Source: an uncultured Spirochaetota bacterium (GTDB lineage Bacteria; Spirochaetota; Spirochaetia; JAFGXN01). From it: a DNA stretch of 64,000 nt. The DNA is taken from the NCBI GenBank assembly GCA_944390005.1, contig CALXOJ010000001.1:62001-126000 (forward strand), read 5' to 3'. Positions 1 through 64,000 of this stretch are shown here, one piece after another. The position numbers and the translations under genes are program-made. The notes beneath the pieces are model-generated. The model had not been told where the DNA came from and made no database searches. It was given only the letters and a program-made list of their open reading frames with translations. Position 1 is the first letter of the stretch. Every line of letters begins with the position of its first letter.

Positions 1-2
1 CT

Positions 3-935
3 GATAACAGTCAGCGAATCACCGGGGAAAAAGCGCAGAAGGGATCTCTTCATGCGGCAGATTCATCGCATTTGAACGGAAAGAACACTGAGGCAGCAGG
101 CGGCGAATCGCAAAAGACGGAAACGCTGCGGAAAGCCGAAACGGTTGCGGCTGCCGTGATCCGATCCGATGCGAAGGCAAAGACCAAAAACGATGCCGAT
201 CGAGAAACGCTTGCGGCAGACGGAAAGGCAAAGGCGGTTCCCAAAGAATCTGAAACTGCGAACCGATTGGACCGAATTGTAACGATTTCTGTATTGCGGG
301 AGGAAGCCGGTCAAAAAGGAGAGGGGGCTCTTAACGCCGGTAAAAATCGAGTGCAGGGTAAAATGACGGCAGGTGAAGAGAAAAATACGGAATTGCGCTC
401 CGATAAATCCGTGTTTGAATCAACATCGCTGCCGACCTCGATTCAAAGCGGGAAAGAAGCCGGCATTGCGGAAAATGCAGCGATTCGCCACATTACGAAA
501 GCCGATTTGATTCGCGAATTAAAGGATCAAGGCAGTGTAGAAATTCTTCGGGAAGCAAAAATTCTGGTTAAAGAAGGTCAGTCCGGTGAAATCAAATTGG
601 TTTTGCGTCCGCAAGAGCTCGGTACCGTAAAAATTAATTTGATTTTGGAAAATAAACATATAGTCGGCCGAATTTTTGTCGAAAATAATATAGTAAAGGA
701 AGCTTTGCAGACGGCTTTCGGTGATTTGAAAGAGGTCTTTGCGCAGCAAGGTATGGAATTGGGAGCGCTTGACGTCTTTGTCAGTCAGGAGTCTCGGGAA
801 GATTTTTGGCAGGCGGAAAACGATGATGCCGACACTATGCCGTTTAAATTGGCTCAGGCCGTCGGTGCCGTTGAAAAACATGCGCCGGTTGTGACTGTTT
901 TAGAGGATTACAGCCGAGTCAATATAGAAGTATAA
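3..935 (+). CDS. fliK: Flagellar hook-length control protein FliK, C-terminal part
   Basis: The reading frame is open from the left edge, so the true start lies outside the window. FliK measures hook length and, through FlhB, switches export from hook to filament subunits. The visible N-terminal half is low-complexity and rich in Lys, Glu and Ala, as in the variable ruler region. The last ~120 residues contain the conserved hook-control core (KLVLRPQELGTVKINLIL, followed by an export-core helix and Q-rich segment). It is followed after 28 nt by flgD, the usual partner. Assignment rests on the C-terminal core and the neighbours. FliK sequences diverge quickly outside that core. Confidence 0.85.
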   Translation, partial: DNSQRITGEKAQKGSLHAADSSHLNGKNTEAAGGESQKTETLRKAETVAAAVIRSDAKAKTKNDADRETLAADGKAKAVPKESETANRLDRIVTISVLREEAGQKGEGALNAGKNRVQGKMTAGEEKNTELRSDKSVFESTSLPTSIQSGKEAGIAENAAIRHITKADLIRELKDQGSVEILREAKILVKEGQSGEIKLVLRPQELGTVKINLILENKHIVGRIFVENNIVKEALQTAFGDLKEVFAQQGMELGALDVFVSQESREDFWQAENDDADTMPFKLAQAVGAVEKHAPVVTVLEDYSRVNIEV

Positions 936-939
936 AGCG

Positions 940-953
940 TTAAAACGTTTTAA
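940..953. repeat. Perfect 14-bp palindrome between fliK and flgD
   Basis: TTAAAACGTTTTAA is its own reverse complement. It lies immediately before the flgD Shine-Dalgarno (CGGAGG, 955-960). It could be a weak hairpin near the ribosome site or a binding half-site pair. AT-rich palindromes of this length also occur by chance. Confidence 0.4.
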
Positions 954-963
954 TCGGAGGAAA

Positions 964-1434
964 ATGATGGAAATGTCGGGGATCAATCCGAGCGTACAGA
1001 TGAACCGTTATTTTAATGCCGAAGAGCGTCTTGGGTTGGAAGAAACCATTGCCGGGCTCAACAGCGATTTAACGGCAAATAATAAACGGGTTGCAAAAAC
1101 AGAAATGGGGAAGGATGATTTCCTTTTGATTTTGGTTAAACAGTTGGCCAATCAGGATCCGACTGCCCCGGTTGAGGATAAACAGTTTATTGCGCAAATG
1201 GCGCAGTTTTCGACGTTGGAGCAGATGACGAATATGGCAAACGGATTTACACGTTTGTCTGAAGCGATTTCTGCATCTCAATCGGCGGCTTTGCTTGGGA
1301 AAGAGGTTACGGTTATCGACGGCGATTCGACGGTCACCGGAGTTGTGGAAGAGGTGAAAGGCCGCGAATATCCGCAGCTGAAAATCAACGGTTATTATTA
1401 CGGTTTTGATAAAATCGAGAGCGTTCGCTCGTAA
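964..1434 (+). CDS. flgD: Flagellar hook assembly scaffold FlgD
   Basis: FlgD forms the temporary cap under which hook subunits polymerise. The 156-residue protein has the conserved N-terminal segment around residues 48-75 (KDDFLLILVKQLANQDP, then QFIAQMAQFSTLEQM), which is the family signature. A short C-terminal beta region follows. It is shorter than enterobacterial FlgD (~230 residues) and lacks an extended Tudor/Fn-like insert, as in other spirochaetes. The start is one of two adjacent ATGs (964 or 967), just after GGAGG at 956-960. It sits between fliK and flgE, the standard hook gene order. Confidence 0.93.
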   Translation: MMEMSGINPSVQMNRYFNAEERLGLEETIAGLNSDLTANNKRVAKTEMGKDDFLLILVKQLANQDPTAPVEDKQFIAQMAQFSTLEQMTNMANGFTRLSEAISASQSAALLGKEVTVIDGDSTVTGVVEEVKGREYPQLKINGYYYGFDKIESVRS

Positions 1435-1449
1435 ACAGGGGGTTCCGTT

Positions 1450-2832
1450 ATGATGAGATCTTTATATGCCGGTGTTTCCGGGTTGCAAAATCACCAGACG
1501 CGCATGGACGTGATTGGTAACAATATTTCCAATGTTAATACGGTCGGTTTTAAGAAAAGCCGCGTCAATTTTCAGGACATGATCAGTCAGTCGATCGGCG
1601 GTGCAGCGGCTCCCAACGAGGTGCGCGGCGGTATCAATCCGAAACAGGTTGGATTGGGAATGTCGGTCGCGTCTATCGATACAATTCACACGCAGGGAGC
1701 GTTTCAGTCGACCGGTGTCGTGACAGACGTCGCCATCAGCGGTGAAGGATTTTTTATCATGAGTGAAGGAGAAAATTCGTTTTATACCCGCAACGGTGCC
1801 TTTGATGTGGATAAAGACGGAATTCTCGTCAATCCTGCAAACGGAATGCGGGTCATGGGATGGCAAACGCAGAATATCGAAGGAACCGACGTTCTTTCGA
1901 CAGCGGACGATTTGACCGAGCTCTACATTCCTATCGGACAGAAAGATCCGGCGCGCCAAACCGGATTGGTCGAACTCTCCTGTAATTTGAATAAAAATAC
2001 ATTGGCCATTGAGAATCCCGATGATTTGCGGGAAGTCATGGACCGCAGTTGGGTGGTCAATAAAACAATTTTCGATTCAGCTGGAAACGAACATGATTTG
2101 AGAGTGACGTATACTCGTGTTCCCGATCAGGAAAATCAGTGGCTGGGAACCGTTGAAATCGATCCGATGCTTGGTCAGGAAGCAGTCGGCGTGACTGTCG
2201 GCGGCGAAGGAGCGACGAATACATTTACGGTTCAGTTTGACAATTACGGCGTTCTGCAAAACGTTACCGACGGCAACGGTGTCATCGATGAAGAGGGCGA
2301 ACTGAATCTGGATATCGCTTATACGGTTGTACAGTCCGGTCCCGACGCAGACGGAAACCTTCAGCGGCTGAACTTTACATTGAAACTCGGTGAAATCGGC
2401 AATACGAGGGATTCAATGACACAGTATGCCGATACATCGACGACTAAAGCATTCCGACAAGACGGTTACGGTCTTGGATACATGGATTCGTTCAGAATCG
2501 ATGATGCCGGACAGATTACAGGCGTTTTTTCCAACGGAAACCGCCGCGTATTGGGTCAAATCGCGTTGGCGACCTTTACCAATCCCGAAGGTCTGGAAAA
2601 AGCCGGAGACAACACCTATGTTGTTTCAAACAACTCCGGTGATGCGTTGATCGGTCCTGCCGGAATTGCCGGAAAAGGAAAATTTTTGGCCGGTTCGCTG
2701 GAAATGAGCAACGTCGATTTGGCTGAATCTTTTACCGATATGATTGTCACGCAACGCGGATTTCAGGCCAATTCGAGAAGCATAACGACTTCCGATCAAA
2801 TGCTGCAAGAGTTGCTGACGCTGAAACGGTAA
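1450..2832 (+). CDS. flgE: Flagellar hook protein FlgE
   Basis: FlgE polymerises into the hook that links the motor to the periplasmic filament. The protein has 460 residues. The N-terminal rod/hook signature (SLYAGVSGLQNHQTRMDVIG, NNISNVNTVGFKKSR) and the C-terminal coiled-coil end (MIVTQRGFQANSRSITTSDQ) are both present. Numbered from the first Met, Lys165 and Cys178 coincide with the two residues that form the self-catalysed lysinoalanine cross-link in Treponema denticola FlgE. This supports both the annotation and a spirochaetal origin. It follows flgD by 15 nt and is followed by flbD. Confidence 0.97.
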   Translation: MMRSLYAGVSGLQNHQTRMDVIGNNISNVNTVGFKKSRVNFQDMISQSIGGAAAPNEVRGGINPKQVGLGMSVASIDTIHTQGAFQSTGVVTDVAISGEGFFIMSEGENSFYTRNGAFDVDKDGILVNPANGMRVMGWQTQNIEGTDVLSTADDLTELYIPIGQKDPARQTGLVELSCNLNKNTLAIENPDDLREVMDRSWVVNKTIFDSAGNEHDLRVTYTRVPDQENQWLGTVEIDPMLGQEAVGVTVGGEGATNTFTVQFDNYGVLQNVTDGNGVIDEEGELNLDIAYTVVQSGPDADGNLQRLNFTLKLGEIGNTRDSMTQYADTSTTKAFRQDGYGLGYMDSFRIDDAGQITGVFSNGNRRVLGQIALATFTNPEGLEKAGDNTYVVSNNSGDALIGPAGIAGKGKFLAGSLEMSNVDLAESFTDMIVTQRGFQANSRSITTSDQMLQELLTLKR

Positions 2833-2853
2833 CCCGAATCACGGTGATCGGTC

Positions 2854-3051
2854 ATGATTCAAGTCACAAAGCTGAACGGGCAGGTGTTTTATCTCAATCC
2901 GCATCAAATTGAGTCGATTGAGCTGACTCCCGATACAACCATTACCATGTTATCGGGAAAAAGACTTGTCGTAAAAGATGATTATGATGTAATATTAGAG
3001 AGAATCATTGATTACCGTAAACGGATCGGAGCTTTTAAAAACGAGGAGTAA
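2854..3051 (+). CDS. flbD: FlbD/SwrD family motility protein
   Basis: This 65-residue protein matches the small FlbD/SwrD family (MIQVTKLNGQVFYLNPHQIE, then an ITMLSGKRLVVK strand). The family lies between flgE and motA/fliL in spirochaetes and Firmicutes. In Bacillus subtilis SwrD raises flagellar torque, apparently through stator function. The biochemical role is unknown. Here it sits 21 nt after flgE and 6 nt before motA, consistent with a stator-related role. Confidence 0.9.
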   Translation: MIQVTKLNGQVFYLNPHQIESIELTPDTTITMLSGKRLVVKDDYDVILERIIDYRKRIGAFKNEE

Positions 3052-3057
3052 GCATTT

Positions 3058-3837
3058 ATGGATATCGCAACGATAATCGGTTTTGTCAGCGGTTTTATTC
3101 TGATTATTCTTTCTATTCTCATTGCCGGAGCCAGTCTGCTCCTGTACGTTGACGTCGCATCCGCCGTTTTGGTTATCTTCGGATCTTTCTTTGCGTGCGT
3201 CGCCGCATATCCGCTTTCCGTCACCAGAAATATGTTCAAGTATTTGGGCTTTATTTTCAGAAAGTACAAATATGATTACACCGGCGTCATCACGACAATT
3301 GTTTCTTTTTCCGAAAAGGCGCGCCGCGAGGGAATTTTAGCTCTGGAAGACGATATCGAAGATTTGGACGAACCGTTTTTGAAAAAAGGCATTCAGTTGG
3401 CGGTTGACGGAACCGATCCTGAAATCATCAAAAATATGCTGTTTATTGAGCTGGATAAGATGGAAGACCGTCACAATTCGGCTATCGGCTTTTTCAACTT
3501 GTGGGCTGGTGTCGGTCCGGCGTTTGGTATGATCGGAACGCTGCTTGGTTTGATTCAAATGTTGGCGAACTTGGAAGATCAGTCAAACCTCGCTTCCGGT
3601 ATGGCGTTGGCACTCGTTACGACCTTGTACGGATCGGTTATGGCGAATCTCTTCTTGTTGCCGATGAGAACCAAGCTGCAGGGCCGTCACGACTCTGAAG
3701 TCATGATGAAAGAAATCATGATTGAAGGAATCCTTTCAATTCAAGGCGGAGATAACCCGAGAATGATTCAGATGAAACTGGCCGCCTTCCTGCCGCCAAA
3801 AGAGCGATCGATTTTTGAACAAACGGCTGGAGTTTAA
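3058..3837 (+). CDS. motA: Flagellar motor stator protein MotA
   Basis: MotA is the torque-generating, ion-channel subunit of the stator. The 259-residue protein has four predicted membrane spans: two near the N-terminus (residues ~5-60) and two around residues 145-205. The signature VGPAFGMIGTLLGLIQML lies at the start of span 3. A cytoplasmic loop with charged residues lies between spans 2 and 3, where FliG contacts are made. It is followed by motB after 3 nt, so the two are translated together. Which ion is used cannot be told from this sequence alone. Confidence 0.96.
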   Translation: MDIATIIGFVSGFILIILSILIAGASLLLYVDVASAVLVIFGSFFACVAAYPLSVTRNMFKYLGFIFRKYKYDYTGVITTIVSFSEKARREGILALEDDIEDLDEPFLKKGIQLAVDGTDPEIIKNMLFIELDKMEDRHNSAIGFFNLWAGVGPAFGMIGTLLGLIQMLANLEDQSNLASGMALALVTTLYGSVMANLFLLPMRTKLQGRHDSEVMMKEIMIEGILSIQGGDNPRMIQMKLAAFLPPKERSIFEQTAGV

Positions 3838-3840
3838 GGA

Positions 3841-4587
3841 ATGGCAGAAAGAAAAAAGAAGCAGAAAATAGAGGATATGCCGGCTCCCGCGTACATGACG
3901 ACGTACGGAGACATGGTAACGCTTCTGTTGACCTTTTTCGTTCTGATGTACTCGGCTGAAACCGCCAAAGGCGAAGACGTTCAAGTCATTCTTTCCGCCT
4001 TCAAAGGCATGGGCATGATGTCCGGCGGCAATACGCTTGAAGAAGGAAAACTGGCCGAATTGGGAAATACTGTCGACAGTTTGCCGTCGCTGGAAAAAGG
4101 CCGCTCGCTGTCCGATGCCCGCAAACGCGCTGTCAGTGAATTTCAAACCGACACAGAAATCAAAAAGATGAAGGTTAAGGCGGATGAACGCGGTTTGGTG
4201 ATTACGATTGCCGGCGATCTTTTGTTTGAAGAGGGTTCCGCTGAAGTTAAGATTGAAGAGACGCGCGATGTTCTGCAGCGAGCTGCGCAAATTATTCGGG
4301 AGCACGCGGACGGCCGAAAAGTCCGCATTGAGGGGCATACGGACAGCAGCGCTCCGCCGATTGACAGTCCGTACAAAAACAACTGGGAACTTTCCGCTGC
4401 TCGTGCTATCAACGTATTGCGTTACTTGGTTGATTACAATGTCGATGAATCGTGCTTTCAAGTTGCGGGCTTTGCAGATACCGTTCCGATTGAAGACAAC
4501 GATTTGCCTGAGGGGCAGGCGTACAACCGCCGTGTTGACATTGTCATTCTCTCTGACGGACATCTGAATACAAAATATGATTTTTAA
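3841..4587 (+). CDS. motB: Flagellar motor stator protein MotB
   Basis: MotB anchors the stator to peptidoglycan and carries the ion-binding Asp. The 248-residue protein has a basic N-terminus and a single span beginning YMTTYGDMVTLLLTFFVLMYS with the essential Asp at residue 24. A plug/linker follows, then a C-terminal OmpA-like peptidoglycan-binding domain (IEGHTDSSAPP, then NNWELSAARAINVLRYLVD). Length and order are normal. It is coupled to motA. Confidence 0.97.
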   Translation: MAERKKKQKIEDMPAPAYMTTYGDMVTLLLTFFVLMYSAETAKGEDVQVILSAFKGMGMMSGGNTLEEGKLAELGNTVDSLPSLEKGRSLSDARKRAVSEFQTDTEIKKMKVKADERGLVITIAGDLLFEEGSAEVKIEETRDVLQRAAQIIREHADGRKVRIEGHTDSSAPPIDSPYKNNWELSAARAINVLRYLVDYNVDESCFQVAGFADTVPIEDNDLPEGQAYNRRVDIVILSDGHLNTKYDF

Positions 4588-4612
4588 TCTTGGCAAAGGG
4601 CGAAAAATCTGT

Positions 4613-4644
4613 TAAAATTTTTCGGAAAATAACGATAATATAAT
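4613..4644 (+). promoter_or_regulatory. Candidate internal promoter upstream of fliL
   Basis: The 83-nt motB-fliL gap is the widest in the first part of the operon. It holds a consensus TATAAT (4639-4644). Overlapping it is a sigma-28-like site: TAAA (4613-4616), 14 nt, then AACGATAA (4631-4638), which matches GCCGATAA at six of eight bases. The spacing is one short of ideal and no good -35 fits the TATAAT. Either or neither may be used. Confidence 0.35.
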
Positions 4645-4670
4645 AGGTATGTTTTTACGGGAGGTGCTTT

Positions 4671-5216
4671 ATGCCCGATATGGACAATGAAGAATTGGAA
4701 AACGAGTCAACTTCAAATTCGCCTACGGGTTTCGGCGGTGCGCACCGTTCCTTTTTGGGATTGATTGTCACCGTTTTAAAATGGGTTCTGTTGATTATTG
4801 TCGGTGTGGTGGTTGTTGCCGCCATCAATGTCGGTGTAAATTATATCATGAATCGCGGCGATGGAGCGGGCCGGCAATCTCAGTCTTCTGTCTATGACGG
4901 CGTTCAGCCTGTGCGTTCTTGGTACGATGGTATCGGAGAAATTCGTGTTTCGACAAAAGATTCGACGCCGTATACGGTTGTTATTCGCGTGCAGTTGGGA
5001 TACAAACAGGACGACAAAGCAATTCAGACGGCGCTGGTCAGTCAGAATCCGTATATTAAAGCTAAAGTACGCGAGTATTTTTCGGAAAAACGGGTTAATG
5101 AGTTGAATGACGAAGCGAAAATCGCCGCAGAATTGAAGCAAAAAATCAATAATATCATCGGCGGTAAAGGTATTGATATCGTCATAATTACGGAAAAGAC
5201 CGTTATCGAAATGTAA
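4671..5216 (+). CDS. fliL: Flagellar basal body-associated protein FliL
   Basis: FliL is a single-pass inner-membrane protein that surrounds or stabilises the stator. The 181-residue sequence has an N-terminal cytoplasmic stretch and one membrane span at about residues 33-57 (LIVTVLKWVLLIIVGVVVVA). A periplasmic FliL domain ends in VIITEKTVIEM. A strong Shine-Dalgarno (GGGAGGTG) precedes the ATG. It lies between motB and fliM, as in other spirochaetes. Confidence 0.92.
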   Translation: MPDMDNEELENESTSNSPTGFGGAHRSFLGLIVTVLKWVLLIIVGVVVVAAINVGVNYIMNRGDGAGRQSQSSVYDGVQPVRSWYDGIGEIRVSTKDSTPYTVVIRVQLGYKQDDKAIQTALVSQNPYIKAKVREYFSEKRVNELNDEAKIAAELKQKINNIIGGKGIDIVIITEKTVIEM

Positions 5217-5232
5217 CGGCAGAGGATTCGCC

Positions 5233-6264
5233 ATGAGTGATACATTAAGTCAGGACGAAATAGACGAACTTCTCAAAGCCATCTCCTCCGGAGAAATGGA
5301 GGATACCAATTACAGCAGAGAAGCCAATAAGCGGAAAATCAAAATTTACGATTTCCGTCGTCCCGACAAATTCTCAAAGGATCAGATTCGCACCGTTTCA
5401 ATTATGCACGAAACGTTTGCGCGTTTGACAACAACCTCTTTGTCGGCTCAGTTGCGTTGTTTGATTAATGTCCACGTAGCCAGTGTTGATCAGCTGACGT
5501 ACGAGGAGTTCATCCGCTCGATTCCGAATCATACGACTTTGGGTATCATCAACATGGATCCGCTGAAAGGTTCGGCAGTTTTGGAGATTGATCCGTCGAT
5601 TACATTCAGCATTATCGATCGGCTCTTCGGCGGCGCCGGAACGAACTTCAAAATGCAGCGCGACTTAACCGATATCGAACAGGCTGTCATGGAGGGGATT
5701 ATTGTCAAAATCCTCGGAAATTTGCGCGAGGCGTGGGGTCAGGTTATCGATTTAAGACCGCGTTTGGGAAACATTGAAACCAATCCGCAGTTTGCACAGA
5801 TTGTTCCGCCGTCGGAAATGGTTGTATTGGTAACGCTGGAAACTAAAATCGGCGATGTCGAAGGGATGATTAATCTCTGCATCCCGTATATTACTATTGA
5901 ACCGATTATTTCCAAATTGTCGGCGCAGTATATGTACGCCTCGGTTCGCAGCGGCGGTACGACAGAGAGTTTAAATATTCTCCGTTCGCGGATTTCAAAT
6001 GTCAACGTTAATTTGATTGCTGAAATCGGCAGTTTAGACATTAAGGTTAAAGATGTTGTCAATTTAAAAGCCGGCGACTTTGTCCGGTTGCCGGGCGTCC
6101 GTTACGACGGAGAAATTATTTTGAAAATCGGAAACCGCAACAAATTCCGTTGTAAGCCGGGAATTGTCGGTAAAAAAATGGCGGTTCAAATCACGGGACT
6201 GTTGGAGGACAACGACCGCGACAAATTCGATGAGCTGCAAGCAGAAGGAGAAGAAAATGAGTGA
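5233..6264 (+). CDS. fliM: Flagellar motor switch protein FliM
   Basis: FliM is a C-ring protein that binds phosphorylated CheY and sets rotation direction. In its 343 residues the N-terminal CheY-binding peptide (LSQDEIDELL) comes first. The CheC-like middle domain follows, including the conserved GGAGTNF region. A C-terminal SpoA domain (VVNLKAGDFVRL) comes last. The 3' end overlaps fliY by 8 nt, so translation is probably coupled. Confidence 0.97.
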   Translation: MSDTLSQDEIDELLKAISSGEMEDTNYSREANKRKIKIYDFRRPDKFSKDQIRTVSIMHETFARLTTTSLSAQLRCLINVHVASVDQLTYEEFIRSIPNHTTLGIINMDPLKGSAVLEIDPSITFSIIDRLFGGAGTNFKMQRDLTDIEQAVMEGIIVKILGNLREAWGQVIDLRPRLGNIETNPQFAQIVPPSEMVVLVTLETKIGDVEGMINLCIPYITIEPIISKLSAQYMYASVRSGGTTESLNILRSRISNVNVNLIAEIGSLDIKVKDVVNLKAGDFVRLPGVRYDGEIILKIGNRNKFRCKPGIVGKKMAVQITGLLEDNDRDKFDELQAEGEENE

Positions 6265-7336
6265 CGGTTCTTTAAGTCAAGAAGAAATCGATGCGTTATT
6301 GCAAGGCATTCCTTCGTTCGATTCGAAGTCGGCCGCCGCAAAAAAAGCGCCCCCCGCTTCGCAAATCAAAGCTGAATTTGAAAGCATTCCGCGTAAAATA
6401 CAGAACGAATACGTAAAAAATCTGGAGACATTGACCGGCGTGTCCGTAACGCTCAAGGGAATCGAGGTCGCAGAAGTCGATTCTGAGTCAATTTTAACTA
6501 AGTTGCCGGATGAAGTGGTTTACTTTAACGCTTCTTTCAGCGGATTTGAAAAAAACAGTCATCTTTATCTTTTTTCGAAAGAGACCGCACGCGTCATTGC
6601 CGAAAAAATGATGGGGCAGACGCTTGACGGAATTTCGGAAGCCACCGTTTCAGCTATCGGCGAGGTGATTAATCTTTTCAACTCGGCCGTTGTCACCGAA
6701 ATGGAGAAAGAGGGAGTTTCGTTGACGCCTGACGCTGTTAACGGTAATTTGAATCTTTCCGGATCAATCGGACTTCCGAAGGGATCATTTATTTTGGTTT
6801 CTTACGATTTGAAAATCAACGGATTCGAAGACGGTAAATTATATGAGCTGTACGCGGATTCGGTTGCCAGGGTTATGCTCAAAAAGAGCAGCGCCTCGCC
6901 AACGAAAAAAAACTCTTTGGAGGACATGTTAAATATGAACGATCAACCCGTTTCCGGCGTCGGCGCGAATGTCGGTCAAGCTGCCGCTCAAAATTCTCCC
7001 GTTAATCAAGTCGGGGCGGTGCATCCCGCTGTCTTTTCCGGTTTAACGGACGTTTCCGGGTTAACGCCTGCCGAACAGAGCAATATCAGCCTTTTGATGG
7101 ACGTTTACATGGAAATGACTGTCGAATTGGGACGTACAAAACGGTTGATTAAGGATATCCTTCAAATGGGAGAAGGAACCATCATTGCTTTGGATAAGCT
7201 GGCCGGCGAACCGGTTGATATTTTGGTCAATCATAAGTTGATCGCTAAAGGAGAGGTTGTCGTTATTGACGAGAACTTCGGTGTGCGTGTTACGGAAATC
7301 ATTTCGCCGATGGAGCGGGTTTCCGACATTATGTAA
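6257..7336 (+). CDS. fliY: Flagellar motor switch phosphatase FliY (CheC-FliN fusion type)
   Basis: FliY replaces FliN in spirochaetes and Firmicutes and can dephosphorylate CheY. The start at 6257 is chosen because it places a CheY-binding peptide like that of FliM (LSQEEIDALL) at the N-terminus and overlaps fliM by only 8 nt. The 359 residues contain a CheC-like domain with the active-site pair Glu136 and Asn139 (GEVINLF). A Pro/Asn-rich linker follows, then a C-terminal FliN/SpoA domain (PVDILVNHKLIAKGEVVVID). A longer upstream frame exists but would run far into fliM. Confidence 0.95.
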   Translation: MSDGSLSQEEIDALLQGIPSFDSKSAAAKKAPPASQIKAEFESIPRKIQNEYVKNLETLTGVSVTLKGIEVAEVDSESILTKLPDEVVYFNASFSGFEKNSHLYLFSKETARVIAEKMMGQTLDGISEATVSAIGEVINLFNSAVVTEMEKEGVSLTPDAVNGNLNLSGSIGLPKGSFILVSYDLKINGFEDGKLYELYADSVARVMLKKSSASPTKKNSLEDMLNMNDQPVSGVGANVGQAAAQNSPVNQVGAVHPAVFSGLTDVSGLTPAEQSNISLLMDVYMEMTVELGRTKRLIKDILQMGEGTIIALDKLAGEPVDILVNHKLIAKGEVVVIDENFGVRVTEIISPMERVSDIM

Positions 7337-7346
7337 GGTCGTTGAA

Positions 7347-7949
7347 TTGACGAAAAAATGCTTTATTCTTATTTTTCTGATTGTTTTCTGTCTGCCGCTT
7401 TTTTCGCAGGAGAACAGCGGAGACGGAGAACCCGTTGCGCCCGCAGCGGAAACGGAGATTAACGAAGAGAACCTATCGATTTCGACTGAAACTGTCGATG
7501 AAAATTTTGAAAGCGGCGGAATCGGCGCGCGGCCGGTTGTCAGCATGATTTTCGGTCTTCTGCTGATTGCGCTGCTTTTCTTCTTTCTATTCCGTTATTT
7601 TAAAAGACTGACAAAACCGACCGTTTCGCCTGAAGGCGGATTTTTTCGTGTGTTGGCCTCTGAGTCGCTGTTCGGCAGCCGTTATATTCACATCGTCAAA
7701 GCCGGTTCTTCATACTATTTTTTGGCATCGGCGGATAACGAGGTGACACTTCTAGAAAAAATCGAAGATCCCGAAATGATTCAATCGATCGAACTGTACG
7801 TTTCTTCGATTCCAACTGAGCCGCAGACATTTCAGGAACGGTTGATGAGCGCTGTTCAAAAATCGAAAATTCGCGTTTCAATGGACGAAACGGCGCGTAA
7901 AATGGGCGAGCGTCTGAAAAAACAGGGCGATAAATTTAAAAAAATGTAG
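7347..7949 (+). CDS. fliO: Flagellar biosynthesis protein FliO (FliZ)
   Basis: FliO helps the FliP export ring assemble. The likely start is the TTG at 7347, preceded by AAGG at 7335-7338. It gives a 200-residue protein opening with a hydrophobic signal segment (CFILIFLIVFCLPLFSQ). A periplasmic acidic stretch follows, then a membrane span near residues 61-80 (MIFGLLLIALLFFFLF), then the conserved FliO domain with VLASESLFGSRYIHIVK. It lies directly upstream of fliP, as expected. Confidence is lower on the exact start than on the identity. Confidence 0.85.
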   Translation: MTKKCFILIFLIVFCLPLFSQENSGDGEPVAPAAETEINEENLSISTETVDENFESGGIGARPVVSMIFGLLLIALLFFFLFRYFKRLTKPTVSPEGGFFRVLASESLFGSRYIHIVKAGSSYYFLASADNEVTLLEKIEDPEMIQSIELYVSSIPTEPQTFQERLMSAVQKSKIRVSMDETARKMGERLKKQGDKFKKM

Positions 7950-7966
7950 CTTCTTGCAGGGAAATA

Positions 7967-7975
7967 TGTTATAAT
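7967..7975 (+). promoter_or_regulatory. Possible extended -10 promoter before fliP
   Basis: TGT directly followed by TATAAT (7970-7975) forms an extended -10 element in the 44-nt fliO-fliP gap, with the fliP ATG 18 nt downstream. No recognisable -35 sits at the right distance. Confidence 0.3.
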
Positions 7976-7993
7976 TCTTCCAATGGGAGGACT

Positions 7994-8782
7994 ATGAGCA
8001 AGAAGTTTCTCTTTTTGTTGATATTTTGCGCGTCGGTCTTTTTAGGATCAGACGGTTATGCGCAATCTGCTCTTGATACGCGGACAGAATCGGAAAATTT
8101 GGCGATTCCGTTTATTGATATGACTGTGCGTTCGCCGCAGAATAATCAGGAAACGGCGCTTTCTATTCAACTCATTCTTTTACTTGCCATTATCACACTT
8201 TCACCGTCAATCATCGTTTTGATGACTTCGTTCTTGAGACTGGCGATTGTCTTTGACTTCATTAAAAGAGCACTTTCTCTGCAGTCGGCGCCTCCGAATC
8301 AGGTCGTTATGGGCATTGCGCTTTTTCTCTCGCTTTTCATTATGTGGCCGACGTTGTCAGAGATTTACAACAAGGCTTATATTCCTTATACAGAGGGTGA
8401 ATTGACAACGGCTGAGATGATTGAAGAAGCCGAAAGTCCGATTCGCCTTTTTATGTACCGTCAAATGGCAGGGAATCACGATAATATCGCCCTGTTTATG
8501 CGGATGGGAGATCTGCCGAAACCGAATAACCTCTCTGATGTTCCGACGCACGTTTTGATTCCCGCTTTTATTCTGAATGAATTGACGGTTGCATTTAAAA
8601 TCGGGATTCTGATTTTTTTACCGTTTATCGTTATTGATTTGATTGTTGCGTCGATTTTGATGTCGATGGGAATGATTATGTTGCCGCCGGTAATGATTTC
8701 TATGCCGTTTAAAATCGCGCTTTTCGTTATGGTTGACGGCTGGACGCTGCTAACGCAGCAATTGATGATCAGTTTTAGGTAG
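7994..8782 (+). CDS. fliP: Flagellar export gate protein FliP
   Basis: FliP forms the core of the type III export gate. The 262 residues start with a cleavable signal peptide (FLFLLIFCASVFLGSDGYAQ). Multiple membrane spans follow, with the family signatures LSPSIIVLMTSFLRLAIVF and LMSMGMIMLPPVMISMPFKI. Length is normal. It is followed by fliQ after 9 nt. Confidence 0.97.
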   Translation: MSKKFLFLLIFCASVFLGSDGYAQSALDTRTESENLAIPFIDMTVRSPQNNQETALSIQLILLLAIITLSPSIIVLMTSFLRLAIVFDFIKRALSLQSAPPNQVVMGIALFLSLFIMWPTLSEIYNKAYIPYTEGELTTAEMIEEAESPIRLFMYRQMAGNHDNIALFMRMGDLPKPNNLSDVPTHVLIPAFILNELTVAFKIGILIFLPFIVIDLIVASILMSMGMIMLPPVMISMPFKIALFVMVDGWTLLTQQLMISFR

Positions 8783-8791
8783 GGGGAGGGT

Positions 8792-9064
8792 GTGAGCGTT
8801 ACAGCAATTGCTAACCTTTTTTCCGAAGCGATTTATTATATCCTTCTGGTTTCGATGCCGTCTCTGCTGGCTGCCGTGATTGTCGGTTTGGTGATTTCCA
8901 TTTTTCAGGCGACAACGACCATTCAAGAGCAGACGCTGACCTTTGTTCCCAAAATCATTGCCGTTTTATTGGTGATAGTTGTTTTGTTTGTCTGGATGTC
9001 GAATATGCTGGGAGAATACACGCGGAATTTGTTTGAAATGATTCCGCGGATTGCGGGAATATAG
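8792..9064 (+). CDS. fliQ: Flagellar export gate protein FliQ
   Basis: FliQ is the small two-span subunit of the export gate. The 90-residue protein starts at GTG (8792) after a very strong ribosome site (GGGGGAGGG) and shows the signature SIFQATTTIQEQTLTFVPK. It abuts fliR, whose ATG begins at the next base after the stop codon. Confidence 0.95.
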   Translation: MSVTAIANLFSEAIYYILLVSMPSLLAAVIVGLVISIFQATTTIQEQTLTFVPKIIAVLLVIVVLFVWMSNMLGEYTRNLFEMIPRIAGI

Positions 9065-9865
9065 ATGAGTTTGGGGTATCTGCTGTCACATTCCTTTATT
9101 CTTCTCTTTTGTTTTGCGCGGATGCTGGCGTTTTTTTCAGTGATTCCGATGATGTCGGCCGGCGGAGTGCCGTATTTGGTGCGCGCCGCTTTGGCGTTTT
9201 TGACTTCTGTTGTGATTTTGCCTCCGGTCGTCGCGCTCGGGTTTTATCCGACGCCGCAAACGCTGTCGGTTTTTGTCTTTTTTATGCTGGCGGAAATCGT
9301 AATCGGTTTGATGATGGGGTTCCTTGTCTACGCGTACTTTGTGATTTTTCAGATGGCCGGTCAGCTTTTTACGATTCAGATGGGGCTTTCAGCGTCTGAC
9401 GTCTTTGATCCGTTGAGTCAGGATGAGATGCCGCTGATCGGCAATTTTTTTAATTTAGCGGCGCTTTATCTCTTTGTCTCAACGAAGGGGTTTGTGAATT
9501 TGTTTTTAGGCGGTATTTATGAATCGTTCCGTCGGTTGCCGGCGCCTGATTTTATGCTGATTCGTCAGGACGCTTCCGATTTTTTTGTCCGCCTTGTCGA
9601 TGTTTTAATGCGGCAGTCGTTTGTCACGGCTGTTCCGATTATCGGTACTTTATTGATAGCGTCGTTGACAATGGGGCTTTTGGCTAAAGCAGCGCCGCAG
9701 ATGAACTTGCTGATGCTCGGCTTTCCGATTAATATTGCGGTTGCCTTTTTCCTGATTATTTTGGCGCTCCCCGTTATGATTGATTTTTTTTCGTATTTGT
9801 TTAATCGTCTTTTTATTGATCTCGGAACGGTCTTCTATAAAGGAGGGTTGAATGCCGTTCCGTAA
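9065..9865 (+). CDS. fliR: Flagellar export gate protein FliR
   Basis: FliR completes the FliPQR export gate. The 266-residue protein is almost entirely hydrophobic with about six spans. It carries family-typical segments (LLAKAAPQMNLLMLGFPINI near residue 215). Its 3' end overlaps the proposed flhB start by 14 nt, implying coupled translation. Confidence 0.95.
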   Translation: MSLGYLLSHSFILLFCFARMLAFFSVIPMMSAGGVPYLVRAALAFLTSVVILPPVVALGFYPTPQTLSVFVFFMLAEIVIGLMMGFLVYAYFVIFQMAGQLFTIQMGLSASDVFDPLSQDEMPLIGNFFNLAALYLFVSTKGFVNLFLGGIYESFRRLPAPDFMLIRQDASDFFVRLVDVLMRQSFVTAVPIIGTLLIASLTMGLLAKAAPQMNLLMLGFPINIAVAFFLIILALPVMIDFFSYLFNRLFIDLGTVFYKGGLNAVP

Positions 9866-11036
9866 TGATTTGTCAGCAATGCATCGAAGTTATTTCTTTC
9901 TCCGAGAGCGACCGTCGTTTGAGTCCGTTGCATCTCGGATTGACTTGCAATGGTTTGCATCCGCTGAAGATGAAGGGCGGACGTTTGATGCAACGGAAGT
10001 TAAAAAAAGGAAATCGCGGGAAGAGGGTAAAGTTGCCAAGTCGGCGGATATGGTCTCCGCAGTGGTGCTGCTGGCATGTGTTGTGACGATTTTTATTTCT
10101 GGCGGCTATATGATGAAAATCATGCTTGATACCTGCCGATTTTACTTTTCGAACATTACTGAATGGAACGCTGTTTTTTCGTTAAAACCTTACGGTTTTA
10201 TGACGCTGCAGTTTGTTAAAGCGGTGATTCCTCTCTTTCTCATCAGTGTCGCCGTTGCGCTTTTGACCAATATCGGACAGGTTGGTTTTTTTGTGACGGG
10301 GAAACCGCTGGTTCCGAAGGCGGATCGTATTTTTCCGAAATGGGACCGGTTAAAAAATGCAATGTTTTCCCGGCAGGCTGCGTTTAACTTAATGAAAACT
10401 TTTGTGAAGGTCGTTTGCATCAGCGGAATTGCGGTGGCCAATGTTTTTCTGTATTGGCCGGAATTTGTTCAGGCCATTCGTTATCCGTTGGAAAACGGTT
10501 TGCATTCAGTTTTTACGGTTTCTGTTTTAATTGCCGTTGAGGCGGCGTTGTTTCTGCTGGCGTTTTCGATTCCTGATTGGTTTTTTCAAAAGAAACAGTA
10601 TGAAGAAGAGTTGAAAATGACATTGACGGAGTTTCGTGATGAATTGAAGGAGACGGAAGGAAACCCGATGGTGAAACAAAAAATCCGCGAACAGCATGAT
10701 CGTTTACTGGCGGGCGATATCGAAGGCGCCGTAAAAGAAGCTGATGTTGTCATCACCAACCCGACGCACTTCGCCTGCGTGTTGGCTTATGATCCTCAAA
10801 AAGATCAGGCGCCGCGTTTGGTTTTGAAAGGGGCGGATTTCAATGCGTTGACGATCAAAAAAGTTGCCAAAAAGTTTAATGTTCCGATTGTGGAAAATAA
10901 GCCGTTGGCCAGAAGCATTTACGCCAACGTGAAACAAGGTGAAACCGTTCCGCCTTCGTTTCACGAAGCTTTGGTCGGAATTTACCGATATTTTGTTTAC
11001 AAATACGCAAATGCGGGAGCAGAGGGGGTCGGTTGA
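9852..11036 (+). CDS. flhB: Flagellar export switch protein FlhB
   Basis: FlhB controls export specificity and cleaves itself at Asn-Pro. The NPTH cleavage motif is intact at residues 303-306 (VVITNPTHFACVLAYDP). Four membrane spans lie between about residues 70 and 260. The N-terminus is longer than in enterobacteria. The family match begins near residue 33 (LQWFASAEDEGRTF, then SREEGKVAKSADM), so a later start remains possible. The 394-residue product is followed by flhA with a stop/start overlap. Confidence 0.95.
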   Translation: MPFRNDLSAMHRSYFFLRERPSFESVASRIDLQWFASAEDEGRTFDATEVKKRKSREEGKVAKSADMVSAVVLLACVVTIFISGGYMMKIMLDTCRFYFSNITEWNAVFSLKPYGFMTLQFVKAVIPLFLISVAVALLTNIGQVGFFVTGKPLVPKADRIFPKWDRLKNAMFSRQAAFNLMKTFVKVVCISGIAVANVFLYWPEFVQAIRYPLENGLHSVFTVSVLIAVEAALFLLAFSIPDWFFQKKQYEEELKMTLTEFRDELKETEGNPMVKQKIREQHDRLLAGDIEGAVKEADVVITNPTHFACVLAYDPQKDQAPRLVLKGADFNALTIKKVAKKFNVPIVENKPLARSIYANVKQGETVPPSFHEALVGIYRYFVYKYANAGAEGVG

Positions 11037-13174
11037 TGGCGGAAGAGCGAAAATCGTTTTCTTCTACACTCATGAATTTTTTCTCGGCGTTTAAAGGCGT
11101 GCGTCAGACAGTCGTATTATCGATCTGCGTTGTTGTCTGCGTTTTGATGATGATTCTGCCTCTGCCGACGCCGTTGCTGGATTTTTTAATGATTTTAAAT
11201 ATCGCTTTGTCGTTGGTGATTTTGCTTTTAGCGTTGAACGTGAAACGAGCCATCGACTTTGATGTTTTTCCGACGATGCTTCTATTGTCGACTATTTTCG
11301 GATTGGGTTTAAATATCAGTTCGACGCGATTGATTTTGACTCAGGGTGCCGAATTTGACGGCCGCATTGTTCGGATGTTTTCAACCTTCGTGACCGGCAG
11401 CGGAGGAACCGTTGGTTTGGTGGTCGGATTCATTATGTTTGCCATTTTAATGATTGTCCAGTTGGTCGTTATTACGAAAGGAGCGACTCGATCGGCCGAA
11501 GTTCGGGCTCGTTTCAAATTGGACAGTATGCAAATCGATAAAATGGATGTGACAAATGAATTTGCGCAAGGTCACATTACGGAAAGTGAATACAAACGCC
11601 GGAAAAAAGATCTTCAAAGATCGGTTGATCTTTTCGGAACTCTCGACGGAGCTTCGAAATTTGTCTCCGGAAACGTCAAAGCCGGTTTGGTGATTACTGT
11701 CATTAATGTTGTCGGCGGTTTGATTGTCGGAGTTTTTCTTCACGGCGAAAGTTGGAGCGGGGCTTTCTCCAATTACATCGGATTGGCAATCGGCGACGGT
11801 TTGGTTTCTCAGCTGCCGGCGCTATTGGTTTCGGTTGCTTCCGGTATCATCATCACCAAAGGAGAATCGGAAGATGGTTTCCCGGCCGACGTGTCAAAGC
11901 AGTTTCGCGTCAATCCGATTATGTATATCATTATTGGGGCGCTGCTGTTTTTGATGGCTCTGATTCCGGGTTTTCCGTGGTACATTTTAATTCCGGTGGC
12001 GCTCGGTTTGTTTTATATTGCGTACCGCGTTTGGCAGCAGGATTCGCAGGCGGATTCGTCCGACGGTTCGAATGAAACGCCGGAGAGTGCGGCCGGAGGT
12101 TCTCAGCAGGAGCAGGAAGTGGTTCAGCCGTTGGATCCGATTTCTGTTGAAATCGGATACGGGCTTGTTCCGTTGGTTTCGTCCGGGACGGAGAAGAAAA
12201 CAGAACTTTTAGACCGTATCCGCAGCCTTCGTTCTGAATTTTTGAATGAATTCGGTTTGTACATTCCGAAAGTCCGCGTCAAAGATAACCTTTCGATGGA
12301 TCCTAATGAATATCGGATTAAAATTTACGGAAATCCTTACGGAAAAGGACAGATGAAATACGGTTATCTTTTGGCGATCGGTTCGTCTTCCGACGGTCAA
12401 GAGATTTTGGGAGAGAAGACAGTCGAACCGTCGTTTCAGCTGCCGGCAGTTTGGATTAATTCCGACCAAATCGCAGAGGCGGAACAAAAAGGTTATACCG
12501 TTGTCGATTGTTCAACTGCAATCGTGACGCACCTTTCGGAAATTCTGAAACGGCACGCCGCCGATCTGCTGACTTTGCAGCAAGTGCAGAATTTATTGGA
12601 ATCGATCAAGCAGGACAATGCGGCCGCTTATGACAAAATCATCTCCCGCCCTGTTTCACTGACATTGATTCAAAAAGTGTTTCGTAATTTGATTTCCGAA
12701 GGTGTTTCTATCCGCAATGTCGGCGGAATCGCGGAAGCGATTTTGACATACATCGATCTTTTCGGCGATAATGCGGATTATCTTTCCGAAAAAGTCAGAC
12801 AGTCTTTGGGACCGCAGTTAACGCAAAAATATTTGGATCAGGACGATGTATTGAATTGCATTACTTTGTCTCCGGATTTTCAGAATTATCTGCTGCGGCT
12901 ATACATGGAAAATAACAGTTTTGAAATCAAGCATTTGATTCCGATTCCCGTGATGAGCCGGTTTATGACTGCATTACAAAATACAGTAGCAGACGTCACG
13001 GCGCGCGGTTACTTCCCTTTAATTTTGACAACGGCCGATTTGAGACGCGTCATACGGTCTTTGCTTGGTAAAGATTTTTCTTCGATTCCCGTACTCTCCA
13101 TCAGTGAGGCGGGAGATTTAAAAATGATCGAAATTGCCCGCATTTCAATTGATTTGAAGGAGGCGCTCGAATGA
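11036..13174 (+). CDS. flhA: Flagellar export protein FlhA
   Basis: FlhA is the large export-gate subunit that docks chaperone-substrate complexes. The ATG at 11036 overlaps the flhB stop by one base and is preferred to the TTG three bases earlier. The 712-residue protein has eight N-terminal spans with the highly conserved FHIPEP-type region (FPTMLLLSTIFGLGLNISST). A soluble C-terminal docking domain ends in the typical ISRPVSLTLIQKVFRNLISE and VLSISEA segments. Confidence 0.97.
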   Translation: MAEERKSFSSTLMNFFSAFKGVRQTVVLSICVVVCVLMMILPLPTPLLDFLMILNIALSLVILLLALNVKRAIDFDVFPTMLLLSTIFGLGLNISSTRLILTQGAEFDGRIVRMFSTFVTGSGGTVGLVVGFIMFAILMIVQLVVITKGATRSAEVRARFKLDSMQIDKMDVTNEFAQGHITESEYKRRKKDLQRSVDLFGTLDGASKFVSGNVKAGLVITVINVVGGLIVGVFLHGESWSGAFSNYIGLAIGDGLVSQLPALLVSVASGIIITKGESEDGFPADVSKQFRVNPIMYIIIGALLFLMALIPGFPWYILIPVALGLFYIAYRVWQQDSQADSSDGSNETPESAAGGSQQEQEVVQPLDPISVEIGYGLVPLVSSGTEKKTELLDRIRSLRSEFLNEFGLYIPKVRVKDNLSMDPNEYRIKIYGNPYGKGQMKYGYLLAIGSSSDGQEILGEKTVEPSFQLPAVWINSDQIAEAEQKGYTVVDCSTAIVTHLSEILKRHAADLLTLQQVQNLLESIKQDNAAAYDKIISRPVSLTLIQKVFRNLISEGVSIRNVGGIAEAILTYIDLFGDNADYLSEKVRQSLGPQLTQKYLDQDDVLNCITLSPDFQNYLLRLYMENNSFEIKHLIPIPVMSRFMTALQNTVADVTARGYFPLILTTADLRRVIRSLLGKDFSSIPVLSISEAGDLKMIEIARISIDLKEALE

Positions 13175-14319
13175 CGGCATTCGGTCCCATTGAAGGAACG
13201 TCAAAAGAAGAGGTTTTGGATACGCTGAATACTCTTTACACTCCGAGAGGTTATAAAATTACGAAATGGGGAGAAAAGTATAAAGGGTTTTTAAGAACAA
13301 AAAAAATTTATTCGGCGGAAGGTTATTTGGTCGTCGAAGAAAAAAGTGCGTTCCAAAAATCAAAAGAGGAGCTTCTTCATGCGATTCCGGCTCAAAAGAA
13401 TCGATCCGAAAAAGAAATTTTGGACGGCATGAAAGATATGAGAGAGCGCTTAGGGGAGCGCTTGGATCAAATAGAGCGTCGCTTAAATCAATCCGAATCG
13501 ACTCAATGGGACGCAAATGTCTTGGAAATTCGTTCATTGCTGGAAAAAAACGACTTTATTCCAGAATATATCGATGAAATTTGTACAAGAATTCATGAAT
13601 CAATGCCGCAATCGGAGGTCAAACGCTTAAATTCGTTAAAAGAGCGAGTTGTCGATTGGATTGCGGCGGATATCAAAATCGAATCGTCGGTTTTTAAAAC
13701 GGCAAAACAACCGATGAAAATTCTGATTTTTCTCGGTCCGACCGGAGTCGGAAAGACGACTACTATTGTTAAGATGGCGGCTTCTTTAGCGGGGGATGCG
13801 AAATATACGTTTTTTACGACCGATAACTACAAAATCGGAGCTGTCGATCAAATGAGAAAATTTGCCGAACTTTTGAATATTTCTTGTTCGGTGATTCGTA
13901 AAGATGAAGATATGAAATTGAAATTTTGGGAAGCGTCCGCTTTTGATTTGGATTTGATTTTTATCGACACTCCCGGATTTTCACCGACACACTATACGCT
14001 GGCTGCCGACGTCAGACAAATTTTGGAGCCGTGCAAAGCGGAAGCGTATCCGATGCTTTTGATTCCCGCGTATACACGTTATTCCGATATGATTCGTATT
14101 ATTGAAGAATTTAGTATTTTTGATTATAAAGGAATTGTTTTTACGAAATTTGACGAAACAACAACGGTTGGAACGGTGATTTCGGTTATGAAAAAGACGG
14201 GAAAACCGGCACTTTTTTTTACTGACGGACAAGATGCTGCCAAAAATATCGAAGCGGCGACAAAGACATTTTTGTTAAACAGGTTGATCGGGTTTGGAAA
14301 AGCCGGTCAATTTAAGTAG
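13171..14319 (+). CDS. flhF: Flagellar GTPase FlhF
   Basis: FlhF is an SRP-type GTPase that sets flagellar position and number, here the cell-end placement of periplasmic flagella. The 382-residue protein has a basic N-terminal B-domain, an N-domain, and a G-domain. Motifs in the G-domain are GPTGVGKTTTIVKMAA (P-loop), DTPGFS and TKFDETTTVG. The ATG overlaps the flhA stop (ATGA). Its regulator FlhG follows after 8 nt. Confidence 0.96.
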   Translation: MTAFGPIEGTSKEEVLDTLNTLYTPRGYKITKWGEKYKGFLRTKKIYSAEGYLVVEEKSAFQKSKEELLHAIPAQKNRSEKEILDGMKDMRERLGERLDQIERRLNQSESTQWDANVLEIRSLLEKNDFIPEYIDEICTRIHESMPQSEVKRLNSLKERVVDWIAADIKIESSVFKTAKQPMKILIFLGPTGVGKTTTIVKMAASLAGDAKYTFFTTDNYKIGAVDQMRKFAELLNISCSVIRKDEDMKLKFWEASAFDLDLIFIDTPGFSPTHYTLAADVRQILEPCKAEAYPMLLIPAYTRYSDMIRIIEEFSIFDYKGIVFTKFDETTTVGTVISVMKKTGKPALFFTDGQDAAKNIEAATKTFLLNRLIGFGKAGQFK

Positions 14320-14327
14320 GAGGGACC

Positions 14328-15209
14328 ATGCAGGATCAAGCCGAGCAACTGCGCCAAATGATGAGAGGGCGGGGCGGAGGAAATAACGGAGCTGCTCCAG
14401 TTCGGAACAGAACTCGAATCATTGCCGTTTCCAGCGGTAAAGGCGGAGTCGGAAAAACGAATATTTCGACAGCACTGGCAATTGCGTATGCCAAAATCGG
14501 GAAAAAGGTTATTTTACTTGACGCTGATTTGGGGTTGGCAAATGTCAATGTCGTTATGGGGATTATTCCGAAGTACAATCTCTATCACTTGATGGAGCGT
14601 CAACGTTCCATTAAAGAGATCATTCTTGATACAGAGTATGGAGTAAAGATCGTTGCCGGCGCTTCCGGATTTTCCAAAATTGCCAATTTAGGCGAAGAAG
14701 AACGTGAATATTTCATCGAAGAAATGTCGCAGCTTTCGAATGCGGATATTGTGATTGTCGATACGGGAGCCGGTGTTTCCGATAATGTGATTTCTTTCAT
14801 CTCGGCTGCTGACGACGCTGTGATTGTTACAACTCCCGAACCGACGGCTATCACCGATGCTTACAGTATCATCAAAATCATTGCCGGCGAAGTTGATAAT
14901 TCTCGACTTTCGATTAAACTTTTGGTTAATCGGGTTCAATCCGTAAAACAGGGAAAAGATGTTGCCGGAAAAATCATAGGCATTGCGGGACAGTTTTTGA
15001 ATTTAAAAGTGGATTATCTCGGTTATGTCATGGAAGATCCCGCTGTTTTAAATGCTGTGCTGCGTCAACGTCCTTTTTTCGATCTCAGTCCGAGTTGTAA
15101 GGCTTCTGAATGCATTCGCCACATTGTCGGTCGATTGGAAAATATTGAATACAAAGAAGGCAGCGGTGTGACGTCGTTTTTAAAGCGAATGTTTGCCAAA
15201 AACGGTTGA
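14328..15209 (+). CDS. flhG: Flagellar number regulator FlhG (MinD-like ATPase)
   Basis: FlhG stimulates FlhF GTPase activity and limits flagellar number. Residues 2-9 (QDQAEQLR) match the DQAxxLR peptide that activates FlhF. The MinD-like fold follows, with a deviant Walker A motif (SSGKGGVGKTNIST), the switch region DADLGLANVNVVMG, and VDTGAGVSDNV. The protein has 293 residues and ends in a basic/hydrophobic tail that could act as a membrane-targeting helix. Confidence 0.95.
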   Translation: MQDQAEQLRQMMRGRGGGNNGAAPVRNRTRIIAVSSGKGGVGKTNISTALAIAYAKIGKKVILLDADLGLANVNVVMGIIPKYNLYHLMERQRSIKEIILDTEYGVKIVAGASGFSKIANLGEEEREYFIEEMSQLSNADIVIVDTGAGVSDNVISFISAADDAVIVTTPEPTAITDAYSIIKIIAGEVDNSRLSIKLLVNRVQSVKQGKDVAGKIIGIAGQFLNLKVDYLGYVMEDPAVLNAVLRQRPFFDLSPSCKASECIRHIVGRLENIEYKEGSGVTSFLKRMFAKNG

Positions 15210-15226
15210 CTTGAGAGGAGTTTCCG

Positions 15227-15760
15227 ATGAAACTGAATTTTATTTCAAAATCCATGTGGATTCTCTGGATTGGCGGATTTTTGATTCTGTTTCTTTTAAC
15301 CGTTGTCAGCGGCGGAACTTTTTCAGGAGTCGTTTTTCGCTTGCTGCTTAATGCAGTCTTACTTTTTGCGGTCATTGCTGCCGTAAAATCGATTTGGACG
15401 CGATTTTTGAAGGATTCGCCGTCGGATACGCCGCATGAAACTCCGCATGCGGAAGAAAACGAATCCGAAGATGAAATAATTCTTGAATCCGAAGACAATT
15501 CGGGATATAATAAAAAAGAAACCGAGTCTTTCAACAAATTTTCTCCAGGTGATGCGTTTTCTGCATATAAGTATCGGGAAGATGAAGAAGGATCCAATTT
15601 AAATTATAAGGATAGTCAAAATCCTTATCAAATGTCTGACGCCTTGTTGAGAAAATTCAAAGCAGAGGAAGAAGATTCGATCGCGAAATTTAAAGCGGCC
15701 TTTCAGTCTCCCGAAGAAATTGCGAAAGCGGTCAGGACGGAAATGCATAAAGACGGCTGA
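15227..15760 (+). CDS. Unknown two-span membrane protein of the motility operon
   Basis: I do not recognise a family with confidence. The 177-residue protein has two adjacent membrane spans (about residues 10-32 and 36-57). A strongly acidic, Ser/Glu-rich cytoplasmic tail follows, ending in a short predicted helix rich in Lys, Ala and Glu. It lies between flhG and fliA with 17 nt and 11 nt gaps, so it is cotranscribed with them. Genes of unknown function occupy the same slot in other treponemes. A role in motility is inferred from position only. Confidence 0.7.
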   Translation: MKLNFISKSMWILWIGGFLILFLLTVVSGGTFSGVVFRLLLNAVLLFAVIAAVKSIWTRFLKDSPSDTPHETPHAEENESEDEIILESEDNSGYNKKETESFNKFSPGDAFSAYKYREDEEGSNLNYKDSQNPYQMSDALLRKFKAEEEDSIAKFKAAFQSPEEIAKAVRTEMHKDG

Positions 15761-15771
15761 AAGAGGGGAAA

Positions 15772-16560
15772 ATGACAAAACAGGAATGGTTGCAGATGGA
15801 TGAGGACGAATTGTGGGCTCTTTACATTAAAACAAAAGAGCCGCATATTCGCGATATCCTGATAGAAAAATACTCTCCACTGGTAAAATATGTCGCCGGT
15901 AAAATCGCCATGAATATGCCGAGAGAGGTTGAGTACGACGATTTGGTCGGCTGGGGAGTATTCGGTTTGTTTGACGCTATTGATAAATTTCTTCCGGAAC
16001 GTGATGTTAAATTTAAAACTTATGCCGTGCGCCGTATTCAGGGAGCTATTTACGATGCGTTGCGGGCCGACGATTGGGTTCCTCGTTCCGTCAGAAAAAA
16101 GGCTAAAGAAGTCGAGCGTGCCATTCATCATTTGGAAGGATTGCACGGCCGGTCGTGCACCAGCAAAGAAATTGCCGATGAGCTGCAAATTTCGGAAGAA
16201 GAGTACGAAGATATGCTGCTCTCTATCAGCGGAACCAACGTTCTTTCTTTAAACGAAGTTCACTTTTCGGGAGATGATAACGATAAAGTTTCTCTGGACG
16301 AAAATTTAAAATCTCCGATCAGTCTGAATCCCGATGTTCAAATCGAAAAGGAAGAGGTCAAAAGGGTGATTATCGACGCCATTAATGAACTTCCCGAAAA
16401 TTCCAAGCAGGTTTTGGTTGCTTATTATTATTACGATTTAACACTTAAAGAGATTGGCAAAATTCTCAATGTTACGGAATCGCGGGTTTCGCAGCTGCAT
16501 ACAAAAGCGCTGTTGAAATTAAGAGTAAAATTGACGGGAATTCGAAAAGGTTTATTTTGA
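15772..16560 (+). CDS. fliA: Flagellar sigma factor FliA/WhiG (sigma-28 type)
   Basis: This is an RNA polymerase sigma factor for late motility genes. The 262 residues show sigma region 2 (DDLVGWGVFGLFDAIDKF, then VKFKTYAVRRIQGAIYD) and region 3 (DDWVPRSVRKKAKEVERA). Region 4 ends in a helix-turn-helix (LTLKEIGKILNVTESRVSQLH). This is the WhiG/FliA subgroup. Candidate target promoters with its consensus lie in this window upstream of flgF (57512-57538) and of the M23 peptidase (23238-23264). No anti-sigma FlgM is visible nearby. Confidence 0.96.
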   Translation: MTKQEWLQMDEDELWALYIKTKEPHIRDILIEKYSPLVKYVAGKIAMNMPREVEYDDLVGWGVFGLFDAIDKFLPERDVKFKTYAVRRIQGAIYDALRADDWVPRSVRKKAKEVERAIHHLEGLHGRSCTSKEIADELQISEEEYEDMLLSISGTNVLSLNEVHFSGDDNDKVSLDENLKSPISLNPDVQIEKEEVKRVIIDAINELPENSKQVLVAYYYYDLTLKEIGKILNVTESRVSQLHTKALLKLRVKLTGIRKGLF

Positions 16561-18494
16561 TGGATTTAACTGAATTTAAAGAAGAGGTAAAAGGAGCACT
16601 GGAGCGCGATTTATCAATTGCGGAGGTGAAAACTTCGGGTACAACGTTAAAAGAAGCGCTGCGGTTGGCCTCTGGAGAATTGGATTTGCCTGTAAAACGC
16701 ATTCAGTTCGATGTTGTTCAAAAAGGCAGTAAAGGAATCTTGGGATTCAGAAAAAAAGAATGGATAATTATTGCTTATCCCGGAAGCGAGGAGTCTGAAC
16801 AGTCTGATGGGGAAGGAGGAGACTCGCTCGATGGATTGATTGATGCGGAAACCGGATTACCCGCGGATCAAGACGGTATTGCCATTGTTAAATGTATTAA
16901 CGAGAATGTGACCCTTTGTGTTCGTCCGCCGAAAGGAAACGGAGCTCCGGCTACTTACGATCAAGTTGTAGAAAAACTGGCTAAAAGAGGTGTCGGTGCT
17001 TTTGATGAGGCTGCCATTAAACGCGCTTTAAAATTGAAAGAAAATAAAGAAATTAAAATCGGCACTTTTGTTTACAATCCGCTGTCGGACGGAACGCTTT
17101 GGATGGAAATTTCAACGGACGAAATGGAAGCGTCCGTCGGAATCCGTCATCCGAAAGCCGGAGGCCGGGATTTTATTTACACTGAGATTTATCAATTTAT
17201 TTTATCTTATGACATTAAATTCGGAATTCAAAAAGAGGTTATCAGAGAGTTGGCAGAAAATCCCGTGTATGATAAACTTTTTGTTATTGCTCGGGGTGAA
17301 AAAGCCAAGCACGGCACAAACGGATATGTCGAGTATAAATTCGATACCAATAAAGACAAGGCGGTTTTTAATGAAGACGACATCCGAATCAATTTCAAAG
17401 CGGCGTTTAACATTGCAAATGTGAAAGCGGGAGATGTAATTGCTGTTTACCATGAACCGACCAAAGGAATTGAGGGGCACACTGTTCATAACCGGGTTTT
17501 AAAGGCTTATGATGGGAAAGAAACGCAGATTCAGATTGGTGAAAATGTCCAATTGTCGGAAGATAAAAAACAGGCTGTCAGTTTGATTGACGGACAGGCG
17601 TTGCTGCAGGACGGTGTTGTCTCCGTATTGCCTGTTTATTACGTAAACGGGTCGCTTTCCATTAAAACCGGCGGAAATATCGATTTCATCGGCAGTGTGG
17701 TCATTAATGGCGACGTTGAGGATGGTTATGTGGTCAAAGCGTCCAAGGGGATTCAAATTCACGGCAGTATCGGTAAATCGGAAGTGGTCAGCGGCGGCGA
17801 TATTGTTGTTTCGAACGGTATTCAAACCAAGGGAGAAGGCGTTGTCAGAGCCGGCGGCAGCGTCATTTCGAAATTTATCGGTAATTCCATTGTTTTTGCG
17901 GAAGACAGAGTTGTTGTCAGCGACGGGATTGTCAATTCTCAAGTCAACTGCGGTGGAAAAATTATTTGTTACGGAAAAAGAGCTCGAATTCACGGCGGTC
18001 AGTTGAGAGCCGGCAATTCGATTATTGCCAAAGAAATCGGAACGGCAGCAGGCACGGAAACAATTCTTGAGGTCGGAGTTAATCCCGAATCTCGAGAACG
18101 ATTTAATTTCCTTGATAATAAAATTAAGGAGAATTCGAAACAGATCGAGAACTATGATTTAAATATTGCGACCTTTGAAAAGACCATTAAAACAAAAGGA
18201 GCTTTGACGGAAGAACGAAAAGCGGTTTATGAGGATATGAAAACTCAGCGGGATGCTCTTTTTGAAGAAAACAGAACAATGACAGATGAGTTTATCGCGT
18301 TGCGCGAGGAAATTCAATCGGCAAAAGGGAACGGTGAGATTTCTGTTGAAAATATTATTTATCCGAATGTTAAAATCAATATCAATACGGCCGAATATAC
18401 CGTTCACAACGAACTGAAATGGGTTACTTTTTTCCGCGAAGGGCCGATGATAAAAATGAAGGAATTTTCTGTCAATAAAGAGGATTTAAAGTAG
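16560..18494 (+). CDS. Jag-N / FapA (DUF342) domain protein
   Basis: The 644-residue protein begins with a Jag-N-type domain (residues ~1-60; RIQFDVVQKGSKGILGFRKK) like that of the RNA-binding protein Jag/KhpB. A DUF342/FapA region follows (about 130-500), with many Gly/Val-rich short repeats typical of a beta-helix. A long coiled coil comes last (about 505-585). ATG 16560 overlaps the fliA stop. FapA-type proteins are thought to act in polar or septal assembly. The exact role here is unknown. Its place directly after fliA suggests a function in flagellar placement or export. Confidence 0.8.
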   Translation: MDLTEFKEEVKGALERDLSIAEVKTSGTTLKEALRLASGELDLPVKRIQFDVVQKGSKGILGFRKKEWIIIAYPGSEESEQSDGEGGDSLDGLIDAETGLPADQDGIAIVKCINENVTLCVRPPKGNGAPATYDQVVEKLAKRGVGAFDEAAIKRALKLKENKEIKIGTFVYNPLSDGTLWMEISTDEMEASVGIRHPKAGGRDFIYTEIYQFILSYDIKFGIQKEVIRELAENPVYDKLFVIARGEKAKHGTNGYVEYKFDTNKDKAVFNEDDIRINFKAAFNIANVKAGDVIAVYHEPTKGIEGHTVHNRVLKAYDGKETQIQIGENVQLSEDKKQAVSLIDGQALLQDGVVSVLPVYYVNGSLSIKTGGNIDFIGSVVINGDVEDGYVVKASKGIQIHGSIGKSEVVSGGDIVVSNGIQTKGEGVVRAGGSVISKFIGNSIVFAEDRVVVSDGIVNSQVNCGGKIICYGKRARIHGGQLRAGNSIIAKEIGTAAGTETILEVGVNPESRERFNFLDNKIKENSKQIENYDLNIATFEKTIKTKGALTEERKAVYEDMKTQRDALFEENRTMTDEFIALREEIQSAKGNGEISVENIIYPNVKININTAEYTVHNELKWVTFFREGPMIKMKEFSVNKEDLK

Positions 18495-18829
18495 TGGCGG
18501 TTCAACCGATCGATATTCAGGTGAATTTTTCTCAACTCAATACGGTTAGTGCGGAGCAAACAATGGCTAAACAAGCCGCTTTGGCGGCGGACGCCGATTC
18601 AACCCGACGAATGATCGCCGAGTCGCTGATTCGTTCCGAGCGGGTCAAAAAAATTGATAATGATATGAACGGAGTCTCCGCCATTCGTGATGATGAGGAA
18701 GAGGCTGCCGGAAAAAAATTTGATGAAAATTCTTCTCCCAAAAAAGAAGAAGCGCCGGCTGCAGCGAAGAAGAAAATCGTTTTTATTGATGATCCCGATA
18801 AAGGACGGGAAGTTGATCTGATGTGCTGA
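18494..18829 (+). CDS. Unknown small protein in motility operon
   Basis: This 111-residue protein starts at GTG 18494, overlapping the stop of the preceding gene by one base. It is hydrophilic and Ala/Glu/Lys-rich without a signal or membrane span. It ends with a short conserved-looking stretch (KKIVFIDDPDKGREVDLMC). I recognise no domain. The one-base overlap and position point to co-expression with fliA and the FapA-like gene. Confidence 0.65.
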   Translation: MAVQPIDIQVNFSQLNTVSAEQTMAKQAALAADADSTRRMIAESLIRSERVKKIDNDMNGVSAIRDDEEEAAGKKFDENSSPKKEEAPAAAKKKIVFIDDPDKGREVDLMC

Positions 18830-18841
18830 GTTAAGACAGAA

Positions 18842-19327
18842 ATGTTGTGGCTGCTTCTTTTAGATGTTATTGGTCTTATTTGTATTTATTTTCTTCTAAG
18901 ACAGAAACTGCGGCGCGATATAGGCGTTGAAAATCAAATTGACCGTATTCGTACTCATTTTAATGATTTAACCGTCGATATGAACGGTGCGACTTCTCGG
19001 AATATCGAATTACTTGAAAATCGTATAAAAGAAGCAAAAAAGCTGATTCGCCGACTTGATGCGGCGATCTATGAAGCTCGCAAAACAGGCACTGAAGCTC
19101 CGAAGGTGTCGAATTCCGCTGAACCGATCAGGGAGATCAGGGAAGAAGAAGTCGAAGAGGACGCTGCTGTCAGACCGCCGATCTCTGAGGTTGAACGGGA
19201 AACAATTTTAAAATGGGCTCAAAAGGGAATGTCTTCCGAAGAAATTGCCGAACTTTCGGGAAGGCAATTACAGGAAGTGGAATTGATTGTTTCATTTTCG
19301 AAGGCGGCAGAAAACAGCAAAACATAA
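18842..19327 (+). CDS. SwrB-like single-span membrane protein
   Basis: This 161-residue protein has an N-terminal membrane span (MLWLLLLDVIGLICIYFLL), a helical/coiled-coil middle and an acidic linker. The C-terminal helix-turn-helix-like end (GMSSEEIAELSGRQLQEVEL) resembles the C-terminal segment of SwrB/DUF6115-type proteins. In Bacillus subtilis SwrB lies just downstream of sigD and promotes C-ring and export-gate maturation. The same architecture and a position shortly after fliA make a SwrB-like role plausible. The similarity is judged by eye and is not proof of orthology. Confidence 0.6.
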   Translation: MLWLLLLDVIGLICIYFLLRQKLRRDIGVENQIDRIRTHFNDLTVDMNGATSRNIELLENRIKEAKKLIRRLDAAIYEARKTGTEAPKVSNSAEPIREIREEEVEEDAAVRPPISEVERETILKWAQKGMSSEEIAELSGRQLQEVELIVSFSKAAENSKT

Positions 19328-19367
19328 AAAAAGCGGCATACAACCGGATTTTAATTATGTACGCCGC
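19325..19367 (-). terminator. Intrinsic terminator for the DUF115 gene
   Basis: Read on the reverse strand, GCGGCGTAC (19359-19367) pairs with GTATGCCGC (19333-19341), with one G-U pair. A run of seven T follows. It lies between the converging ends of the motility operon and the lepB operon. On the forward strand the hairpin has no good T-tract. Confidence 0.65.
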
Positions 19368-19416
19368 CCTGCTGTACTTTTATTATCGGACAGCTCAAAA
19401 AATACTTAACAATTTT

Positions 19417-20709
19417 TTATTCAAAGAGACGGCTTTTTACTGTCATGCCGTCGATTCGGCTGCCGCGAAAATCAATGCGGATGCACTCTTTCGCATATTC
19501 GGCAAACCAGCGGCGGTAAAGATCCATTCGTTGGTCTGACAGAATCGGCGCTCCGTTGCCGTCTTTCGCTTCGCTTTTCAGTGGTGAACGGAGCAGCGCA
19601 TCGGATTGAGTTTCGGCGGGATTCAGGCGATCGCCGGAGAAAAGAGCTTTTTCTTCAAAGAAAGAGCCTTTTGCGTGCGTTTTGCCGTCAGGATAACCGA
19701 GATCGATTCCAATCAAAAAAACAGTTTTCGGATTCATGAGACGTGCCGCTTCAACCGCGGTTGCGGCCACCGTTCCTCCCGAACCGAGAAAAGGAACGTG
19801 ATATTTTTCGGCTGCGGCTGTTTCTCCCGGAAATCGCGATGCATAAAAAAGAATTTCTCTCCACGGCTTTCTTATATTCAAAAAATAAGTCGATAACGGG
19901 GCAATCAATGTTATTCCTTTTGCATTGAAAAAAAAGAGATGCATTGCGTTATAAAATTGAGGGTCGCCTGTAACAACAAAATCGGGAGTTATGCCGTGTT
20001 TTTGTAAGACTGAAGCAGCTGTGTCAACAGCCAGTAAAATCAGATCCGATCGGCAGTTCTTCACTTCATCGATGTGGTCGTCCAACGTCGGACCTGCGCC
20101 GATAACCGCTGTCGGCCGCCCGATTGCGCGGTTTTTCAGCTCCATTACCGTGCGCGGCATTGCGCAGAAGAGCGGCAGTGTGCGTTTGATGTTTTGGGAA
20201 AAACGCTTTCCGTATTTTTTTAAAGTTGCGGAGTTGGTATTTTCGATTTGTCTGCGGTAGTTTGCCAATGCTCGAATGCGAGTGCAAATGGACGGAAACA
20301 GTTTTTCGACAGGCGGCGGAATCAACAGGGCGGTATTTGAAGAGGGATGATCGGAAAGAAAGAGAGAGAGTGTTGCTTCGCTGAAAGGTGTTAAAATACG
20401 GATGTTTTTCGGAAAATTCGTCATCAGTTCCGGATATTGCTGCCGCAAGACAGTATAAACGGAGGAATCGGGAACAATCATTAAAATGTCAGCTTTCGGA
20501 AACTGTTCGGCGATTTGCAGAGGCAGATATCCGAGACCGTTTTCGACAACGATGACGGCCTCTGTTTGCGAGGAGAGGGCGGCCGCGGTCTTTTCGGCCT
20601 CCCGGAGCGGATCATAGACGGAGTGCAGCGGAATTCCGTCAATCGAAAGGGAATAAGCACCCTGTCTTGAAGAAACAATGCAGAGATTCCGATTATTCGA
20701 GCTCGACAT
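19417..20709 (-). CDS. DUF115 / Maf-like protein (possible flagellin glycosylation factor)
   Basis: The 430-residue protein (start at 20709 chosen; overlaps the PBP gene by 17 nt) has the DUF115/MptE-like Rossmann domain with AVIGAGPTLDDHI. It also has DFVVTGDPQFYNAMHL and the metal/nucleotide-site region FLIGIDLGYPDGKTHAKGS. Motility accessory factors (Maf) with this domain transfer nonulosonic acids to flagellins. Treponeme flagellins are known to be glycosylated. The hydroxymethylpterin pyrophosphokinase activity of archaeal relatives is the alternative. Location behind a cell-wall enzyme rather than a flagellin gene leaves the role open. Confidence 0.75.
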   Translation of the reverse strand: MSSSNNRNLCIVSSRQGAYSLSIDGIPLHSVYDPLREAEKTAAALSSQTEAVIVVENGLGYLPLQIAEQFPKADILMIVPDSSVYTVLRQQYPELMTNFPKNIRILTPFSEATLSLFLSDHPSSNTALLIPPPVEKLFPSICTRIRALANYRRQIENTNSATLKKYGKRFSQNIKRTLPLFCAMPRTVMELKNRAIGRPTAVIGAGPTLDDHIDEVKNCRSDLILLAVDTAASVLQKHGITPDFVVTGDPQFYNAMHLFFFNAKGITLIAPLSTYFLNIRKPWREILFYASRFPGETAAAEKYHVPFLGSGGTVAATAVEAARLMNPKTVFLIGIDLGYPDGKTHAKGSFFEEKALFSGDRLNPAETQSDALLRSPLKSEAKDGNGAPILSDQRMDLYRRWFAEYAKECIRIDFRGSRIDGMTVKSRLFE

Positions 20710-22675
20710 AAATGACAGCGTCTTTCTGTAGCACGGAGTTTGGTTCGGGACTTTGAGATACAACTTTTCCCTCTCCGGTGATGTGAAATTTAAAATTTTT
20801 AGAGTAAAGTCCGATTAAATCCCGTTTGGAAAGACCGATTAAGTCGGGAACTTTTCCGGAAGTTGGAGTCGGAATTGAGTTTGCCGGATTTGTTTTTAAT
20901 TTATCGGAAATTTCATAAAGAGAGTCGGTTTCTTTATAGACATTCAAGTAAAGAATCAACTTCTCTGCCAAATTTCTGACCAACGGCGCCGTGACGTTGC
21001 TGCCGTAAATGCTTCCGGCCCGAGGAGAGAAAACGGCTCCGTAAACAATAAAACGCGGTTTTTCAGCCGGAAAAAGCGTTAGCGCTGATGCAACGTACTT
21101 GTCATCATAATATCTTTTATTTTGTTCATCGAAAATTTGAGCGGTTCCCGTTTTTGAGGCTAACCGAATTCCGTTGACAGCGGTTTTTCTGGCCAATCCG
21201 CCTTCGGTTCCTTCCGTCATCATTTTCAGGATATTTTGAACAGTTTTATAAGAGAGGACTTCTTCAGAAATTGCGACACGGGCAGCGGCCACTTCATTTC
21301 CTTCCGAATCTCGAATAGATTTGATAACGTGGGGACGCAGCAGGCGGCCTTCATTGGCGAAAACTGTTGCGGCAGTAACGATTTGTAATGCGGTCGTTGA
21401 AATTTCCTGCCCCATGGTAATTGTTGCAAGACTGCGTCCGGACCATGACGACGGACGACGCAGGACTCCTTTGTTTTCATTGCTGAGTCCCAATCCGATG
21501 CGCTGCCCGAAGCCAAAGTTGCGCAGTTTTGTATATAATTCATTTTTGCTCAAATACTCCGTTGATGTGCATGCCGCTGTATTGCAGGAAAGAACAATGG
21601 CATCTTTCGGAAATACCCGACCGTGTGGCGTTACACATTGAATGACAGACGGAGGAGTGCCTGTTCCGGGAATTTCATATGATGCTCGGCAGAAAAGTTC
21701 TTGGTTCAGAGGGATTCGTCCGGTATCTAACGCACAGGCAACGGTAAAAATTTTTAAAACCGATCCCGGTTCAAAAGCATAAGAAATGGCGCGGTTCATA
21801 CGCGAAGAAGAATCTGATTTATTGTAAAAATTCGGGTTAAAAGTCGGCGCATTTTCCATAGCCAGAATTTCTCCCGTTTGAGCATCCATAACGATGAAAA
21901 TCGCCGCATCTGCCTTCTCTTCCGTCATTGCCGTTTTGGCCTGTTGTGCAGCCATGTATTGAATTTGTGTGTCGATAGTCAGATAAACGTCTCGGGTAAT
22001 CACAACGCTGTCGACAACTTTATTTGCGGACAAATCTTCGTCGTAGATCTTTTCAACCCCTTCCCGCGCAATTCCGTCAAAATCAACAAATCCCAAAATG
22101 TGCGCCGCCAGCTCACCTTTCGGATAACTGCGGCCTTGATTCTCTTCGATAAATTGATTGAGCCGCAAAATCGGATAACGATCAACTTTTTCTTCCGCAG
22201 ACGCTGTTTGAATTTCATTCCGTTGAGAAGCGGCAGCATTGATTTCGTCAACTTTGACCGACAGTGCTGCAATTTCTTCTTTGGAAGCACGGCGTTTATA
22301 GAGGCGGTATTTCCCGCCTTTGCTCAAATCGGTAAAAATTTCCTTTGCCGGAATGTTTAAAACTGAAGATAAAATCTCGGCAGCCATTTGATATTCTTTG
22401 AAATCGCCTTCTGTTTGGACTTTGTAAACAATATCAGTGAAAGTTGTTTGTGTTGCCAATAAGGATCCGTTTCGGTCTCTGATATTTCCGCGATGTTCGG
22501 CGGCATAATCGGAAATTTGCATGGTTCGTCCGGCGGTTGATTGATTGCCGACCATGAGCGAGGCGTAGCGAAATAAAATAATCAGCGACGCTGTAAGCAC
22601 CAGCGCGGCCGTCGCTAAAATTCCTTTTTTGCCTATTTTTACCGATTTGTTTATCCGATTTTGCTTTTTTATCAT
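20693..22675 (-). CDS. Class B penicillin-binding protein with PASTA domain (FtsI/SpoVD type)
   Basis: This peptidoglycan transpeptidase makes cross-links at the septum or side wall. Of 660 residues, one N-terminal span (about 18-36) comes first, then the dimerisation domain. The transpeptidase domain has all catalytic motifs: S305-x-x-K308, S363-C-N365 and K508-T-G510. A C-terminal PASTA domain begins near residue 608 (VPDLIGLSKRDL) and ends in YVELE. PASTA on a single class B PBP is typical of SpoVD/PBP2x-like enzymes. It follows lepB by 22 nt in the same operon. Confidence 0.92.
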   Translation of the reverse strand: MIKKQNRINKSVKIGKKGILATAALVLTASLIILFRYASLMVGNQSTAGRTMQISDYAAEHRGNIRDRNGSLLATQTTFTDIVYKVQTEGDFKEYQMAAEILSSVLNIPAKEIFTDLSKGGKYRLYKRRASKEEIAALSVKVDEINAAASQRNEIQTASAEEKVDRYPILRLNQFIEENQGRSYPKGELAAHILGFVDFDGIAREGVEKIYDEDLSANKVVDSVVITRDVYLTIDTQIQYMAAQQAKTAMTEEKADAAIFIVMDAQTGEILAMENAPTFNPNFYNKSDSSSRMNRAISYAFEPGSVLKIFTVACALDTGRIPLNQELFCRASYEIPGTGTPPSVIQCVTPHGRVFPKDAIVLSCNTAACTSTEYLSKNELYTKLRNFGFGQRIGLGLSNENKGVLRRPSSWSGRSLATITMGQEISTTALQIVTAATVFANEGRLLRPHVIKSIRDSEGNEVAAARVAISEEVLSYKTVQNILKMMTEGTEGGLARKTAVNGIRLASKTGTAQIFDEQNKRYYDDKYVASALTLFPAEKPRFIVYGAVFSPRAGSIYGSNVTAPLVRNLAEKLILYLNVYKETDSLYEISDKLKTNPANSIPTPTSGKVPDLIGLSKRDLIGLYSKNFKFHITGEGKVVSQSPEPNSVLQKDAVIYVELE

Positions 22676-22697
22676 AAGTCCTCTTGAAAAATCGTTT

Positions 22698-23231
22698 TTA
22701 ACCGTGTTCTGAAGAAGCGTCTTCGATTCTCGCCGATATTTTAAAAAGTACTTTTCCCTGAACGCGGTCGATTGTCACAAATCCGAAATCCCGGGAATCT
22801 GTCGAATGGCTGCGGTTGTCTCCCAACAGGAATATAGCATGTTTCGGAATTTTTGTAAAATCTTCGAATAAATATTTTTTGGAATCGGAAATATGAAGAA
22901 CTTCTCCGTTGATTGAGATTGTATTTGGATCAATGAAGTTGATAAGATCTCCTTCCGTTGCAAGAACCCTTTTGATTAAAAGTTGGTTTGTTTGCGGACT
23001 TTTGAAAATTACAATATCGTTGCGAAGAATTTTCGCATGCGTTCTGCTTGATAAAAACCTTTTTCCGTTATATAATGAAAGAACCACAATACGGTCGCCT
23101 TTACGGAGTGTAGGGTTCATCGAATCGCCGTCGATTCGTTTGATATCAAAAGATGCGGAGAGGATGACGGCCCAAAAGATTAGAAAAAGAGGGAATAGAA
23201 AAAATCGAAAGATTTTTTTTAAGGCGAACAT
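22698..23231 (-). CDS. lepB: Signal peptidase I
   Basis: This enzyme cleaves signal peptides at the outer face of the inner membrane. With the start at 23231, the 177-residue protein has one N-terminal span (IFRFFLFPLFLIFWAVIL). The serine/lysine dyad is in DGDSMNPTLRKGD and LLIKRVLATEGD, and the box LLGDNRSHSTDSRDFGFV is present. An upstream in-frame Met exists but would add residues unlike the family and cross the promoter. It is the first gene of the reverse operon. Confidence 0.92.
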   Translation of the reverse strand: MFALKKIFRFFLFPLFLIFWAVILSASFDIKRIDGDSMNPTLRKGDRIVVLSLYNGKRFLSSRTHAKILRNDIVIFKSPQTNQLLIKRVLATEGDLINFIDPNTISINGEVLHISDSKKYLFEDFTKIPKHAIFLLGDNRSHSTDSRDFGFVTIDRVQGKVLFKISARIEDASSEHG

Positions 23232-23237
23232 AAATGT

Positions 23238-23264
23238 TAAACTCGCATAAAAAATAACCGATAT
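23238..23264 (+). promoter_or_regulatory. Sigma-28-like promoter upstream of the M23 peptidase
   Basis: TAAA (23238-23241), exactly 15 nt, then ACCGATAT (23257-23264). The consensus is TAAA-N15-GCCGATAA. The -10 element differs from the flgF site (GCCGATAT) by one base. The predicted leader is about 48 nt to the ATG at 23319. A nearby TATAAT (23282-23287) could provide a sigma-70 alternative but lacks a -35. Confidence 0.5.
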
Positions 23265-23281
23265 AACAGTATCGTTGTTAT
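23254..23281. repeat. Hairpin/inverted repeat in the lepB-M23 divergent region
   Basis: AATAACCGATA (23254-23264) is followed by a 6-nt loop and TATCGTTGTTATT, which is its reverse complement apart from two extra bases. It covers the sigma-28-like -10 element and the lepB start-site side. It could be an operator or a leader hairpin on either transcript. Confidence 0.4.
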
Positions 23282-23308
23282 TATAATGCTGACTGCAGAA
23301 TGAAACAA
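23280..23308 (-). promoter_or_regulatory. Sigma-70 promoter for the lepB operon
   Basis: On the reverse strand: TTGTTT (-35, 23303-23308), 17 nt, then a perfect TATAAT (-10, 23280-23285). The predicted 5' leader is about 42 nt. It faces away from the M23 peptidase gene and overlaps the downstream part of that gene's leader. Confidence 0.65.
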
Positions 23309-23318
23309 GGGCTTCCCT

Positions 23319-24368
23319 ATGAAAAGAGAGAGAAAATATTTTTATAAAAAACGCAATAATGCAATTCATTTTCAATTTGATAAGGCATCCCGGTTTTACA
23401 ATCGGTTAAAAGGGCTCGTTACAAAGCGGCGTTTGGGGGTTGCCTGCGGTTCAATTACTGCTGTTTTTCTTTTTTCGGCGTTTGCGGTCTTTCCGTTTTC
23501 CACGGAACGGTTGGTTGATATAGATTCGCATGAAGAAGAGTTTTCTTTGCAATTTATTGCCGAATACTATCAAATGGATTATTCCGGCGTCGGAAGCGGC
23601 GGCGATATGGAACAGGAAATTGAAATGTTCAAAGAATTCGCCTACACGACGTACACGATTCAGCCCGGAGATACACTGGAAGGAATTGGCCGCGACAACA
23701 AAGTTTCGTTGGATACATTGATCAGTTACAATAATATCAAAGACTGCCGCCGCCTGATTCCGGGAACCGATTTGCGCATTCCCAATTTAGACGGGGTTTT
23801 GCATAAAATCAAAAAAGGCGATACGTTGGAGTCGATTGCCAAGCAGTACGATGTTAACATAAACAACATTATTGACAGCAATAATTTGGAATCGGAAGTT
23901 TTGGCTGTCGGCAATCAAATTTTTGTCCCGGGCGGAAAGTTAAGCGAATACGAATTAAAAAAAGCTATCGGCAATCTGGTGATTTGGCCGTGCACCGGAC
24001 GGCTGACATCTTATTTTGGCTACCGAGCCGATCCTTTCACCGGAAAACGGTCGTTTCACACCGGAATCGATATTGCTAATTATCGAGGAGCTCCGATTCG
24101 GGCCGCCATGAGCGGAAAAGTCGTTCTCAACGATTACCGTCCGCGCGGATACGGTCGGTATGTCGTCATTCAGCATTCGAACGGATTGAAAACGCTCTAC
24201 GGTCACCTGAACAAATCGTTTGTCCGTTCGGGACAATGGGTGGAACAGGGACAGTTGATCGGCGAAATGGGCACGACGGGATACAGTACAGGCAATCACC
24301 TCCATTTTACGATTTACGAACACGGCCGCCTGGTCAACCCTTTCAATTACTTGTCGGGTAACAGATGA
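23319..24368 (+). CDS. LysM-M23 peptidoglycan endopeptidase
   Basis: This is a zinc endopeptidase that opens peptide cross-links in the wall. Its 349 residues are a basic cytoplasmic N-terminus, one span (about 40-60), and two LysM wall-binding modules (about 111-156, YTIQPGDTLEGIG; about 161-205, HKIKKGDTLESIA). The C-terminal M23 domain has intact zinc ligands and catalytic His: H247, D251, H296 and H329 (FHTGIDIANY, YGHL, GNHLHF). The downstream glgA overlaps its stop (ATGA). The promoter region carries a sigma-28-like site, so it may be expressed with motility genes. Confidence 0.93.
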   Translation: MKRERKYFYKKRNNAIHFQFDKASRFYNRLKGLVTKRRLGVACGSITAVFLFSAFAVFPFSTERLVDIDSHEEEFSLQFIAEYYQMDYSGVGSGGDMEQEIEMFKEFAYTTYTIQPGDTLEGIGRDNKVSLDTLISYNNIKDCRRLIPGTDLRIPNLDGVLHKIKKGDTLESIAKQYDVNINNIIDSNNLESEVLAVGNQIFVPGGKLSEYELKKAIGNLVIWPCTGRLTSYFGYRADPFTGKRSFHTGIDIANYRGAPIRAAMSGKVVLNDYRPRGYGRYVVIQHSNGLKTLYGHLNKSFVRSGQWVEQGQLIGEMGTTGYSTGNHLHFTIYEHGRLVNPFNYLSGNR

Positions 24369-25780
24369 AAAAAAAAGCAGCCGTTGCGTTTGTATCAGCA
24401 GAAGCGGCTCCGTTTTCTCAAACGGGAGGATTGGGCGATGTCGTTCCCGCATTGGCGGAAGCTTTTGTCAACGAAGGAGTTTCCGTCACGGTTTTTCTGC
24501 CGTTTTATCGAAAAAATGCCGGATTAAAAACCGCCCGTTTACCGATTTCGTTTTGTGTTGATGAATCAATCACATCCGAAAAAACACTTTTTTCTGCACT
24601 TAACCGCAACGGGGTTGAATACATTTTTGTCAAAAGTCCGGGAATTTTTACCGACGGCGAATACGGTGACTGTAACGGAGCTTATGCAGACAACTGCTGC
24701 CGTTTTTCCCTTTTCTGCCGCTCAGTTGCCGGTTACTTAATCGAATGCGGCCGTTCGTTTGACATTATTCACTGCCACGATTGGCAAACCGGTTTGCTGC
24801 CTGCATTGCTGAAACGGCATCGTTTTTCCGCTAAAACTGTCTTTACAATACACAATTTGGCGTATCAGGGAGAGTTTGACGATAATTTTATCGCTTATAC
24901 GGGTTTACGGAAAGATGATTTTGCGGTTGAAAATCATTGCAGCGTCAATTTCATGCGCGCGGCATTAAAAGCAGCCGATAAGATCACAACAGTCTCTCCG
25001 ACATACGCAAGAGAAATTCTTGAATCGGGAAACGGCTGCGGAATGGAGGATTTGCTTCGTTCGCGCGGAGATTGTTTTTGCGGCATTCTGAATGGAATCG
25101 ACGTCAGCGAGTGGAATCCGGAGAGCGACAGTTTCATTCCGTATTCATATTCGCTTTCCGATTTTTCGGGAAAGAGTCAAAACAAAGCTTTTTTTATGGA
25201 GGAAAACGGATTAAAAAATCCACAGCGGCCTTTGTTTGTGATGATTTCCCGATTGGCGCGACAAAAGGGAATTGAAGCGTTGTACGGAGAAAACGGCGCT
25301 GTCGAACGGCTACTGACTCAATTCGATCTCAATTTAGCGGTCATCGGTACCGGCGATCCGGAGACGGAGCAGAAAATTAAAGACCTCTCCGAACGGTATG
25401 AAAACTTTTCCGGGACGGTCGCGTTCTCTTCAAGGCTCTCTCATTTAGCCGAAGCCGCCGGCGACTTTTTTTTGATGCCGTCATTGTATGAGCCATGCGG
25501 ATTGAATCAGCTTTATTCACTGCGATATGGAACCATTCCTTTGGTAACGGCGACCGGCGGGTTAGCTGATACGGTTTGCACCGATACCGATCTCTCGGTT
25601 CGAACCGGCATCCGCATTCCCGGAAATTCGGCGGATGATATCGTTGCCGCTGTTGCGGATGCACTTCGGCTTTATGCTGACGGACCGGCGGCGGTTGACG
25701 CTGTTCGTCGGAACGGTATGAGCCGCGATTTTTCATGGCGTGCGTCATGCATTGAATATTTAAACTTCTATAACAGTTGA
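24365..25780 (+). CDS. glgA: Glycogen synthase (ADP-glucose type)
   Basis: GlgA transfers glucose from ADP-glucose to growing glycogen. The 471-residue GT5 enzyme has the N-terminal domain opening KKKAAVAFVSAEAAPFSQTG, where the Lys of the usual KTGGL loop is Gln19. The central IHCHDWQTG motif is normal, as is the C-terminal catalytic box (MPSLYEPCGLNQLYSLRYGT). It overlaps the M23 gene by 4 nt and is therefore cotranscribed with it. glgC lies 302 nt downstream on the same strand. Confidence 0.94.
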   Translation: MKKKAAVAFVSAEAAPFSQTGGLGDVVPALAEAFVNEGVSVTVFLPFYRKNAGLKTARLPISFCVDESITSEKTLFSALNRNGVEYIFVKSPGIFTDGEYGDCNGAYADNCCRFSLFCRSVAGYLIECGRSFDIIHCHDWQTGLLPALLKRHRFSAKTVFTIHNLAYQGEFDDNFIAYTGLRKDDFAVENHCSVNFMRAALKAADKITTVSPTYAREILESGNGCGMEDLLRSRGDCFCGILNGIDVSEWNPESDSFIPYSYSLSDFSGKSQNKAFFMEENGLKNPQRPLFVMISRLARQKGIEALYGENGAVERLLTQFDLNLAVIGTGDPETEQKIKDLSERYENFSGTVAFSSRLSHLAEAAGDFFLMPSLYEPCGLNQLYSLRYGTIPLVTATGGLADTVCTDTDLSVRTGIRIPGNSADDIVAAVADALRLYADGPAAVDAVRRNGMSRDFSWRASCIEYLNFYNS

Positions 25781-26082
25781 TTTTTCAAAAGATGATCTTT
25801 TTGTGCTTCTCTGGCTTCCTATTTGCGCAATGAAAGGGCGTAAATCATAATTTCTTTTGTAAATAACAACACTTTTTGATACAGATTTCGACTGTTTTTC
25901 CGTGAATGGATTTGAAAAGAGTCTGCCGTTAGAAAATATTCACGTTGATTTTGATTTGAGAAGGTCGCGTTGATAAAGATTTTTTGAGATTTATGCGGCA
26001 GCTGCGGAAATCATCTCGATTTAAAGAAAAAAATTGTTGCATTTTCAGTCTCGCGGATTAAAATAAAGGTGAGAGGTAAACG
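25781..26082. other. AT-rich spacer between glgA and glgC
   Basis: No convincing gene, RNA or strong terminator is visible in these 302 nt. Its 3' end carries a promoter candidate for glgC. I looked for a riboswitch-like paired structure and did not find one. Confidence 0.5.
26037..26064 (+). promoter_or_regulatory. Candidate sigma-70 promoter of glgC
   Basis: TTGCAT (26037-26042), 16 nt, TAAAAT (26059-26064). The implied leader is only about 12 nt, enough to hold the GGTGAGAGG ribosome site before ATG 26083. Confidence 0.35.
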
Positions 26083-27369
26083 ATGGACAGTAATCATGTG
26101 ATCGCAATTGTTTTAGGCGGCGGCAAAGGGACTCGGCTTTATCCGTTGACGAAGGTCAGATCAAAACCGGCTGTTCCGTTCGGAGGCAAATATCGGCTGG
26201 TCGATATTCCGATTTCTAACTGTATCAATGCGGGGTTTAAACAAATTTTCATTTTGACTCAGTTCAACTCTGTGTCTTTGCATCAGCATTTATCCAATAC
26301 TTATATTTTCGATGTTTTCAGCAATGGATTTGTCGAAATTTTGGCGGCCGAGCAGAATTTCAATAATAACAGCGGTTGGTACGAAGGAACAGCTGATGCA
26401 GTCCGCAAGAATTTTTCTCATTTGCACGACCGCAAACCGTCGCACTACATCATTCTTTCCGGAGATCAGCTTTACAGCATGGATTTGCGGGATATGTTTA
26501 ACAAGCACGTTGAAAGCAAGGCTAAAATTACTATTGCTTGTCATCCCGTCAGTCGGACGGAAGCGGCAGAGTTGGGAATTCTCTCCACCGATGACAAGGG
26601 ACGTATTCAGAAATTTTTAGAAAAACCGGGATTGGAAGCTAATATTGATGAATATCGAATTCCTGAGAAGATGCGCAGCCGGCTGCCGAAATTGGCAGAC
26701 AAAGAGTATCTCGGATCCATGGGAATGTACATCTTTGATGCAGAGACGCTGGATCAGGCGCTGGATAACGAGTTCACCGATTTCGGAAAAGAGATCATTC
26801 CTTATATGATTCAGAAAAGTAAAGTCAATTCATATGTTTATGAAGGATATTGGGAAGACATTGGAACTATCCGGTCGTTTTATGACGCAAACATTAATTT
26901 GGCGACTGTCAACCCCGAATTCAACTTTTACGATGAAAAACTTCCGATTTACACTCACCGTCGTCATTTGCCGGCGACAAAAATCAATTTTTGTACCATT
27001 TCGCAGTCATTGGCGGCTGAAGGCAGTATTATTACAAACGCCAATATCATGAACAGTGTTATTGGAATTCGAAGTGTCATTGAATCCGGAACAACATTAA
27101 GCGGGGTTATTACTCTTGGCGCCAAATATTACGAAACAGAGCCGGAGAAACAGCGAAACCGAGAAAAAGGAATTCCGAATATTGGAATCGGACGCAACTG
27201 CTCCATTAAAAACACAATTATTGATCAGAATGCCCGTATCGGTGAAAATTGCAGTATCGGTTATCAGGATATTCCGAGAGCTGACGGCGATTACGGCTCT
27301 TACTGTATTAAAGACGGAATCATTGTAATTGTCAAAGAAGCGATCATTCCCAACGGAACGGTTATTTGA
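26083..27369 (+). CDS. glgC: Glucose-1-phosphate adenylyltransferase
   Basis: GlgC makes ADP-glucose from ATP and glucose-1-phosphate, the committed step of glycogen synthesis. The 428-residue protein has the pyrophosphorylase motif VLGGGKGTRLYPLTKVRSKP at the N-terminus and VPFGGKYRLVDIPISN. The substrate region is FLEKPG, and YEGYWEDIGTIRSFYDAN follows. The C-terminal end is a left-handed beta-helix with hexapeptide-like repeats. Allosteric control is usual for the family. The effector cannot be told here. Confidence 0.95.
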   Translation: MDSNHVIAIVLGGGKGTRLYPLTKVRSKPAVPFGGKYRLVDIPISNCINAGFKQIFILTQFNSVSLHQHLSNTYIFDVFSNGFVEILAAEQNFNNNSGWYEGTADAVRKNFSHLHDRKPSHYIILSGDQLYSMDLRDMFNKHVESKAKITIACHPVSRTEAAELGILSTDDKGRIQKFLEKPGLEANIDEYRIPEKMRSRLPKLADKEYLGSMGMYIFDAETLDQALDNEFTDFGKEIIPYMIQKSKVNSYVYEGYWEDIGTIRSFYDANINLATVNPEFNFYDEKLPIYTHRRHLPATKINFCTISQSLAAEGSIITNANIMNSVIGIRSVIESGTTLSGVITLGAKYYETEPEKQRNREKGIPNIGIGRNCSIKNTIIDQNARIGENCSIGYQDIPRADGDYGSYCIKDGIIVIVKEAIIPNGTVI

Positions 27370-27384
27370 TCAGCCGTTACACAA

Positions 27385-27412
27385 AACGCCGTCCGAAAGG
27401 GCGGCGTTTCTT
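27385..27412 (+). terminator. Intrinsic terminator after glgC
   Basis: A 10-bp stem (27385-27394 with 27399-27408, one G-U pair) closes a GAAA tetraloop. A short T-rich tail follows (TTTCTTATT). It separates glgC from the convergent membrane-protein gene. Confidence 0.75.
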
Positions 27413-27425
27413 ATTGCAAATTGTT

Positions 27426-27899
27426 TCAGAAGAAAAGAATTTGCGGAACAAAAAGGTGAACAATGGCGATGGCAATCAGAATTAAGCCGATGATGCCGCG
27501 ATAGGCGAGGGCATAATTTTCGATTTTTTTGAATTTATTTTGTTCGTCTTCCTCGTCTTCGCTTTTTGATTCAATTTCAATTGATTCGGCAATTTCCAAA
27601 CCGTTTTTGTTGCGGAAATAAAAGAGAATCAGTAAAACGCCTCCGATTAAACCGCCGACGGCAGGAAAAAAATCTCCGACAACGGGAATGCTGTGTCCGT
27701 CGTCGCTGACGGTGATGGCCAATTTAAACGCGCCGATGAGAAAAACCGTAATTCCCAAGATCAAAGGAAACAGAGGATAACTTTTTGTCAATTTCGAAAA
27801 GTCAAAGAAAAAATTGATCTTTTTGCCTAAAAGTTCGCAGGAAAGAACCAAACCGGCGGCTGCCAACGACGCTACCGATAAAAAGTAAAAGATATACAT
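27426..27899 (-). CDS. Unknown four-span membrane protein
   Basis: The start at 27899 follows a perfect AAGGAGG ribosome site. The 157-residue protein has spans at about residues 2-22, 43-62, 75-93 and 134-153. A highly acidic cytoplasmic loop lies between the last two (SEDEEDEQNKFKK). I recognise no family. It appears to have its own promoter (27916-27944, reverse) embedded in the upstream gene's terminator. Confidence 0.7.
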   Translation of the reverse strand: MYIFYFLSVASLAAAGLVLSCELLGKKINFFFDFSKLTKSYPLFPLILGITVFLIGAFKLAITVSDDGHSIPVVGDFFPAVGGLIGGVLLILFYFRNKNGLEIAESIEIESKSEDEEDEQNKFKKIENYALAYRGIIGLILIAIAIVHLFVPQILFF

Positions 27900-27915
27900 A
27901 ATCGCCTCCTTTTTT

Positions 27916-27944
27916 AATGTAACACAAAAAAAGAGCGCTGACAA
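27916..27944 (-). promoter_or_regulatory. Promoter nested in a terminator, for the four-span protein
   Basis: Reverse strand: TTGTCA (27939-27944), 17 nt, TACATT (27916-27921). The -35 box sits in the loop of the terminator hairpin at 27926-27952. Confidence 0.4.
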
Positions 27945-27952
27945 GCTCTTTT
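27926..27952 (-). terminator. Intrinsic terminator of the nnr-27970 operon
   Basis: Reverse strand: AAAAGAGC (27945-27952) pairs with GCTCTTTT (27929-27936) across an 8-nt loop and runs into a stretch of T. It lies 18 nt after the stop codon of the 168-residue protein. Confidence 0.75.
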
Positions 27953-27969
27953 CTTCGTTTTGCCTCCGC

Positions 27970-28476
27970 TTACTTTCTGACGGTGATGATCAGCTCTGTT
28001 GATTCGTCTTTATTGGAAACGGTTAGGGAAATTTTTGAGGTTTCGGATTTCGGGAAGGGCAGCAGCGTCCATTGAAAGCCTTTTTCCGTTGGAACGGCGG
28101 AGAGGTTGTCGATTGAGGCGGTCCACTCGATTCCTTCATAAAAAAGCGTTACGGAAAAAGGCGGGACGGTTTTCGGTTTTTCGGCGGCAACCGGTTCTGC
28201 TGTCAGAATGACGCGGACGAATCCGTTTTCGGCAACGTCGGCCGAAGCAGTGAATTTAAAATCTCCGACGCGGTTGGGCGAAATCAAATATGGGCGAAAA
28301 AGAAAAATCAGCATGCCGAAGAAAGCGATCATTGCCAAATCGAGCAGCAGAATTTTGTTTCCCCGTGAAAGCCGTTCCTTTTTGCGTTCCGGAAATTTTT
28401 CGGCGCGATAACGGCGGTAATCGGCGCGCAAAGGTGAAGGTTGGGAATTTTCGGAGGGATCAAAGGTTTCTTTCAT
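27970..28476 (-). CDS. Unknown single-span membrane protein
   Basis: The 168-residue protein has a hydrophilic, basic cytoplasmic N-terminus (~40 residues) and one span (about 43-63, LLLDLAMIAFFGMLIFLF). A periplasmic beta-rich domain begins FKFTASADVAENGFVRVIL. No family is recognised. Its ATG overlaps the stop of the nnr gene, so it is translated from the same mRNA. Confidence 0.7.
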   Translation of the reverse strand: MKETFDPSENSQPSPLRADYRRYRAEKFPERKKERLSRGNKILLLDLAMIAFFGMLIFLFRPYLISPNRVGDFKFTASADVAENGFVRVILTAEPVAAEKPKTVPPFSVTLFYEGIEWTASIDNLSAVPTEKGFQWTLLPFPKSETSKISLTVSNKDESTELIITVRK

Positions 28477-29909
28477 AGCGGGCGTTCTCCTTGCGCAGTG
28501 ACAAATGCGGCGGCGGCTTCAATCAAATCAGCGGCGGTAAACGGACCGCCGGCAGCTGCTTTTTTCCCGGCTTTGTTGTGAATGGCAACGGCTTCGACAG
28601 CCGCCGAATAGGGATCCTGTCGGCGCAGCAATGCGGCCGCTGTAATACCAGTCAGTACGTCGCCGCTGCCGGCTGTTCCCAATTCGGGAACCGGCGAATC
28701 GAAAACAGTTAAATCTCCCCGCGGCGAAGCGATGGCAGTGAAGGAAGATTTGTAGACAATAACCGCGTTTTTTTCGGCGGAGAATCTGAGTAAATCGTCG
28801 TAAAATCGGGCAGAACCGGGGCAAAGACGTCTCCATTCTCCCGGATGTGGCGTCAGAATGGCTCCGTCGGCGAAACGGGCGTCAGGAAAATATTCGGCTG
28901 CCAGATTCAGTCCGTCGGCGTCGAGGACGCGCGGCATAGGAGTTTCGATAAATGTTTTTAAAATCGGAAGTCGTTTTTCTGAACAGCCCCATCCGCAGCC
29001 GCATGCCCAAACCGAAAACGTTTGCGGGGAGGGTAAAGCCGTATCGTCAGCAAGAATCACCGACGGTTCTTCGGAAAGGACAGAGCGTGCCGTTTCGGAA
29101 TCCGTAAAAAGCGAGACGAGCCCGGCGCCGGTTTTAAAAGCGGCACGGGCGGCCAGAACCGCTGCTCCCGGATAGGCGGAGCAGCCGGCGTGCAAAGCGA
29201 TGTGCCCCTTCGAATTTTTGAAATCAAACAAAGAAAACGGATGCGGCGACGGCATTGCTCCGAGCGCGGCGGCCGGCGGCGGGAAAGCGTTCGCCGGAAA
29301 CGCGGCAGAGACTGTTTCGATAAAACCGCAGGCGTTTCGGTTGGCGGGTGTGTAAAAATCGGTTTTGCGCCGTTCAACGGTGAGTGTGAAGTCAGCTGTC
29401 AGGATCGGATCTGACGGCTGACGTTCGTCAAAAATACCGGAGGGCGCATCAACGGCGATGACGAACGGTGAAGCTTGTCGGATGCGTTCAAACAGCGGCT
29501 GCCACGTTTCGGCAAGCGGATGATTCAATCCGATACCGAAGAGAGCGTCGACGACGGCGGTTTGAGAGGAGGGTTCAAAATCGGAGAGGGTTTCGACGTA
29601 CAATCCCTGCCGTTCGCAGCGGCGGCGATTCAATGCCGTTAGAGGCTTCGCTTCTCCCTCTGCAGCAAATAATCGTACATCCAATCCTTTGGAAAGCAAT
29701 GCCCGTGCGATGACAAAACCGTCTCCGCCGTTGTGTCCGCGGCCGCATAAAACGGCAACAGAGGAGAGCGAACGGTCTTTACACAGTGTTTCGATTCGCT
29801 GTGCCATCGCGAAACCGGCGTGTTCCATCAGGATTTCGGGTGATAATTCGTATTCGGAGAAGATCTTCTCCTCAATTTGAAACATTTGTTTAAAAGTGTA
29901 AAGCCCCAT
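28473..29909 (-). CDS. nnr: Bifunctional NAD(P)H-hydrate epimerase / ADP-dependent dehydratase
   Basis: This enzyme repairs damaged, hydrated NADH and NADPH. The N-terminal YjeF/NnrE epimerase domain (about 1-210) has LCGRGHNGGDGFVIARAL and VVDALFGIGLNHPL. The C-terminal NnrD ribokinase-like domain (about 215-478) has GCGWGCSEKRLPIL, LTPHPGEW and the catalytic loop ELGTAGSGDVLTGITAALL. The 478-residue fusion is the usual bacterial form. No Shine-Dalgarno precedes the ATG. The -10 box is 7 nt upstream. Confidence 0.93.
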   Translation of the reverse strand: MGLYTFKQMFQIEEKIFSEYELSPEILMEHAGFAMAQRIETLCKDRSLSSVAVLCGRGHNGGDGFVIARALLSKGLDVRLFAAEGEAKPLTALNRRRCERQGLYVETLSDFEPSSQTAVVDALFGIGLNHPLAETWQPLFERIRQASPFVIAVDAPSGIFDERQPSDPILTADFTLTVERRKTDFYTPANRNACGFIETVSAAFPANAFPPPAAALGAMPSPHPFSLFDFKNSKGHIALHAGCSAYPGAAVLAARAAFKTGAGLVSLFTDSETARSVLSEEPSVILADDTALPSPQTFSVWACGCGWGCSEKRLPILKTFIETPMPRVLDADGLNLAAEYFPDARFADGAILTPHPGEWRRLCPGSARFYDDLLRFSAEKNAVIVYKSSFTAIASPRGDLTVFDSPVPELGTAGSGDVLTGITAAALLRRQDPYSAAVEAVAIHNKAGKKAAAGGPFTAADLIEAAAAFVTAQGERPL

Positions 29910-29916
29910 CGTTTCG

Positions 29917-29925
29917 ATTATATCA
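29917..29925 (-). promoter_or_regulatory. Extended -10 promoter of nnr, possibly leaderless
   Basis: Reverse strand TGA-TATAAT, with the -10 (29917-29922) ending 7 nt before the ATG at 29909. Transcription would start at or next to the start codon. The -35 region is weak. Confidence 0.45.
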
Positions 29926-29952
29926 CGTGAACGGAAATCGGGGAAGCGGTTT

Positions 29953-31140
29953 TTATAAATCGGTTCGCCACCAGTAAATTTCAGCCTTCTCTTCGGTAAA
30001 GACGATGCCGACCGTAATTCCTTCCGGAGAAACGCAGCGGCGCATCAGGAGAATCTTTTCGAATCCGGTGAAAATTCTCTTTGTGACGATATCCTGTGAA
30101 AATTGATTGAGAATCAAAAGGCGTTCGATTCCAGGTTCTTCAATAGAAGAGAAAAAGAGATTTCCGTGTAAATCAAATCCATCGGCGGAGAGCATGACGG
30201 GATAAACCGCCTCTTCGGAAAGTGCGCTGCCGACAGTTTTGGTTTCGGTATTCGGCAGATTGAAGTATCCTTCAAATTTGTTTTTTTCGAGATTTCGAAC
30301 CCAGACGACAGTTTTGAGAAAATCAAAATTGGCTGAGTTGGTTTTATTGGAATGCTCGATATAAATATCGGTTCGAATGAAAATGCGGGAAGGGGTGTGT
30401 GAAGGGAGAATTTCCCCTTGACGGGAGACGGTTTCTTTTTGGACAGAAGGAACACTTCGATCTGGAAAATCGGCTTTGTACAGCAGTGTGCCGTTGTCGT
30501 CATACTTGAAAAAAACGCTCCCGTTTTTCGTTTGACAGGTAATGTTGAGGCAGTCGCGGTTGTCGACGGAGATGTCGGTGATAAATGGGAACGGATTTCC
30601 GGAGATGCCTTCCTGTCCGAGTGTGTATTCCGCTTCGCCTGTTTTGCCGAAACAGATTACCGTGCAGACGAGCGGCACGCCGTATTCGGTTGAAACAACA
30701 GCGTTTTCAAACGGTCTTCGGTCGACAATGTAAATACGCTTTTGTGAATTGACTGCAAATTCGGTGATTTTGTGAAACGGAAAGGCAAACGCTTTCTTTG
30801 TCACCTCTTTTCCCGGTTCCGCATTCTCTTTTAAAAGCGTCGGCGGCGGGTTGAGCTCGGGATCGAACCACAGCGTGAGGATTTCACCGTAAGAGTTGAA
30901 CTCCATCAGTTTGTTGACGCCGGGATCCATGACATAAATCAAGCCGTCGCGCATTTTAATGCGAACATTTTGCAGTGACGGAGATCGGTTGTCGGTAAAA
31001 AAAGCCAAGTCGGTCTCCGTTTTTCCGATCGGCAGTTCAAAAAGTTTTTCCGGCATAATGAGCCGGGTTTCTCCCGAACGGCAGCCGATTGCCGCCGCTG
31101 CGCCCGTCAGAACAAACAGCAGAGTCCGAAATATCTTCAT
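29953..31140 (-). CDS. Putative lipoprotein with beta-propeller-like repeats
   Basis: The 395-residue protein begins with a lipoprotein signal ending in AAAAIGC (Cys20). The body has repeated strand-turn units such as GLIYVMDPGVNKLMEFNSYG and ITEFAVNSQKRIYIVDRR, which resemble NHL/6-bladed propeller repeats. It resembles spirochaete lipoproteins of the type named LIC_12708, but I cannot confirm membership. It is probably membrane-anchored in the periplasm. Function is unknown. The promoter sits 6 nt before the ATG and there is no Shine-Dalgarno. Confidence 0.7.
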   Translation of the reverse strand: MKIFRTLLFVLTGAAAAIGCRSGETRLIMPEKLFELPIGKTETDLAFFTDNRSPSLQNVRIKMRDGLIYVMDPGVNKLMEFNSYGEILTLWFDPELNPPPTLLKENAEPGKEVTKKAFAFPFHKITEFAVNSQKRIYIVDRRPFENAVVSTEYGVPLVCTVICFGKTGEAEYTLGQEGISGNPFPFITDISVDNRDCLNITCQTKNGSVFFKYDDNGTLLYKADFPDRSVPSVQKETVSRQGEILPSHTPSRIFIRTDIYIEHSNKTNSANFDFLKTVVWVRNLEKNKFEGYFNLPNTETKTVGSALSEEAVYPVMLSADGFDLHGNLFFSSIEEPGIERLLILNQFSQDIVTKRIFTGFEKILLMRRCVSPEGITVGIVFTEEKAEIYWWRTDL

Positions 31141-31146
31141 TTTTTT

Positions 31147-31175
31147 ATATTAGCGAAAGCGAGTTAAAAATTCAA
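31147..31175 (-). promoter_or_regulatory. Promoter of the 31140 lipoprotein gene, possibly leaderless
   Basis: Reverse strand: TTGAAT (31170-31175), 17 nt, TAATAT (31147-31152), then only six A before the ATG at 31140. Confidence 0.5.
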
Positions 31176-31204
31176 CCTGTCAAATAAATAAAAGATTTTT
31201 CTTC

Positions 31205-31233
31205 TTGCCGAAGCGCGGTTTTTTTATTATTAT
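31205..31233 (+). promoter_or_regulatory. Sigma-70 promoter of secA
   Basis: TTGCCG (31205-31210), 17 nt, TATTAT (31228-31233). A leader of about 34 nt carries AGAGGTGAT before ATG 31274. Confidence 0.55.
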
Positions 31234-31273
31234 ATTCTTATTATTTGCGCATTGTTTGCAGCAGAGGTGATCC

Positions 31274-34015
31274 ATGTCTCTTTTCAGTCGAATCAGTAAA
31301 AAAATTTATGGAACGAAAAACGAAAAAGATATCAAACGGTTATTGCCGTTTGTGGCGGCTATTAATGCCTTAGAATCGGAAATGATGGCGCTCCCCGAAC
31401 CGGCTTTTGCCGAACGGACAGAGGCTTTAAGGAAACGGTGCCGGGAGAAGGGAGAATCTTTGGATTCCCTGCTGCCGGAAGCGTTTGCCTTGGTTAGGGA
31501 AGCGGCGCGGCGCAAACTCGGCGAACGCCATTACGACGTTCAGCTGATGGGCGGAATCGTCCTGCACGACGGAAAGATCACCGAAATGAAGACCGGTGAA
31601 GGAAAGACGCTGTCGTGCGTAACGGCGGCGTACCTCAATTCGTTGAGCGGTGAAGGCGTTCATGTCGTTACTGTCAACGATTATCTGGCACAGCGCGACG
31701 CTGATTGGATGCGGCCGGTGTATAATCTGCTGGGAGTCACCGTCGGAACAGTGCTTCCCAACATGGATTACGATGCCAAGCGGAAGGCGTACCGCTGCGA
31801 CATCACTTACGGAACCAACAACGAGTTCGGTTTTGATTATTTGCGCGATAACATGGCGCGGTCGATTGAGCAGAAAGTTCAACGCGGTCACCATTACTGC
31901 ATTATCGATGAAATCGACTCGATTTTGATTGATGAAGCGAGAACGCCGTTGATCATTTCCGGTCAGGCGGATGATGATACGCCGAAATTCGCGCAGGTCA
32001 ACAATCTGGTTCGATATTTTGAAGAGGTGAAGAAAGATCCGGCGACCGATGAGTATCCGCAGGAGGACGCCGATTGTGTCGGCGATTATAAAGCAGACGA
32101 AAAGAGCAAACGCATCACTTTTACCAATCAAGGTATGCTGAAGCTCGAATCGCTGCTGCAAACGCACAAGATCATCAACGGATCGCTTTTTGATCCCGAG
32201 AATTTCGAATATACGCACTACATGACACAGGCTATGCGGGCTCATAAAATGTTTAAGCGCGATGTTGATTACGTGGTTCAGGACGGAAAGGTGGAAATTG
32301 TCGATGAGTTTACCGGACGCGTTTTGGTCGGCCGACGTTATTCCGAAGGACTGCACCAGGCCATTGAAGCGAAAGAACACATCACCATCGCTAAACGCAA
32401 TCGGACGCTGGCGACCATTACCTTTCAAAATTACTTCCGTCTTTACAAAAAAATCTCCGGTATGACGGGAACCGCCGAAACGGAAGCCAAAGAGTTTGCC
32501 AAAATTTACGGCGTTGACGTCGTTGTCATTCCGACAAACCGTCCCGTTGCCCGCGTTGACAGCAACGATTTGATTTATTTCAATGCCGACTATAAATACA
32601 ATGCGATTGCCAAAGAGGTCAAAGCGTGCCAGCAAAAAGGTCAGCCGGTATTGGTCGGAACCGTTTCGATTGAAAAATCGGAGCTGTTGTCAAAGTATTT
32701 TTTGAAATACGGCATCCGGCATGAAGTTCTGAATGCCAAAAATCATCAGAGGGAGGCGATGATTGTCGCCGAAGCGGGAGCCAAAGGAGCTGTCACCATT
32801 GCTACCAACATGGCTGGCCGCGGTACCGACATCAAACTCGGCGGTAACCCCGATTTCCGGGCCCGCCGCCGCGTTGGCAGCGAAGCTTCACCGGAAGAGT
32901 ACTTGCAGGCTTACGAAGAAGAGTATGCAAAATGGAAGAAAGATTACGACGAAGTTTGCGCTCTCGGCGGATTGTATATTCTCGGCACCGAGCGTCATGA
33001 ATCGCGGCGTATCGACAACCAGCTGCGCGGCCGTTCGGGACGTCAAGGCGATCCGGGATTTTCCCGCTTCTATCTTTCGCTTGATGATGATTTGATGCGG
33101 CTTTTCGGCGGAGACAGTCTGAAGTCGCTCATTTCCCGTCTGGGAATGGCTGATGAAGAACCGATTGAGCATCGTATGATTTCCCGTTCCATTGAACGGG
33201 CGCAAAACAAGGTTGAAGACCGTAACTACGAAATCCGTAAACATTTGCTTGAATATGACGATGTTCTTAACGAACAGAGAAAGGTCATTTACGGTCAGCG
33301 TGACGAAATCCTGACAGACGATAACCTCTCCGCGCGGATTATCGCATCAGCACGAGAGTTGGTTGAAGAGTGCGCCGCCGAAATGTTCGCTTCTACCGAC
33401 ACTAAAGCCGCCGCTTTTGCCCGCTTTTGCAACGATATGATGACCCGATTCCATCTCGATGTGGAGAGCCGGAACCTCGATTACGGAAAAATGAAAGAGT
33501 CTCAAATTGTCGGCGCCGTCATGGAAATGATTGAGGAGGATATCCGCGGCAAAGAGACACTTGTCGGTAAAGCGCCTCTGAACAGCTTTATCCGCGCCGT
33601 TTACCTCAATAAAATCGATCAAGCGTGGCAGAACCACCTCGAAGAACTTGAAGCGCTGCGCGATGCCGTCAACCTCCGCGCTTACGCTCAAAAAAATCCG
33701 CTGCTTGAGTATAAACTCGAAGGATTTGACATCTTCGACAAACTGATTTTCCGCATCAAAGACGACATGGCGCAGAGCATCGTTAAAATACGCATCAGCA
33801 CCGAAAACGCTCAAACTTCCGCCAAAAAACCGATCTCCGACTTCCGCGCTTCCCACAGCGATCTTTCGCAATTCGGCGGCCGGCAGCCGGTTTCCTCGGC
33901 TCAGCCCGGCAACCGTTCGGTAACCGTGGTTCGCAGCGGCGCGAAAGTCGGCCGCAACGATCCGTGCCCGTGCGGCAGCGGGAAAAAGTACAAAAACTGC
34001 TGCGGCAATAAATAA
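31274..34015 (+). CDS. secA: Preprotein translocase ATPase SecA
   Basis: SecA drives unfolded preproteins through SecYEG. The 913-residue protein has the first nucleotide-binding fold with MKTGEGKTLSCVTAAYLNS and the DEAD-type IIDEIDSILIDEARTPLIIS. The preprotein cross-linking domain is present, as is the second fold with NMAGRGTDIKLGGNP and QLRGRSGRQGDPG. A C-terminal SecB-binding zinc tail (DPCPCGSGKKYKNCCG) is complete. It is followed after 9 nt by a CmpB-type gene. Confidence 0.98.
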   Translation: MSLFSRISKKIYGTKNEKDIKRLLPFVAAINALESEMMALPEPAFAERTEALRKRCREKGESLDSLLPEAFALVREAARRKLGERHYDVQLMGGIVLHDGKITEMKTGEGKTLSCVTAAYLNSLSGEGVHVVTVNDYLAQRDADWMRPVYNLLGVTVGTVLPNMDYDAKRKAYRCDITYGTNNEFGFDYLRDNMARSIEQKVQRGHHYCIIDEIDSILIDEARTPLIISGQADDDTPKFAQVNNLVRYFEEVKKDPATDEYPQEDADCVGDYKADEKSKRITFTNQGMLKLESLLQTHKIINGSLFDPENFEYTHYMTQAMRAHKMFKRDVDYVVQDGKVEIVDEFTGRVLVGRRYSEGLHQAIEAKEHITIAKRNRTLATITFQNYFRLYKKISGMTGTAETEAKEFAKIYGVDVVVIPTNRPVARVDSNDLIYFNADYKYNAIAKEVKACQQKGQPVLVGTVSIEKSELLSKYFLKYGIRHEVLNAKNHQREAMIVAEAGAKGAVTIATNMAGRGTDIKLGGNPDFRARRRVGSEASPEEYLQAYEEEYAKWKKDYDEVCALGGLYILGTERHESRRIDNQLRGRSGRQGDPGFSRFYLSLDDDLMRLFGGDSLKSLISRLGMADEEPIEHRMISRSIERAQNKVEDRNYEIRKHLLEYDDVLNEQRKVIYGQRDEILTDDNLSARIIASARELVEECAAEMFASTDTKAAAFARFCNDMMTRFHLDVESRNLDYGKMKESQIVGAVMEMIEEDIRGKETLVGKAPLNSFIRAVYLNKIDQAWQNHLEELEALRDAVNLRAYAQKNPLLEYKLEGFDIFDKLIFRIKDDMAQSIVKIRISTENAQTSAKKPISDFRASHSDLSQFGGRQPVSSAQPGNRSVTVVRSGAKVGRNDPCPCGSGKKYKNCCGNK

Positions 34016-34024
34016 GGAGAGATT

Positions 34025-34801
34025 ATGACGGTTTTTCAAACGGCGGCGCCTTGGGTCTTTTGGCTGGCGTTTTACGGTTTTATCGGCTGGGTTTACGAAT
34101 CGATTCTCTGCTCCGTCAAAGCGCGTAAATGGATCAACCGAGGCTTTCTGCATGGACCGTACTGCCCTATCTACGGATTCGGCGCTGTCACCGTCATTCT
34201 CGTTCTCGGCCGCATCTCAAATCCCGTTGCCCTCTTTTTTCTCGGAGCGCTCCTCACCTGCACACTCGAATACATCACCTCGTGGGGAATGGAGAAACTT
34301 TTTCACGCCCGGTGGTGGGACTATCGATACATGAAATTTCAAATTAACGGACGCGTTTGTCTGGCTGGCGCTGTCATTTTTGGAGCGATGACCGTAGTTG
34401 TTATCAAAGCGGTTCATCCCTTTGTTTCTGAAATGACAGCCCGCATTCCGTTTCCGTGGCTGGCGGCGATTGACGCCGTATTGATTGTCGGAGGGGCTGC
34501 CGATACCGTTGTGACCGTTGTTCGTCTGAAAAGTTTCAACCGCAGACTTAAAGAAATCGACGCCAAAGTGCGGGAAATCCTCGATGAAGGACGCAAAGAG
34601 TGGCATCGTCGAGTGGAGCAGGCAGCCGAAGAGAGCCGTGGAACCGTTGACCGCATCCGCGAGGCGTACAATGCTCGCCGGAGTGAATGGCAAAAGGTTC
34701 TCGATTATCAGCAGAATTTGAAAAAGAAATTCCCCGCCTATCGTTCCGTTTTGTGGCACGACGCCTTCGAGCAGCTGCGCCGCTCTGTCAAAGAAAAATA
34801 A
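34025..34801 (+). CDS. CmpB-type integral membrane protein (putative ABC transporter-like)
   Basis: The 258-residue protein has about five spans in the first 160 residues. The family signature is FYGFIGWVYESILCSVKARK and FLHGPYCPIYGFGA, known from the ABC_trans_CmpB family. A long charged C-terminal helix (about 165-258) follows. The name comes from old similarity and no transport activity is established. It follows secA closely and may be cotranscribed with it. Confidence 0.8.
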   Translation: MTVFQTAAPWVFWLAFYGFIGWVYESILCSVKARKWINRGFLHGPYCPIYGFGAVTVILVLGRISNPVALFFLGALLTCTLEYITSWGMEKLFHARWWDYRYMKFQINGRVCLAGAVIFGAMTVVVIKAVHPFVSEMTARIPFPWLAAIDAVLIVGGAADTVVTVVRLKSFNRRLKEIDAKVREILDEGRKEWHRRVEQAAEESRGTVDRIREAYNARRSEWQKVLDYQQNLKKKFPAYRSVLWHDAFEQLRRSVKEK

Positions 34802-35102
34802 ACTTCTGCCGCCGTCCGGCTTCCGCAAATCGCTCCGCACGGTGTTTTCAGAGCTTCGGGCGCATGTGCGCTTTCCGCGCACACCGGGCTTTCCGCTGCA
34901 ATTCGCGGCATCCTGGGCTTCTCACCGCGGCAAAGCTGCCGCTTTGCCCTGCGCCTTTTTTCCGTCTGCCGCTCATTTCCGCTTCAATCCCTTGCGCCTT
35001 CGGCAAAGACATTGCTTTTATTTGCGAATCGGAGGCTCTTCAATGCCGGCGTTAACAAGAGATTGATCTTCAAACCGCAAGCGGTCTGGAAAGATGTTCT
35101 TT
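34802..35102. repeat. GC-rich, hairpin-rich spacer after the secA unit
   Basis: This 300-nt stretch between convergent genes differs in composition from its surroundings. It holds several short perfect hairpins: TGTGCGC/GCGCACA (34865-34883) and GGCAAAGC/GCTTTGCC (34929-34948). Small open frames exist but have no ribosome sites or sensible proteins. It looks like a short interspersed palindromic element. Copies elsewhere in the genome would be needed to show that. Confidence 0.45.
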
Positions 35103-35104
35103 TT
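35066..35104 (+). terminator. Possible terminator of the secA unit
   Basis: The arms ATCTT-CAAACCGC (35066-35078) and GCGGTCTG-GA-AAGAT (35081-35095) form an imperfect stem, followed by GTTCTTTTT. It overlaps the 3' end of the convergent acetyltransferase gene. Confidence 0.4.
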
Positions 35105-35672
35105 ATTCATCTTCAATGCGTTTGAGAATGCGTGCGGGAACGCCGCCGACTACGGTGAGAGGCGGCACATCCTTGGTAACGACGGCACCGGCAGCGATGA
35201 CCGCACCGTCGCCGATCTTAATTCCCGGCAGAAGAGTGGCGTGAGCGCCCACCCAAACGTTTTTCCCCAATACAATCGGTGCGGCCGACAAATCGGCGCG
35301 TTTTTCCGGATTGAGGGAGTGATTCAGCGTTGCGAAGACAACCTGATGGCCGATAAGGCATCCGTCGCCGATAACGACTCCTCCTTGATCTTGAAAACAG
35401 CACCCGGAATTAATGAAAACGTTTTTCCCGACGCTGATATTCTTTCCGAAGTCGGTGTAAATCGGCGGAAACAGAGAGAAGCTCTCATCAACCGGCTTGC
35501 CGATTAATTGCGAAAAAAGCAGACGCAGTTCTTCGCCTTCCGTCGCGGAATTGATTTGCGCCGTCAGACGGCGGGCTTCGGCCGCCGCTTCGTGCATAAA
35601 CTCATGAACAGAAGAGCCGGCGCGGATATACGGCTCCTTTTGAATCATCTCAACATACTCGTTTGCGTTCAT
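35103..35672 (-). CDS. Sugar O-acetyltransferase (LacA/Maa/NodL family)
   Basis: The 189-residue protein has an N-terminal helical Mac domain. A left-handed beta-helix of hexapeptide repeats follows ([26 protein letters not shown]), with the catalytic His in ATLNHSLNP and the end segment [20 protein letters not shown]. Enzymes of this family move acetyl from acetyl-CoA to sugar hydroxyls. The acceptor cannot be inferred. It has a GGGAGATTT ribosome site. Confidence 0.9.
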
Positions 35673-35815
35673 AAATCTCCCTGAACGCCGCTGCGGGCGT
35701 TTGTTGACAGTATGCGTCGATTTCCGGTTTGAGTCAAATACTTTAAAGCGATGAAGCGTTATGTCAAAAAAGCATTGCTGTTTCGTTATTTTTCGGGCGT
35801 CCCGGCTTCGCCGTC

Positions 35816-35883
35816 GGCGCCCTCCGAGCTCGGTCTGCCCGTCTGTCGACGGGCAGACGGGCTTGCGCCCCTCTCCGGGCGCC
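35816..35883. repeat. Large GC-rich nested inverted repeat
   Basis: The outer arms are GGCGCCC (35816-35822) and GGGCGCC (35877-35883). Inside lies a perfect 11-bp stem, GTCTGCCCGTC (35833-35843) with GACGGGCAGAC (35848-35858), around a 4-nt loop. The palindrome CCGAGCTCGG occupies 35824-35833. It lies in the 266-nt gap between the LysR and acetyltransferase genes. No T-tract follows, so it is not an ordinary terminator. The 63-codon open frame across it has no ribosome site and is probably not a gene. Confidence 0.6.
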
Positions 35884-35938
35884 TGACGCCTTCGGCAGCG
35901 CTTTGGGAACTTTTGCGAATCGGCTGCCTGAACGCGGT

Positions 35939-36823
35939 TTAAGGCTCGGCTGTCAACGGCTTGAGTTCATCAAGAAAAGCACGGGCGGCAGGTGAGAGAA
36001 CAGCAAATTTTTTCCAAACAAGATAGAGCGGAGAGAGCAGTTGCGGCTCCAGCGGGCGGAAACGAAGCTCACTTTCGCTTCCGACGTAGACAAGATTTTC
36101 AAGTGTCAGCGCGCATCCGACCCCTTCTTCCGTCAGCAGGGCGGCGTTGTAAATAAGATTGTAAACCGCTTTGATGTTCAGTTCCGAAAGCGGCCGCTGA
36201 AAAAACTTTTCAATCAGTTTTTCTTCCATAGATTGTTTCGAACAAATCAGCGGACGGCTGAGAAGATCTTCTTTTGTAACGCGCTCCAATTCAGTCAGAG
36301 GATCGTCTTTGCGGACAATTACGCCCCAGCGGTCGCTGCGGTTGAGCGGCAGGTTGTCATAGGCGGAGAGGTCGGCCGATTCAATGAGGACGGCAAAATC
36401 CAGTAATCCTTTGTCAAGCTTTTCGATGGTGTCAGGGGCGTCGCCGCTGGTGATGAGAATTCGGATGCGCGGATGTTTTTCCTGCATCGCTTTAACGGCT
36501 CGGGAGATGATTTTAAGTGAATACGATTCGGCACTGCCGATGGCAACCTCTCCTTCGATGTCGGAGGGAGTGGAGCGCAGCTCTTTCTCTGTCCGACGGT
36601 AAAGTCCAAGGATTTCCTCCGCCCGCTTCTGAAGCAGCTGCCCGGCGTCGGTTAGTGTCAGCTGCCGTTTTCCGCGAATAAATAGAGGCTTCCCGATTTC
36701 CCATTCGAGATTTTTTATTTGCCGCGTCAGGTTTGGCTGCGTAGTGTTGAGCAGTTCGGCAGCTTTTGTGATGTTTCTCTCTTTTGCTACGCCGAGAAAG
36801 TAGCGCAGTTCCCTGAATTCCAT
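35939..36823 (-). CDS. LysR-family transcriptional regulator
   Basis: The 294-residue protein has an N-terminal winged helix-turn-helix ([20 protein letters not shown], then [20 protein letters not shown]). A two-lobed periplasmic-binding-like effector domain follows. Family members sense small metabolites and usually regulate a neighbouring or divergent gene. Here murB is directly upstream in the same direction (8-nt gap) and the acetyltransferase is downstream. The target and effector are unknown. Confidence 0.93.
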
Positions 36824-36831
36824 AGCATCTC

Positions 36832-37770
36832 CTAACGCGTTCGTTTGTTTTCTTCGGCGTTTTCAAAGTCGCCGACGAAGACTGTCTCCGGTTCGGGGCG
36901 GAGGCCGCAGTTTCGTTCGACGGTCTCTTCGACCGTTTCGATGAGGGAGAGGATATCGGCCGCCGCGGCGCCGCCGGTGTTGATGATGATGTTGCCGTGA
37001 TACGGGGCTATCTGAGCGCCGCCGCGGGTGAGACCGCGCAGACCGGTTTCGTCAATCAGCTGTCCGGTCGGTTTCCCGAAACGGCGGTCATTTTTAAAGA
37101 TACTGCCGGCGCTTGGAAAGCGAAAGTGCCCCTTTTGAATGCGGTCGCTTTCGGCGGCATTCATGGCGGCTTCTATTTGAATGCGGTTGCCCGGTTCAAG
37201 ACGGAAAACCGCCGAAAGAACGACGGTTCCGTTGTTTTGAAACGGCGAACGCTTGTATCCGAAGCTGCCGTCAGTCGGCAAAAGCGTGTGCGCACTGCCG
37301 TCGGTTTTCAGATAACGGACGGATTCCAGCACCTCCGCCGTCGACCGTTCATAGCAGCGGGCATTCATCCGCACGGCGCCGCCGACGCTTCCCGGCAATT
37401 TGTACAGGAATTCGAGACCGCTCAAGCCGGCGTTCAAGGCGGCAAGGCATACATCTTCAACCCTTGCGCCCGCTTCGGCCGTTATTCGGCAGCCGTCAAC
37501 GGCGATGCGCTTCAGCTTTTCCGTCGCAATAACCGGCTCTCGGATGCCTTTATCGGCGACAATGAGGTTGGTTCCTCCGCCAAGGACGAAGTACGGCGTC
37601 CGTTCGGCTGACAGAAGCCGCAGCACCCTCTGAAGTTCCATCTCTGACGCCGGAAAAATCACCAGATCGGCATTTCCTCCGACGTGAAACGAAGTCCGCT
37701 GCGCCATCGGCACATTCCGCCGCGTTTCAATGCCGTTGATTTTTTTTTCGAATTCCCGTAAATTGAACAT
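36832..37770 (-). CDS. murB: UDP-N-acetylenolpyruvoylglucosamine reductase MurB
   Basis: MurB is an FAD enzyme that makes UDP-N-acetylmuramate for peptidoglycan. The start at 37770 (MFNLREFEKK) gives 312 residues. A longer frame would run into the divergent cysS. FAD-site motifs are NVPMAQRTSFHVGGNADLV and VLGGGTNLIV. The catalytic Ser lies in FPSAGSIFKND and the C-terminal Glu in RPEPETVFVGDF. The absence of a Shine-Dalgarno and a -10 box 6 nt upstream suggest a leaderless mRNA. Confidence 0.95.
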   Translation of the reverse strand: MFNLREFEKKINGIETRRNVPMAQRTSFHVGGNADLVIFPASEMELQRVLRLLSAERTPYFVLGGGTNLIVADKGIREPVIATEKLKRIAVDGCRITAEAGARVEDVCLAALNAGLSGLEFLYKLPGSVGGAVRMNARCYERSTAEVLESVRYLKTDGSAHTLLPTDGSFGYKRSPFQNNGTVVLSAVFRLEPGNRIQIEAAMNAAESDRIQKGHFRFPSAGSIFKNDRRFGKPTGQLIDETGLRGLTRGGAQIAPYHGNIIINTGGAAAADILSLIETVEETVERNCGLRPEPETVFVGDFENAEENKRTR

Positions 37771-37776
37771 GGAGTC

Positions 37777-37805
37777 AGTATAACCGATTCTGCGGTTTTT
37801 TTCTA
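37777..37805 (-). promoter_or_regulatory. Promoter of murB, possibly leaderless
   Basis: Reverse strand: TAGAAA (37800-37805), 17 nt, TATACT (37777-37782), six bases before the ATG at 37770. Confidence 0.5.
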
Positions 37806-37824
37806 TTCTTTTGCGGAGAATGAG

Positions 37825-39255
37825 ATGGAGATTCGATTTTACAATACAATGTCGAGAAAAACGGAGATATTTGAGCCGATTGAGCCGATGAAGGTGAAGA
37901 TGTATGCCTGCGGGCCGACGGTTTATAATTACGCCCATATCGGTAATCTGCGCACCTATATTTTCGAAGATTTACTGAAACGGCTTTTCCTTCACGCCGG
38001 ATATGAAGTCAATCACGTGATGAACATCACCGATGTCGGCCACTTAACCGGTGACAACGACGACGGTGAAGATAAAATGGTTAAAAGCTCGCGTGAAAGC
38101 AGTCGGACGGTTCGGGAAATTGCTGATTTTTACACAAACGCCTTTTTTAACGACACCGACCGTCTTCACATTCTGCGGCCGACAACCGCCTGTAAAGCAA
38201 CCGATCATATCGACGATATGATCGCGCTGATTCAAACATTGGAAAAGAAAGGCTTTACTTACGAAGCCGGCGGCAACATTTATTTCAGCATCGATCGCTT
38301 TCCCGAATACGGTCGGTTGGCGCGGCTGGATTCTCAGCAGCTGCAGGCCGGAGCAAGGGTTTCCGTTGACGGAAACAAACGCAACCCACACGACTTCGTT
38401 TTGTGGTTTACTCGCTCAAAATACGAGAATCACGTTCTTCTGTGGGATTCTCCATGGGGGAAGGGGTATCCCGGCTGGCATATCGAATGCTCGGCAATGA
38501 GTATGAAGTACCTCGGTTCGCATTTTGACATCCATTGCGGCGGCATCGACCACATTCCTGTGCACCATACCAACGAAATTGCCCAATCCGAAGCCGCTTC
38601 CGGTGAAAAGTGGGTCGATTATTGGCTTCACGGTGAATTTTTGATTCTCGATAAAGGAAAAATGTCGAAGTCTTCAGGTTCGTTTCTGACGCTGCAGTCG
38701 CTGATTGACGCCGGATACGATCCGCTCGATTACCGTTGGTTTTGTCTCGGAGCGCACTACCGCAGTCAGCTGACCTTTTCTTTTGACGGCTTGAAAGCCG
38801 CCGCTTCCGCCCGCCGGAAACTTTTTACGCGCACTGCCGCCTTAAAAGCGGAATGCGCAGGCGCTGCCGTCGAAACTCCCGAAGGAAAGGCGCACAGTGA
38901 CCGTTTTTGGCGTGCAGCCGCCGACGATTTAAACCTGCCGAAAGCGTTGGCTTCCGTCTGGGCGCTGCTGAAAGATGAAACCGTTTCTCCTTCCGGCAAA
39001 CTGGCCGCTCTTTACTCGATGGATGAAATTCTCGGACTCGGATTGAGAGAGTCAATCGAAGCCGCCGATCCTCCGTCCGTTTCCGCCGAAGAGAAAGCCC
39101 GCATCGAGGGACTTTTAGCGCAGCGCCGCGAAGCGAAGGCTGCCCGCGACTTTGCCCGAGCCGATGAAATACGCGATCGTCTGGCTGCTGAAGGAATCCG
39201 CATTCGGGACACCGCCGAAACCACATTGTGGGAAAAAATCGGCGGCGGAATGTAA
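37825..39255 (+). CDS. cysS: Cysteinyl-tRNA synthetase
   Basis: This enzyme charges tRNA-Cys. The 476-residue class I enzyme has the HIGH-type motif in AHIGNLRTYIFEDLL and zinc ligands including Cys in MYACGPTVYN, GWHIECSAMS and the His of DHIPVHHTNE. The KMSKS loop is GKMSKSSGSF. The C-terminal anticodon-binding helices end near RLAAEGIRIRDT. GGAG precedes the second of two close ATGs, which is used here. Confidence 0.97.
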   Translation: MEIRFYNTMSRKTEIFEPIEPMKVKMYACGPTVYNYAHIGNLRTYIFEDLLKRLFLHAGYEVNHVMNITDVGHLTGDNDDGEDKMVKSSRESSRTVREIADFYTNAFFNDTDRLHILRPTTACKATDHIDDMIALIQTLEKKGFTYEAGGNIYFSIDRFPEYGRLARLDSQQLQAGARVSVDGNKRNPHDFVLWFTRSKYENHVLLWDSPWGKGYPGWHIECSAMSMKYLGSHFDIHCGGIDHIPVHHTNEIAQSEAASGEKWVDYWLHGEFLILDKGKMSKSSGSFLTLQSLIDAGYDPLDYRWFCLGAHYRSQLTFSFDGLKAAASARRKLFTRTAALKAECAGAAVETPEGKAHSDRFWRAAADDLNLPKALASVWALLKDETVSPSGKLAALYSMDEILGLGLRESIEAADPPSVSAEEKARIEGLLAQRREAKAARDFARADEIRDRLAAEGIRIRDTAETTLWEKIGGGM

Positions 39256-39292
39256 CCTTTTCTCTGTTCAGGTATTTTAGAAAGGAAGCAGA

Positions 39293-39790
39293 ATGGGAAT
39301 TCGAATCGATTATGATGCGCTTTACTTCGGTTTTTTGCCGATTTTGCTGAAAGTGGCGCTCAATGTTGTGCACGACATGGAGACGGCAGAAGAGATTTGT
39401 CAGGAAGCGTTTATCCGCCTTTTTGAGCGGAAAATTCCGTTTTCCAAAGAGGAAGAGGTGCGTTTCTGGTTGATTCGAGTGGTCAAAAACCTCAGTTTGA
39501 ACGTTTTTCGTAAGCGGAAGAACGAGGCGGCCGCCGTCGAAAAGCTGCAGCAGATTCACCGTTCAGCGGCTCCATCAGCGGAAGAGCTTTTTTCTGCCGA
39601 GGAGGAGAAACGGCGTTTCCGTGAAGCTGTCGATTCGCTTCCCGATAAATGGAAAGAGGTGTTGATTTTGAAGGAATTCGGTGAAATGAATTACAAAGAG
39701 ATTGCCAAAACACTTCGCATTTCTGAGTCTAATGTAAAAGTGCGGGTTTTTCGGGCAAAAGAAAAGCTTGCCGAGATTTTAAATAGTTAG
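39293..39790 (+). CDS. ECF-family RNA polymerase sigma factor
   Basis: The 165-residue protein has sigma region 2 (ETAEEICQEAFIRLFERKI, RFWLIRVVKNLSLNVFRKRK) and region 4 (LPDKWKEVLILKEFGEMNYK, then EIAKTLRISESNVKVRVFRA). There is no region 1 or 3. ECF factors respond to envelope or stress signals through a linked anti-sigma factor. Here a zinc-finger, single-span anti-sigma factor begins 9 nt downstream. A strong AAGGAAG site precedes the ATG. Confidence 0.93.
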   Translation: MGIRIDYDALYFGFLPILLKVALNVVHDMETAEEICQEAFIRLFERKIPFSKEEEVRFWLIRVVKNLSLNVFRKRKNEAAAVEKLQQIHRSAAPSAEELFSAEEEKRRFREAVDSLPDKWKEVLILKEFGEMNYKEIAKTLRISESNVKVRVFRAKEKLAEILNS

Positions 39791-39799
39791 GGGGCGGGT

Positions 39800-40267
39800 A
39801 TGTGTTTGGAAAAAGACATGATTTCGGCTTATTGCGACGGAGAGACATCGGGAAAAGTGAAAGCGCTGATTGAAGCGCATTTGAGCGAATGTGCCGAATG
39901 CCGCCGCATTGCAGAAACTTACCGCTTCGTTTCGCAGACTGTCCGCCGCTGCGGCGAAGAGCCGGATGCGGCGAAAGTGCGCGCTTTTGCCGATCGTCTC
40001 CGAACCTTGAATAAAAAACCTGCTCCCGTTCGTCTGATGATTCATGTCCCCGTGCTTCGAGCGGCTGTTTTTCTTTTTATCGCCCTTTTGGCGTTTACAT
40101 TTATTCTGTTTTCCGTTATAATTTTTGCCGGAGGAAGCCGCAACGGAGAAGCGGTGATGGCTTCGGCGCCGACCGAAAGAGTCGACCCCGAACCGACGGA
40201 GCGGGAAACGGCGCCGTTTCCGATGTTCCGCCCGGATAACCGCAACCTGAGAACGGTTGATTACTGA
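39800..40267 (+). CDS. Zinc-finger transmembrane anti-sigma factor
   Basis: The 155-residue protein has a ZAS-type zinc motif at the N-terminus (HLSECAEC, the H-x3-C-x2-C pattern). One membrane span lies at about residues 85-112, and a short Pro/Glu-rich periplasmic tail follows. It should hold the ECF sigma factor at the inner face of the membrane until a periplasmic signal arrives. It is followed after 2 nt by the IPT/pseudo-transglutaminase gene, so all three are one unit. Confidence 0.88.
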   Translation: MCLEKDMISAYCDGETSGKVKALIEAHLSECAECRRIAETYRFVSQTVRRCGEEPDAAKVRAFADRLRTLNKKPAPVRLMIHVPVLRAAVFLFIALLAFTFILFSVIIFAGGSRNGEAVMASAPTERVDPEPTERETAPFPMFRPDNRNLRTVDY

Positions 40268-40269
40268 AG

Positions 40270-41913
40270 GTGAAGGCTCGGCAGAATCGAGACGCAGAAC
40301 ATCATCCGGTTGTTCATTTGAAGCGAACCAAATATCTTTTTTCTCTTTTAAAAAAACGCAACGTCATCGTGTCGCTGGCGGTTTTTTTTGTTTCGTTTGC
40401 TGTCTTTTTGGCGGTCTACATTTTCAGCCGCAATACGCCTTATATTTTTTCGATTTCTCCGGAAGTGGCGATGCCGGACGAGCTTCTGACGGTGCGCGGT
40501 CTTTTTTTCGGAAAGGAACGAGGCACGTCTTCCGTTTATTTTTCTGATCTCAAAGTTCCCGGTTCCGCTTATGAAAAGTGGAGCAGTCGTGAAATCATAT
40601 TGCGGGTGCCGGAAGGCGTTGATGTTGGACCGGTGCGGGTTCGCAACAGTTACGGATTCAGCAACGGAATTCTTTTTACGGGACAGGATGCGATTCCCAT
40701 CATTACCGCGAATGCACGCGTGACGGCAGAGGCTCCGTCGGTCGTTTCTTTGGATCCGATTGAACCGATCGCCGGCGAAGAGGTCACGCTTAACGGGCGC
40801 AGTTTCGGAGAGGCAGGCGCCGTCGAACGGGTGAATTTTTTTTCCGATGACGGCAGAAGGGCGGAGGTCTTATCTGCCGATGCGCTGCTGTGGTCGACTG
40901 AAACGATTCGGATTGTCATGCCGGACGGCTTTCCGGACGGAGGGTTTTTGACGGTTGCGACGCGCTACGGGGAATCTTCTCGGTTTGAATTCCGCACGGA
41001 TATTTCTGCCGTAAAGATGATTTTTGGCGAGAGTCTGAAAGTTCAGGCTGATCTATCCGTTTCGGCGGTTAATAACGGTTCGCAGCGGTCAACGGCGGTT
41101 TTTGTGCTGCCGACTGTGACGGTCGGGTTCCGACAGCAGCCGGTTCCTTTGAAGGGCGGACGGCCCCTCATTGTCGAAGGGCGGGAATTTCGAATTTTCA
41201 GAGATGAAATCAAAGCATCCGGGCAAAACGGCGCACGGTTGTCGATGAATGTCAAATTAAGTTCGGTTGCTTTCGAGCCGATTAAAGATGCTTTTTTTGC
41301 CGATTGCGGCGGGCAAGCTGATTTGCAGCAGGTAATGCCGCTGATTCAACCGATTGCGCAAGAGTTTATCGGAGGGAGGATGACATTAGCTGTCTTTGTT
41401 GCAGAATTGCGGCGGCTGTTTGACGAAAACTTCCGCTTTGAGAGAATTTCATCTGCTGAAAACGAAGGCGCGGAACGGCCGCCGTTTGCCGAAAGCCGCG
41501 TTGGAGATGCGTTTGAGTTTGCTGATCTTTTTGCCGAAACACTGAGGCACGTTGGGGTTGAGGCCTCGAGCGTTTTTGGTTATTATTTAACGGAATCGGG
41601 AGAGGCTGTCGAACACGCATGGGTGCGTTACCGTTATCCGCACTTCGGTTTTATTGATACAGATCCGACGGCGGCGCAAAACGGGTTTAACGATCGGTTT
41701 GTGTCAGAACACGACGGGGCGGGGGCTGTCAGCTGCCGTTATTGGGAATTTTTCGATGACAGTTGTCGGCTGCCGCGGCAGTTTTATCGCGGATTTCCCG
41801 TTGCGGCGGAAGAGGGGGTCTTTTCACGGCAGCAGTTCTATGCCGAAACGGAAGATGATCTTCGAAATTTTGAATTTTCGCCGCCGACGCTGACCGACAT
41901 AAAATTCCGATGA
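40270..41913 (+). CDS. Membrane-anchored IPT/TIG protein with inactive-looking transglutaminase-like domain
   Basis: GTG start at 40270, 2 nt after the anti-sigma stop. The 547-residue protein has a basic N-terminus and one span (about 31-52). Two IPT/TIG-type beta domains follow (about 56-135, starting SISPEVAMPDELLTVRG; about 152-243, VVSLDPIEPIAGEEVTLNGR). A middle domain without match comes next. A transglutaminase-like fold spans about 375-480. In that fold the nucleophile Cys position of GDCxxFA is Ala414 (GDAFEFADLF), whereas His449 and Asp465 (EHAWVRYRYPHFGFIDTDP) remain. It is probably a binding or scaffolding module rather than an enzyme. Role with the ECF pair is inferred. Confidence 0.8.
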   Translation: MKARQNRDAEHHPVVHLKRTKYLFSLLKKRNVIVSLAVFFVSFAVFLAVYIFSRNTPYIFSISPEVAMPDELLTVRGLFFGKERGTSSVYFSDLKVPGSAYEKWSSREIILRVPEGVDVGPVRVRNSYGFSNGILFTGQDAIPIITANARVTAEAPSVVSLDPIEPIAGEEVTLNGRSFGEAGAVERVNFFSDDGRRAEVLSADALLWSTETIRIVMPDGFPDGGFLTVATRYGESSRFEFRTDISAVKMIFGESLKVQADLSVSAVNNGSQRSTAVFVLPTVTVGFRQQPVPLKGGRPLIVEGREFRIFRDEIKASGQNGARLSMNVKLSSVAFEPIKDAFFADCGGQADLQQVMPLIQPIAQEFIGGRMTLAVFVAELRRLFDENFRFERISSAENEGAERPPFAESRVGDAFEFADLFAETLRHVGVEASSVFGYYLTESGEAVEHAWVRYRYPHFGFIDTDPTAAQNGFNDRFVSEHDGAGAVSCRYWEFFDDSCRLPRQFYRGFPVAAEEGVFSRQQFYAETEDDLRNFEFSPPTLTDIKFR

Positions 41914-41988
41914 GAATCGACTGTCAATAAAGAAAGCGGTTTTTGAACATCCGCAAAATAAGCAACATTGCCATGGGGGAATGAATCA

Positions 41989-44622
41989 ATGATTGAAATG
42001 GAAAAAACGTACAATCCGAGGGATTTTGAAGAGAAAATTTATCAACTTTGGGAAGATAGAGGGAAATTCCGTCCGTCGGATTCTTCAAAAAAACCGTTTG
42101 TCGTTGTCATTCCTCCTCCGAATGTAACCGGAATCCTTCACATGGGGCACGGCCTGAACAATTCGTTGCAGGATATTCTGGTCCGCTACCACCGTATGCT
42201 TGGCGAACCGACGCTGTGGGTTCCGGGAACCGATCACGCCGGAATTGCCACTCAAAACGTTGTTGAGCGGCAGCTGAAAAAAGAGGGGCTGACGAAAGAC
42301 GATCTTGGTCGGGATGCGTTTTTGGAACGGACATGGAAGGTCAAGGAAAAGCATCATGAAGTGATTGTTCGACAGCTGAAAAAAATCGGCTGTTCCTGTG
42401 ATTGGTCTCGTGAACGGTTTACGATGGACAGCGGTCTTTCCCGCGCCGTCCGAGAAGTTTTTGTCTCATTGTATGAACGGGGATTGATTTACCGCGGAGA
42501 ATATTTGGTTAATTACTGCACATCCTGCGGGACGGCGCTGGCCGATGACGAAGTGGAACATGAAGAAGAACCGGGTAAGCTTTACCGGATTCGTTACCCT
42601 TACAGCGACGGCGGCGGCGAATTGGTTGTAGCGACGACCCGTCCCGAAACGCTTTACGGAGATACGGCTGTGGCTGTTCACCCGGAAGATCCGCGCTACG
42701 CCGATTTGATCGGCAAGACCGTCGTTTTGCCGCTGACAGGCCGCTCGATTCCCGTGATTGCCGACGCTTACGTTGATCGGGAGTTCGGTTCCGGTGCAGT
42801 TAAAATTACGCCTGCACACGATCCGAACGACTGGGAAATCGGCTGCCGCCACGGTTTGCCGCGTATCAATTTGCTGACGCCCGACGGAAGGCTAAACGAA
42901 AACGCGCCGGCCTTCGTTCAGGGAAAAACCGTCGCAGAAGCCCGTGAATTGACCGTTGAAGCTCTGAAGCAAAAAGGGTTTTTTATCGATGCGGTTGACC
43001 TTCCTCATCAAGTCGGACACTGTTATCGCTGCCATACGATTGTCGAACCGTATATGTCGAATCAATGGTTCGTGAAAATGAAACCGTTGGCGCAAAAGGC
43101 ACTTGCGGCATGGGAAAACGGCGATATTCGGTTTTTCCCAAAAAAATGGGAGAATACATACCGCCACTGGTTGGAGAACATCCGTGACTGGTGTATTTCC
43201 CGTCAATTGTGGTGGGGGCATCGGATTCCCGTGTGGTATTGCCGAGAGTGCGGCAAGATGATTGTCTCTCGGACGGATATCGAAAGTTGTCCCGAATGCG
43301 GTTCCGGTGAAGTAAAACAGGATGAAGATGTTCTGGATACTTGGTTTTCATCGTGGTTGTGGCCGTTTTCGACTCTCGGTTGGCCGGAAAAGACGGCTGA
43401 TTTGCAGAGATTTTATCCGACTTCGGTGCTGGTCACGGCTTACGATATTATCTTTTTTTGGGTCTCTCGTATGATTATGGCGGGATTGGAGTTCATGGGA
43501 GAAGTTCCGTTTAAAGATATTTACATCCATCAGTTGGTTCGGGATAAACAGGGACGGAAAATGAGTAAATCCCTGGGGAACGGAATCGATCCGCTTGAAA
43601 TCGTCGAAGAATACGGCGCTGATGCGCTTAAATTTACGCTGGCTTACATGTCTTCTCAAGGACAGGATATTCTGATCGATAAAGATTCGTTTAAAATCGG
43701 CGCTAAGTTTGCCAATAAGATTTGGAACGCTTCCCGTTATATTCTTTCATCTGTCGATGATGATGACTGCGGCGATGTTCCGGAATTCGGCGTTTACGAC
43801 AACTGGATTGAAACTCGCCTCCATGCGGCAGCCGAAGCCGTCGCAGCGGCCATGCACGACTACAAATTCAATGAGGCGGCGCACGCGGTTTATGAATATT
43901 TTTGGAACGATTTTTGCGATTGGTACATCGAAATTTCCAAATTGGAGTTTTACGACGCCGACGAAGCGAAAGCCCGTCGTGCGAAGCGCAAATTGCTGTA
44001 TTTTATGGAAAAATCGCTGCGTTTGATGCACCCGTTTTTGCCGTTTATTACCGAGGAAATTTATGCCAAACTGCCGGATTCGGTTCGTTATCCGATGCTG
44101 ATTGATGCTCCGTTTCCGTCGGAGTGCGAAGCAGCTGTCGGAGCTGCGGCTCCGGTAACGGCTCTTCAGGAAGCGATCCGCGCTGTGAGAACAGCCCGCA
44201 GCGAGTTTACAATTCCTCCCGATACAAAAATCCGTGTTGCCGTCAGATGCGATGCTACGTCCGGGCTAACGGAGTTTTTCAAAAACGAACAGCCGCTTTT
44301 TTCTCATTTCGTAAAAGCTTCCGATTTAACAGTTACCGAAGGAGCGGTTGACTCAAAGGGCGCCGTTTCGATCATCGGAAACGGGTTTGAAGTGTTTGTC
44401 TACATCCGTGATGCCGTTGACGCGGTTAAAGAGGCGGAGAAGATGCGGAAGGAAATTGAAAAAACCGAAGCGTTTATCGAAAGAACAAAGGTTCGTCATT
44501 CCAACGAAAACTATCTTTCAAAAGCGCCCCGTCAGGTCATTGAAAAAGAGAAAGCGTCGTTAGAGGAAGCCGAGATTCGATTAAGAAAACTGAAAAAAAA
44601 TCTTGAATTATTCGGCGAATAG
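41989..44622 (+). CDS. valS: Valyl-tRNA synthetase
   Basis: This enzyme charges tRNA-Val. The ATG at 41989 is preceded by GGGGGA at a proper distance and is preferred to an upstream TTG. The 877-residue class I enzyme has PPPNVTGILHMGHGLNNS (HIGH type, near residue 51) and an editing domain (TTRPETLYGDTAVAVHP). The KMSKS loop is GRKMSKSLGNG, and a C-terminal coiled coil follows. Length and domain order are normal. Confidence 0.97.
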   Translation: MIEMEKTYNPRDFEEKIYQLWEDRGKFRPSDSSKKPFVVVIPPPNVTGILHMGHGLNNSLQDILVRYHRMLGEPTLWVPGTDHAGIATQNVVERQLKKEGLTKDDLGRDAFLERTWKVKEKHHEVIVRQLKKIGCSCDWSRERFTMDSGLSRAVREVFVSLYERGLIYRGEYLVNYCTSCGTALADDEVEHEEEPGKLYRIRYPYSDGGGELVVATTRPETLYGDTAVAVHPEDPRYADLIGKTVVLPLTGRSIPVIADAYVDREFGSGAVKITPAHDPNDWEIGCRHGLPRINLLTPDGRLNENAPAFVQGKTVAEARELTVEALKQKGFFIDAVDLPHQVGHCYRCHTIVEPYMSNQWFVKMKPLAQKALAAWENGDIRFFPKKWENTYRHWLENIRDWCISRQLWWGHRIPVWYCRECGKMIVSRTDIESCPECGSGEVKQDEDVLDTWFSSWLWPFSTLGWPEKTADLQRFYPTSVLVTAYDIIFFWVSRMIMAGLEFMGEVPFKDIYIHQLVRDKQGRKMSKSLGNGIDPLEIVEEYGADALKFTLAYMSSQGQDILIDKDSFKIGAKFANKIWNASRYILSSVDDDDCGDVPEFGVYDNWIETRLHAAAEAVAAAMHDYKFNEAAHAVYEYFWNDFCDWYIEISKLEFYDADEAKARRAKRKLLYFMEKSLRLMHPFLPFITEEIYAKLPDSVRYPMLIDAPFPSECEAAVGAAAPVTALQEAIRAVRTARSEFTIPPDTKIRVAVRCDATSGLTEFFKNEQPLFSHFVKASDLTVTEGAVDSKGAVSIIGNGFEVFVYIRDAVDAVKEAEKMRKEIEKTEAFIERTKVRHSNENYLSKAPRQVIEKEKASLEEAEIRLRKLKKNLELFGE

Positions 44623-44647
44623 ATTTATAATAAGATTTGAGGATAAG

Positions 44648-45040
44648 ATGAGTTTTCTTAACGAAGAGATTTATAAAAAATATGTCAATACCAGCATTGA
44701 GGTATTTGATACCAAGAAATTCGCTCAAGTCAGCGGCAGTAATAAATATAAAATGGACACCATCACCAGAACTTTTGAAGGGCATGCGTTCCGTGTTTTG
44801 ATGGATATGGAGCGGATGTACGCGAAAGGCGAATATTCGGAAATTCTGGGGAAATGCAACGAATTGATTCAAGTTGTCACTGAAGTCGGCGGCATTCGTT
44901 TGAATACGGTTCTTCATAACATGATTAAAGCGATTCGAAACGCTGATTACGACCGAATTCCCACCTGTTTTATTATTATGCAGGCTGAGATCGAGAAATT
45001 GGTCAATGAAATGAAAAACTTTGTAGACGAAACGGGTTGA
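44648..45040 (+). CDS. Unknown small soluble protein
   Basis: The ATG at 44648 follows GAGGA. The 130-residue product is predicted largely helical, without signal or membrane span. Notable segments are TRTFEGHAFRVLMDMERMYA and TCFIIMQAEIEKLVNEMKNF. It starts 25 nt after valS and is probably read from the same mRNA. I recognise no family. It could be spirochaete-specific. Confidence 0.65.
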   Translation: MSFLNEEIYKKYVNTSIEVFDTKKFAQVSGSNKYKMDTITRTFEGHAFRVLMDMERMYAKGEYSEILGKCNELIQVVTEVGGIRLNTVLHNMIKAIRNADYDRIPTCFIIMQAEIEKLVNEMKNFVDETG

Positions 45041-45124
45041 CCCGACTCTTTTCGTATGAGTTCATAACAATCCGACCGTCCGCTTTTATCTTAAATGAAA
45101 TAATGCATCACAGCAGGAGGTTTT

Positions 45125-45691
45125 ATGGCTCAGTCTTTGGGTGAAAAAATCAGAAAGGTCAGAGAATTTAGAAAAATTTCATTGGAGGATCTCTCCAAAA
45201 AAACCGGTTATTCAAAAGAGTTTTTAGGCGGTTTGGAAGACGGAAGCCGGATGACGACATTGGGAACGCTGATGGTCATTGCCAAGGGAATGGGGCTGCG
45301 TGTCGGAACCTTTTTGGATGATAATGAAAAGTTGGGACCGGCGGTAATGCGGAAATCCGAAAGAGGCAGCGGTGTGCGTTTTGCGGCGCGGACAGAGAGC
45401 GTTCACGGCGATCTGTCATTTTTACCGCTGGCACATGATCAAGCCGGTCGGCATATGGAACCCTTTATCATCGACATTGCGGCATCAACAGCCGAAAATT
45501 ATCAGCTTTCACAACATGAAGGAGAAGAATTTATTTACGTTCTCTCCGGACAGGTGGAAATCTGCTACGGCAAGGATAAATTCGTTCTGGAAGAGGGCGA
45601 TTCGATTTATTACGATTCGATTGTTCCTCATTCGGTTCACAGCGCCGGCGATTCGGATTCCCGTATTTTAGCCGTTGTTTATACAGCTTAA
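45125..45691 (+). CDS. XRE-cupin transcriptional regulator (first copy)
   Basis: The 188-residue protein has an N-terminal Xre/Cro helix-turn-helix ([35 protein letters not shown]). A C-terminal cupin barrel follows ([39 protein letters not shown]). Such regulators sense small molecules through the cupin. It begins a four-gene run in which each regulator is followed by an acyl-CoA ligase. It has a strong GGAGG ribosome site. The gene behind it starts 11 nt later. Confidence 0.92.
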
Positions 45692-45702
45692 GAGGCGGCG
45701 TT

Positions 45703-47352
45703 ATGAATTATATCGAAAAGACGCTGTTTCAGGTGCTGAAGGAGAATGCCGAACGATTTCCGGATAAGGAGTTTGTCATTTATGCCGATCGCAATTTACG
45801 TTTTACCTATGCTGGTTTTCTCGAACGGGTGGATCACTTAGCGCGCGGTTTATATTCCATCGGTGTGCGCCGCGGCGATCATGTCGGCGTTTGGGCAACC
45901 AATGTTCCCGATTGGCTGACATTGCTTTTTGCTTCCGCGCGTATCGGAGCGATTTTGGTCACCGTTAATACAAATTATAAAACGCATGAGGCGGAATATC
46001 TGATTAAAGACGCCGACATTCATACGCTGTGTCTGATTGACGGCTACCGAGACTGCGATTACGTTGAAATGACTTACGAATTGGTTCCGGAACTGAAGGA
46101 GGCGGCGCGCGGTGCTCTTATCAGCGAACGTTTTCCTCAACTGCGGAATGTGGTGTTTATGGGGCCGGAAAAAAAATCGGGAATGTATAATATTCCAGAA
46201 CTGCTTCTTTTAGGCTCGTATCAAGAGATCGATTTGGATGCGATTACGGCTTCCTTGGATCCCAACGATGTTGTTAATATGCAGTACACCTCCGGAACGA
46301 CCGGATTCCCGAAAGGAGTGCAGCTGACACATCGCAATATTCTTAATAACGGATTTAACATCGGTGAATGTCAGAAATTTACGGAAAAGACGATTCTCTG
46401 TCTGCCGGTGCCTCTGTTTCACTGTTTCGGTTTGGTTTTAGGAATCATGGCGCTTTATACGCATGCAGGAACCGTCGTCGTCATCGAAAACTTCGACCCG
46501 CTGTTGGTACTGGCATCGGTAGAAAAAGAACGGTGTACCGCGTTGTATGGGGTTCCGACTATGTTCATTGCCGAGCTGAACCACCCGATGTTTTCGTTGT
46601 TTGATTTGTCGTCGCTGAGGACGGGAATTATGGCGGGATCGCTCTGTCCTGTCGAAGTCATGCAGCAGGTTATCGACAAAATGAACATGAAAGACATTAC
46701 CATTGCTTACGGATTGACGGAAGCTTCGCCGGTGATGACGCAGACGAGGACAAGCGACAGTTTGGAGGTGAAGGTTCACACCGTTGGACGGGAACTTCCG
46801 GGAATTGAAGTGACGGTACGGAATCCCGAAACGGGAGAGGAGTGTCCTGTCGGTGTCCAGGGGGAAATGTGCTGCCGCGGCTATAATGTCATGAAAGGAT
46901 ACTACAAGCGGCCCCAAGAGACGGCAGAGTGTATCGACGCCGATGGTTGGCTGCACTCCGGAGATTTGGGCATCAAAGACGAAAACGGAAACTACCGCAT
47001 TACCGGCCGGATCAAAGACATGATTATTCGCGGAGGAGAGAATATTTATCCGCGTGAAATCGAAGAGTTCATTTATCAGATGCCGGAGGTTCGCGACGTT
47101 CAGGTCGCCGGAATTCCCAGTAAAAAATACGGAGAAGAGGTTGGCGCTTTCATTATTTTAAACGAAGGAGCGTCGCTTGATGAACAGGACGTTAAGTCGT
47201 TTTGTAAAGGGAAAATTTCCAGACATAAAATTCCCAAATATGTCTTTTTTGTCAGCGAATTTCCTTTGACCGGAAGCGGGAAAATTCAGAAATTCAAGCT
47301 AGGCGGCATCGGATTGAAGCTTTTGGAAGAAGCGGGAACGGAGGTCATTTGA
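45703..47352 (+). CDS. Long-chain-type acyl-CoA synthetase
   Basis: This is an adenylate-forming ligase that activates a carboxylic acid to its CoA thioester. Its 549 residues show the P-loop [20 protein letters not shown] and the A5 motif [15 protein letters not shown]. The hinge region is [20 protein letters not shown], and the catalytic Lys is in [13 protein letters not shown]. The substrate is probably a medium/long-chain fatty acid, but this is inferred from family resemblance. It lies in the regulator-ligase-regulator-ligase run. Confidence 0.88.
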
Positions 47353-47353
47353 A

Positions 47354-47902
47354 ATGGATCACAAAAAGCTAATCGGTGAGCGAATTAAGGCGCTGAGGGA
47401 AGACTGCGAGCTCTCTCTTGAGACATTGGCTGAAAAGCTCTGCGTTTCAGCTGAATTTCTGAATCGTGTGGAAGAGGGAGCGGCAGAGGTTTCGGTCAGC
47501 GTCTTACATCAAATCGGACGGATTTGCGGCGTCGATTTAACGACGCTTTTGACCGGAGAAAGTCCCCGACTGCATTCGTTTACCGTTACGCCGGCGGGAA
47601 AAGGCGTCGACGTACATCGCCGCGCGGAATATGCGTATCAATCGCTCGCCGCCAATTTTGCCGGGCGTAAGGCTGAACCGTTTTTGGTTACCGTTCCTCC
47701 CGGTAAGAATAAAGAGGTGAAAAAATATCATCACGACGGTCAGGAATTCAATTATGTTCTGAAAGGGGAAATTCGGTTTTTCATTGGCGAACACGAAGCG
47801 CTTTTGAAAGAGGGCGATTCCATTTATTTTGATTCCGCGCAGGATCACGCTATGCAGGTAGTCGGCGACGAACCGGCGCTTTTTTTAGCTGTTATTTTAT
47901 AG
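47354..47902 (+). CDS. XRE-cupin transcriptional regulator (second copy)
   Basis: The 182-residue protein has the same two-domain plan as the gene at 45125: a helix-turn-helix (LGERIKALREDCELS type) and a cupin (HHDGQEFNYVLKGEIRFFIG, LLKEGDSIYFDSAQDHAMQV). It starts one base after the ligase stop and is followed after 9 nt by a second ligase. The two regulators are related in plan but clearly diverged. Confidence 0.9.
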   Translation: MDHKKLIGERIKALREDCELSLETLAEKLCVSAEFLNRVEEGAAEVSVSVLHQIGRICGVDLTTLLTGESPRLHSFTVTPAGKGVDVHRRAEYAYQSLAANFAGRKAEPFLVTVPPGKNKEVKKYHHDGQEFNYVLKGEIRFFIGEHEALLKEGDSIYFDSAQDHAMQVVGDEPALFLAVIL

Positions 47903-47911
47903 GAGACGCAG

Positions 47912-49567
47912 ATGAATTTGTACAACCGATTTGCGACCGGACCTTTCGATCGATTGGAAGATTATCTGACAAAATTGAAAATCACTGTTCCTGAAGATTT
48001 TAATTTCGGATACGACGTTGTTGATGTGTACGCGCGGGAGGCTCCCGATAAAAAAGCGTTGGTCTGGTGTAACGACGAAACCGAGAGAACTTTTACGTTT
48101 GCCGAAATGAGTGAATTGAGCAACCGGGCGGCCGGTTTTTTCCGGCGTCACGGTATTGGGAAAGGCGACGCTGTTATGTTGATTTTGAAGCGGCGTTATC
48201 AGTATTGGTATGCGTTGACGGCATTGCATAAATTAGGTGCAGTCGCTATTCCCGCTACTCATTTGCTGACCAAAAAAGATTTGGTTTACCGCAATAATGC
48301 GGCGTCGGTGAAGATGATCTTGACTGTCAATGAGGAAGAAATCCGCACTCACGTTGAAGCGGCACTGCCGCAGTCGCCGACGGTTCAGGCGGTTGCTTCG
48401 GTTGGCGGTGCGGCGGACGGCTGGCTGGATTTCGATGCGGAAATTCAAAACGAGAGCGGCCGCTTGGAAAGGGTAGCGACACGAAAAAACGAACCGATAT
48501 TGATTTACTTCACCTCGGGAACAAGCGGCCATCCGAAAATGGTGCTCCATAATCACGCTTATCCGCTCGGTCACATTGTGACGGCAAAATATTGGCAGAA
48601 TGTTGAGGACGACGGTCTTCATTTGACAGTATCTGAAACCGGTTGGGCTAAGGCTGCTTGGGGAAAAATTTACGGTCAGTGGATTTGCGGCGCTGTCGTG
48701 TTTGTTTACGATATGGAGCACTTTCACGCAGCGGCTCTGCTCGAAAAAATTCAGAAATACCGCGTTTCAACTTTTTGTGCTCCGCCGACGATTTATCGTT
48801 TCATGATGCTGGAAGATCTTTCTCATTACGATTTTTCATCGGTGAAATACAGCGTCGTTGCCGGAGAGCCGCTGAGTCCCGAGATTTTCAAGTCGTTTTA
48901 TGAGAAAACGGGACTTTCGTTAAAAGAAGGTTACGGTCAAACCGAATTGGCAATCACTGTAATGACGCCGGCACAGCTTCCTTCCAAACCCGGCTCTATG
49001 GGAATTCCTGTTCCTCTTTACGACGTTAAATTGGTTGATGAAAACGGAAATCCGGTGGCGGCGGGAGAAAACGGGCAGATTGCCATCGATATTTCAAAGG
49101 AATATCCCGTTTCGCTGTTTGACGGTTATTATCGCGACAAAGAGCGGACCGATTCGGTAATGCATGACGGTTTATACTACACCGGCGACATTGCGTGGAA
49201 AGACGAAGAGGGGTATCTTTGGTTTGTCGGCCGCGCCGACGATGTTATTAAAAGTTCGGGGTATCGAATCGGTCCGTTTGAGGTTGAAAGCGCGCTTCTG
49301 GAACATGAGGCTGTCTTTGAATGCGCCGTTACGCCCGCTCCCGATCCGATTCGCGGACAGGTTGTCAAAGCGACTATCCGCCTTCACGAAGGATTCTCTC
49401 CTTCCGAAGAACTGAAAAAAGAGCTGCAGAGACACGTTAAAGAGACGACGGCTCCGTATAAATATCCGAGAATTATCGAATTTGTGGACGAAATGCCGAA
49501 AACCATCAGCGGAAAAATCCGCCGCGCTGTCATCAAAGGCACCGTAAAAGACAACGACGACGTTTAA
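47912..49567 (+). CDS. Acyl-CoA synthetase, medium-chain (ACSM-like) type
   Basis: The 551-residue adenylate-forming ligase has LIYFTSGTSGHPKMVLHNHA (P-loop), KEGYGQTELAITVMTP (A5) and GRADDVIKSSGYRIGPFEVE (A8). The catalytic Lys is in MPKTISGKIRRAVIK. It resembles medium-chain/acetate-type AMP-forming synthetases more than the ligase at 45703, so the two genes are not recent duplicates. The substrate is not established. Confidence 0.85.
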   Translation: MNLYNRFATGPFDRLEDYLTKLKITVPEDFNFGYDVVDVYAREAPDKKALVWCNDETERTFTFAEMSELSNRAAGFFRRHGIGKGDAVMLILKRRYQYWYALTALHKLGAVAIPATHLLTKKDLVYRNNAASVKMILTVNEEEIRTHVEAALPQSPTVQAVASVGGAADGWLDFDAEIQNESGRLERVATRKNEPILIYFTSGTSGHPKMVLHNHAYPLGHIVTAKYWQNVEDDGLHLTVSETGWAKAAWGKIYGQWICGAVVFVYDMEHFHAAALLEKIQKYRVSTFCAPPTIYRFMMLEDLSHYDFSSVKYSVVAGEPLSPEIFKSFYEKTGLSLKEGYGQTELAITVMTPAQLPSKPGSMGIPVPLYDVKLVDENGNPVAAGENGQIAIDISKEYPVSLFDGYYRDKERTDSVMHDGLYYTGDIAWKDEEGYLWFVGRADDVIKSSGYRIGPFEVESALLEHEAVFECAVTPAPDPIRGQVVKATIRLHEGFSPSEELKKELQRHVKETTAPYKYPRIIEFVDEMPKTISGKIRRAVIKGTVKDNDDV

Positions 49568-49636
49568 CCGTTGCCGCAGCAGTCGTGCGGTACGGCCGTT
49601 TTCATCTGTGAATTTCCGTCAGGATGCCTCTTCCCT

Positions 49637-49694
49637 ATTGAAATTTTACTCTGTTTGCCGTATTATTTACGAGTATAATAGGGTAAATTTCAAT
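49637..49694 (+). promoter_or_regulatory. Promoter of ileS within an inverted repeat
   Basis: TTGAAA (49638-49643), 17 nt, TATTAT (49661-49666) form a near-consensus sigma-70 promoter. The region is flanked by inverted arms ATTGAAATTTTAC (49637-49649) and GTAAATTTCAAT (49683-49694), which match except for one bulged base. A second pair, TATTAT/ATAATA, lies inside. The first arm covers the -35 and the last arm lies in the leader, so it could be an operator. Confidence 0.55.
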
Positions 49695-49708
49695 CCCGGG
49701 GAGGAATT

Positions 49709-52700
49709 TTGTATCAACCGGTCGATCCGAAAGTCAGTTTTCCGAAGATGGAGGAAGCTGTCTTAAAATTTTGGGAAGAGAATTCGATTTTTGAAGCGTC
49801 ATTAAAAAACCGTGCGGACGCCGAAAAATTTATTTTTTACGACGGTCCTCCGTTTGCAACCGGAAAGCCGCACTACGGCCATTTGCTGGCGGGAACCATT
49901 AAAGACGTCGTTCCCCGTTTTCAAACCATGCGGGGAAAGTATGTGGAACGGGTTTTCGGATGGGATTGTCACGGACTGCCGATTGAGGCGTTGGCTCAGG
50001 AGGCGCTGAATTTAAAAGGAACGGCTGCCGTTTTCGAAGCGGGGGTTGACCGTTTCAATGATCAGTGCCGTTCAATGGTTTCGACTTACGTTGACGAATG
50101 GGAGAAGACCGTCACTCGTATGGGGCGATGGGTTGATTTCAAAAACGGCTACAAAACCATGGACAAAGATTTCATGGAGTCGGTTTGGTGGGTCTTTAAG
50201 CAGCTTTACGATCAAGGGCGGATTTACAAATCTTACCGCATTATGCCGTACAGCTGGAAACTGACGACGCCGCTTTCCAATTTCGAAGCCGGAAGCAACT
50301 ACAAAATGGTTCAGGATCCCTCCGTGACGGTAAAGGTCAGAATTTTAGACGCTGTTCCCGGATTGAACGCTTCAACACCGGTGTACGCGCTTCTGTGGAC
50401 CACCACGCCGTGGACGCTGCCGTCCAACTTGGCGTTGTGCGTCGGACCGGAAATTGATTACGTCGCGGCGGAAGATACCGAAAGCGGAGAAATTTACCTG
50501 ATGGCGAAGGCGCGGTTGAACGCCTACTACCGCAGCGAATCGGAGTACCGCATTGCAGCTGAATACAAAGGCGGCGATTTGACCGGTTTGCACTATGAAC
50601 CGCTGTTTCCGTACTTTGCCGATACGCCGAATGCGTTTGTGATTTTACAGGACGGTTATGTTTCGACTGAAGACGGAACCGGCATTGTTCATATTGCTCC
50701 CGCTTACGGTGAAGACGACTTTCGCGTTTGCAAAGCCGCCGGAATCGGTATTGTCGATCCGTTGGACGACTCCTGCCGTTTTACGGATCGGGTTCCCGAG
50801 TATTCCGGACAGTTCTGCAAAGACGCCGATTCGGCAATTATCCGCCGCCTGAAAGACGAACGCAAACTGATTCGCCGCGAAACTGTGACGCACAGTTATC
50901 CGTTTTGCGACCGCACCGATACGCCTCTCATTTACCGCGCCATCGAGGCGTGGTATGTGCGTATTGAAGATGTTCGCGACCGTTTTTGCGCTTGCAACGA
51001 CACGGTCAAGTGGATCCCTGAATACGTCGGCACAAAGCGGTTCGGCAACTGGCTGAAAGAGGCGAAAGACTGGAACATCTCCCGAAACCGTTTTTGGGGC
51101 TCCTGTATTCCGATTTGGATTAATGAAGCCGATTCGGAAGATCGTATCTGTATCGGTTCGGTAGCCGAATTGGAGAATCTGTCGGGGCAAAAGGTTGAAG
51201 ATTTGCACAAACACGTCATCGATCGAATAGTGATTCAAAAAGACGGCAAAACGTACCGTCGAACGCCGGAAGTTCTCGACTGTTGGTTCGAATCCGGATC
51301 GATGCCTTACGCTCAGCACCATTATCCGTTCGAAAAAAAGGGGCGGGAAACGGAGTTTTTCCCTGCCGATTTTATCGCCGAAGGACTGGATCAGACTCGC
51401 GGCTGGTTTTACACGCTGATGGTGTTGGGAACGCTGCTTTTCAATCAAAGTCCTTACCGGAATGTCGTTGTCAACGGTCTGATTTTGGCTGAAGACGGCA
51501 TGAAAATGTCGAAACGTAAAAAAAATTATCCCGACCCCTCTGAAATCATTGACGGATACGGCGCCGACGCACTTCGTTTTTATCTGATGAGTTCGCCGGT
51601 GGTTCGGGCGGAAAACCTCAAATTTTCTAAAGACGGTGTCTGCGAAGTTTTACGCAACGTCATTCTGCCGCTCTGGAACGCGTACAGTTTTTTTGTTACT
51701 TACGCTAATATTGACAGTGCCGAAGCGAAACTCATTGAAGAGTCCCCTCGCAATCCGCTGGACCGTTGGATCCTCTCCGAGGCGGAGCGGATGAATGCAT
51801 CCGTCATTGACAATATGGAAAAGTACGAATTGAGCAAAGCGTGCGAACCGATTCTCAAATTCCTCGATCTGCTCAATAACTGGTACATCCGCCGGAGCCG
51901 CCGCCGTTTTTGGAAAAGCGAAAACGATCGGGATAAAGAACAGGCTTACGATACGCTCTATACGGTGTTGATGAAGCTGATTAAGACGGCGGCGCCGTTT
52001 ATTCCGTTTGTGACCGAAGCGATTTACCGAAATCTGCGGACAGACAGCATGCCGGAAAGCGTTCATTTGTGCGATTATCCCGAACCGGATAAAAATCGCC
52101 GAGATCCGGCGCTTGAACAAAAAATGGAAGTGACTCGCCGCGCCGTTGTCATGGGGCGGGCGCTGAGGGCGGCGCATTCACTGAAAACCCGATTGCCGCT
52201 GAAAGAGATGCACATCGTAACCCGCGATCGAGAGGAGCGCAATATTCTCCGGCAAATGGAAGATTTCATTAAAGAAGAGCTCAACGTCAAATCGATTGTT
52301 TTTAAAGATAACGAAGACGCGCTGGTTGAATATTCCGCTAAAGCCGATTTCAAAAAACTCGGTTCGCGGCTGGGTAAATCAATGAAGGCTGCAGCCGATC
52401 AAATTTCCCGCTTGACAGGTTCCGAGATTCAGTCGCTGATTGACGGAGCGGTTCTTTCCATCGATGTTGACGGCTTCGGTCCGCTCGATTTGAATCTCGA
52501 TTCGATCATCGTTCAGCGTCGCGAGAAGGACAATCTCAAAATTCTGAATGAAGGTTCTCTGACAGTCGCTTTTGACACGCAAATCACCGAAGATCTGAAA
52601 AACGAAGGTTTGGCTCGGGATTTTATCCGAGCGGTGCAAAATTTGCGAAAAGAGAGCGGTTTTGAGGTTTCCGACCGCATTCGAACGGGGTGGAGCGGTC

Positions 52701-52849
52701 CTTCCGAAATAAGAGCAGCTGTCGAAGCGTTTGAAGATCGAATTGCGGAAGAGACGCTGTCGGTTGCACTGTTTTTCGAAGAGCGCTTACAGGGGGCCTC
52801 GGTGAAAATCGGAGACTCTGATTGTGTTTTGAGGTTGGAAAAGGTTTAA
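49709..52849 (+). CDS. ileS: Isoleucyl-tRNA synthetase, eukaryote-like type
   Basis: This enzyme charges tRNA-Ile. A TTG start at 49709 follows GGGGAGGA and gives the family-typical beginning MYQPVDPKVSFPKMEEAVLK. The 1046-residue enzyme has the HIGH-type motif HYGH (residues 55-58) and the loop KMSKR (599-603) in GMKMSKRKKNYPDPSEI. This segment reads like the cytosolic eukaryotic enzyme. Enzymes of this clade are typically insensitive to mupirocin. That is family knowledge, not shown here. Confidence 0.96.
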   Translation: MYQPVDPKVSFPKMEEAVLKFWEENSIFEASLKNRADAEKFIFYDGPPFATGKPHYGHLLAGTIKDVVPRFQTMRGKYVERVFGWDCHGLPIEALAQEALNLKGTAAVFEAGVDRFNDQCRSMVSTYVDEWEKTVTRMGRWVDFKNGYKTMDKDFMESVWWVFKQLYDQGRIYKSYRIMPYSWKLTTPLSNFEAGSNYKMVQDPSVTVKVRILDAVPGLNASTPVYALLWTTTPWTLPSNLALCVGPEIDYVAAEDTESGEIYLMAKARLNAYYRSESEYRIAAEYKGGDLTGLHYEPLFPYFADTPNAFVILQDGYVSTEDGTGIVHIAPAYGEDDFRVCKAAGIGIVDPLDDSCRFTDRVPEYSGQFCKDADSAIIRRLKDERKLIRRETVTHSYPFCDRTDTPLIYRAIEAWYVRIEDVRDRFCACNDTVKWIPEYVGTKRFGNWLKEAKDWNISRNRFWGSCIPIWINEADSEDRICIGSVAELENLSGQKVEDLHKHVIDRIVIQKDGKTYRRTPEVLDCWFESGSMPYAQHHYPFEKKGRETEFFPADFIAEGLDQTRGWFYTLMVLGTLLFNQSPYRNVVVNGLILAEDGMKMSKRKKNYPDPSEIIDGYGADALRFYLMSSPVVRAENLKFSKDGVCEVLRNVILPLWNAYSFFVTYANIDSAEAKLIEESPRNPLDRWILSEAERMNASVIDNMEKYELSKACEPILKFLDLLNNWYIRRSRRRFWKSENDRDKEQAYDTLYTVLMKLIKTAAPFIPFVTEAIYRNLRTDSMPESVHLCDYPEPDKNRRDPALEQKMEVTRRAVVMGRALRAAHSLKTRLPLKEMHIVTRDREERNILRQMEDFIKEELNVKSIVFKDNEDALVEYSAKADFKKLGSRLGKSMKAAADQISRLTGSEIQSLIDGAVLSIDVDGFGPLDLNLDSIIVQRREKDNLKILNEGSLTVAFDTQITEDLKNEGLARDFIRAVQNLRKESGFEVSDRIRTGWSGPSEIRAAVEAFEDRIAEETLSVALFFEERLQGASVKIGDSDCVLRLEKV

Positions 52850-52855
52850 CCGCGA

Positions 52856-53704
52856 ATGAAAAGACGTTTGGTCGGTTTATTGCTGATTTTTCTCTTTGCC
52901 GGATGCGCTACGGTGCCTCCCGGCAGTGAAAACGAGCTGATCGAATATATTCCGACCAACGCTCACATCTTATTTTCGTTCAAAGCGAAAGATAACCGGC
53001 CGTTGATTAAGCAGGTTGTCGAACAGATTAATTTGACCGACAAACGAATTTCTCTGTTGGTCGGCATGATTGAGCACGTTCTGCTCGGTGTTTCCGACAG
53101 CGGAAACGGTATGACGGGTGTCACGATTGCGTTGTCGGGAGCCTTTCCCGCGTCGATTCTCCAAAACAGTTTAGCAAAACAAAAACAGTTGACTCAAATC
53201 GAAGAAGGGCACTTCATCGCGAACAACGGAGCCGTTTCGCTGAGAATCGTCAAACCGTATCTGTTGGTGGCAACGATTTCCGGCCTTCCCGGGAGTCCGA
53301 CAGGAATTGCGCTTGATTCCGTTTCTTTGGATGACGATTTTTTTGCACTGATTTCCGATTTCAATAAAATTGCCGGATTGAGCGCTTCGTCGGGGAGCGC
53401 GATGAAGCTGCCGATTCAGTCTCTGACATTGAGCGGCAACAAAATCGAAGAAGATCTTTACGGCATCCAATGTTCCATTAATTTTTCCGATCCTCGTTCT
53501 GCCCGTCTTTTTCGCGGTTTACTGAAAGGCGTTGTTTCCAATTATTTAATTTCGTATGCGGGGGACGCTGGGCGGACGGCTTCCCGAGAAATGAAATTTA
53601 CCAATACCGAAAATAAAGTGCAGATTTCATCTCTCAATCTGACATCCGGCACATTATCGACAGTTTTGATTTCAATTATTGTTCAATTTAAAGGGCAAAT
53701 GTAA
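52856..53704 (+). CDS. Unknown lipoprotein
   Basis: The 282-residue protein begins with a lipoprotein signal (GLLLIFLFAGC, Cys17). The rest has alternating hydrophobic strands, some amphipathic, and no recognised domain. It follows ileS by 6 nt and lacks a clear ribosome site, so it may depend on translational coupling. Outer- or inner-membrane attachment cannot be judged. Confidence 0.7.
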   Translation: MKRRLVGLLLIFLFAGCATVPPGSENELIEYIPTNAHILFSFKAKDNRPLIKQVVEQINLTDKRISLLVGMIEHVLLGVSDSGNGMTGVTIALSGAFPASILQNSLAKQKQLTQIEEGHFIANNGAVSLRIVKPYLLVATISGLPGSPTGIALDSVSLDDDFFALISDFNKIAGLSASSGSAMKLPIQSLTLSGNKIEEDLYGIQCSINFSDPRSARLFRGLLKGVVSNYLISYAGDAGRTASREMKFTNTENKVQISSLNLTSGTLSTVLISIIVQFKGQM

Positions 53705-53711
53705 AGGCGCG

Positions 53712-53740
53712 TTGATTTTTCTCTTGTTTTGTGCTAAAAA
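53712..53740 (+). promoter_or_regulatory. Candidate promoter of hisH-hisF
   Basis: TTGATT (53712-53717), 17 nt, TAAAAA (53735-53740), with TGC just before the -10 as an extended element. The -10 itself is weak. AGAGG precedes the hisH ATG. Confidence 0.35.
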
Positions 53741-53755
53741 AAGACAGAGGTTATC

Positions 53756-54361
53756 ATGCTTGTCGGAATTGTGGATTACCGCGCGGGAAATTTAACCAGC
53801 GTCTGTTCGGCGCTTTCGTACCTCCGTATCGATTTTATTGTGGGACGCTCACCGGAGCTGCTGCAAAAGTGCGATAAATTGATCTTTCCGGGAGTCGGAG
53901 AAGCCGCAGCTGCAATGAAGACTCTTCGTTCCCTCGGATGGGATGATTTTTTGAAAGAACGAATTCAAGGCGGCGTGCCGATGTTGGGAATTTGTTTGGG
54001 GCATCAAATCATCTTTGAAAAAAGCGAAGAGGGAAATACCGACTGCTTGGGTTTGATTCCGGGAGAGGTTCGCCGCTTTGATTCGGCGGCCGGATTGAAG
54101 GTGCCGCAAATCGGATGGAATACTGTCGAGCGCGAAAAAGAATCTCCTCTCTTTGACGGAATTCCTCAAGACGCCGGTTTCTATTTTGTTCACTCATACT
54201 ACACAGTGCCATCGGATTCAAACGTTATCCTCGGAACTACCGATTACGGAGTTCGGTTTGCATCGGCAGTTAATTTCGGATCACTCTTTTCGGTTCAGTT
54301 CCATCCGGAAAAATCGGGGCGTTTCGGTTTGCGCGTTCTTGAAAATTTCTTGAAATTTTAG
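53756..54361 (+). CDS. hisH: Imidazole glycerol phosphate synthase, glutaminase subunit HisH
   Basis: HisH releases ammonia from glutamine for HisF. The 201-residue class I glutamine amidotransferase has its nucleophile Cys80 in MLGICLGHQIIF and the His/Glu pair in SVQFHPEKSG. It is followed after 9 nt by hisF. No other histidine gene is in the window. Confidence 0.95.
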   Translation: MLVGIVDYRAGNLTSVCSALSYLRIDFIVGRSPELLQKCDKLIFPGVGEAAAAMKTLRSLGWDDFLKERIQGGVPMLGICLGHQIIFEKSEEGNTDCLGLIPGEVRRFDSAAGLKVPQIGWNTVEREKESPLFDGIPQDAGFYFVHSYYTVPSDSNVILGTTDYGVRFASAVNFGSLFSVQFHPEKSGRFGLRVLENFLKF

Positions 54362-54370
54362 GAGGATTCT

Positions 54371-55141
54371 GTGCTTCAAAAACGGATTGTGGTTTGTCTC
54401 GATGTGAGGAATGGAAAAACGACGAAGGGAATCCGCTTTCGGGAGAATAAAGATATCGGCGATCCGGTGGAAATGGCCGAAGCGTACTATCGTCAAGGGG
54501 TCGATGAATTGGTTTTTTATGATATCACCGCATCGGCAGAAAAACGTTCGATTATGATTGATGTCGTAAAAAAAACGGCGCAAAAAATTTTTATTCCGTT
54601 TTGTGTCGGCGGCGGACTTGCTTCTTTGGACGATATTTGCCGCGTCATTGATGCCGGCGCCGAAAAGGTCAGTCTAAACTCACAGGCGGTTAAAAATCCG
54701 AAATTGATAGAAGAAGGGGCAGCACGCTACGGCCGGCAGTGCATGGTTTTGGGAGTTGATGCGCTGAAAGACGACCGAATGCCGAGCGGTTACCGTGTCG
54801 TTATCAACGGCGGCCGCACGCAAACCGATAAAGATGTTTTGGAATGGGTGAAGGAAGCAGAAGACCGCGGTGCGGGAGAGGTTGTTTTAAACTCCATTGA
54901 TGCTGACGGTACCTGCGGCGGTTACGAAATTCGTTTGACAAAAACGGTTTCGGAAAACGTTTCCATTCCTGTCGTCGCTTCGGGAGGCGCCGGCATTCCG
55001 CAGCATTTAACCGAAGTTCTGACGGAAGGGAAGGCTGACGCCGCCTTGATTGCGTCGATGGTGCATTACGGCACCTATACAACGGCTCAAATCAAGGCGG
55101 AGTTGGCAGCCGCCGGCGTTTCCGTGCGGCTGCATTGGTAA
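54371..55141 (+). CDS. hisF: Imidazole glycerol phosphate synthase, cyclase subunit HisF
   Basis: HisF makes imidazole glycerol phosphate and AICAR in histidine synthesis. The GTG start follows TAGGAGGA. The 256-residue TIM barrel has catalytic Asp11 (RIVVCLDVRNG) and Asp130 (LGVDALKD). Its phosphate sites are FCVGGGLASL and VASGGAGIPQHL. Loop 1 reads KTTKGIRFRENKDIGDPVEM, somewhat unlike the common VVKGVNF version. It ends 4 nt from a convergent gene. Confidence 0.94.
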   Translation: MLQKRIVVCLDVRNGKTTKGIRFRENKDIGDPVEMAEAYYRQGVDELVFYDITASAEKRSIMIDVVKKTAQKIFIPFCVGGGLASLDDICRVIDAGAEKVSLNSQAVKNPKLIEEGAARYGRQCMVLGVDALKDDRMPSGYRVVINGGRTQTDKDVLEWVKEAEDRGAGEVVLNSIDADGTCGGYEIRLTKTVSENVSIPVVASGGAGIPQHLTEVLTEGKADAALIASMVHYGTYTTAQIKAELAAAGVSVRLHW

Positions 55142-55145
55142 TGCA

Positions 55146-56336
55146 TCAGTCGATTTTGCTGTAACGGTTGTATTTTTCGGCGTCGGCATTGAAGCAGACG
55201 ACAGTATTGTCGTTATCCAACTGAGATTTAATTAATGCGCGGTCGGCTTCGTTCAGCATCTCTTCGTAACGCATTTTTCGTCCGTTTAAGGCGGTCATTC
55301 CGGCGTTCCATGCGTAATTTTCATCGTTTCCTTCAGATTCGCGGAAATCTTGAATCAGTTTGATTCCGTCGGTCAATGTGCAGCGCGGAAAAACGGCAAT
55401 TATCTTTTTACGTTCAACTTTCAACACTCCGCCGTGTTCGGATAAATACGTTTTCCACCGCATATGAAGATCTGCATCTCTTTCATCTCCGACTGTCGAT
55501 TTGAATTCGGTGGTCATTACAACGCAGTTTTCTCCGTTTTCGACGGCGCGGCAAATAATTTCGTCTGCCGAGACTTCGAATGATGTGTCCTTGAAATCTA
55601 AATCGATAATTTCTTCTTTTTCTTCGGTTTCCTGCAGATCGTTTTCATCTTCCGGGATTTCCTCGATTTCTTCATCATTCGATAAATCACCCAGGGTGAA
55701 AGATTCCTCCTCTTCCTCTGCATTTTCGGCAAAATCACTATTTTTTGGGGAGGAGTCGGTTTCCGATTCGGGTTCGGGATGTTTGCTGATTTCAATTTCG
55801 TCAAAGAGAGGTCCTGCCGGTGATTTCTTCCGTTTCAAAGCGATAACGGTCAATGAAGTCAGAACAACTGCCAACAACAGAAACAGAATCAATGTCTGGA
55901 AGAAAAACTCATTGATGTCGGCTTCCGAAAGGATGCGAAAAGTAACCGTTAAAGAGTAGCGTTCCGCACCTTCGAGATCGTAATTGCGTGAAGTTTTTGC
56001 CAGCAGTAGATTTTTGCTTTCAGAGTAAATCGCATCTCCCGACGGAGTCGACTTAAATGCGGAAAAAATCTTTTCGCCGTTTTTTATGATCGAGACGGAG
56101 GCGATATTGGCATTGACGCGGGTTTCCTCTCTTAAAAGCGCCTTCAATTCATTGGTAACGGCATCATTGATTTTCAGTTGGTTCATAAAAACGGCATCCA
56201 ACCGCTCAAATTCGGTAAATGCGGCGTTTTTTCCGCGGAGTGATTTGTTTCCCATTTGCGCACCGCCGATGATAATGAACAGAATGCAGCACGCAACGGC
56301 AATCGCGGAGGTTCTTTTGAAAAATTTTCGTGACAT
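55146..56336 (-). CDS. Two-span membrane protein with degenerate GGDEF-like C-terminus
   Basis: The 396-residue protein has spans at about 9-27 and 145-166, flanking a ~115-residue periplasmic sensor-like region. A very acidic linker follows (about 180-250). A C-terminal domain (about 255-396) ends in LNEADRALIKSQLDNDNTVV, which reads like the last helix of GGDEF domains. The place of the GGDEF signature holds ERKKI (308-312), so it should not make c-di-GMP. GAGGATACC precedes the ATG. Function is unknown. It may be a signalling scaffold. Confidence 0.65.
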   Translation of the reverse strand: MSRKFFKRTSAIAVACCILFIIIGGAQMGNKSLRGKNAAFTEFERLDAVFMNQLKINDAVTNELKALLREETRVNANIASVSIIKNGEKIFSAFKSTPSGDAIYSESKNLLLAKTSRNYDLEGAERYSLTVTFRILSEADINEFFFQTLILFLLLAVVLTSLTVIALKRKKSPAGPLFDEIEISKHPEPESETDSSPKNSDFAENAEEEEESFTLGDLSNDEEIEEIPEDENDLQETEEKEEIIDLDFKDTSFEVSADEIICRAVENGENCVVMTTEFKSTVGDERDADLHMRWKTYLSEHGGVLKVERKKIIAVFPRCTLTDGIKLIQDFRESEGNDENYAWNAGMTALNGRKMRYEEMLNEADRALIKSQLDNDNTVVCFNADAEKYNRYSKID

Positions 56337-56370
56337 GGTATCCTCGAAATTAAAAAGATTTCTTATTTTT

Positions 56371-56397
56371 ATATCGACTATTTTTACACGCGCATTA
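56371..56397 (-). promoter_or_regulatory. Weak sigma-28-like site upstream of the degenerate-GGDEF gene
   Basis: Reverse strand: TAAT (56394-56397), 15 nt, GTCGATAT (56371-56378). The spacing is exact and the -10 element differs by one base from the flgF site. The -35 is three of four. The predicted leader is about 28 nt. Confidence 0.35.
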
Positions 56398-56417
56398 ATT
56401 TTTTTTTGGAAAAGGAC

Positions 56418-56446
56418 TTGACAGATCGTTTTGTTTTCGATATCAT
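56418..56446 (+). promoter_or_regulatory. Sigma-70 promoter of tRNA-Asn
   Basis: A consensus TTGACA (56418-56423), 17 nt, TATCAT (56441-56446). The start site would lie a few bases before the tRNA, with only a very short leader. Confidence 0.8.
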
Positions 56447-56456
56447 AGGTTCATAA

Positions 56457-56529
56457 TCCCTTGTAGCTCAGTCGGTAGAGCAAATGGCTGTTAACCATTG
56501 GGTCGGCGGTTCAAGTCCGTCCGGGGGAG
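56457..56529 (+). tRNA. tRNA-Asn (GTT)
   Basis: A complete cloverleaf can be drawn. The acceptor stem is TCCCTTG/CGGGGGA with two G-U pairs. The D arm is GCTC/GAGC. The anticodon stem AATGG/CCATT has loop CTGTTAA and anticodon GTT at 56490-56492. The T arm holds TTCAAGT. The 3' CCA is not encoded. It stands alone, with its own promoter and terminator. Confidence 0.93.
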
Positions 56530-56531
56530 AG

Positions 56532-56567
56532 AGGTTGTTTCTTATTGAGAGGAACAACCTTTTTTTT
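56532..56567 (+). terminator. Intrinsic terminator of tRNA-Asn
   Basis: A 10-bp stem AGGTTGTTTC (56532-56541) with GGAACAACCT (56551-56560), one G-U pair, is directly followed by eight T. Confidence 0.85.
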
Positions 56568-56617
56568 ATTGTCGATTTTTTATCATTTCAGTGATATTAA
56601 TTTATTGGGAGGTTGGT

Positions 56618-57481
56618 ATGAAGTATCATCCGATTATTCGCATTATTGCCGTTTTGTTTCTTTTTCTTTCGTGTACAACGATATCCCGACGTGATTACGA
56701 TCGTTTTGTCGAATCATTGCCGGAACCGAGTGGAACAGTCTTTCAAGATGTGTTTTACAGTGACAATGGAAAACGGTGCGTTCTTGATATTTTTTGGCCG
56801 GAAGGAGATCCCGAAACGTGGAAAAGCGATCCTGCTCCCGTTTACGTTTTTGTCCACGGCGGCGCATGGATCATGGGTTCCAAAGAATTTATTCGCCTGT
56901 ACGATAAAACTATTATTGAGCCTTTGCGAAAAAAAGGAATTGTTGTCGTCTCTGTTGGTTATCGTCTTTTCGGACAAACGTCGTTTAAAAATATTTCGAA
57001 AGACGTTCATGACGCTATGGAATTTTTACGTGCCAACCAAAAACTGTACCGCCTCGACATGAGCCGTGTTGTTATTCACGGACAGTCAGCCGGAGCGCAT
57101 TTGGCAATGCTGGAAGCGTTTCGGCACCCTGAAGGCATTCAATTAATCGTCAACGAATACGGTCCTGCTGATTTGATTACCATGCAAAAAGATCAACCGG
57201 CTGTCGGAATCGTTTCCCGTAAAATCCGCCGCGCGGAATCTCCCGTCGAATGGGTCCGGTCGGGGCTTCCCCGTATGGTGATTTATCACGGCGATGCGGA
57301 TGAACTGGTTCCGCTTTCTCAAACCGAAGAATTGATTGCCGAGTTGGAAGCGGCAGAAGTTCCTGTTGAATTAAATGTTATTGAAGGCGCCGACCACGGA
57401 TTTATGAATCAGACGCAAGAGGTGCGCGATGAAATTGCCGGCCGTATTTGTAACGAAATTACAGCGGCTCTCGGTATTTGA
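56618..57481 (+). CDS. Lipoprotein alpha/beta hydrolase (esterase family)
   Basis: The start at 56618 follows GGGAGG and gives a lipoprotein signal (IIAVLFLFLSC). The 287-residue protein has the oxyanion motif VFVHGGAWIMGS and the nucleophile elbow VIHGQSAGAHLAML. Acid and His lie in YHGDADELVP and IEGADHGFMN, all typical of hormone-sensitive lipase/carboxylesterase-type enzymes. It is probably a membrane-anchored esterase of unknown substrate. It lies between tRNA-Asn and the rod operon with no clear link to either. Confidence 0.85.
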   Translation: MKYHPIIRIIAVLFLFLSCTTISRRDYDRFVESLPEPSGTVFQDVFYSDNGKRCVLDIFWPEGDPETWKSDPAPVYVFVHGGAWIMGSKEFIRLYDKTIIEPLRKKGIVVVSVGYRLFGQTSFKNISKDVHDAMEFLRANQKLYRLDMSRVVIHGQSAGAHLAMLEAFRHPEGIQLIVNEYGPADLITMQKDQPAVGIVSRKIRRAESPVEWVRSGLPRMVIYHGDADELVPLSQTEELIAELEAAEVPVELNVIEGADHGFMNQTQEVRDEIAGRICNEITAALGI

Positions 57482-57511
57482 ATCTGTTTGACAAATCAAA
57501 TGAAGAAAAAG

Positions 57512-57538
57512 TAAAGAATTTTTTCGTTGCGCCGATAT
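57512..57538 (+). promoter_or_regulatory. Sigma-28 promoter of flgF-flgG-flgJ
   Basis: TAAA (57512-57515), exactly 15 nt, GCCGATAT (57531-57538). The consensus is TAAA-N15-GCCGATAA. It lies 17 nt before the flgF ATG. The matching sigma factor gene (fliA) is in this window. Confidence 0.75.
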
Positions 57539-57555
57539 AAAAACAGAGGTTTACG

Positions 57556-58404
57556 ATGTTACGAGGAATTTATACCGGCGCCAGCGGCATGATTGTTCAA
57601 ATGCATAAAATGGACGCCGTTGCCAACAACATGGCCAACGTCGATTTGATCGGTTACAAACGGGATTATACGGCAAACAAAGCCTTTCCCGAACTGATGA
57701 TGCGCCGGCTGAATACTGACATTGTCGAACGGTTTCCCGTCGGTTCGATTGACAAAGCTCCGTATTTGGGAAAATTGGGAACCGGCGTCGAATTAAATGA
57801 AGTTTATACCGATTTTCAACAAGGTTCGTTGAGGGAAACGGAGAATCCGTTTGATGTGGCGCTCAGCGGTACCGGCTTTTTCTGCGTGCAGACGCCTCAA
57901 GGCGAGCGTTATACCAGAAACGGCAGCTTTACTCTTGACGATAACGGTCTTCTTGTCAATAAAGACGGTCTTCCTGTTATGGGCGAAAACGGTTACATCT
58001 ACCTCAAACTCAATAATTTCCGCATCGATGCCGACGGGACGATTTATCACAATCCCCGTTATGCCGACGATCCCAATCGGTTGGTGACAATGAGAGAAAA
58101 CGATTGGGAAGAGGAAGAAGTTGTCGATCGGCTCCGCGTTGTTGATTTCGAAGAACCTCGGTACCTCCGCAAACAGGGAAATTCGCTGTGGATTGATACC
58201 GAATACTCCGGTGCGGCGCAGACGGTGGAATTGGGAGTTGAGAGAAAGGTTCATTCCGGTTTTTTGGAAACATCCAATGTCAATTCGGTTGAAGAGATGG
58301 TAAAAATGATCGAATTGAACCGCGCTTATGAGGCTAATCAAAAATCGCTGCAGGCGCACGACTCTTTAGCCGATAAAATGATTAACGACGTGATGCGTCG
58401 ATAG
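57556..58404 (+). CDS. flgF: Flagellar rod protein FlgF (FlhO-like)
   Basis: FlgF is a proximal rod component. The 282-residue protein has the rod N-terminal motif (GIYTGASGMIVQMHKMDAVA, NNMANVDLIGYKRD) and a central beta domain. The C-terminal coil is SVEEMVKMIELNRAYEANQK. It is less FlgG-like than the next gene, and its sequence GSIDKAPYLGKLGTGVELN suits spirochaetal FlgF. A clear sigma-28 promoter lies just upstream. Confidence 0.9.
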   Translation: MLRGIYTGASGMIVQMHKMDAVANNMANVDLIGYKRDYTANKAFPELMMRRLNTDIVERFPVGSIDKAPYLGKLGTGVELNEVYTDFQQGSLRETENPFDVALSGTGFFCVQTPQGERYTRNGSFTLDDNGLLVNKDGLPVMGENGYIYLKLNNFRIDADGTIYHNPRYADDPNRLVTMRENDWEEEEVVDRLRVVDFEEPRYLRKQGNSLWIDTEYSGAAQTVELGVERKVHSGFLETSNVNSVEEMVKMIELNRAYEANQKSLQAHDSLADKMINDVMRR

Positions 58405-58416
58405 GAGTGATGCGTT

Positions 58417-59211
58417 ATGATGAGAGCGTTGTGGACTTCGGCAAGCGGAATGACCGCTCAGCAGTACAATGTAGATACCATTTCCAATAACTTATCAAAC
58501 GTCAATACGACCGGCTATAAAAAAATGAGAGCCGAGTTTGAAGATTTGATTTATCAAACACAGCGGACGGCGGGAACGCCGGCAACGGAACTGACAGTGG
58601 TTCCGCTTCCGATGCAGGTTGGACACGGAACAAAAGTTTCGGCAACACAGCGGCTGTTTGAGCAGGGGAGTCTGCGGGAAACCGGCGTTTTCTCCGATAT
58701 GGCGATTGACGGCGAGGGCTTTTTCCGCGTTCTGCAGCCGGACGGCACATTCGCCTATACCCGAAACGGTGAGTTTAAAGTCGATCGCGACCGGCAGTTG
58801 GTGACCAACAAAGGATTGTACGCGTTTCCGCAGGTCACTTTTCCGGAAAATTTCATTCCCGATTCGGTTGCTATCTCACCTCAAGGCGAAGTTTCGTGCA
58901 AAATTCCCGGTCAGGAAGAGGCGGCTGTTATCGGACAAATTCAGCTTTATCGCTTTGTCAATCCGGCCGGTTTGAATGCATTGGGTGACAATTTGTTCAA
59001 ACAGTCGGCGGCATCCGGTGAAGCGATCGCCGGATTACCCGGTTCGGAAGGAATGGGGCAGATTCACCATAAATTTATTGAAGCGAGCAATGTCTCTGTC
59101 GCAAACGAAATGGTCAATATGATTGTGGCGCAGCGTGCCTACGAATTAAATTCGAAGGCGATTCAAACCAGCGATGCCATGCTGGGGATTGCCAACAACT
59201 TAAGACGGTAG
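58417..59211 (+). CDS. flgG: Flagellar distal rod protein FlgG
   Basis: FlgG forms the distal rod. The 264-residue protein has ALWTSASGMTAQQYNVDTIS, NNLSNVNTTGYKKMR, a central YTRNGEFKVDRDRQLVT strand and the C-terminal VANEMVNMIVAQRAYELNSK. Length is normal. It follows flgF by 12 nt and precedes the rod-cap gene by 9 nt. Confidence 0.96.
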   Translation: MMRALWTSASGMTAQQYNVDTISNNLSNVNTTGYKKMRAEFEDLIYQTQRTAGTPATELTVVPLPMQVGHGTKVSATQRLFEQGSLRETGVFSDMAIDGEGFFRVLQPDGTFAYTRNGEFKVDRDRQLVTNKGLYAFPQVTFPENFIPDSVAISPQGEVSCKIPGQEEAAVIGQIQLYRFVNPAGLNALGDNLFKQSAASGEAIAGLPGSEGMGQIHHKFIEASNVSVANEMVNMIVAQRAYELNSKAIQTSDAMLGIANNLRR

Positions 59212-59220
59212 GGGTAGGCG

Positions 59221-59532
59221 ATGATCGGTTCTGTTCAAAGTTATGGGCAGCAGATTTTGGCGGCAAACCGCCCGGAGCTTCAAAGTCCGGAACATTTTTC
59301 CGGTGATGAAAAACGGTTGTATCGGGCGTGCGTCGAATTCGAGGCGATTTTTGTCAAACAAATGCTTGATTCCATGAGAAACACTGTTCCGAAGGGCGGC
59401 CTTTTCGACGGCGGTATGAGCCAGGAAATTTTCGAGGATCGTCTTTACGGTTCTTACGCCGAAAAAATTTCAGAAACAGCCGGATTGGGATTGGCTCGGC
59501 AGATGTTCGAACAAATTAAAGAGACACTGTAA
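59221..59532 (+). CDS. flgJ: FlgJ-like rod-binding protein (no muramidase domain)
   Basis: The 103-residue protein matches only the N-terminal rod-binding part of FlgJ (YRACVEFEAIFVKQMLDSMR, then FDGGMSQEIFEDRLYGSYAE). The peptidoglycan-cutting domain found in enterobacteria is absent, as in other spirochaetes. A separate wall hydrolase would then be needed for rod passage. The M23 enzyme at 23319 is one candidate by its promoter, but this is speculation. Confidence 0.88.
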   Translation: MIGSVQSYGQQILAANRPELQSPEHFSGDEKRLYRACVEFEAIFVKQMLDSMRNTVPKGGLFDGGMSQEIFEDRLYGSYAEKISETAGLGLARQMFEQIKETL

Positions 59533-59614
59533 ACGCATTCGCTCGTCTCTCTTCTCCATGTAGGTTTTTAACGCAATTTTTCCTCTTTTTTTTTTCTTTA
59601 AAACTCATTTATGC

Positions 59615-59643
59615 TTGACTTGTTGTTTTCGTCGGTTCATAAT
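59615..59643 (+). promoter_or_regulatory. Sigma-70 promoter of the V-ATPase operon
   Basis: TTGACT (59615-59620), 17 nt, CATAAT (59638-59643), 30 nt before the subunit E ATG. The 141-nt gap holds nothing else recognised besides a T-rich stretch. Confidence 0.6.
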
Positions 59644-59673
59644 GAAATATGCTGTAAAGTGAGGTGTCAGTGA

Positions 59674-60270
59674 ATGGAATTGCAACTTGACGAATTGATT
59701 CAATCGATTAAAAAAGACGGGTTGGAAGCGGCCGAACAACAAAAAAAAGATATTATTGCTGAAGCCGAAAGCGAAGCCCGGCGCATTATTGAGCGGGCTC
59801 AAAAAGAAGCGGATGAAAAAACAGCCGCGGCGGAAGCTAAAATTCGGAAATTTGAAGAGTCGGGGAAGGCTTCGCTGCAACAGGCCGGTCGCGATTTGAT
59901 TTTGAATCTGAAAAAGAAAATCGAAGAAATTTTTTCGCGGATTTTGATTTCTGCCGTTGATGAAAATTTAACCGCCGAAACGGTCGGAGCGTTGATTCCT
60001 TCCGTTATTGCGGCTTCCGGCGAAAATCCGGATCGTTTGAAAGCCGTTGTTTCGGGAAAAGATGCGGAAGCCGTGACGGCGTTTTTGAAAAAATCGCTTG
60101 CCAAAGAGATTTCCGCAGGACTGGAAATTGCCGTTTCTCCCGGAAGTGCTGCCGGTTTTCGGGTTGAAATAAAAGACGGGTCTGCTTATTATGATTTCAG
60201 CGACGAAAAAATCGCTCAAATGCTTTCGGTTTATCTGAATCCGAAAATCGCAGAATTGCTTGATGCGTAA
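59674..60270 (+). CDS. V-type ATP synthase subunit E
   Basis: Subunit E is part of the peripheral stalk. The 198-residue protein has a long charged N-terminal helix (KDIIAEAESEARRIIERAQK) and a compact C-terminal domain typical of bacterial V/A-ATPase E subunits. It is the first gene of the operon, followed by DUF2764, A, B and D. Confidence 0.88.
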   Translation: MELQLDELIQSIKKDGLEAAEQQKKDIIAEAESEARRIIERAQKEADEKTAAAEAKIRKFEESGKASLQQAGRDLILNLKKKIEEIFSRILISAVDENLTAETVGALIPSVIAASGENPDRLKAVVSGKDAEAVTAFLKKSLAKEISAGLEIAVSPGSAAGFRVEIKDGSAYYDFSDEKIAQMLSVYLNPKIAELLDA

Positions 60271-60281
60271 CGGAGTCGGTT

Positions 60282-60815
60282 TTGGGAAGTTATTACTATC
60301 TGATGTCGTCATTTCCCTCGCTTGATTTAAAAACGGCGCCGACCGTTTCGTTGAGGGACTTTATTCAAGCTGTAACCGCTCAACTTTCTGAAAAGGAGGC
60401 GTCCGCCTTACTTGAAATTTTATCGGATGAACCCAGCTGCGTTAAAGGCGCTGCGGCGGATTATTTGCGGTGGGATAAAGCGGTTCGAAATGCGTTGGTC
60501 AAACTTCGTGCCGGCGGCGAATCGGCAGCTGATTGCAGGGAAGGCGAATCGATTCCGTCAGCTGCGGCAACGGCGGCGGCTTTGATGAAAATCGATTCTC
60601 CGTTGAAAGCGGAGCAATTTTGGGATTCCGAACGGTGGAATTATTTGGAAAATTTAAAGACGGGACACTGTTTTGATTTCGATGCGGCGGCATTGTATGC
60701 GCTGCAGCTTCGAATTGCCGAACGAAACGCCCGGTTTCGAGTCGATACGGGTGAACGGAATTATGCGGAGCTTTATAAAACGGTGATTGATCAGGCGTCA
60801 AAAAGCGGAGTGTAA
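60282..60815 (+). CDS. DUF2764 protein of the V-ATPase operon
   Basis: The 177-residue protein starts at TTG 60282 (MGSYYYLMSSFPSLDL). It matches the type of gene found between subunits E and A in spirochaete and Bacteroides V-ATPase operons, called DUF2764. The position is where subunit C or F would be expected. A stalk-linked role is likely but unproven. It ends 3 nt before the A subunit. Confidence 0.75.
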   Translation: MGSYYYLMSSFPSLDLKTAPTVSLRDFIQAVTAQLSEKEASALLEILSDEPSCVKGAAADYLRWDKAVRNALVKLRAGGESAADCREGESIPSAAATAAALMKIDSPLKAEQFWDSERWNYLENLKTGHCFDFDAAALYALQLRIAERNARFRVDTGERNYAELYKTVIDQASKSGV

Positions 60816-60818
60816 ACG

Positions 60819-62591
60819 ATGAGTGCAAAAGGAAAAGTATCGGGTGTCAACGGCAACATGATTACCGTTGATGTTTCGGATAAAATCGCAATGAATGAGG
60901 TCGGTTATGTGCTTTCCGGCGGAAAGCGCTTAAAATCCGAGGTGATTCGCATCAACGGAACGACAGCGCAAATGCAGATTTACGAAATTTCCGGCGGTAT
61001 TAAAGTCGGAGATGACGTTGAGTTTTCGGGAGAAATGTTGGCGGCCGAGTTGGGACCGGGGCTTCTCGGACAGATTTACGACGGACTGCAGAATCCGCTT
61101 CCCGAACTGGCGGAAAAAACCGGTTTCTTTTTGGCGCCGGGCGTCTATTTGGATGCATTGGATCGAAGTAAAAAGTGGGCTTTTACCCCCGCTGTTCAGA
61201 CAGGAGAGACAGTCGAGGCCGGCGATACGCTGGGAACGGTTCCCGAAGGGGCGTTTACCCACCGCATTATGGTGCCGTTTTCGATGCGGGGCCGTTATAC
61301 AGTCGAATCGATTGCCGGCGAAGGCGAATATGCGGTAACGGATAAGATCGCCCGCATCAAAGATTCAAAAGGCAACGGATTCGATTTGACCATGATGTTT
61401 GAATGGCCGGTTAAAAGGGCGATTAAATGCTACAGTGAGCGTTTGAAGCCGGTCAATCCGATGATTTCACAGGTGCGTTTGATTGATACGTTTCTGCCGG
61501 TTGCGTTGGGCGGAACGTTCTGTATTCCCGGGCCTTTCGGTGCCGGAAAGACGGTTTTGCAGCAGACGTTGAGCCGTCACGCTGCCGTTGATATCGTTAT
61601 CATTGCGGCCTGCGGTGAGCGCGCCGGTGAGGTTGTGGAAACTCTGAAAGAGTTTCCCGAATTGACAGATCCCAAAACGGGGCGGTCGCTGATGGAACGC
61701 ACCATTATCATTGCCAACACCTCGTCGATGCCTGTTGCTTCCCGCGAAGCGTCGGTTTATACGGCAGTAACATTGGCTGAATATTATCGGCAAATGGGAC
61801 TGAACGTTCTTTTGATCGCCGATTCGACTTCCCGCTGGGCTCAGGCGATGCGCGAAATGAGCGGACGTTTGGAAGAAATTCCGGGCGAAGAAGCGTTCCC
61901 CGCTTATTTGGAGTCAACCATTGCCGCTTTTTACGAAAGAGCCGGGTTGGTTAAGCTGAAGGACGGATCGATCGGTTCTGTCACCATTGGAGGAACGGTT
62001 TCGCCTGCCGGCGGAAATTTCGATGAACCGGTGACACAGGCAACACTGAAAGTCGTCGGCGCCTTTCTCGGTCTTTCCCGCGAACGTTCCGACGCACGCA
62101 AATATCCCGCCATTCACCCGTTGGAGTCGTGGAGTAAATATAAGAGCCTGATTCCTTCGGAAGTGACCGGTTATGTTTATGATGTAATGAGAAAAAGCGC
62201 CGAAATCGATCAAATGATGAAGGTTGTCGGCGAAGAGGGCACCAGCCTTGACGATTTTCTGGTGTATCTGAAAGGTGAATATGTTGACGCGGTTTATTTT
62301 CAGCAGAACTCGTTTGATCCCGTTGACGCTGCGGTTCCGACCGAACGCCAGCACCGCTACTTCAAACTGATTGTCAAAATCGCAGCGGCTGACTTGAAAT
62401 TCGAAAGCAAAGACGAGGCTCGGCGGTGGTTTGCTGAACTGCGTTTGAAAACTCTTGATTTTAACGGAACTCAATACCTTTCCGAAGATTTTCTGCGCAT
62501 CGAAAAGGAAATTGAAGCGTTTGTTGATGAAAGAAAAACAGGGTATTTACCGTACAGCGAAGGTGTTTTGAAAACGGCGGAGGAAATCTGA
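60819..62591 (+). CDS. V-type ATP synthase catalytic subunit A
   Basis: Subunit A hydrolyses or makes ATP. The 590-residue protein has the Walker A loop [20 protein letters not shown], the non-homologous insert region of V/A types, and [20 protein letters not shown]. Length and motif set are normal. In spirochaetes this complex is often ion-pumping in either direction. The ion used cannot be told here. Confidence 0.97.
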
Positions 62592-62593
62592 AA

Positions 62594-63892
62594 ATGGAAA
62601 AAATTTACAGTAAAATCGAATCGATTTCAGGCAACGTGATTACCGTAAAAGCCGAAAACGTGGCTTACGGCGAATTGGCGGAAATTTCCACTTCGTTCGG
62701 AAAGTCGTTGGCGGAAGTGATTAAATTAGATCGCGATTTGGTGTCCCTGCAGGTTTTTGCCGGCGGCCGTGGAATTTCGACCGGAGATTCTGTGCGGTTT
62801 TTGGGAAATCCGATGCGTGTTTCCTTTTCTCCCGATTTGTTGGGGAGGGTATTTACCGGCTCCGGCGAGCCGCGTGACAACGGTCCGGCGCTGACCGATA
62901 ACCTCATTACCATTGCCGGACCGTCGTTTAACCCTGCAAAGAGAATTGTCCCGAGTAAGATTGTCCGTACCGGTATTCCGATGATCGATTTGTTTAACAC
63001 GTTGGTCGAATCTCAAAAGCTGCCGATTTTTTCCATTTCCGGGGAACCGTATAACGAACTGTTGGCGAGAATTGCGCTTCAGGCTGAGGTCGATATGATT
63101 ATTCTCGGCGGAATGGGCTTGAAATACGACGATTACCTTTATTTTAAAGAGACGCTGGAAGAAGGCGGCGCGCTCTCCCGAACCGTTATGTACATTCACA
63201 CCGCATCCGATCCGACTGTCGAATGTCTGATGGTTCCCGATATTTCGCTTGCTGTCGCTGAAAAGTTTGCGCTGCAGGGAAAACGCGTTTTAGTGCTTCT
63301 GACCGATATGACCAACTTTGCTGACGCCAAAAAGGAAATTTCGATTACACAGGAACAGGTTCCCTCTAACCGCGGTTATCCGGGGGACCTCTATTCGCAG
63401 TTGGCATCCCGTTACGAAAAGGCGGTCGACATCGACGGAGCCGGTTCCATCACCATTTTGGCGGTGACAACCATGCCCGGTGACGATGTCACGCATCCGG
63501 TTCCCGATAACACCGGTTACATTACGGAGGGGCAGTATTACCTAAAAGGCGGCCGTATCGAACCGTTTGGGTCTCTGTCGCGGTTGAAACAGCAGGTGAA
63601 TTCGAAGACGCGCGAAGATCATCGGACCATTATGGATGCCATGATTAAGCTTTATGCTTCCTACAAAGATACTCTGGAGAAAAAATCGATGGGATTTTCT
63701 CTCTCCGAGTGGGACGATAAGCTGCTGAAATACGGCTACCTGTTTGAAACCAAGATGATGAATCTTTCGGTGAATATTCCGCTTGAAGAGGCGTTGGATG
63801 AAGGCTGGAAGATGTTGGCTGAGTGTTTCGAGAAACAGGAGACCGGAATCAAAACGGAGTTAATCGAAAAATTCTGGCCGAAAGAGGTTTAG
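62594..63892 (+). CDS. V-type ATP synthase regulatory subunit B
   Basis: Subunit B is the non-catalytic partner of A. The 432-residue protein has the expected [20 protein letters not shown] in place of an intact P-loop. [20 protein letters not shown] and [18 protein letters not shown] follow. It starts 2 nt after the A subunit stop. Confidence 0.97.
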
Positions 63893-63895
63893 ACG

Positions 63896-64000
63896 ATGGC
63901 TAAGTTTAAACTGACAAAAAACGAGCAGAAGAAGCAGAAAGACCGACTGAAAATGTTTACCCGCTATCTGCCTACTTTGCAGTTAAAAAAGCAGCAGCTG
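63896..64000 (+). CDS. V-type ATP synthase subunit D, N-terminal part
   Basis: Only the first 35 codons are inside the window, opening [19 protein letters not shown]. Subunit D is the central rotor stalk. This charged coiled-coil start is characteristic and the position after B is standard. The gene continues beyond the right edge. Confidence 0.85.

Follow-up and report, generated by a model that had tools for sequence, protein, structure and literature searches.

The LysM-M23 endopeptidase gene of the FliA-bearing Spirochaetia appears to have an old sigma-28-type (FliA) promoter, of which the site studied here is the local form; from comparison of relatives we give this reading a probability of about 0.7. 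The site lies in the window, a stretch of 64,000 nucleotides from an uncultured spirochaete, which also contains fliA about 7 kb away. A sigma-28-type promoter for this gene had been proposed from the window alone. Comparison gives it good support and takes it deeper than first claimed, to the majority of FliA-bearing families in the class. This pattern suggests that the flagella and wall remodelling are switched on together.

Because the flagella of spirochaetes rotate between the wall and the outer membrane and give the cell its shape, their growth should be coordinated with remodelling of the wall. If a wall endopeptidase has a FliA-type promoter in most families that bear FliA, the two would be linked in a simple way, comparable to sigma-D and the autolysins in Bacillus. 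Such a link would predict that in Borrelia, where FliA has been lost, the gene is rewired and driven by sigma-70. A fuller picture is more tentative: FliA would control the LysM-M23 endopeptidase across the FliA-bearing Spirochaetia, remodelling would be timed with flagellar assembly, and the window genus would have added a dead LysM/LytM partner and a captured glycogen synthase.

The site and its genes

The original prediction of TAAA-N15-ACCGATAT upstream of the peptidase was confirmed at exactly 23238–23264, in the 87-bp spacer between the divergent lepB and M23 genes (Table 1). The −35-like and −10-like elements are 15 bases apart, the −10 ends 54 nt before the M23 start, and transcription is predicted to begin at about 23271.

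Table 1. Features of the window discussed in the text
Feature	Position	Strand	Basis and remarks
fliA, flagellar sigma factor	15772–16560	+	TIGR02479, 260.9 bits (cut-off 189.6)
lepB, signal peptidase I, divergent neighbour	22698–23231	−	Pfam S26; TIGR02227 above cut-off
Sigma-70-like TTGATA-N17-TATAAT, possible second promoter	23048–23076	+	Inside lepB (antisense), about 240 nt 5' of M23
−35-like TAAA of sigma-28-type site	23238–23241	+	Direct reading; identical in congener (G001/L046)
−10-like ACCGATAT of sigma-28-type site	23257–23264	+	Direct reading; GCCGATAT in congener
Sigma-70-like promoter of lepB, TTGTTT-N17-TATAAT	23280–23308	−	Direct reading; congener TTGTTA-N17-TATAAT by scan
Ribosome-binding site of M23, AAGGG	23307–23311	+	Direct reading; ATG 7 nt on; AACAAGGG in congener too
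LysM-LysM-M23 endopeptidase gene, 349 aa	23319–24368	+	Pfam, PDB homologues, alignment
glgA, glycogen synthase	24365–25780	+	Pfam GlgA; NCBIfam TIGR02095, 462.6 bits (cut-off 328.45)
flgF site TAAA-N15-GCCGATAT, for comparison	57512–57538	+	Identical in congener; FlgF by Pfam
flgJ	59221–59532	+	Pfam Rod-binding alone

A single site of this kind proves nothing, since the genome has many near-consensus sigma-28 sites. TAAA-N16-CCGATAA with at most one mismatch occurs 137 times, versus 60 for the reversed pattern. Among 103 near-consensus places checked, few were promoter-like and several were coding sequence or terminator hairpins. What raises the window site above chance is its conservation, in the congener and in FliA-positive orthologues.

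The sole congener at hand (G001; record CALXKN010000003.1, locus L046) has the same gene order of lepB, M23 and glgA, and its site is TAAA-N15-GCCGATAT. Eleven of the 12 defined positions are identical to the window, and the single change is closer to consensus. Identity over the remainder of the spacer is 43/75 (57%; hypergeometric P = 0.02 for motif versus spacer conservation). Both species thus have TAAA, a gap of about 15 nt and a GCCGATAA-like −10, and the site has not been lost in this close relative with the same gene order.

Two candidate elements were rejected. The plus-strand TATAAT at 23282–23287 was dropped as a −10 for M23: the congener has TATACC there, and the minus-strand TATAAT of lepB is kept. 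After another M23 gene, TTAAGTTTAT...GCCGATAAACTTAA (L187, about 1110–1150, G000:C1:299622; also L241) has the look of a terminator hairpin and mimics a sigma-28 site.

Pfam finds two LysM domains and Peptidase_M23 (PF01551, 114.7 bits) in the M23 protein, which also has a hydrophobic stretch at its N-terminus. The HxxxD and HxH zinc ligands of peptidase family M23 (LytM type) are present as H247, D251, H327 and H329, and are invariant in an alignment of five orthologues. The M23 stop and the glgA start share a 4-base ATGA at 24365–24368, the overlap originally described, and the congener has the same.

In the mechanism we propose, FliA-RNA polymerase would start at the predicted position, read M23 and continue through the 4-base overlap into glgA. 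Its N-terminal hydrophobic stretch would anchor the enzyme, with LysM holding it to peptidoglycan. By cutting peptide cross-links it would allow the wall to be remodelled while periplasmic flagella are being built or cells are elongating and separating. In many relatives the short DNA segment with the M23 promoter probably also contains that of the divergent PBP/lepB genes; for the window genus, we propose that the M23 and lepB promoters have come apart.

Conservation across the class

We scanned the region from −100 to +40 of the M23 start for TAA-N15/16-[GAT][CT]CGA[TA]A, a motif composed after the sequences had been seen and with flagellin-gene variants allowed. It is present in 30 of 37 orthologues from FliA-bearing genomes, which share ancestry, and in 19 of 23 families; shuffles gave an expectation of 0.36, the opposite strand 0 and reversed sequence 1. 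One further locus, L033, bears the motif and falls outside the 30 because an upstream TTG had been taken as its start.

Other families of the class have TAAT-N16-GTCGATA[TA] 5' of their M23 orthologues, usually 5–20 nt from the ATG. The distance from site to M23 ATG is mostly 5–20 nt, and that from site to divergent start ranges from about 30 to more than 300 nt. The form in most relatives, TAAT-N16-GTCGATAT, departs from the classical consensus. Among the matches listed, this exact form lies solely 5' of M23, so it does not itself define a regulon.

More canonical sites are found at loci with no divergent PBP/lepB detected beside M23. Three of these, L051 (T. putidum) and L246 and L247 (taken as Treponema from their likeness to L051), have TAAA-N15-GCCGATAT; L047, L050, L054 and L055 have TAAA-N15/16-G[TA]CGAAA[AT]. 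The consensus −35 and more canonical sites at such loci suggest selection on the M23 strand.

FliA-less families retain a related element. In f3, f4, f9 and f18 (seven loci), TA[AG]T-N16-GTCGA[TG]A lies 5' of M23, always with the divergent ATG 33 nt off, so something besides FliA must account for the element in these families. Its sigma-28 features are eroded: TAA has become TAG in 5/7 loci and the last base of GATA[TA] has become G in 5/7. On the other strand the element reads TCGACA-N17-TAATAT or TACTAT, plausibly a sigma-70 promoter of the PBP gene. These families may represent one single loss of FliA. For most FliA-bearing relatives, we infer that the element consists of overlapping divergent promoters.

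At L255 and L258–L263, from FliA-less families, a very short spacer separates the divergent PBP and M23 genes, with a constant 33 nt between GTCGA and the PBP ATG. The fixed distance and short spacer suggest leaderless transcription.

Two other FliA-less genomes, G021 and G043, are without the site and have TATAAT near the M23 start. They are probably Borrelia-like, judging from gene order and the loss of FliA among other features. Their best M23 match adjoins lepB and lies 4–5 kb from an SLT gene.

Flagellar genes and other possible targets

Some sites of flagellar genes resemble those of M23. As originally noted, the flgF site, which begins at 57512, has the −10 core of the window's M23 site except for the first base. 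The species' own flaB site is TAAA-N15-GACGATAA, and flagellin sites vary among relatives. The exact window form, TAAA-N15-ACCGATAT, lies 5' of flagellin genes in two genomes, G026 (L299) and G028 (L302). Flagellin-gene −10 variants shared with M23 sites include GTCGATAA (G029, G034) and GCCGATAA (G014). Of the flagellin upstream regions examined, under half matched when up to two mismatches were allowed, leaving FliA specificity in these genomes loosely defined. The mapped sigma-28 promoter of T. denticola flaB2 has CCGATAA as its −10 (PMC9481697). In many genomes M23 and fliA are on one contig and strand, with M23 roughly 8–17 kb downstream.

The best lead for a regulon is a second LysM/LytM-like gene of 298 aa (G000:C4:33814; L214:781–1708, G000:C4:33780 onward), with TAAA-N15-TCCGATAT immediately 5' of its ATG. 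Its congener orthologue (L330), 84% identical, has TAAA-N16-CCCGATAT. The M23-like region of the protein, as we read its sequence, is without the HxxxD and HxH ligands, and the protein may act as a partner to the M23 enzyme of the window. Another candidate sigma-28 site, TTAA-N16-CCGATAA (L196, about 2199–2263; G000:C2:153298), lies 37 nt 5' of a lipoprotein-like gene and is identical in the congener.

Two observations concern the flagellar neighbourhoods of the window. At 57512–63892, flgF-flgG-flgJ follow a sigma-28-like site and are themselves followed by V/A-type ATPase subunit genes on the same strand. An MptE-like/DUF115 protein (19417–20763, minus strand), encoded in the lepB-PBP gene group beside fliA, weakly matches the flagellin modification protein PseD.

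Alternative promoters

M23 and glgA might be transcribed mainly from the sigma-70-like site inside lepB, with the sigma-28-like site minor or silent. The candidate is an 11/12 match with correct spacing, the congener has TTGTCA-N17-TATAAT (also 11/12) in the same place, and only 0.85% of mononucleotide shuffles of the upstream 300 nt attain 11/12. The probable Borrelia orthologue of M23, without sigma-28, also has TATAAT close to its start. We nevertheless consider this unlikely. The TATAAT within lepB overlies the LepB codons for LYNG, which are conserved as protein; a transcript from this site, with a predicted start near 23083, would have a leader of about 236 nt antisense to lepB; and the class-wide keeping of the proximal element would go unexplained. 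The sigma-70 start may also be used for M23-glgA as a second one, and regulation would then be mixed.

It is less likely still that in most relatives the element simply serves the divergent PBP/lepB as a sigma-70 promoter (minus strand, TCGACA-N17-TA[CA]TAT), its sigma-28 likeness being a by-product. This would account for the FliA-less families, where the element is kept at its fixed 33 nt from the divergent ATG, and for conservation that extends toward the divergent gene. However, in FliA-bearing genomes the element stays 5–20 nt from M23 even when the divergent start is at least 100 nt off, and sites are more canonical where no divergent PBP/lepB was detected. The FliA-less loci are also altered, at TAA and at the last GATA[TA] base (5/7 each). 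In the window genus lepB has its own promoter, standing apart from the CCGATAT element, yet CCGATAT is kept. We prefer a sigma-28-type promoter acting on M23.

Role of the enzyme

The enzyme had been put forward as the wall hydrolase that the flagellar rods would need, given a FlgJ without a muramidase domain. The description of FlgJ is borne out: Pfam gives a Rod-binding match only, with no hydrolase domain in the protein. That M23 is a dedicated rod-penetration hydrolase in place of the missing domain is nonetheless very improbable, even with a rod-binding-only FlgJ, a sigma-28-type site on M23 and fliA close by. Both genomes of the genus contain one SLT lytic transglycosylase each, and in B. 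burgdorferi it is an SLT enzyme, BB0259, that does this job with a single-domain FlgJ (PMC8517470). M23 orthologues are also present in FliA-less genomes. Finally, attempts to inactivate bb0262, a B. burgdorferi LysM gene, failed, and an essential function was suggested for it (PMC2845121). This gene is the probable Borrelia orthologue of the window M23, the gene number being deduced from nearness to lepB and the SLT gene. Failure of the knock-out suggests a general wall role. A need for M23 as a flagellar rod hydrolase is therefore not supported, and general wall remodelling, raised with the flagellar programme, fits better.

The Borrelia system resembles the window genus in pairing a single-domain FlgJ with a separate wall enzyme (BB0259, or LTaseBb). 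It differs in that Borrelia is without sigma-28, and BB0259, as an SLT transglycosylase, cuts glycan whereas M23 enzymes cut peptide bridges. The SLT protein of the genus and that of the Borrelia-like genomes are alike in the catalytic domain only (about 32% over 98 residues).

Comparison with known systems

The best analogue would be Bacillus subtilis, where sigma-D controls endopeptidases: there, as proposed here, a motility sigma factor is associated with wall hydrolases. LytF carries LysM repeats. It belongs to NlpC/P60 rather than M23, the flagella of B. subtilis are external, and no glgA is involved. Here, unlike in B. subtilis, the wall gene and a divergent PBP/lepB often have a promoter region in common. 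The sigma-D regulon includes the wall hydrolase genes lytF, cwlS and others, D,L-endopeptidases among them (PMC10653849, regulator table).

Among spirochaetes, T. denticola flaB2 and Brachyspira flaB1 and flaB2 have sigma-28 promoters of the same type as here. The known sigma-28 targets in these organisms are flagellins, unlike M23 here, and the literature searched describes no M23 endopeptidase as a sigma-28 target in either. Nor did that literature contain a FliA-endopeptidase link, or shared control of wall enzymes and flagella, in spirochaetes.

The link to glgA

Co-transcription of M23 and glgA is likely, judging from their 4-base overlap. The overlap is known in 2/2 species of the window genus and only there. 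In other genera a convergent secA usually comes after M23, with no GlgA match near M23 within the flanks examined, and we rejected a general M23-glgA order for treponemes. Related treponemes keep the site (TAAA-N15-GCCGATAT) without the overlap. The proposal that glgA is under the same sigma factor thus stands as far as the overlap, which is kept in the congener; a wider link does not hold, given secA outside the genus, and the sigma-70-like site could drive both genes. Sigma-28 control of glycogen synthesis, if real, would be at most genus-specific, a local curiosity and no treponeme trait.

A neighbour of glgA shows a separate peculiarity. Between the two species GlgC (26083–27369 in the window; L046:7747–9033) has 99.5% protein and 95.7% DNA identity, versus about 85% DNA identity for its neighbours glgA and M23. 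Unusual conservation and recent exchange are candidate readings.
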